Source: Nymphaea colorata | Taxonomy: Eukaryota; Streptophyta; Magnoliopsida; Nymphaeales; Nymphaeaceae | Reading direction: 5' to 3' | NCBI RefSeq assembly: GCF_008831285.2 | Contig: NC_045144.1 | Location: 16,603,858 to 16,667,857, forward strand | Length of the DNA stretch: 64,000 nucleotides | Shown: one piece after another, positions 1 to 64,000 of the stretch | Layout: the number at the start of each line of letters is the position of its first letter | Position numbering within the stretch: position 1 is the stretch's first letter | The notes under the pieces: generated by a model | Told to the model about the DNA's origin: nothing | Database searches by the model: none | The model's input: the letters and a program-made list of their open reading frames with translations, nothing else | Program-made: the position numbers and the translations under genes

Positions 1-193
1 ACAACTCTAGTTGGAGTCGGCTCATTGAACATTCCTATATGCTAGCAGCGGGCTCAACCAGTTGGACCACCACATGTTTCGACTTGTCTACTTAAGCGAA
101 TCTCATGTGAAGGCGATTTCTCTACCCTCCTTGACAGCCAAATGCCGACTCCTTACACCAGCTTCCACGAAACTTCATGAAAATTTAATAATA

Positions 194-228
<35 letters not shown>

Positions 229-1437
229 GTGAAATGAAATAACTCAAATAACTAGTGCCACAGAGACTTTTCTACTATTTTGTCGACACGCCTACCAACT
301 TTTCCGTGTACCTTGTCGTTTAGGTTTTCCTTCTGCAGAGAATCTTGTGAGACTTTTTCGGGATGATAACTTTTATCTAAAGATAAAAACATATAAAAGT
401 TATATATTCGATTGTGTGGTAAATGTAAACTATGTAAGAAAATAGTTACATTGTCTCTAATATGCATTAGAAATAGATGAAAACTTTTTATACTTATTTT
501 ATATAAAATCCTTTTCCGATAGCCTTTGCTTATCTACCTTTTTCTTATTTTTTTATTTTATAAGATTTTTTAAATTTCAATTATCTTTTGCTTTCTTAAC
601 AAATTTTAAAAAGACCCAAGAAAAACCTCACCGTTTAAAATGTAAAAAAGATATTTATGATAATAATTTAAATTCATAAAATTACCAAAATTAATGAGTG
701 GTAAGTTTATTTATGTTCCTTTTTCTTTTCCTTCCTTTAACTGTTGCAACTCACTCACCCTTTCCATTATATAACCTTTTTACAGTCTATTCCTTAATTT
801 CAAGAAGGGCAAAAGTTCGTTATTTTTTTCTTTCTTCTGTCACGTGAAATTCTGAACCATTTTTGTCTTCTTTGTTCGTCTATCAAACACGACTCGTGGG
901 CTGTGGACCATTCTATCATTAATGTTTACTGTGCCAATGTGGTCAATATTTGTATTGGGGTCTTTTCCAATTCAAAATAAATAACGATGAACTATGTTTT
1001 TTCAATTTTAAAATATGTCACTATTTTAATATAAAAAAAAAGAACCAAAATCAAAACTAAAGTCATCCTCCTGAAACAAGTCAAAATTAACAGCAAGAAT
1101 TGTTCATTTTCTTTTCGATTCAAAAGCAAAAGCTTCCGGTACACGTCAATATCGGTGTGCTTTTCTATATCTCCTTATATTCATAAAATTATATGTTCAA
1201 ACTCTATTTGTGCAATATTTGTGATTCTTTTTTTCTCTCTAAAGTCTGGACTGGTGATACAGGAAGCAAACGCTTGGTGCCTATTGGCTCCACAAGCCAC
1301 ACCCTGGAAATTGATCTTCTCCTTGTCCAGGAAAAAATTAAATGTGTGCGCTCGTGAGCCTCACTACGTCTCTCCTTCCAGTCGTAGAACGCAGTGGACC
1401 CTTCACTTGGTTGTCCCCACGTCCTGCAATTTCTTTC
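1..1437. other. Gene-free upstream DNA
   Basis: AT-rich sequence 5' of the GGP promoter. I see no gene. At about 185-228 there is an (AAT)n run followed directly by (ATT)n, a near-perfect palindrome that could extrude as a hairpin. Poly-T and poly-A stretches lie at 540-1040. The short open frames here have no recognisable protein similarity. Confidence 0.6.
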
Positions 1438-1443
1438 TATAAA
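1438..1443 (+). promoter_or_regulatory. Putative TATA box of GGP
   Basis: TATAAA in the context TTTCTATAAAGTC. Transcription would start near 1468-1475, giving a leader of roughly 550 nt, which fits the unusually long leaders of this gene family and places the conserved uORF wholly inside the mRNA. The start site is inferred, not seen. Confidence 0.5.
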
Positions 1444-1570
1444 GTCTCTCTGGCCTTCTATTTATGGCCACGAATCGGTAGGTGTGTGCAGCTTTCGCCT
1501 TTTCTCTCTCTGTCTCCGTTAGCTCTGTGGAATCTGTGCCTCCCATCTCTTGGGTGTCCCTTCTCCCTGC

Positions 1571-1690
1571 ATGGTAGCCTTCCTCTTCCCGTGGATTTGG
1601 GATACGAGACGGCGGTCGAATAGTTTTCCGGCGTACGACAAGTTGAGGCAACACGGCTATACTCAAGTCCGTCCGGCAGCATCTCCATGA
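1571..1690 (+). other. Short AUG uORF in the GGP leader
   Basis: ATG at 1571 opens a 39-codon frame ending with TGA at 1688-1690, overlapping the first 38 nt of the ACG uORF in another frame. Its context is weak at -3 (T). A second small AUG uORF (1687-1719, 10 codons) overlaps its stop codon as ATGA. Neither peptide looks conserved. With weak contexts, most scanning ribosomes would be expected to pass both. They matter because they lie where ribosomes must reach the ACG start. Confidence 0.4.
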
Positions 1691-1880
1691 TGGTTGTTGG
1701 CAACCGGAGAGTTGCTTAACGTCGAAGTGTACGCGGTTGCCGCACGGTGGTAGGGGTGCTTTGCCCTCCGAAGGCGGAAGCCCCTCCGACCTCCTGTTCC
1801 TCGCTGGTGGTGGTTGCGTTTTTTCTGTTTCTCTTTCTCTTTTTCGCGTTCGTCGTGTTGGAGGACGCGAGATTGAGTAA
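1653..1880 (+). CDS. Conserved non-AUG (ACG) upstream ORF of GGP
   Basis: A 75-codon frame runs from an ACG at 1653 to TAA at 1878-1880, 145 nt before the main ATG. The ACG has an excellent context, with A at -3 and G at +4. The frame has no ATG. Residues 37-54 read LPSEGGSPSDLLFLAGGG, which I recognise as the core of the peptide uORF conserved in GGP/VTC2 leaders of land plants. In that family the uORF starts at a non-canonical codon, and at high ascorbate its translation lowers GGP synthesis. Other in-frame ACG codons at 1719 and 1731 have poor context (T at -3). Codons from 1818 on are T-rich and read hydrophobic. The identification rests on recall of the family peptide; the exact start codon is inference. 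Confidence 0.72.
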   Translation, partial: TAILKSVRQHLHDGCWQPESCLTSKCTRLPHGGRGALPSEGGSPSDLLFLAGGGCVFSVSLSLFRVRRVGGREIE

Positions 1881-2025
1881 AGAGTAGCGAGAGAGACATT
1901 TTGGTGTGCCCTTTGCGTTTGTATATTTTTCCACGCGTAAGGGAGGGAGACTCTGTGATCTGCTTGCCCTTTATTTTTGTACTTTTTCTTCGCCAACAAG
2001 GAGGAGAAAAGAGAGAAGATCAACC

Positions 2026-4231
2026 ATGCTGACCATTAAGAGGGTCCCGACCGTTGTTTCCAATTACCAGGAAGATTCCCAGGATGTCGCCGGATGCGGC
2101 CGGAAGTGCCTGGGGAAGTGCTGCCTGCCTGGTATGCCTTTTTTTTTTTAGTTCTTTTTCCTCCAAGATTCTTGCAACTGTTTACTGTGCCCGGGAACCT
2201 GATTTTAGCGTCAAAACAGCTCTCCTGAAACTGGTTTCGACTCTAAAGCAGGGCTTCTTGCATGATTAGGGCTTCTAGCATGATTTTAGCAGGAACCAAG
2301 CGGGCCTGATTGGCTTTCTGATTTGAAATCCTGTTTTCAAGTAAAACATTGATGATGGTGTTGCAACGAGGAGCACCGTTCATGAGGGAACATGGTGATG
2401 CAAGAGGATTGGGGCTTCTTTTGTTCGTCCTCTAAAAAGCTGTAGAAAGCGAATTATGTTGTCACTGCTTTGGCACCCACTTTTTATGTTTTGTTTCACT
2501 TCAATTGATGCTAAGCATTTTTAGGAAAGCATGATTGACAGAGCCTGTGTTTGATACTGTTTGCAACTTTCCTGGAAAAAACATCAAATTTTTGGAGTTC
2601 ATTAATTTTTCACTGCGTACTTGTTGTATATGAATTTCTTATTTGTTTTCCATCGTGTTAACAGTGTCAAAGCTTCCTTTATATGCTTTCAAACCAAGGG
2701 AGGACAACACAGCAGGAAACAAGAACGAAAGGACCATATCTGACCCTGAATTCTCATTCAACCCCTTGCTTCTGGGACAGGTGAGATACGGTCACTCTTA
2801 TTCCTTATTTTTTTATTTGTTTATGTTTTTGCAATTTTTAATTTATTACTTTTTTCCCCCTCCTTTTAGTCTTATTACTCTGGTTCTTGACACAGTGGGA
2901 GGACAGGATGAATCGTGGTCTTTTCCGGTATGATGTTACCGCATGTGAAACAAAGGTAAGGTTGACGTTCATGAAGACTAAGCATGACCTGCAACTGCTT
3001 GCAGTTTTCATGTATTTGTTTCTTCAATGACAGGTCATTCCTGGGCAGCATGGTTTCATAGCTCAATTGAATGAAGGCCGTCACCTTAAGAAGCGCCCAA
3101 CTGAGTTCCGAGTTGATAAGGTCCTGCAGCCCTTTGACGGGAACAAGTTCAATTTTACAAAAGTAGGACAAGAAGAGGTACTGTTTCGATTCGAAGAGAA
3201 CTGCGATGAGGACGAAGATGAGGGCAATGATAGCAGAACACGTTTCTTCCCCAAATCCAGTGTCCTACCTTCCGCTAAGCCCAGCGTTGTAGCAATCAAT
3301 GTAAGAAACTGCACGCAATAGCTTTTTTTCTTATTTCACTGCATCTGAACTTCTATTTGAACTATATAATGCACAATTAGTAGTGTTCGTATTGACATGC
3401 TCATGAGCGATGACTACCAGATTCAAGATGATCAGTCTGTCTGGCAATGAAATGTGAGGAAACAACCAACCCTTTGAATTCAATGGTGCGTCTAGTCATA
3501 GTTTATAGCCTGATCAAGTCAAACTAGAGCTTAGAAATATACATCGGACTGATTGGTTCTGAACATACTCCTGTTAAAAGTTATAACATTTGAAATTCAT
3601 CCTCAGCTAGAAGTTCTGATGATATTGATTCTGAACTGCTGTATGTATGCCTCAAAACTGTGTTCACTATGCACCTTCTTGTTTATTTGTTGTGTCGTCA
3701 TTGATGAAACCTGGCCTGTAGTATATAGCTCCTTATTTAACTAGCACTGATCGGGATGCTATATCCATTTCAATGTCTTGGCACCGAACATCTTGAGTTT
3801 CTACGGCAATGTACATACCATATTTGACATACTGTAACTACCAATGAAGATGCCAGTATTCACTGTTACTAATAAATCAACTGTTTTGACGCGTGTAAAT
3901 GAACTGAATAAGGCTTACTGATCGCTTGTAATGCAGTTGTTATTGCATCTAAGGTTTTTTGTTTTGCATTATTAGGTACAAGCAGAATTTATGTATCGAT
4001 TTGCTTTGCAATCTAATAACTGCATGATCTTCCCTTTTATGACAGGTAAGCCCTATAGAATACGGCCATGTTCTGCTGATCCCCCGTGTCCTTGATTGCC
4101 TCCCTCAAAGGATGGATGGTGAAAGCCTCTTGCTTGCACTTCATATGGCTGCAGAGGCAGCGAATCCCTTCTTCAGGGTTGGTTACAATAGCTTGGGTGC
4201 CTTTGCTACCATTAATCATCTTCACTTCCAG

Positions 4232-4281
<50 letters not shown>

Positions 4282-5420
4282 GCACATCAGTCTAGTGCAT
4301 AGTCATATATACATGATATGACACGTTGTCAGTGGAAAAGCCTGCTATATGCAGAAACTGAACAACTGGTGCAAAGACTGAACTTTCTACCGTCTCTGAA
4401 GTACAGTTACAGGGCAGAATCATTCCTGTTGCACACATTAATGTTTTTCCGATTCAGCTGCATCTGAATCTTAACCCTTTCTTTCTTAAGTTGAAATCGT
4501 ATGTGAAGCCCATATAAAATATAGGTGTGCAGAGCCTACGTTAAACATATGTGTACGTACAGCAGGCTGACGTACTTAGGAATTTACCACGAACCTGTCT
4601 CCAAATTCAAAACCATAGGTGATGCCTGTGTGAAATATATGTGCTTGTAATATAGGCATAGAAACTTGAACTATTCTTGAAGCCAATGGTAAACATATAT
4701 GCATGTGTCTGCAGGCTTATTATCTGAATGTTCCCTTCCCTGTGGAGAAAGCACCTGCTAGATTGGTTGCTGAAAAAATCAAAAATGGGGTGAAGATCTA
4801 TGAACTTTGTGACTATCCAGTGAGGGGTCTTGTTTTTGAAGGTGGAAAGAACCTTTCCGATCTTTCGGATGAGGTCTCCACTTGTTGCATATGGCTGCAA
4901 AACAACAACATACCTTACAATCTCCTCATCTCAGACTCTGGCAAGCGCATCTTCCTCTTTCCGCAGGTAAGAAAAGTGAAACAGCAAATATTTAGTACCT
5001 GCATGTCTCAGTGATAGTTTGCTAATGTTACACATGCATTTGGCACAGTGCTATGCAGAGAAACAAGCACTAGGAGAGGTGAGCCAGGAATTGCTAGACA
5101 CCCAAGTGAATCCAGCTGTCTGGGAGATTAGCGGTCACATGGTGCTCAAAAGGAAGAAAGACTATGAGGATGCATCTGAGGATTATGCGTGGAAATTGCT
5201 CGCTGTGGTCTCTCTGTCAGAAGAGAGATTTGAAGAGGTGAAGGCCTATCTGTTGGAGGCAGTAGATGGATTTATACTTGCACAGGAGCCAAAGAAGGGA
5301 CACACAGCCGAAAATCTTGATGATGTGATTGCGACTGCAACTCCTGCTGAGAAAGAAGACCTATTTCAAGTGCATGGAACACACGCACATGTTCATGAAG
5401 GGTGTCTTGTGTTGCAGTGA
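2026..5420 (+). CDS. GGP: GDP-L-galactose phosphorylase (VTC2/GGP)
   Basis: Catalyses GDP-L-galactose + phosphate to L-galactose-1-phosphate + GDP, the first committed and rate-controlling step of the Smirnoff-Wheeler ascorbate pathway. Coding exons: 2026-2131, 2665-2780, 2896-2955, 3034-3300, 4046-4231, 4715-4966 and 5049-5420, all GT-AG and phase-consistent, giving 452 aa, about the family length. The start MLTIKRVPTVVSNYQ matches the family N-terminus, followed by the Cys-rich GCGRKCLGKCC. The HIT-superfamily active-site variant HLHFQ (H241, H243, Q245) ends exon 5; H243 should be the nucleophile. GRHLKKRPTEFRVDKVLQPF and NPAVWEISGHMVLKRK are also diagnostic. An acidic insert (about residues 150-170) and a longer C-terminal tail after the usual end are the variable parts. 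Introns are short to moderate; intron 5 starts with a (CT)n array. Regulation is probably translational through the leader uORF. Confidence 0.96.
4234..4279 (+). repeat. (CT)n microsatellite
   Basis: About 23 CT units beginning two bases after the donor of GGP intron 5. It sits directly against the 5' splice site, so length changes could affect U1 recognition. Confidence 0.9.
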
Positions 5421-7115
5421 CTTAAATTTGTAAACGATTTAGTTCAGAGGCGTGAAGTCTTCTAGACTACCGAATAGACGGTTTAAAAGCATTAATCTGT
5501 TAGTGTTAGTAGTACTAGAGAAATGCCATAATCTATTACTATCATTCATCTGCCATGTATGAAGTAGTAGGTTAGATGGTATTCTAAGACTGCTTGTTGT
5601 CTAAGGATCTCTTTATGGTTTAATGAAATATCTATTTAGAATGTCTTCAGTTTGGATGTGCATTGGGACCCTATGAGTACCAAACTTTTAATCTGCACTG
5701 AAACTTTTCTTGTGTACAATCTTTCAAGAGAACGTACCCTAAAAAAACTGTTCAAGAAAACGTTCTAGAGTCTCTTAAAGCACAAAAGCTGTTCAAGAAA
5801 ACGTTCTAGAGTCTCTTAAAGCACAAAAGCTTCAGTAATAATCAAAATTTTATGGTTCTTTGTTCATTGACAGTTCCTTGGTTTTTACTCTGCCCTTGGC
5901 GTTCAAAAAGGATCTGTGTAGGAAAACGGGCAAAGCTGGTTCACCTACTAAATGTTGTTCCCGCCATATACTTGGTGCCTGCAGACTCATCTTACGAGAA
6001 ACCGTTGCTTGCCACTGCCTTCTTTTTCATCCGTTCTTTTTAGTTCGCAGGATGGGTTTAGGCCTTAGGCTTGTAAGAAAAAGCTTATTTCACCTTGCTC
6101 TGTTTCAAATCTTGTATGAATTAAAAAGACAAGCAATAATTCCTTGTCCCATTTCCTATGGTTTTCTTTTCTGTAAGCGAATGATGTGATATTCATAGGA
6201 GACCCATCTTTCTGTGCCGTTTCTCAGGTGAAAATAGGTAAATTCTCAATTCATAATGGTCTCCGTTTAATGCCCGGCGCACAAACTAGATATGTATTTT
6301 CCACGTTAACATCCAAATTCATAACATAAACTGCTTGTGATGGTTTCTCTTAAAATCATCCCATTCGAGGAAAAACAGAACTGCAATGTGTCATACATTT
6401 AAATGCAGGAAAATGTCTCGTCCATTTAAAAAACAACAGATGTAGACTAACCAAGGTTGTATCATTGTTCGATCTAAACAGTTTGTCATTCAACTGACTC
6501 AATAAGCCTTGGATTTTGGCTATCCGTCAAATTCCGGGGTTACAGAGTTACATTCAAAGCCGGTCCAAACAGTCAATACCACCAGTCTCATAAGCCGTTT
6601 GAGATTTTGGTTCTGTCTGCGTGCGTCGTCATATTCCGGGTTACACGGGGATCTTTTGCAATACCCAATGATACCATGTTTTCGTTCAGGACGAAAAAAA
6701 GGTCTTTTGTACCAATTAATGTAAAGGCTTTCAGTTACACATTCAATTGATTCTGCCTGTTGTTCGATTCGCAAGTGATCATTATATTCAAATTCAACCG
6801 TCATGGAAACAAAACATAGAAGGGTAGGAAAGAATGTTGATTGGGATCGCCTCATGCTTCTGGTGCATCTATGACACCAACTTGCAACCATACCTCAAGG
6901 CAAATGAACATATTCAAGAATTTAAACAGAGACTAATAACCAATTAATGTCACGATTCTCTGGACCGAAATTTCAAAAAGAAAAGGCAAAAAAATAGACA
7001 AAAATGTTGAAGCTAGTTCATCAGCCTCAACGGTAAAAGTCAAAAACATTGCATGTTCTCTAACCATTCCAAGGACAAGAATCATGATCTTAAGTACTTA
7101 TCAATACTATTTTAG
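5421..7115. other. Convergent spacer between GGP and RACK1
   Basis: Both flanking genes end here, so the region holds the GGP 3' UTR and the RACK1 3' UTR. The only structure I see is the 41 bp tandem duplication at 5748-5829. Short open frames at 5852-6189 and 6509-6891 show no protein similarity. Confidence 0.6.
5748..5829 (+). repeat. 41 bp perfect tandem duplication
   Basis: Two identical adjacent 41 bp units (5748-5788 and 5789-5829) beginning CTGTTCAAGAAAACG. They lie in or just beyond the GGP 3' UTR. No mismatch is visible, so the event is recent. Confidence 0.92.
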
Positions 7116-10100
7116 CTAATAACGGCCTACTCCCCAAACTCTAATTGCACCATCAGTGTATCCAGTGAACAGAGTGCTTCCATCCGAACTCCAGCTCAAA
7201 CTGGTGCAGTATAGCATCTGAAAGGCAACACAGATAATTTAGAACTGAACGCAGATGCATAGTATAAAGAAAATCAAACATCAGAAAACGAGAAGTGCAC
7301 ATTTTAATACCACGTCACATTAGATTTTCTCTAATGTTAGTATCTTAGTTCATCTCTACACAACACCGTGATCCCTCCTTCTAGATCTACCAAACAGGAG
7401 GTTATAAACCATTACATGCAAGGGCGTGCATGTACTACACATATTACAACCTTCAAGGCTCCCAAAGAAAGAGAAATGGGAAGTGTTTCTAACATCTCAT
7501 TCATATTAAATATAAAAGCCCAATCTAGGCAGCTGAGCTGGCCCACAAGAAAGGAACTACACAAACCGGAATACAAACAGGATATCTGAGGAAAACTACA
7601 GACTCAATTAATAGATTATATGCCCCTTTTCACGGCAGGTCTTCCATACTAATACTGATCGCCACAATGGCTTGAAACACTAAGGGTTATGAAACAAAAA
7701 AAGAAACTATCATTCAACTTCATAAAATATGTACCCAAATAATGTTGAAATATTGATGAGTACATGCTTCCAGTTGTATCTACTTCCAAGTGGTTGTACA
7801 AGCAAAACCCATTAACCAAAAGAAATAATCAGCAAGTTCTTCACACTATTATTTACCATGACATAAATCCCATAATTTATTTGAGTGACGCAAGAAAAAA
7901 AGATGACCACACGTATAACGAAGCACAGAAAAACATGCCATTTTTTTTTCATTGCCCGGATAAAAGATCATATAGATTGCTCTTCACAAGTAAAAATCAA
8001 GATAGACCTCAGAGATCTTGGTGGATAGTATTCATCAACTGGTGCTTCCCATCAAGAGTAGCAAATACTATAATCACATCATGGGTCCAAATAGAAAACG
8101 ACCGTGGAAATCAAAATCATAAATACAGTAATAAACAACATGAGCAAACTGGATGTTAGTGTACAATGCCAACAAACCTTCAGGTACGGAATTATTCAAT
8201 TAGCTGCAACTCATCAATATACAATAATCAGTAGAATATGATGTCAACTTTTTAATTAAAAATACAGATAGGCCTCAGAGATCTTGGTGGATGATGTTCA
8301 TCACTTGCATTAGCCTTCAAGAGTAGCAAATATATTGTCACATCATTGGCCCAAAATAGACAAGCTTTCCATTGCCCGGATAAAAGATTCATATAGATTG
8401 CTCTTCAACAGTAAAAATCAAGATAGACCTCAGAGATCTTGGTGGACAGTATTCATCAATTGGTGCTTCCCATCAAGAGTAGCAAATACTATAATCACAT
8501 CATGAGTCCAAGTAGAAAACGGCCGTGAAAATCAAAATCATAAACACAGTAATATACAACATGAGCAAACCGGATGTTAGTGTACAATGCCAACAAACCT
8601 TCAGGTACGGAATTATTCAATTAGCTGCAAATCATCAATATACAATAATCAGTAGAATATGATATCAACTTTTAAATTAAAAATGCAGATAGGCCTCAGA
8701 GATCTTGGTGGATGATGTTCATCACTTGGATTAGCCTTCAAGAGTAGCAAATATATTGTCACATCATTGGCCCAAAATATACAAAAGACTCATAAGGTTT
8801 AGCAAAAATTTTCATATGAGACGACAGGCATAAAAGTAGCAATTAAATACATACTAATTACATATAATATATATCAGAGTCAAATACACAACTAACTAAT
8901 TACAAATTGAAGAAATTAAACAATTAAATAGTATAAAATCAACTTAAGGGTAAAACCTTTATCCACGAACCCCAATTTTGCAATTAGTCCTCATCTTTCT
9001 GTAATTAGTGCATTGCAAAATGCAAACGTTCTTACATATTAACCTTCTATTTTTCTAGCTAGAAAAAAAAAACGAATTAGCTCTTAAATTTTTCTTTTAT
9101 TTTCTTTTTCAAGATTGACTTGCATAAATGATATTGATCATAGATGCCATTTAGGAGGAAATAAGACAGCAACCGAAGGGCACAAGTAGTATTTACAAAA
9201 ATACCAAATTGAAAGACATGGAGATGTAACCAAACAATCCAGTTGGCTCCAAAGTCAAGCTTAAATAGTATAAGCATGCCGAATAGGGAATGGCAGCATG
9301 ACATGAAGCCTCCACGACAAAACACGTTCATCAGGCTGGAGGAGATACCAAGCACTAGAGTATCCTAACCAAGTCTAATTTGACAAAAATCTTTATCTTC
9401 TAATTTGGAATAGTCAACATCAACAAGTTCACGAAACAATGGTAGTTGTATAATAACTGGAACAGCAGAATATCAATCCCAATCAGAGTTGGAGACAAGA
9501 AAACGTAACAGAACAGGAATCTAAAAAGATGAAACAACAGCAAAAGCACCACAATCAATCATAAGCATAGGCACCCCAAAGTAACAATTTTTTCGTCTTA
9601 AAAACGATCTGAGAACAACATATGAAATGAACGAAAATAAAATAGAAGAAAATAGCAAGGTAAACTCTATGGAGAGAATTTGTTTGACCTTGTTCTTTCC
9701 AGCAGTGATGTCAGGCTTGAGCTCCTGAACAATGCTCTTGCTCTCCAGGTCCCAGATCTTCACACTGTCCTCGGTGGCTGCGCAGAGCCAGTACCTGTTG
9801 GGGCTGAAGCAAAGGGCATGGATGATACCGCCCGCATCGAGGGAGTAAAGCCTCTTCCCCTCGGCAAGGTCCCAAAGTAGGGTGACGCCGTCTTTGCCGC
9901 CGCTGGCGCAGAGCGAACCGTCCGGGGAGACTGCAACGGTGTTGACATACCCGGTGTGGCCAGCGAGAGTGCACTTGAGCTTGCAGTTAGTGAGGTTCCA
10001 GACCTTCACGGTCTTGTCCCACGAACCGGAGACAATGGTGGGGGAATAGGTATTGGGCGAGAATCTCACGCAGCTTACCCAGTTGGTATGGCTATCGGCG

Positions 10101-10534
10101 TCCTGGATCGTGTACTTGCACTCTCCGAGCGTGTTCCAGAGCTTGATGGAACGGTCCCGGGAGGCGGACACGATCTGGCGGTTGTCGACGGAGAAAGCGA
10201 CTGATAGCACGTCCTTGGTGTGCCCGACAAAGCGCCGGGTCGTGAGACCGGTGTTGAGGTCCCAGAGTCGGAGCTCAGAGTCCCAAGATCCGGAGAGCGC
10301 GAACTGTCCATCAGAGGATAGAACGACGTCCTGAACGAAATGGGAGTGACCGGTGAGGCGGCGGCGGGGAACGCCGTAGTCGGGGCCCTCCTCCTTGGTG
10401 AGGTTCCATAAAAGGACGGACTTATCGCGGGAGGAGGAGACTATCACGTCGGAGTTGTCGATCGGGGTGGCAATTGCCGTGACCACGTCCGAGTGACCCT
10501 TGATCGTCCCTCTCAGAACCAACGAATCGGCCAT
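7116..10534 (-). CDS. RACK1: RACK1, WD40 receptor for activated C kinase / small-subunit scaffold
   Basis: Seven-bladed WD40 protein that sits on the 40S ribosomal subunit near the mRNA exit and scaffolds signalling proteins. Coding exons on the minus strand: 10534-9689 (start [16 protein letters not shown]) and 7217-7116, giving 315 aa. WD repeats are clear, with GH-WD pairs such as [46 protein letters not shown] and [12 protein letters not shown]. The last blade, [17 protein letters not shown] followed by a C-terminal GRY, is on exon 2. The donor used is AAG/GTCAAA, a weak site chosen because it joins KNK to MLYCTSLSW in frame exactly as in the family; reading on past it gives a hydrophobic non-family tail. 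A single late intron matches the Arabidopsis gene structure. The intron is 2.47 kb and contains a 420 bp tandem duplication. Confidence 0.95.
7951..8782 (+). repeat. 420 bp tandem duplication in the RACK1 intron
   Basis: Copy 1 is 7951-8370 and copy 2 is 8371 to about 8782, both beginning ATTGCCCGGATAAAAGAT. A few substitutions and single-base indels separate them. Inside each copy is an older internal duplication of about 95 bp: the segment starting CTCAGAGATCTTGGTGGA occurs twice per copy (near 8010 and 8275, then near 8430 and 8696). This is therefore a duplication of an earlier duplication. Confidence 0.92.
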
Positions 10535-10624
10535 CTCTGCTCTTCTACCTCTCTCGCTCTCTCTCTCTCTCGGAGGAAATAAAGAGAGAAGCGACGACGG
10601 GAGGGAAGGCGAAGGAGGAAGAGA

Positions 10625-10633
10625 TTAGGGTTT
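10625..10633 (-). promoter_or_regulatory. Telo-box (AAACCCTAA)
   Basis: AAACCCTAA on the minus strand, next to the predicted start of RACK1. Telo-boxes are typical of promoters of plant ribosomal-protein and translation genes, which fits RACK1's role on the ribosome. A second identical motif lies at 10745-10753. Confidence 0.6.
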
Positions 10634-10645
10634 TCATTTGGCGCG

Positions 10646-10653
10646 TTTATATA
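10646..10653 (-). promoter_or_regulatory. Putative TATA box of RACK1
   Basis: On the minus strand the sequence reads TATATAAA within a GC-flanked stretch 112 bp upstream of the ATG. A start near 10620 would give a leader of about 85 nt rich in GA. Confidence 0.5.
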
Positions 10654-10744
10654 CGGTCGAGATGAAGAGATACAACGAACGGACGGACTTGATTTGATAA
10701 TTGAAATTGAGGTGAGAAGTGAGAAAAGAATGGCGAAAGGGCGG

Positions 10745-10753
10745 TTAGGGTTT
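10745..10753 (-). promoter_or_regulatory. Second telo-box (AAACCCTAA)
   Basis: Same motif and orientation as the one at 10625-10633, about 90 bp upstream of the putative TATA box. Paired telo-boxes near a start site are a recurring arrangement in plant translation-apparatus genes. Confidence 0.55.
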
Positions 10754-10759
10754 TGCAAG

Positions 10760-12557
10760 CGGGTCGGTTATGAGACTTCCGATGACGAAGAGTGGATCCA
10801 AATCTTCATTATTTTTCGGAGTAGATTCTAAAAAGATAAGGGATAAAAATTGAAAATCCCAACAAAATAAATTAAAGTTTATTATTTTACACAATATATA
10901 TGATAATTAAAATTTTTAAAAAACACCAACATATTTAAGAATTAATAAAAACGAATCCTTGCCATGAATTTGATTAGAATGACCTGTGAAAAGAACTACG
11001 TGAAAAGGTAGAGGGACATTTGGATGAGAACCTATTCATAAACTAAGTTATTTTTAAACGAGTTTTAAAAACTTTGTCATCTTGTATGGTTGACACATTA
11101 AATGAGATTAGGTTTTTCATTCTTTTTTACAAAACCAGATTTTGTTAAAACCTGGCAAACTTAGTTTTAATGTTTGAACCCTCATAAGCCATTACGTCAC
11201 CGTTTTAGGTGTATTATTTTTCCTTGTGATTTTTTTTCACCTTTTCCGTTTTGGTTTGACAAGGGATGTTCTTGTCTGTTTTAACTCTTATGTTGTATCA
11301 AAAGCATTTTGGTTATTTCAGGTGTCCGAACGCTTTCCTCATCATTCATGATGCTCCCTGGGTCAGAACTTGCCCTCAGTGACAGAACTTTTACTAAGAA
11401 ATACTCAATTGAACTTTGCTCATACATAAGAACCAAAAAAACTATTTCGAATTGTGCAAACGTATATTTGACCTTTTTCCTTTTGGCAATCTTTAATACT
11501 TGTGATGCACCAATTTTAGTATGAATTGACATGTTTATGAGAAAGAGAGAGACAGAGAGATCATCAGGGAACATTTTGCAACAACCTTTGCCAGCGTTTG
11601 CTCAATACCAAAAAAATCTTTTGGCCAGAAATTGAAAATCCGTTACGCTTCGACACGCATATGCAATTTGGGCGAAGAGTTTTCAATGGGCTGCTGGAAA
11701 TTTGTTTTGACAATTTGAGTGGTGAAACAACTCAATCAATCCTCCCGGCAGAGAAAGTATTCAGCATGGCATGAACTATCGGCATTGAACAAGCTACTAT
11801 TGAAGAAGAATGCCGGGTTCATGTCAAGTGAATCTTGCTTTGCAGGATTAGATAGTATGCCTGAACAAATTTACCTGCAAATTGACGCACAAGATATGAG
11901 CTGCTTCTTTCCTTTTAGATGAAAGTACGAACTTCCGAAGACTCCGAAAGTGTCTCTTATTGGAATCAGTTTAATCTTAAAGAAGAGGAAACAAGGCTTA
12001 ACCCCCACAGCAAGAAAGTCGAAGTCCGAAAGCAGAAACTTTTGCAGGTTACCGTTTTTATTTCATGTACTACATAGATCAGAGCACATGTAGCCATATT
12101 GCAGGTGAATGCCAAATTCATTCACTTTCATTTCATGTACCATTAATGCATGTCAAACGACCTCATAGCATTAGAACAAGGAGAAAACCATTTAAACTTT
12201 GGATGAAAATAGCATAAGAAAATGGTGGTTCTGTATGAAAGATATCTACCAAGAATCGACACTGTATTAGTTTTCATTAATTATGGAGGAACATCTGCCT
12301 TTCAAGTGAAAAAGAAAGGAGAACAATAAGGCTTCTATCTGCACCTGATTTTTGGCGAGTGGACTGGTGTGACAAGACCATTCACGTCCAAGGAAAAAAA
12401 GAAAAATACATATTTGTGAACATCCATAGATAATAATACATGGACAAGAGGGACAACACATAAGTACTCCTAGAACTGATTGTGGGATAAAACAATGTGT
12501 GATATCAGAAAACGTGCTCTCTCGATGTTATTATGCAGCAGAATAGACGGTTGTTCC
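10760..12557. other. Spacer between the RACK1 promoter and CNOT9 3' end
   Basis: Holds distal RACK1 promoter DNA and the 3' UTR of CNOT9 (toward 12557). I see no gene. The sequence is AT-rich with homopolymer runs; short open frames at 11281-11922 and 12267-12461 show no similarity. Confidence 0.5.
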
Positions 12558-31000
<18,443 letters not shown>

Positions 31001-33075
31001 TTAAAACACACTACGGATACCACCAGCACAGGAGAAGGGCCTATAAAAGGGAACAGAAGGGGGAAAGAAGTGTCGCTTATCGGCTTCGGAGCCCAAATTT
31101 AGAGCTCAAAGAGGCGCCAAAGGCACCGGATTTCCTGCGTTCTCCGCCCCACCGCCTACCAACGCTTGCCTGAGAATCGGGACTGTGGGAATGCGTGCTT
31201 CAAGAGTTCTTCTTGCCATTTGAAAACCGAAAGAGGAGATTTCGCATTGATGATCTTGCCTTAAATGCATAGGAACTCGACGTCGTGGATGAATCGAAGA
31301 TTTCCTGAATTTGCAACAGTAAAAGAACGGCTAATCAAGGTAATGGTCGGATAACCTCGTCGACCAAAGACCTCGACAAATCTTTTTCTTATGGGCACCG
31401 ATAACTCGCAAACTATATATGTTGGTAAAAGTTAAAATCACAAATGAATATGAATATGACATTTTTTTATGTTGAGTTCTTGAAATTGGACTGGATATTC
31501 ATATAAATTGTATGACATGTTTTAATATAAAAATCGTTACCATGAAATAGATAATAATTATAAAGCAATCAGCTAGAAAACCTTACTGTTAAGCTATTAG
31601 AATCAAATCTATTGAATCGTCACTCAACTATTCCTTATGAAAGGAAGACTACGAGAATAATTTTGTCTTTTTTCGTAAAACAATAAGAAAGTTGTTCAAA
31701 ATAAATCTTTTATATAGCTTTTATAATGTTTACTTGACAACATGGAGAAAAATTCATGAAATTTGCAGTACATTTTTAATATGGGTGCCCTAACAAGCAT
31801 GGGCATGGAGCAAATATAATATTTTCAAGTATACAATAAGTTTGGATTAGTGGGGTTTTAGAGTCCATTTCTAGTTTATGTAGGAAGAGAAATGAGATTT
31901 AGTGGCAGTAAAAATAAATGTCTCTTAAATCTTGGTTATAATTTCTACACATTTAATAACCTTTATACACTAGAAGTGCATATACAATCAGATGGATGAA
32001 AATTTTATTTCCCAAACTACCCATCGTGGGTCAGGTCAGGGTCAATACAATTAGAGCATGGTCTGGAATCTTATGCCTGGTTCCAACTTCTGGGTTCAGT
32101 CCAGGTGGGCCAAAGCTGCATGCAGTTAATTTTTGGATTTAAAGTTGGCTGTTTTTGGCTGTCTATTAAAATTCCAATCCAAAGTTGATTTTTAATTTTT
32201 TATACATTTGGTCTGTAGTCTGATCTATTTATACCTCAAATTATGTCCTCCTTATTCGAATCAAGGATTTAAAATCTTCAGATCAAGATCCCAAATTTTC
32301 AGATTGAGATAACCAGCAGATGCCTGACCTATTCACAGCCCTAGACATGAAGATGCCCTTATCCAAAATCGCCAAAAATGCTGGATCCAAGTAAATGGAT
32401 TGGTTAATGGTGTTTATTTATTAAGATCTGTCCCAAAGATTTAAAAGATTTCAAAAAGATTGTGTTATCAAAAAAACAATATCAAGTAGTCAAAATTAAT
32501 GAATCTGAATTCAGTATCAACCTAAGAGTGCATATTGGTTGCCTAGTCAATAAGTCTAGGAAGTTTGAGTTTCTTTCATCTTGCATCACCCAATCAAACA
32601 CGATTAGAAATGTCCTAGACCCTTTATTTAGTTTTAACATCACCTCTTTTTAGGTTCTCAGTTGGGCATGGAGGGTCCGACTATAAGTCTGGGATTTTGA
32701 TGCTTGGATGTTCATGTTTGCAAGAAATATTTAGGTAATAAAAAACACCTTAATATATATTGGAAATTGAATATCGATCATGTGTTCATGTATGTACTAG
32801 ATCTAGACCCTTCCGTAGTCAGTCTGATTCAACAATAAGAACATAAATCTCGTATCATGATGAAAGTGATGAAACAAAATACAACTTTTTCAGTCTAAAT
32901 ACAACATAAACCCCATTTGTTTCTAATTCCTTTGAAATGTATTTTAGTTTCTTGAAAATGCAACTGGATTTCCATTGTTTACAACTTAATCTCTACCGTA
33001 TATTGTTGTTAAAATCAATGGTTCAAATAATTCCATTGAGTCTGGCATATAAAGATCTATCTCTCTCTCTCTCCC

Positions 33076-33078
<3 letters not shown>

Positions 33079-33150
<72 letters not shown>
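33079..33150 (+). repeat. Long (TA)n microsatellite
   Basis: About 36 uninterrupted TA units after a short CT run, the longest TA array in the window. It can fold on itself as a hairpin. Confidence 0.95.
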
Positions 33151-33151
<1 letters not shown>

Positions 33152-34140
33152 CAATAATTGGTAGATACCAAACCACTTGTATAAGGGATAAAATCTAGAC
33201 ATTTTAAATTTGTGTTAAATAGTGTTTAAAACAAAATGTGAACTTTTAAATGTACTTATAAACATTGATTTAATATAAATCATGCTTCAGTTCAAGCTGT
33301 TTTTGGAAAAAAAAATCCTTTCTACTATCAAAATTTTGATGTTATATGAGCTGTTCATTTTTTATTATTAAAAAAACATTATTTAAATAAGAAGACAACT
33401 AATTTAATATATGTTTTTCACCGAATCACTTTTAAAACCATATCTATAAGGTTAGATTACCAAAAAAAATATTTAATAATTTATTTTAATGCATCTGGTT
33501 TTTGTCTCCTACACAAGTGATTTGGTTTTTACCAACTTTCCTCTCTCTTGCATATTGAACAATTTATAAACTGACATTGAAAAACAGCCTCCATTTTGGT
33601 TGGGGGTTATATTATAGTGACACTTTATGGTGGTTTTAGTAACTGTTTTTTTTGTTTTTTCAACCAACTTTTTAGAATTTCTTATCATCTGGCAACATTC
33701 AGCCTGCCGGCAAATTTCTATTCTTGCCAGCTGATTATATATATATATATATAGCACGTGCCTTCCAGGAGTATTTCAGCCTATTGAAAACAGGTTGGCT
33801 TCCCTATTCTCAATTAAATTTCAGCCGTACGATATGCTAAAGCCGATGGCCCAGATGATTTCATTAACTTTGATATAAGTTTTCCTTTTCTCTCTCTCTA
33901 TCTCGGCCACCTCTTTATAGTCGGATGGTTTTTTTTTTATTGCTCAAATTCATTAGAAAAAAAATGTATTTATGATAGTCATTGACTTGGCTACGGTTTT
34001 GAGCATTGGAATACATTTGTTGTGGTTTTTAACGATACAAAATAATGAAAAAAAAAAAACTAATCTGCCACAGGCCCACAGTTGATCATCAATGTACATT
34101 TTGTGATAACTTTTAACGAGACAAAAAAAGAGAAATCTAG

Positions 34141-34181
<41 letters not shown>

Positions 34182-34495
34182 TAGAGAGAGAGAGAGAGAG
34201 AGAGAGTACTAAATGTTTCTTTGTATTTTGTGTCGGTAAAAATGGTTGGAAAAAGCTGGTGACGGCAGTTGCTTGGCTACAGTTTTTAATGACAGAATGC
34301 AGCGATGGTTTTTAATGATGCAAAATAAAAAAACCCATAGAATTATAGGCAAATGGCTCATTATAATCTTTTTTTTTTTTAAATGAGTCGAGCTCAATCT
34401 TAAGCCTTTTTTAGGGAGCTCAGCTCAAGCTTAAGCCTTTTCTATGGAGTTCAGCTCATGTTTGAGTTTTTTTATTCAAGTCCAGCTCAAGGTGC

Positions 34496-34557
<62 letters not shown>

Positions 34558-34558
<1 letters not shown>

Positions 34559-34758
34559 ATCTTCTGGTCATCTTAACTTTCATCCAATCATAGTTGTCCA
34601 ATGCACCACATGAAACAATTTACGGAGTGATATGTTGTGAAGGTGAGAGGATTATATATATATAATTTTCTCGTCATCTGGCCTTTCATCCAATCATAAT
34701 TGTTCAATGCACCACATGAAACAATGCATGGATGATGTTGTGAGAGGTGAGAGGATTT
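34558..34758 (+). repeat. Diverged ~100 bp tandem duplication
   Basis: Two adjacent copies (about 34558-34660 and 34662-34758), each with TTTCATCCAATCATA and AATGCACCACATGAAACAAT. They differ at many positions and by small indels, so this is older than the other duplications. A (CT)n-(TA)n array precedes the first copy. Confidence 0.8.
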
Positions 34759-34918
34759 TAAGTGTCGAGAGAAAAACAAAGAAAAAAAAGTATAACCTAA
34801 TATTAAATTGCAAAAATATCTATTACTTTTTTCTCTTTCTTTTTTTTTTCAATCTTCATCACCACAGATAACTTGGCTTTCACAAGTGAACTAAGTGATT
34901 CTTAGACAATCGGAGTCA

Positions 34919-34953
<35 letters not shown>

Positions 34954-35365
34954 CACTAAGAACTATAAATGCTCTCCATTGAGAGATTGGACTGGACACT
35001 CACTCAGATGTCTTCCATAAAAGAACATTTTTTAGTAAGCTAGTTAGCCTATTCCATGAGTCTACACTATTATGTGGATATGTATATGTGTATGTGCATA
35101 TATGTATCCTTTACCCACAAGAGGAAGAGTAATAACCTATCACCACCCCTATTAGTAACTATTTTGAGAGAGAGGGATTTCCTTTATATACTTACCACAT
35201 TTATAAAATTATTCACATTAGGCGTAGTAAGAAAAAATTGTTGGCTTACATGTTTTTTTGTGAGTGGCACAATACAATTGGCTTACATGTTTTTTTGTCA
35301 GTGGCACAATTTTCCCTTATCATCTCAGTAAGATACTCGTGCCTTTTTTGTGGGAGAGGTTTAGT

Positions 35366-35739
35366 TAAGGGTGGGCGTCGGGTCGGGATGCTGATGGGCC
35401 GGCCCGGTTGGGCCCCGGCCAAGATTTTTCGGGCCCGGGCTTGGGCCAGGATTTTCCGGTCCTGGGCTGGGCACGGGCCCGATAGGCCGGCTGAGGTCGG
35501 CCTGGCCCGGCCGGTTTGGTTTGTTTAAGTTTAAAAAAATATTTTTTTTTATTTTTTTGTTTTAATAATATATATTTATTATTAATAAATATATTTTATA
35601 TTTACAAAATTATTTTTTGATTAAAAATTTATTTTTTATTTTTAAACGGGTCGGGTCGGGTCGGAGCCGGGCCGGGTTGCCCGGCGCGACGGGCCGGATC
35701 GGGCCAGCCTTTACCGGGGCGGCCCGATGCCCACCTTTA
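35366..35739. mobile_element. GC-rich hAT-like MITE
   Basis: Starts TAAGGGTGGGCGTCGG and ends with the inverse of TAAAGGTGGGCATCGG. Both subterminal regions are strings of GGCCCGG/GGGTCGGG-like motifs, while the centre (35525-35645) is almost pure A/T. The layout, with self-complementary GC-rich arms and a GGGTGGGCA terminus, is that of a common plant hAT-type MITE family. No clear 8 bp target duplication remains. The next base begins the Harbinger terminus. Confidence 0.6.
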
Positions 35740-35843
35740 GGGCCCGTTTGATGGGCGGGTGAAATTTAACGCGGTAATTTTACCATGGTAAATTTTTCTA
35801 GAAAAATTTAGTGGATGAAATTTCACCCTCTTCCAAAACGAGG

Positions 35844-35969
35844 CCCTGTTTGATTGTCGGATGAAATTTAACGTGGTAAATTTAACCCTGTTTGATGAAC
35901 ATGAAAAATTTAACGTGGTAAATTTAACCCTGTTTGATGCACATGAAAAATTTAACCTGGAAAATGATG
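35844..35969 (+). repeat. Three 42 bp subterminal tandem units of the Harbinger element
   Basis: Units starting CCCTGTTTGAT recur exactly every 42 bp (35844, 35886, 35928), each followed by an AAATTTAAC(G/C)TGG-like stretch. The outermost terminus at 35740 is a more distant version of the same unit. Such subterminal repeats commonly bind the element's own transposase or Myb-like protein. Confidence 0.85.
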
Positions 35970-36369
35970 CACCACCAAACGAGAAAGATCATCACCTCAT
36001 GGAACCACCACCAAGCCAAAACCAACAAACAAAAAATGGACTGCAGAACCCATATATTTCTTCATGAATCATCCCAAAACAAATCACCATACAACCAGTT
36101 CATTAAAGAGACGACCATTCACATGATATATGTAACAAAACGCAAAAAGAAATATCCAACAACACATTACAACAGAAAGCACCTTCTTGAGAGCATCTAC
36201 AACAGCAAAAGTTATATATTTGTTTTCAAAAGCATTAAACAAAAAATGTTGACGAAATGAACTTTAAAAGCATAACGAAGTTTTATCCATTAAAGTACAT
36301 CTCCACAAAAGTTACATGACTACGAATCCACAAAAGAGTGTATTTTCTACTAAGAAGAAAAAAAAAAGT

Positions 36370-36696
36370 TTAATGACTACATATCCAACAAAGAAAACAT
36401 GTAATCACAAAACAAGTAATCCAACATTTGTGGCTGCATTTTCGTTCTTCTAACTTCGTGTCTTCTATATCTTCCTTTGCAATGACATCTTCAATGAGTG
36501 GAGACCTACGAACTTGCACACCATACTTGTTTTGGAGATACTCAAGCATGTGATTTTCTGCTACTTCTAAAGAATCAAACGATCTGAAGATGGCACCCTT
36601 GTACCGATAGACTAATGGTTGGCACCGCTCCCAGCTGTCATATATGTCTCGCTCACGCCCTTCGAAAACCACATAGTACTTTCGGCGAGGCATCAT
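36370..36696 (-). CDS. ORF with RNase H1 N-terminal / viroplasmin-type hybrid-binding domain
   Basis: From ATG at 36694-36696 to TAA at 36370-36372, about 108 aa. Residues 4-50 (RRKYYVVFEGRERDIYDSW, then YKGAIFRSFDSLEVAE) match the small fold found at the N-terminus of eukaryotic RNase H1, which grips RNA/DNA hybrids and is also known from caulimovirus inclusion proteins. The second half carries acidic residues and a Cys-rich tail. It lies 57 bp downstream of the transposase stop, on the same strand and inside the Harbinger element. Whether it is a separate gene or a spliced C-terminal module of the transposon transcript cannot be settled from sequence. No catalytic RNase H domain follows. 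Confidence 0.6.
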   Translation of the reverse strand: MMPRRKYYVVFEGRERDIYDSWERCQPLVYRYKGAIFRSFDSLEVAENHMLEYLQNKYGVQVRRSPLIEDVIAKEDIEDTKLEERKCSHKCWITCFVITCFLCWICSH

Positions 36697-36752
36697 CTTC
36701 GTTGTCCTGTTGAAAAGAAAACAAATGTCAGACAATCAAACTGAAGAAGTTG

Positions 36753-38113
36753 TCAACATTTATAAACAAACTTACTATTTAATTGATAATCTGTAAACAT
36801 TTGAGATGATATAGCTGCTCTCAAAGCATTGTTGCTTCCTCGTTGATGTGTTTGGCTTGCAATTTCAGGTTCGCTTAAGACAAAGTTATCAGTCGAAGGT
36901 GCATCTTCATCATCAAATTGCTCGGCATTTGGATTGTGTTCAATTATGAAGTTGTGCAATACACATGTAGCAAGAACGATTTGAGCTTGTTTTTGGAATG
37001 GATACTGAACTTGCATTTTCAATATTGGAAAACGACCTTTCAACATGCCAAAAGTTCTTTCTACTATATTTCGGAGTGATGAATGCCTATGGTTGAATAA
37101 TTCTTCTTCTGTTCTAGGTGAGCGTGCTCCCCGAGTGTTAAACTCAGACAAATGATAACGATGTCCTCGATAAGGTGTAAGCAAGCCGACAATGTTTGGA
37201 TACCCCCCATCAGCCAGATAAAATTTCCCTACAATTGAACAAAATTTAATTCTACATTGATACATGCTTCTTAAAAGAGTGAATTGGTTGGTGGAACTAC
37301 GTACCTTCTGGGACAACAAATGGGTCTGTTTCATGATCTAGTGCATTGTACAATACTCTTGAGTCTGTTGCACTTCCTTCCCATCCAGCCAAAACGTAGT
37401 GGAATCTAGTATCTAATCCGACTACAGCCATGACGTTTTGAGAAACGAAACCTTTTCTATTGCGAAACCTTGCTTGATCTGAAGCTGGGACCCATGCAGG
37501 TATATGTGTGCCATCGATTGCTCCTAAACAATTCTATATGACAAGGCAACTAGTTAGTCATGTTGTAGTTTGTCTTGTTGTATGTGTCATGTTGAGTTCA
37601 AGATGATGAAATTACCTCAAAATATGAAAAGAATCGTTTAGAATGTCGAATATGTGCTGGCATCATCTCATCATTGGGCCGCCGAACGTAATCCTTACCC
37701 AGTATACATATCGCTCGTAGCACTAGGCTGACATATTTACTTATTGTTTGTCCGGAATATTGAAACGTATTTTGAACAGCACGATTCCGTTCATTATGTC
37801 CAATTGTCAAAAGCAATATAGCTACTGGTTCTTCTACGGTAATGTCACGAGCATCCTCCAACAAATTTCTATCCCTTAGAATGTTACACAGTCTCATATA
37901 TGTATGCCCTTCCATACGGAGTAAGTCCAAACAATTTCTAGGATGACCGTGAAGCATAAGTTGGACAAAAGATGTACCAGCATCTCGAAATGGATGAACA
38001 ATCCTCCTAGATGATGGTTGGTCTTTTAACCAAAAGAAGACAAACACAAAAACCATTCGAATGATGAAAAGCACTCGTTCATCGTCATCTTCGAACATGT
38101 CAACATCAATCAT
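36753..38113 (-). CDS. PIF/Harbinger transposase (DDE_Tnp_4)
   Basis: Three coding exons on the minus strand: 38113-37616, 37533-37305 and 37228-36753, joined by introns of 82 and 76 bp with GT-AG ends and correct phase; 400 aa, normal for the family. Exon 1 holds the N-terminal helix-turn-helix-like region. The nuclease core has all three acidic residues: D173 in GAIDGTHI, D223 in [11 protein letters not shown] and E299 in [25 protein letters not shown] and TPYRG are also characteristic. No internal stop is seen, so the gene is young or kept by selection; it could also be a domesticated HARBI1/ALP1-like gene, but the linked Myb-like ORF and terminal repeats favour a transposon. A strong GTAAGT donor lies close to the stop, so the 3' end may be spliced. 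Confidence 0.88.
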
Positions 38114-38359
38114 TTAGACTAAACTGCATGTACATGTAAGGATGTTTATTGAATAACATAATTTCCAACATGTGTTTCAGCACAACAAAAAAGAAAGGAT
38201 TGCAGGACAAGATCATGATGAAGAACATAAACAGATTGCTTCAATAACAACAATTTCACACTACATAAAGATCATGGAATTATAAAAAAAACATACAACA
38301 AATGTTATTGTGCCAAATGAATCATACAAATAATTCTACTAACAAATATGAAATCTTAC

Positions 38360-39163
38360 CTATAAAGTACCAAGTCTACGCGACAACCATGTTAGCCGGT
38401 CTTCAGGTGGAACGTTGAGAAAGATCATGGAATTCGTTCCCTCTCCTAACAGGTCCAGACTCAGCAGTCTTGTATGACTATCTAGTAGCCCTGTGTCCAC
38501 CATCTCTTGTAAAATTTCACAACATTTGGCATATTGAAACCCTCTAGAAGTATGTGTTAGGGCGTCCACATTTTTAACTATACCGTTCAACAAATTGTAA
38601 TACGTGTCATCATTGGTTGACCTGTTCCGTTTTGACCTATGTGAACTTGTATTGGTTGTCGGATTCTCAGTTGTAGGAGTTGTAGGTAGTGGCGATTGTA
38701 GGGGTGTACCATCATTTGGCGTCTGTGTAAATGACTGTTCACTGTCAAACTGCATGTAAGAAGGTGAATTCTGGAAAGCAGGTGTAGATGGGAGTGATTC
38801 AGTCTCAGCTTGTAGCACGTTGTTTAATGTTACTGCATTTTGCCCAGTTGCATGAGATTCGCCATATACCTCGGCGAACTCATCATAGTATCTCCATACT
38901 TTTGGCCCTCTGTACTTTTTTCTATTTGGATATTTCTGAAAAAATTCATGTGTTCAAATATTGCACAAGCAAATACATGTGAGACAAAACCTAACAGAAT
39001 TAATTTTATAATTTACCTGAACATAGTCGTTCCATACTTGGGGGTCGACCTCAATGCATTTGTTAATTGGGTCGTAGCCAAACCCACTTGTGTTCAACAA
39101 TGCATTTGAAAAGCTATCCTCTTTCAAATGAACATGTTTCCAATATACTTGCTTATTGCTCAT
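38360..39163 (-). CDS. Myb/SANT-like DNA-binding protein of the Harbinger element (5' partial)
   Basis: Second gene typical of PIF/Harbinger elements, whose product binds the element ends and brings in the transposase. Two exons on the minus strand: 39163-39017 and 38935-38360 (TAG at 38360-38362), 240 aa as seen. The Myb_DNA-bind_3-type region covers residues 1 to about 80, with TSGFGYDP, VDPQVWNDYVQKYPNRKKYRG and YYDEFAEVYG. It is followed by a Ser/Thr/Pro-rich linker and a C-terminal helical segment ending LTWLSRRLGTL. The usual first ~60 residues of this domain, up to the aromatic-rich first helices, are missing upstream of 39163, so either an exon is lost or the element is truncated there. 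Confidence 0.8.
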
Positions 39164-39164
39164 G

Positions 39165-39345
39165 TTATATTAACGGTGAGAGGCAAGATGAGACACCCAA
39201 TATTGTCACCGCCCATGAATATGAATATTGGTAATTGCTTCTCTAATTCACTTAATAGGGATTTGAGCCATGCGACCAATGCAATGGCGTTAGCAAGTGA
39301 TCCTTGTTCAGCTTTAAGGAGCATACAGCCTAAGTTTTTGCCCAA
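39165..39345 (-). mobile_element. Small Ty1/copia remnant (RNase H end of pol)
   Basis: On the minus strand a short stretch resembles the end of copia pol (SLANAIALVAWLKSLLSEL, then GGDNIG). It is a broken fossil fragment with no LTRs visible, and appears old. It abuts the truncated side of the Harbinger element. Identification is by eye from a short match. Confidence 0.35.
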
Positions 39346-39419
39346 TCTTGTGATCTTGTAGAATACAAAGCTTGCTTTTGGTGCCTTAAAATACCGCTTC
39401 TGCCGCATTTAAAGTTAGT

Positions 39420-40263
39420 TACTTTTTTAAGCTTTATGAGACAAGGTTAGAATAATGAAAAGCCGTGGTCTATCTTCCAACTTATAGGCATCCTATTTAA
39501 GGGCGAAGCATGAATTTTTTCATGAAAAAGGAGCACTCCAGTCACCAGCTGATGATCACGAGTACTTCATATAATTTTTAAGTAGTCACCAGTTCAGATC
39601 TGATGTGGGTACTCCACCTAATTTTTAAGTCGTTACTATCTAATTTTGAATTTTTAAAATAAAACTTTTCATGGGTGCCATCCTCCCATAGAATTTTTTC
39701 CCGAGGAGGGTGGAATTAAAGTTTTTTACTATGTTAAAATGTTATTTTTAAAAATTATATATATAATAAGTAAAATTTTCTACAATTTATGTGTTTTTTT
39801 TTTAAATTTGAGGAGGAGTCAAGCTCATGCAGACCCTACCTTCCCTCTGTTATAGTGTGCAAGGACTTTCATAAGGAGCTTGTGTAATTGAGATTCAAAC
39901 CAAAGTAATATGAGAAATTTTTTTTTCTCTTAAAAGCAAATTCATTAGCTGGTCTTATAATTATGACGAAAAAGAAACGAGAAGAAGAAGAAGCAAGGAA
40001 GTCAAGTGTGAAAAGAACGAGAACGGGTTCCAGTAACTATTGTCTGATCTTCAGAAGGTTCTCGGTATAAGCCCTATTGCAATTTAGGAGTCGGGTACTG
40101 TAAATTTTTAAGATGAAGGCTGCGCGAGTGTCTGAGAGATCCAGAAAGGCAAAAGCCATAGGCCTATAGAACAAATAAGAACCGCAAAATTATTAAAAGA
40201 CGAGAACTGTCCGGTTCGTGAAATTCGTTGGTCACACGGTTTGGTTGTGGTTTGAAAGACCCC
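39420..40263. other. Spacer upstream of the PLP homeostasis gene
   Basis: AT-rich, including the promoter of the PLPBP-type gene. The part at about 39490-39850 resembles a widely dispersed, degenerate plant repeat (CATGAATTTTTTCATGAA, then a T-rich core and GGAGGAGTCAAGCTCATGC). I cannot assign it to a family. Confidence 0.4.
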
Positions 40264-45162
<4,899 letters not shown>

Positions 45163-48021
45163 TGTTTCTGCATGTGTCATTTTGAATACGATTCATATGC
45201 CACCATGTTGTGCATTGCAGGGAAATCATGTATGTTAAGTTTCTGTAATGCATACTTACTGATGAGTTGTCATATCAATGGGGCTTCTCACATACCATGA
45301 AACTTATTAAATGTATACATGGGCATCTGTGTTCATTTGGTTATGAAGTCTCAATAAAAAAAAGCACATGTACGTGGAACAGTTTGTACCGTTTGATATG
45401 AGTACTCCTACCATGTTTTGTATGTTCGTTCGAGGATGCCTTTGTGGGATGAGTTTGATTCGTCAGGTTCTTATAAGAATCATAAGCTAGTGTGGCTGAA
45501 TTGAAATTGTTAACCGTGGCCACGAGAACTTTGATGTCCTGAATGCTTTTGTCTTTGCAAGATTACAAAGTCATCGTCTTTTGGCCTTGTTGATAATCTG
45601 AAACATCTTTATTTCCCGTTTCAGATGCCAGTCTTTTCCCCATACACTCTCGATATTAGTATTTAACTGCTTATAGCTCCATCATATTCAATTTTCTTAT
45701 TATATGCCTTACTGAAAATATTTTTATCTAATTTAGAAGTTTTCATGTCACCTGCTTGGTGAGAAAGCTGTCTCTACGCAGCATAGACTCCTTATGTGCA
45801 TTTTGGGCATCTAGAAGGGAAGCACATAATTCTCCTTTAAATTTCTAAGTATTTTAATTATGCCAGTTATTTTGGAAAGTTTGATTTTAAATTTGTTCAT
45901 TTTGAAGTTTATTCTTGAAGTTGAAGGAAAAACTTGATCTTAGTTAATAACTTCTAACATGAAATTCAGTGAAGTGTACAGACTAGGCTTATGATATCAC
46001 ATGTTGTAGGTTTTCCCTTTTTTGCTTAGATAGCAGAGAAACACCCATGCAATGGGAGTCTCTATCTGATTAACAGGTGTCTATTGTTGCCTTCCAACAG
46101 TTTGAAATTTTGGTGAAGTCTTCTGAACTCCAAAACCTACACCAGGGCAAACATGGCAGGGTTCAGTTCCTCAAGATGCCATAATGAGGTTCAAGCCCAT
46201 AACCGGCTGACTCCTGGGCTAGGCTATCTCTAGTTGCGCGACCCCCTTGAGTTCCATACTTCAATGATGTTTGGAATTGTTAAGATGGTCTTATGGTGCT
46301 TTCTTTGTTCGTGCTTTAGCTCTTATTGGTCGGCATTTGACTTAGCATGTCACGTTTGCTAGTGCCATGTTCCACTAATCTCAGGTAATTGGACACTGAA
46401 TTGTTCACTAAAAAAAGGAAAAAAATTGGATACTGTCTTGGATCCAACTAGGCCTTTCTAGGTTTTTTCTTTAAATAATTGCTTTTTTTGCTTTGCAAGT
46501 GAAGATCAAATCTGGTTAAGAAACGAGCTTATCAACTAATCTGTAATGACTTTAGTTAGTGATATTACTTATGTTTAGCTTATTTATGGTAGGGAAGTTA
46601 TATGAGGAATACTGTTCAAATTGATGCTTAGCAATAATACTCTGACGAAGGTGAAAGAAAAAGAAAAAGACAACACTTTATCTGATGTCCATAGACTTGA
46701 TTGCATACTAGTAAAATGGGTGTGGCGGACATCTTTCCCCAATTTAAAAGGGTGGGGCCAATTGCAATTTCAAGTGCAAGGGTTTTTGTAGAGTTCGTGT
46801 GTGCTAATCAGCACCTTAAGGTGCAGTGAACCCTGTGATTCATGTGCAATTGTGCAAACTGGGTTATTTCACATCTGAATTTTATTTATAGGTTGATTAA
46901 AGGGTTTAGAAGCTCCCTTATGCCTTTCTTCTTGCAGTCCAATCTTCATCTGCTAGGAAACATCCGTATGCCTCCATACCTTTTTCAAGAGGTCGGTGCC
47001 TTGCTAAGTTCTGCTAGATACTGTCTTTGGCCTCTAGGTCCTGAAACAAGACAATTTTTCTAGTTCTTCCAGATTATTTTACGTAAGAAGCTGTATTCAT
47101 TTGCCTTCTGCAACAACCCACTATCTTTAAAAGAAAGCCCTCTCTGAGAAGGATTCTTTATCATCTTTGTTTTGTATTGCAGAACACTGGTTGCTGTGTG
47201 CATTCATTGAGCTGTCCGAACTGTACAGAAGAGGATGATGCAATATTTTGCATTATGATCTATTACAGGAGATCTAACTCAGGTCGGTTTCATGAGAAGC
47301 GAAGGCATCATCAGAAACTAAAACAGTTGTGTAGGTGATATGCCATCGGTCTTAACTTTCTAAGTTTTCCACCAATACGAGAATCATCAACATTGTTCTC
47401 CTGGCTTTTCTTGCACATCAAAAAGCTTCTGCTTCCACATGCTCCGATCTTTTTGGATTCATCTAGGGCTGCCCATAAATCAAAAAGTACTCATTAGATT
47501 ACAGGGAAGTGCAAGCTTCCGTAATTGCCTCAAATAACATAGGATCACAAGAGAATCAAGCTTGAATACAGAAGCCACTATGTCTTGTGCACCCATATGG
47601 GTTCTGTTTGAAATTGACCAATTCAGGACAAATTGGAAACGAGCAGATGAACTGAAAATCAGTTGGCTCCTTTTCATCTTTCCAGCTATAAGCATTCATT
47701 AGCCTCAGCCACAGTCATCGGTAAATATCTCAAGTACTTAGTACCAGAAATTATAGAACACAGAGCGGATGCGTGAACATGCTATTGCTTGCTTTCACTT
47801 ATGTAGATTTTCGAGCTGGAATAAATGCAAACCTCACTAAATTACGCTAAGAGACGTGCCCTGGATGTCGAACTGTTGCTGACAAATAAAACTTAAGCCT
47901 TGATCCCATGACTAAATGAACACATATTGGATGTTGAGGATTCGCAGCAGCGTCCTTTGAATGCAAATACTTGGTTCTATTACTGGGTCTGTTTTTTGGA
48001 AGCCTATGGAGGCATAGGTTG
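45163..48021. other. Convergent spacer between PLPBP-type and DUF7054-type genes
   Basis: 3' UTRs of both flanking genes plus AT-rich DNA. At 46141-46256 there is a stretch (GGTTCAAGCCCATAACCGGC) with a vague tRNA-like look in reverse orientation, possibly a degraded SINE. No supported gene; open frames at 46842-47063 and 47480-47695 show no similarity. Confidence 0.45.
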
Positions 48022-48401
48022 CTAGATAAAAAGCTGAGGTTTACCTCCGGATCCGCTGTGGGAGCAGTGGAGTTCAAATTGGGAAGCCTTACAACCAAGG
48101 GCAGGGAGCCTTCCTTCACGAGCATAGAGCTTAAGAGCAGCAGCCACTACATCGCCCACCTTGTCTTCTTCTTTCACCACCATTTTCAATGGGCCAGCAC
48201 TACCCATAACAAAAATCATCACCAGAAGCTTGTTTCCTTCATCTCCAACCTTGATTCAACAACACAAACAAGCAAAATTGTGAAACATTTTAGTGATTTA
48301 TTGTTAAATTTTAACCCAATTCTATGCACTCAAAGAGATATATACTGCAAGATTGCAGGTTTGGACGCACTCAACAGGTTTTGCTGATGTTCCCAAAAGG
48401 C

Positions 48402-48455
<54 letters not shown>

Positions 48456-49268
48456 TCAGTCCGAAGATGGTACATTGATATCTTTAAAAGATTTCTGAAA
48501 AATCTTGTATGATAACATTATAAGACTGTTGAAAAACTATTTTCTGTATGATGGTTCGTAAAATGGTTAGAAATGAGAATAAGGAGATTACAGCTGACGA
48601 CTTTATAATTTCGAACAGAAGCTTTGTTATGTTCCTGTGGAAGCTGATGAAGCATAACAGGAAACACCGTAAGTGGAAACGGCTCATGTTCTATACATAT
48701 AAAGTGAAGAAAAGAAAAAACTAGGAATTCAGCATTTTTATGCTAAAGAAGTCCAATTTCACAAGATAGAGAACCTCTCTTTCTTTGTACTCAGCATGAG
48801 AAGACCTCTCACGAAAAAAAAAAGAAAAAAAAAAAAAGGAAAAGTAGAAGGCATGCTTATTGAATTTAAACTCCGAGTTTCCTGTGAAAAATGAATCACA
48901 AATTTTCACATGGGGTGCTAAGCAATCTCCATTGAAAGAGGTTCTTCTTCAGGAAAGACCTCCCATAAGGGTGATTGTCTAACAAAGACCCACTAAACTA
49001 AAGAAGAAAGAATGATTGTTGATACCTTGTTTTTCTTTGTGAGGGAAGACAAGGTTGATTTCAAGCGTTCATGACTGCTGGCCGGAGAGTGAACCGAAGA
49101 TTTCGGAGTATGAGGAGGCGAAGCCTGGCTCTTCGATGCAAAGACAGGGGCTATGGTGGCAGCAGCGGCGGCACTGTTGGTGGTCGTCATCTTCTCTTTC
49201 ATAGTTTGAAGAGATGGAGGAATTGGTATATTGCTAATGGCGGTGCTGATTCCATGGCATAAACCCAT
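48022..49268 (-). CDS. Small plant protein with a DUF7054-type domain, 3' end uncertain
   Basis: Two exons on the minus strand: 49268-49026 and 48249-48022 (TAG at 48022-48024), 156 aa as read. The N-terminal half is Ser/Ala/Pro-rich and basic, with the family-like SSHERLKSTLSSL-TKKNK just before the intron. Exon 2 carries the compact domain: NKLLVMIFVMGSAGPLKMVV, then VGDVVAAALKLYAREGRLP and SQFELHCS. The family normally continues after FELH with a strand-rich stretch ending near GSR-FYL. Here the frame instead gives GSGGKPQLFI and stops, while GSRLKFYLS is readable in another minus frame at 47880-47909. A missed splice, a frameshift or a real C-terminal change are all possible. Function is unknown; a ubiquitin-like fold is suspected for such proteins. 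Another start is possible at 49258-49260, but in a different frame. Confidence 0.65.
48401..48456 (+). repeat. (CA)n-(GA)n compound microsatellite
   Basis: A CA run passes directly into a GA run within the intron of the DUF7054-type gene. Confidence 0.9.
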
Positions 49269-51057
49269 AAATATAAAGGGACATGGTTGACTTGAAAATC
49301 AAAGAATGTTACCTGGGAAGGCCTACCTATGATATAATGGCCTACCTATGATATAATGGCACACATACTGACACTTCCACTTATGTCAGGTATGATATAA
49401 CGCCATTCCCAGTTGACTGCCATCATGTTTTAAACTACAATAGGGGCGGGAAAATCTTAGCAAAGGAACATCTTGAAAAGATTTTGCAGCAGTTTTTTAC
49501 TGTAAGCATCTGCATCAGATGCATCCAGAGAAAATCTTAGTTTATATTTCCTTATAGAGTCTTAAATATGATATAATAAATGTTTATGTGCACGATCAAC
49601 CTCAATATCCAAGTTATTGTACCCAAAAAACCGACCAAATTTAGTTGACTTAGGAAGGTTTCAGTTCATTAAATAATAAGATTTCTAGATGTATATACTG
49701 GACATTGTTTAGATATACTATTGGTTGAGGAATAATTTATTCGCAAGTGCGAATCAGCCTTCAAAGTCCAAATGTACACCGTAATATACATTTATAAAAA
49801 AGACGTGGTAGATGGGCTCCTTTTGTGCCAACCTAGAAGAGGACTTTTTTCTTTTGAAAATGCAAATGTTCAAATTCATTTCTATTTTTTGAGGCTCCTA
49901 TATGCTTTGCCAGTTATTGCCTTAATTCATTGTATATTATGATGGAGGCATGCAGCGAGATTAGTATATGCTGTGGTGGTCACTTTTCTAATTTTAATAA
50001 GTTGAATGTGATATTTCCATTTTAATACTAACAGTTTAACCTCAATAATTGTGAGAGACTAAGTAATACTTTATTTGGGAAGACCAAGTGATGATCATTG
50101 GGTCCAGGAGATTCTTAAGGCCGGTTCATTTGGCTGAATCATCTTTCTTTTTATTTTATTGATGCGTTCAAGGCTTTGACATGGTCTTGGCAGTTAGCTA
50201 GAGGCGAGACCAACCTTAACACCCACACCCTCTACCCCACTCTTTCCGTTGCGTTATAGATGGTTTACGGTATACCCTTCAACTCGAGGTGCTGCTTGGC
50301 CTTGAGTTTCTTAAGACCAGACTATATAGTCTGATATCAAATCCAAAATCCAATATATTGTTATTGTATACATCAGTGTAAGACCAGATCAGTTTATGAT
50401 TTCGACCAATATTTAGGGTAAACTTTAATTGGATTAGGATGAGAAAAGGTTTCGCATTTACATTTAAAGAACCTGCTTTTGTCTTCATTCCATTGGATTC
50501 AGTATTAGCACATCCATCTCAGATATGGATCCCACCCTACACTGAACCAAAATGAGGATTTGGATTCTGATTCATTTTTCACTATTTGTGATTTGGATCC
50601 TGAACCGACATGATACAGATTGAATGCTACCAATCGTAGTCAAAGTGCTACCAAAATACCTACACTATATAAATCTAACTTTCTGTTGCCACTTCGGGTC
50701 ACACAAAGGTCCAATTGATGGCGGATTTGAACGTTGGTGGATTCCATAGTCATTGTACCGTATCAGGATCGAAGCTCATCCAAATGACCAGTAAAGATGG
50801 CACAATGAATCTACCTGAATGGACTGGATCGGGTCTACTTGATCCAAATTCAAAGCCAACCTTCATGTAGCAGGCAAAAATAGGTTAGACTGGAATCATC
50901 TAAGTGCATAGCAAAATGGATTTGGATCAGATATGATGCACTCTTCGCAAAATGGATTTGGATCAGATATGATGCACCCAAAAGAAGCCATACCCTCATA
51001 CTCAATTCAGTCTCTTTGCACATATGGCCTCTTTGGGATAAGCAAATGAGCTTCCGT

Positions 51058-51495
51058 TGTAACAATCCGACCCACTTATGTGCTCAGACCTCTAGTTTGG
51101 TGGATCATAACATGCCCTCTAGCAGTTTTGGCTTCAGCCTCAAAAAGGTTAAGAACCAAGACAACTATATATTTAATAACATCTTTATAAGTCCTTGAAG
51201 ATCCCTCACAATCTTCAATATGAGACTAAATTTTTGGGGTGTTACAATCCACCCCTTAAGATACACACAATCAAGCGTGTGAGACCCTAGGTCTAAGTGT
51301 TGAACAGACTTTGATACTACCGTAACAACTTGACCCACTTTTGAGCTTGGATCCCTAGTCTGGCAGATCCCAATCCGCTCTTTAGCAGTTTCAGCTTCAG
51401 CCCCAATAAAAGCTAGAAACCAGAACAACCATATATTTAATAACTCTCGATCCCTTACAATCTTCAATACGGAATTAAATTTTTTGGGTGTTACA
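51058..51495. mobile_element. LTR-like (TRIM-type?) repeat pair, old
   Basis: Two diverged direct copies (about 51058-51244 and 51321-51495) start GTAACAA-(T/C) with GACCCACTT and end near GGGTGTTACA, ends reminiscent of plant LTRs (TGTAACA...TGTTACA). The short piece between them carries no coding similarity. The copies differ at many positions, so the event is ancient. Could be a relict terminal-repeat element or a nested solo-LTR pair; family not assigned. It is a non-coding fossil. Confidence 0.4.
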
Positions 51496-53439
51496 TCCAT
51501 TTAGTTGTTAAATCTCTTTTAAGCATGTGGAAGTTCCAACATGTAATTGTGAACGAAATTGAAGAATGCATAGATAACTATGACCAATGGATCAAGTACG
51601 GTGCATTGGTACTCATAATAAATTGATAATAGTGCCTCACTGCCGTTTATCAACAAGATGAACGCAGCGTAGTGATCGTTGACAGCGTAAAAATGATCTT
51701 AGTTAGCGGTGACATGAGTATCGTTGATATTGTAGTGAATTGGCCTCTCATGGTTGATGACTTGGTGCTTTCTGCAGCGTCATCTTAGTGATGTTCTCTT
51801 GTGGAAACACCTCCTTAGAGTGATGACCAGGGCAGGTCATACACACCAATTTGGGAAAATGTTGATGCAGTCTCCACTTTTTGACATACACAACTGCTAA
51901 GAATTCAGGTTTGGATCTTGATTACACATGGCGCTCTCGAATCGGTGGGCCATTGAATAGACTGGGTACTGATTGGGTTCGAACACAGCGGATTTTGGCT
52001 GATTCCTGACACAGTGGTTTCTTGGTCTATACTAGATCTCATGTATTTAGTTGATTCAGACACAAAAATTTGCATCCTCCTAATAGGCCCTTTTTTTTTT
52101 TTTTAATAGTGTTGTACATCCCTCTTTTGCAGTTTAGAGGAGTAATGTCAATGAAAATCGAACTGATGACCGAACTTTCATCGGTCTATCAGTCCGACCA
52201 GCTATGCTCGGCCCACCAATTCTTTGTTTGTTTTAGACTAGCAGCATAGATAGCGAACCTGGTTATATGAGCCATATTGGTGCATGATTTTTCGTGCGTG
52301 TTATTGACTAAAAAGAAAACTTTTTGTAAAGATAAAATTAAAAATAAAAAAAAGTAAAAAAGATTATGGAAGACATTTTTTTTATTAAATTACCAAAATA
52401 TCCTTCCTTCCTTTCCTATGCACATGGTGCCCCTGACGCACGTAACTTTCTCTCCATGGACGGTGCCAATCTTCTCTGCTAGGCCCACGGACTAGCAGGA
52501 TACGTAGTGCCAATCTTCATCTCTTTAATGACCAGTAATAAGGGGGCTTCTATAAACCGTACTAGTGGACCAAATGTCTTTGAATAACATAGCGGAAAAA
52601 GTCTCCCGCGGTTTGGTCAGTCAGGCCGCGTAGTACATTCAAGTTGAAGAAAGTCAAGAGTTAGAATTGCCAACATAGATTGGTAGGGATCTGATCACCT
52701 GGCTGCAGATCCAGGACTACCTTCCCCGAGATGAACAAATGGTCGTTAACCAGGTTCTACTAACTTGTCGACAACTCAAAATTTCAAGCTTTTCAAAGTC
52801 GGAGCATGCTGACTCCACCAAAAAATATCAAGTTAGGTCATCACAGAGGTCATCCGCTGCAACCCGCCGAAGAGAAGAGGTCTCCTTCCACTATTCAAAA
52901 AGATTGAATGATACACAAACACTAAAAAACGTGGCCAAGAAGGTCTACCTTTATATATATATATATATATGCAGAGATATGGGCCGTCCAATAACAAAGA
53001 TCGGACGGTCCTAGCTTGGTGTCCCCCTGATGTACAATTATACTTATCTTATGCTAGATTAACTGTTGGGTTTTTTTTAGGATGTCTTAACCATTGCATA
53101 GTCGTGTATTTGATTTGAAGAGGAAGAAGTGAAGAGCCTTTTTAATGCATTACAAAACAGAACGAGGAAAACCCAAAAAATTATGAAAAATGCCTTGAAA
53201 CTTTTGTATTGATGAGCTCCCTGGATATAGAAAATTTTAATAAAGTCCATTGATTTAAAATTAACAAAATCCGAATTTGATCTGAAACAAAACAAATCCG
53301 ATCAAACTTCTTCATTGGATGTCAACCGTCTTTTTTAAAATGGTTTGATTGGATATCGGATCCAAATTCGACATCCCAAGTGGTGTTGCACATTCGGTGC
53401 AATCAAGTTGGGTCACCAAGCCAACAACTTGACCTTCAA

Positions 53440-53634
53440 GGGCTGTTTGATGGTTTGGAATTTTGATTCAAGAATGAAAATTTTCTTCTTAAACTGGAAT
53501 AAAATCAAAATTCTTAGTTTCAGTTTCTTAATTCTGAAAACAAAAATAACTTATTTGTTTAATAAATTTATTTTTTTAAAAAATTGAGCATTTTGATTTT
53601 AAAATTCCATCACTCTGAGTACATCAAACGCGCT
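53440..53634. mobile_element. MITE-like element
   Basis: About 195 bp with ends GGGCTGTTTGATGG and the inverse of AAGCGCGTTTGATG, plus a shared GGAATTTT-ATTTTGAT block near each end in inverted orientation. TTCAA is present on both outer sides. The interior is AT-rich and non-coding. It is probably Tourist or hAT-like; confidence is limited by the imperfect ends. Confidence 0.45.
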
Positions 53635-54317
53635 TTCAAAGACATGTTTTTAGTGACGTTTGAATTCGAGTTGGTCAATTTTCGATGGACTATCCTCTTT
53701 TAGTACAAAAACACGGATGCATGTAGAAGGTGTACGTAGACGACATAGCACCGACAGGAAGGGTAGAGCCATTATGAGAGTTGAAATACGGCGCCTTTTC
53801 CACACTGAAATCGTCATTCTGGTGAATGGACGAGTTGTAAGCAGAACCAACTGTTCACTATCGTCACTAAAGCAGGTAGAGACAGCACAATTAGCATGCT
53901 TTTTTGTTTTCTTATGGGGTAACTCATGCTTGGAGAAATGAATGCACAAAACTCTCTCTCTCTCTCTCTCTTCTTATATAATGTGTATATATATATATAT
54001 ATATATAAAAGAAATGAGTTCAACCAGTACTCATTTTCTGATCACTTATTGATCTTTCTTTCTGTTCTTTTCTTTGTTTCTGCTTCTTTTTACAACTATC
54101 CTTGTGAATCTTAAGACAAAGAAAGAGATTTGAAAATCCAGCATCATTTTTGAACCCGAATATATGCACATGTATGTGTGTATTATATTTAAGGATTCAA
54201 ATATGCTGGATGTTGCAAGATGACTAACAAATAAAATCTATTGTTAAAGGCATCATAAGCTATTGCTCAAAGCACTATGAATCGTTGTTGCACCACAAAT
54301 AGCCTACATAATCTGAC

Positions 54318-54350
<33 letters not shown>

Positions 54351-55616
54351 AGATTCTTTAGCCTCTCACAGCACACCGCCAAATGCAATACATTGGGTGG
54401 TGTTTTTAAGCATCGGGTAGCTGTAATTGGACTGAGATCAAAACCGCCGGAGGATGTCAACTCCTCAGCATACAATCAATGATGACCTCACACACACACA
54501 CACATGAAAAGCATTCTTGTTAGACAAGGGGAAGGATATCGATTTTACTCTCATAGTAGAATATTAAAGTTAGCATAGAAAACAAATCTAAAGAACCTTA
54601 TGGGCTCCACCTTAAAAACAGGCATTATAAAAAGTAACCTGTCAACAGGTTTTTTGCTTACAAAGTTTCTACCAACACGATGCCGGAGAAGAATACCAAC
54701 AGCATCAAGGTTGTCTCTGTTATTATATATATACACACACACACAACACAAACACAATGTTGGAGACCTATATATATATATATATATCTATATATATATA
54801 TATATACACACACTACATAGGTCTCCAAGATTGTGTTTGTGTCGTTTTCTACAAATGTAGTGTGTACATGAACACAAATTGTTAGTATTTAATTAAAATA
54901 CAGCAAACGTATAAATCAGACTGTACAGGGATTTTAAAATTAATAATCTTAGGAAAGCTTAAAATGCCATGAGCCATGTCTTGGATGCACAGTCAAAAGA
55001 GTCTACGAGTTTGTGTGTACATGATTGCACATTTTCTGAATATGTAAGTCGAAAGGAAAAACTCAAAATGTGTGGATTAGAATTCGCAGGGGCTTTAAAT
55101 TTAATAACGTTAGTTGTTCCACAATCAAAGGAGCATGGTTGTGTGTGTGTTGTGTGTGCATGCACGCGTGTACCTCATATATAAGGAATGGATTTTATCG
55201 CATGGTTTTGTATGTGCGTGTGTGTGTGTATCATATGTATGAGGAATGGGTTTTTATCGGTTCCATTGTGAGATTGATTTGTTTCACTCTTTCCTTTTTT
55301 CTCAGTCACACTTGCTTTCTCTCTCACAATGTGTCATAAAAAAAATGCCATCTGGGGCGAAATTTTAGAGGCGGGGTCCTATGTTAGACTAACAAGGGAA
55401 CCTGTGTTCCACCCTTTCATCATAAGGGTATTTTGGTCTTTTTATGTATTTTTTATTTTCAGTTTGTGCTCTTAGGGGAAGGGGTCATCTGGTTGTCAAG
55501 GGTATTTTTGTCATTTTGAGCTGCGTTGACCGAACCTTCTTTGAAAATTTTATAGGTATTAACCTCCCTCAATGACTCGATGCATCAAAGGAACAAAAAT
55601 TCAAAGCCGTCCCTAA

Positions 55617-56032
55617 GAGGATGTTTGGTGAAGCCAGAATTGTGGAATTCTAACGTTAAAATTCTCATTTTCGATGAAATGGGAATTCTGTTACTAAGCA
55701 AAAATTTTGATTGTGGAATTATGGGCTTACCTTGAATCAAAATTTTGGATTTATGATTCTACCTTAAATGGAATTATGATTTTAGAATTTAAATTTCTTT
55801 TCCTTCTCTCTTTGGGAGACATGTCATGGGTCATAATAGTTTTAATTCATCAATTTTAGAATTTTAATTTATGTTCTATCAAACATGTCATTTTCAATTC
55901 TGGAATCAAAATTTCAGACCATGAAACACAAAAGAAAACTAAAACTAGACTTTTCTTCCAATTCCAGTTAAGGTGAAATTTATTCTAGAATTTTAATTTT
56001 ATAATCAAAATTCAACGCCATCAGATGGCCCC
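55617..56032. mobile_element. Tourist-like MITE with TAA target duplication
   Basis: 416 bp flanked by TAA on both sides (55614-55616 and 56033-56035). Ends GAGGATGTTTGGTGAAG and the inverse of GGGGCCATCTGATGGCG form a weak inverted repeat (about half identical). The interior has many AATTCTAGAATTTTAA-like blocks in both orientations, typical of a foldback MITE. Non-coding. Confidence 0.55.
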
Positions 56033-58102
56033 TAATAGTTTTTGCTATGAAAATCACCTCCTTGTTTCTCCTTTTCACGTCACAAAGCCCGTTGGACAGG
56101 GTAATCTTGGAGGTTCACAACCTGCAAGCTATAAAGAAAAAGATTTACTGACGACCAGTTATTCTGATGGGAAACATTTGTTTATCAATGCTTTTTCATT
56201 TGCAAGACTCTGTAGTGTAGAATGCATGACCATGCGGCTAGTTTTAATGTGCTTTCAGTTCATACACAAGGAAGCTGCACTTAAAGCACAAGACTTAATT
56301 GCAATATTCATACCATAAACCCAGCAGGCAACAGCCAAAGCCCAACTTTTCTCGCCAAACCCAGTGGGTGCTAGTTTTAGTGTATTTAATTTTTTAAAAG
56401 TACAAATAACCATAAAAAAAATGTGTGGCATAGTAGGTGTTTCTGTGGCTGTCAAAGGTGATTCTAGCTTCCTGAGAGTGCTTCTGATAACAGGAACACT
56501 GTGTTATTTGGAATGCAGTGAAAATTGCATTCTAAAAAATGCAGTATGTTACCAAACACCCTTCCGATATCAGTTCTTGTGGGAGTAAAAGCTATTGATG
56601 CATTGATTTTTAGTCAATATTGTACAAAATGGTGTCTTCTTATGGGATTAAAAGCTAGTGGTGCATTGGTTTTTAGACAATATTGTAGAAAATGGTGTTA
56701 GCATTGTTTCGCTTTGGTTGACACGGTGTATCGGCGGATACTTCTCATTACATATTGGCCTGTATCATCCTATCCTTTTGATTCTATGCATTTAAACAAT
56801 TCATTTTTTTTTTGAAATTGATTAAAGTGAAATTAAAAAAAAAAATCTGTCGAACTTATTGGCCAATGCACTTCTACCCATGATATTGATAACATGGGTT
56901 TTACCTCACTACTCTAAAAAGTAGGTTACCATCCTTCCTTTTTTGGGGACTTGTTGAGACAAACGCATTTTTCCAAGAGGACAATACAAATTCAAACACA
57001 TTTTCTTAGAAAAGTTCTCTTGGGGAGGCAGAAGTTCTTCCTCTTTTCCCCTTGCTCCTGACATATAGAGCTGCTATGGGACTTGGGTGGGGAGTAGGAT
57101 ACCCATTAACTAGAGTGTTGTGTATCGACTGTTTGCAACCCAGATGAGTAGCAGCCACATGAATCAAACCAACGACCAGATTTTTACCGACCTGCCAACC
57201 CGATCAGCTACGCCACCCTTTGGAACATTCGTGCCTTAAAGGACTTGGAAGTGATGTAGAAGACTAGAAGAAACATGATTAGACAAGTTGGCCTTTATGG
57301 TAGTAGAGATATAATTAGGTTGGAATTAGTATGGATGCAAGCATTATTGAGTCAAATCTAACTTCTATCTGAATCCTAGCCAACTTTGATGCAATTGTTA
57401 AGTAGAGAAACAGCTAATCTATCCAAAACGCTAATATGATCATAGCAGTGTTTCTCACACCATATAAAAATCATTCTAAACAATCTATAAGAAGAGATAC
57501 TTTTTCTTTTCCTCTATCAGGTAGCGTTGGAGACCAAAAATCTTAAGCAACACTAAAAATTTGGAGCTCAGTTTAGACATTCTCTCCTTTTAACATTTAT
57601 AGTAAAAACCTCTCTCTAGAGTTTCTTGCACATTTAAATAAACATTAATCATTACGTTATCCTGCATAAACCTTCAAAAGCAGCTGATTGAATTATTTCA
57701 GTTCCAAGGTTTCTTTCCAAGCCAAACATATAGCAGGAGATCTAACTTTCTAGACAAGTTTTCCAGTTAAGTAGATTGAGAGAAGTTCTGAAATCTGATT
57801 TATTTGGGCCTTCTGTCCACTGCCCTGGAACCAGATATTCAAGTAGAAAAGCAAAAGCAAGGAAAGATATTTCATTTATAGACAAGTTCTCATCACAAGG
57901 CCCGACTGAGGATGGTCTCTAGGCAGGGATTCTGCTTCAACAGGAATACCATGCCACTGTTCTCAACTTAGAAAAGTATCTTCGCACACGACCATGTCAA
58001 GCTTATTTATAACACTTCACCATGCTAGGGTGGAAGCTTCAGCTTGCATTGTGTATAAACTATAAACAACAAGCAAATGCACTTGGAATGAGTTAAGCAA
58101 GA

Positions 58103-64000
<5,898 letters not shown>

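Follow-up and report, generated by a model that had tools for sequence, protein, structure and literature searches.

An ACG-started upstream open reading frame in the leader of a GGP-like gene of Nymphaea colorata, very probably the conserved-peptide uORF of the GGP (VTC2) family

The 64-kb stretch of Nymphaea colorata DNA analyzed here (the window) carries on its forward strand a GGP-like gene (2026..5420), preceded in its leader by an ACG-started upstream open reading frame (uORF; 1653..1880). The main ORF of the gene is complete and encodes 452 amino acids in seven exons (2026-2131, 2665-2780, 2896-2955, 3034-3300, 4046-4231, 4715-4966 and 5049-5420), all six introns have GT-AG borders, and the product, which by its sequence we take to be GGP, carries the motifs HLHFQ and KKRP. 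Both motifs fit the hallmarks of GGP given in a wheat study, an H-phi-H-phi-Q motif and a KKRP signal (PMC6878703), which makes the downstream gene GGP-like; seven exons are stated for 73.6% of the GGP genes of one dicot group (PMC7640755). Although GGP is a well studied plant enzyme, the 452-aa product found no match among Pfam, NCBIfam and PDB sequences at E up to 10, while three of six other frames of the same window matched Pfam in a control search. The assignment to GGP is accordingly based on both motifs, on the structure of the gene and on the recognizable sequence of the product. A second GGP copy was sought within the 64-kb window and no match was found outside the locus, nor were there any GGP relatives among six stretches from viral contigs. 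One of 71 genome-contig stretches, from a prokaryote, gave a 32% match over query residues 150-252; a tblastn search at E 0.01 failed to recover this match, and it was set aside.

The frame at 1653..1880 consists of 75 sense codons followed by the stop codon TAA (1878-1880), and it contains no in-frame ATG. Its ACG at 1653 lies in the context GCAAC[ACG]G, which puts an A at position -3 and a G at +4. The full peptide read from this ACG is TAILKSVRQHLHDGCWQPESCLTSKCTRLPHGGRGALPSEGGSPSDLLFLAGGGCVFSVSLSLFRVRRVGGREIE, and its core, residues 37-54 of the translated frame (1761..1814), is LPSEGGSPSDLLFLAGGG. The original prediction had described an ATG-free ACG frame of 75 codons in the leader of GGP, and it agrees with our results in the coordinates, the start context and residues 37-54, as well as in the place of the frame before a GGP-like gene. 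What the DNA itself shows is the downstream gene, the open frame with its spacing and its ACG context, and the lack of any ATG or ATC in frame. The nearest in-frame stop 5' of the ACG is TGA 1644, with GGC and AAC between them; since the frame opens just two codons 5' of the ACG, no farther in-frame start exists upstream within the unspliced sequence. In-frame near-cognate codons 3' of ACG 1653 are ATA 1659 and AAG 1665, with a next ACG at 1719. A search for an in-frame ATC in 1653-1880 found none. Ten ACG codons are present in 1468-2025, two of which combine a purine at -3 with G at +4, and the second of these (1609) opens just four codons. The same context is found at 12 of the 85 near-cognate codons of that interval, and the longest frame among the 12 is that of ACG 1653 (75 codons; the runner-up has 46). 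From the stop of the uORF there are 145 nt to the main AUG at 2026, so that the main ORF is not overlapped, and 251 nt to the first exon junction. The 21 codons of the tail past the core (1815..1877) have a GC3 of 0.24, compared with 0.61 in the first 54 codons. This tail resembles leader rather than kept coding sequence and is possibly not conserved. No second copy of the uORF was detected within the 64-kb window, where all matches beyond the locus had E values of 0.17 or weaker, and none of 29 viral-contig and 485 genome-contig stretches, collections without a plant GGP leader, held a confirmed relative of its peptide.

The only match to TATA[AT]A within 1101-2030 is a TATA-like box, TATAAA, at 1438..1443 on the forward strand. 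Judging from this box and the usual spacing rule, the transcript would start near 1465-1475, and the box thus suggests that an AUG at 1571 is transcribed. This AUG, with T at -3 and G at +4, opens a uORF of 39 codons (1571..1690) which would then be present in the mRNA and which overlaps the start of the ACG uORF by 38 nt, out of frame. A second AUG uORF of nine codons, nested in the ACG uORF in another frame (1690..1719), has A at -3 and G at +4, and directly 5' of its AUG lies the weak-context AUG 1687, in the same frame and likewise ending at 1719. AUGs 1687 and 1690 both arise from the codons CAT GAT GG (His-Asp-Gly) of the ACG uORF. All three AUGs (1571, 1687 and 1690) had been overlooked in the original prediction. 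There is no ATG in 1693-2025, before the main AUG, and 306 nt separate the stop of the nested frame at 1719 from AUG 2026.

As a chance control, 2000 dinucleotide-preserving shuffles of 1468-2025 were examined. Of the 2000 shuffles, 1145 contained 77 or more consecutive open codons (mean longest stretch 84), and 229 contained an ACG frame that ran for 75 or more codons to a stop. Because shuffled leaders often match it, the length of the open frame was dropped as coding evidence; taken alone it says nothing about coding. Across the first 54 codons of the uORF, GC content hardly differs between the three codon positions (0.61, 0.59 and 0.61), compared with 0.58, 0.36 and 0.49 in the GGP coding sequence. 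Composition is thus without a sign of coding, and this measure was abandoned as well, the uORF core having no codon-position pattern. Neither a depletion of ATG in the leader (three ATGs against a shuffle mean of 4.6; three or fewer in 568/2000) nor its ATG-free tail (matched in 243/2000) is significant. A hairpin predicted at 1675..1716, 22 nt after the ACG, is weakly supported: 1653-1740 folds somewhat better than shuffled sequence (z -1.99; 5 of 200 shuffles as good), and with flanking sequence, in 1600-1740, the score is z -0.81 (40 of 200 as good). With z 0.46 for 1740-1830 and -0.46 for 1880-2028, none of these last three intervals shows a gain in folding, and RNA structure was rejected as a candidate for the switch. 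An Rfam search gave four matches, every one under its gathering score. The case for a function of the frame rests on its place before GGP, on its start codon and on the published family, and not on statistics.

A conserved-peptide uORF of GGP/VTC2 was published by Laing et al. 2015 (Plant Cell 27:772), cited here through later papers that refer to it. Passages of seven papers describe between them a uORF of the GGP leader that is conserved, has a non-canonical ACG (or AUC) start and is repressive in reporters, and ribosome stalling at high ascorbate is proposed in the same set (PMC11066809, PMC6878703, PMC12559526, PMC11066804, PMC12371167, PMC7084844, PMC13084149). The interpretation of the original prediction is supported in part, these passages backing its claim that in the family this uORF lowers GGP translation. 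The range of the family is given, among papers on GGP leaders, as “from mosses to angiosperms”. In the lettuce GGP2 leader a change of ACG to AAA is stated to lift the reporter by more than 160% (PMC13084149), and in rice mutation of the uORF gave 1.48x and 1.83x reporter (PMC12559526) and a large ribosome peak is described on the uORF (PMC11440899). Reviews state for other plants that the feedback is lost when the amino acid sequence is altered (PMC11066804) and that raised ascorbate represses the leader reporter (PMC11066809). Within the synthesis of vitamin C in plants, the strongest point of control is stated to be GGP, and edits to the uORF are described as raising ascorbate in several plants (PMC11066809, PMC7084844). 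A term search of a uORF survey (PMC2527020) found nothing on GGP/VTC2 or non-AUG starts, and among the paper texts searched none joined VTC2, uORF and Ribo-seq. The peptide and DNA strings of the uORF had no match in these texts, where the alignments are figures.

The frame at 1653..1880 has in common with the published GGP/VTC2 uORF its place in the GGP leader, the lack of an in-frame AUG, an ACG in good context and a main ORF that is not overlapped. It differs in its 75 codons, compared with the 60-65 residues and AUC or ACG start given in a review (PMC7084844), in the lack of an in-frame AUC, and in the AUG uORF that overlaps its ACG start. The uORF of rice OsGGP shares with it the GGP leader and the ACG start and has 60 residues against 75 here (PMC12559526). 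Those of wheat TaGGP1 and TaGGP2, also in GGP leaders and with an AUC or ACG start, have 56 and 47 residues against the 75 here (PMC6878703), which indicates that peptide length is no strict criterion of the family. An AUC start, mentioned in published passages which do not give its position relative to the ACG (PMC6878703, PMC7084844), is unavailable here because there is no in-frame ATC, and ACG is thereby favored. At consensus position 45 grasses have A and the remaining plants E (PMC6878703); the core in Nymphaea colorata contains an E, which may or may not correspond to that position.

From these results we conclude that the frame 1653-1880 is very probably the GGP (VTC2) uORF of Nymphaea colorata, which according to the family model would keep GGP translation low. 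Very probably it would extend the known GGP uORF to a further plant, as a case ordinary in kind and with small anatomical differences. Its translation, its repressive effect, the response to ascorbate and the part of the peptide would follow those of the family. Scanning ribosomes would start partly at ACG 1653, with a product of at most 75 residues; those held on the nascent peptide, or leaving after the uORF, would miss AUG 2026, with low GGP translation as a consequence. In the published model repression is stronger at high ascorbate and low ascorbate favors passage, which would amount to end-product feedback. Nonsense-mediated decay is a possible added route, since the uORF stop lies 251 nt before the first exon junction. 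Against reading the frame as a GGP uORF are its chance-level length, the flat codon-position GC and a size of 75 codons that exceeds the published lengths. If AUG 1571 is part of the mRNA it would also carry some ribosomes past ACG 1653, which counts against the model in its simple form.

That last point leads to an explanation which would supplement the GGP uORF rather than exclude it, and which we hold to be unlikely: the AUG uORFs 1571-1690 and 1690-1719 would, together with the ACG uORF, form a gate that sets access to AUG 2026. Ribosomes using AUG 1571 would finish at 1690, past the ACG, and thus bypass the ACG uORF, a consequence of the overlap geometry that has its counterpart in the tiny uORF described for AdoMetDC (PMC7503886). 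Ribosomes leaking past the ACG would in turn hit the strong AUG 1690 and would need reinitiation across 306 nt in order to translate GGP. The arrangement fits this, with ACG 1653 inside the frame 1571-1690, A at -3 and G at +4 of AUG 1690, an ATG-free 1693-2025, and 306 nt from stop 1719 to the main AUG. It also has a precedent in the overlapping uORFs of AdoMetDC (PMC7503886, PMC12371167), likewise the leader of a metabolite-feedback enzyme in which an upstream AUG frame overlaps a second repressive uORF. The AdoMetDC tiny uORF has 12 bp and a 1-nt overlap (PMC7503886), compared with 39 codons and a 38-nt overlap here, and the likeness is one of working and not of membership. On the other side, the presence of AUG 1571 in the mRNA is judged from the TATA-like box only and this AUG has T at -3, the count of three leader ATGs (three or fewer in 568/2000) and the ATG-free tail (243/2000) are not unusual in shuffles, and AUGs 1687 and 1690 may be a by-product of the His-Asp-Gly codons CAT GAT GG. 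Thirty-nine codons is, moreover, long for efficient reinitiation. It looks quite unlikely that such a three-frame gate would go as far as GGP being made mostly by reinitiation, with the feedback set by the choice among three starts in the manner of AdoMetDC.

There is also a slim chance that the repression would be independent of the peptide, so that initiation at the ACG would just consume scanning ribosomes or trigger decay and neither the peptide nor ascorbate would have a role. The stop codon, 251 nt before the exon junction, is in a position able to trigger decay (PMC11066804), but the abolition of feedback by amino acid changes (PMC11066804) and the repression of the leader reporter by ascorbate (PMC11066809), both in other plants, argue against it. 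A chance open frame without function in Nymphaea colorata, in accordance with the frequency of such lengths in shuffles (1145/2000, and 229/2000 for ACG-started frames) and with the absence of a codon-position GC pattern, is extremely unlikely given its placement in a GGP leader with the published start codon of the family (PMC11066809, PMC6878703, PMC12559526, PMC7084844).

As a GGP uORF, the frame 1653-1880 adds little alone, being one more GGP leader. The lack of an in-frame AUC favors ACG among the two starts in print, and the longer tail and the extra AUGs show what the GGP uORF model may need to accommodate.

Several other features were observed in the window. A WD40-repeat frame (Pfam) on the minus strand at 9521-10534 is presumably a RACK1 gene. 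The frame at 30647-31000 on the same strand encodes 117 aa without a Pfam match, and we take its start to be reminiscent of a CCR4-NOT subunit. The minus-strand region 36370-37334 holds a piece of a DDE_Tnp_4 transposase (36753-37334) and a Cauli_VI (RNase H1 N-terminal) domain (36370-36696); the neighboring frames 37598-38113 and 38360-38755 had no match in Pfam. Repeats include two tandem copies of a 421-bp unit at 7946-8784 (95% match) and 2.2 copies of a 41-bp unit at 5743-5831 (97% match), the latter downstream of the GGP coding region. Finally, a (CT)22.5 microsatellite at 4235-4279, just 3' of the donor of GGP exon 5, is likely to be polymorphic in length.
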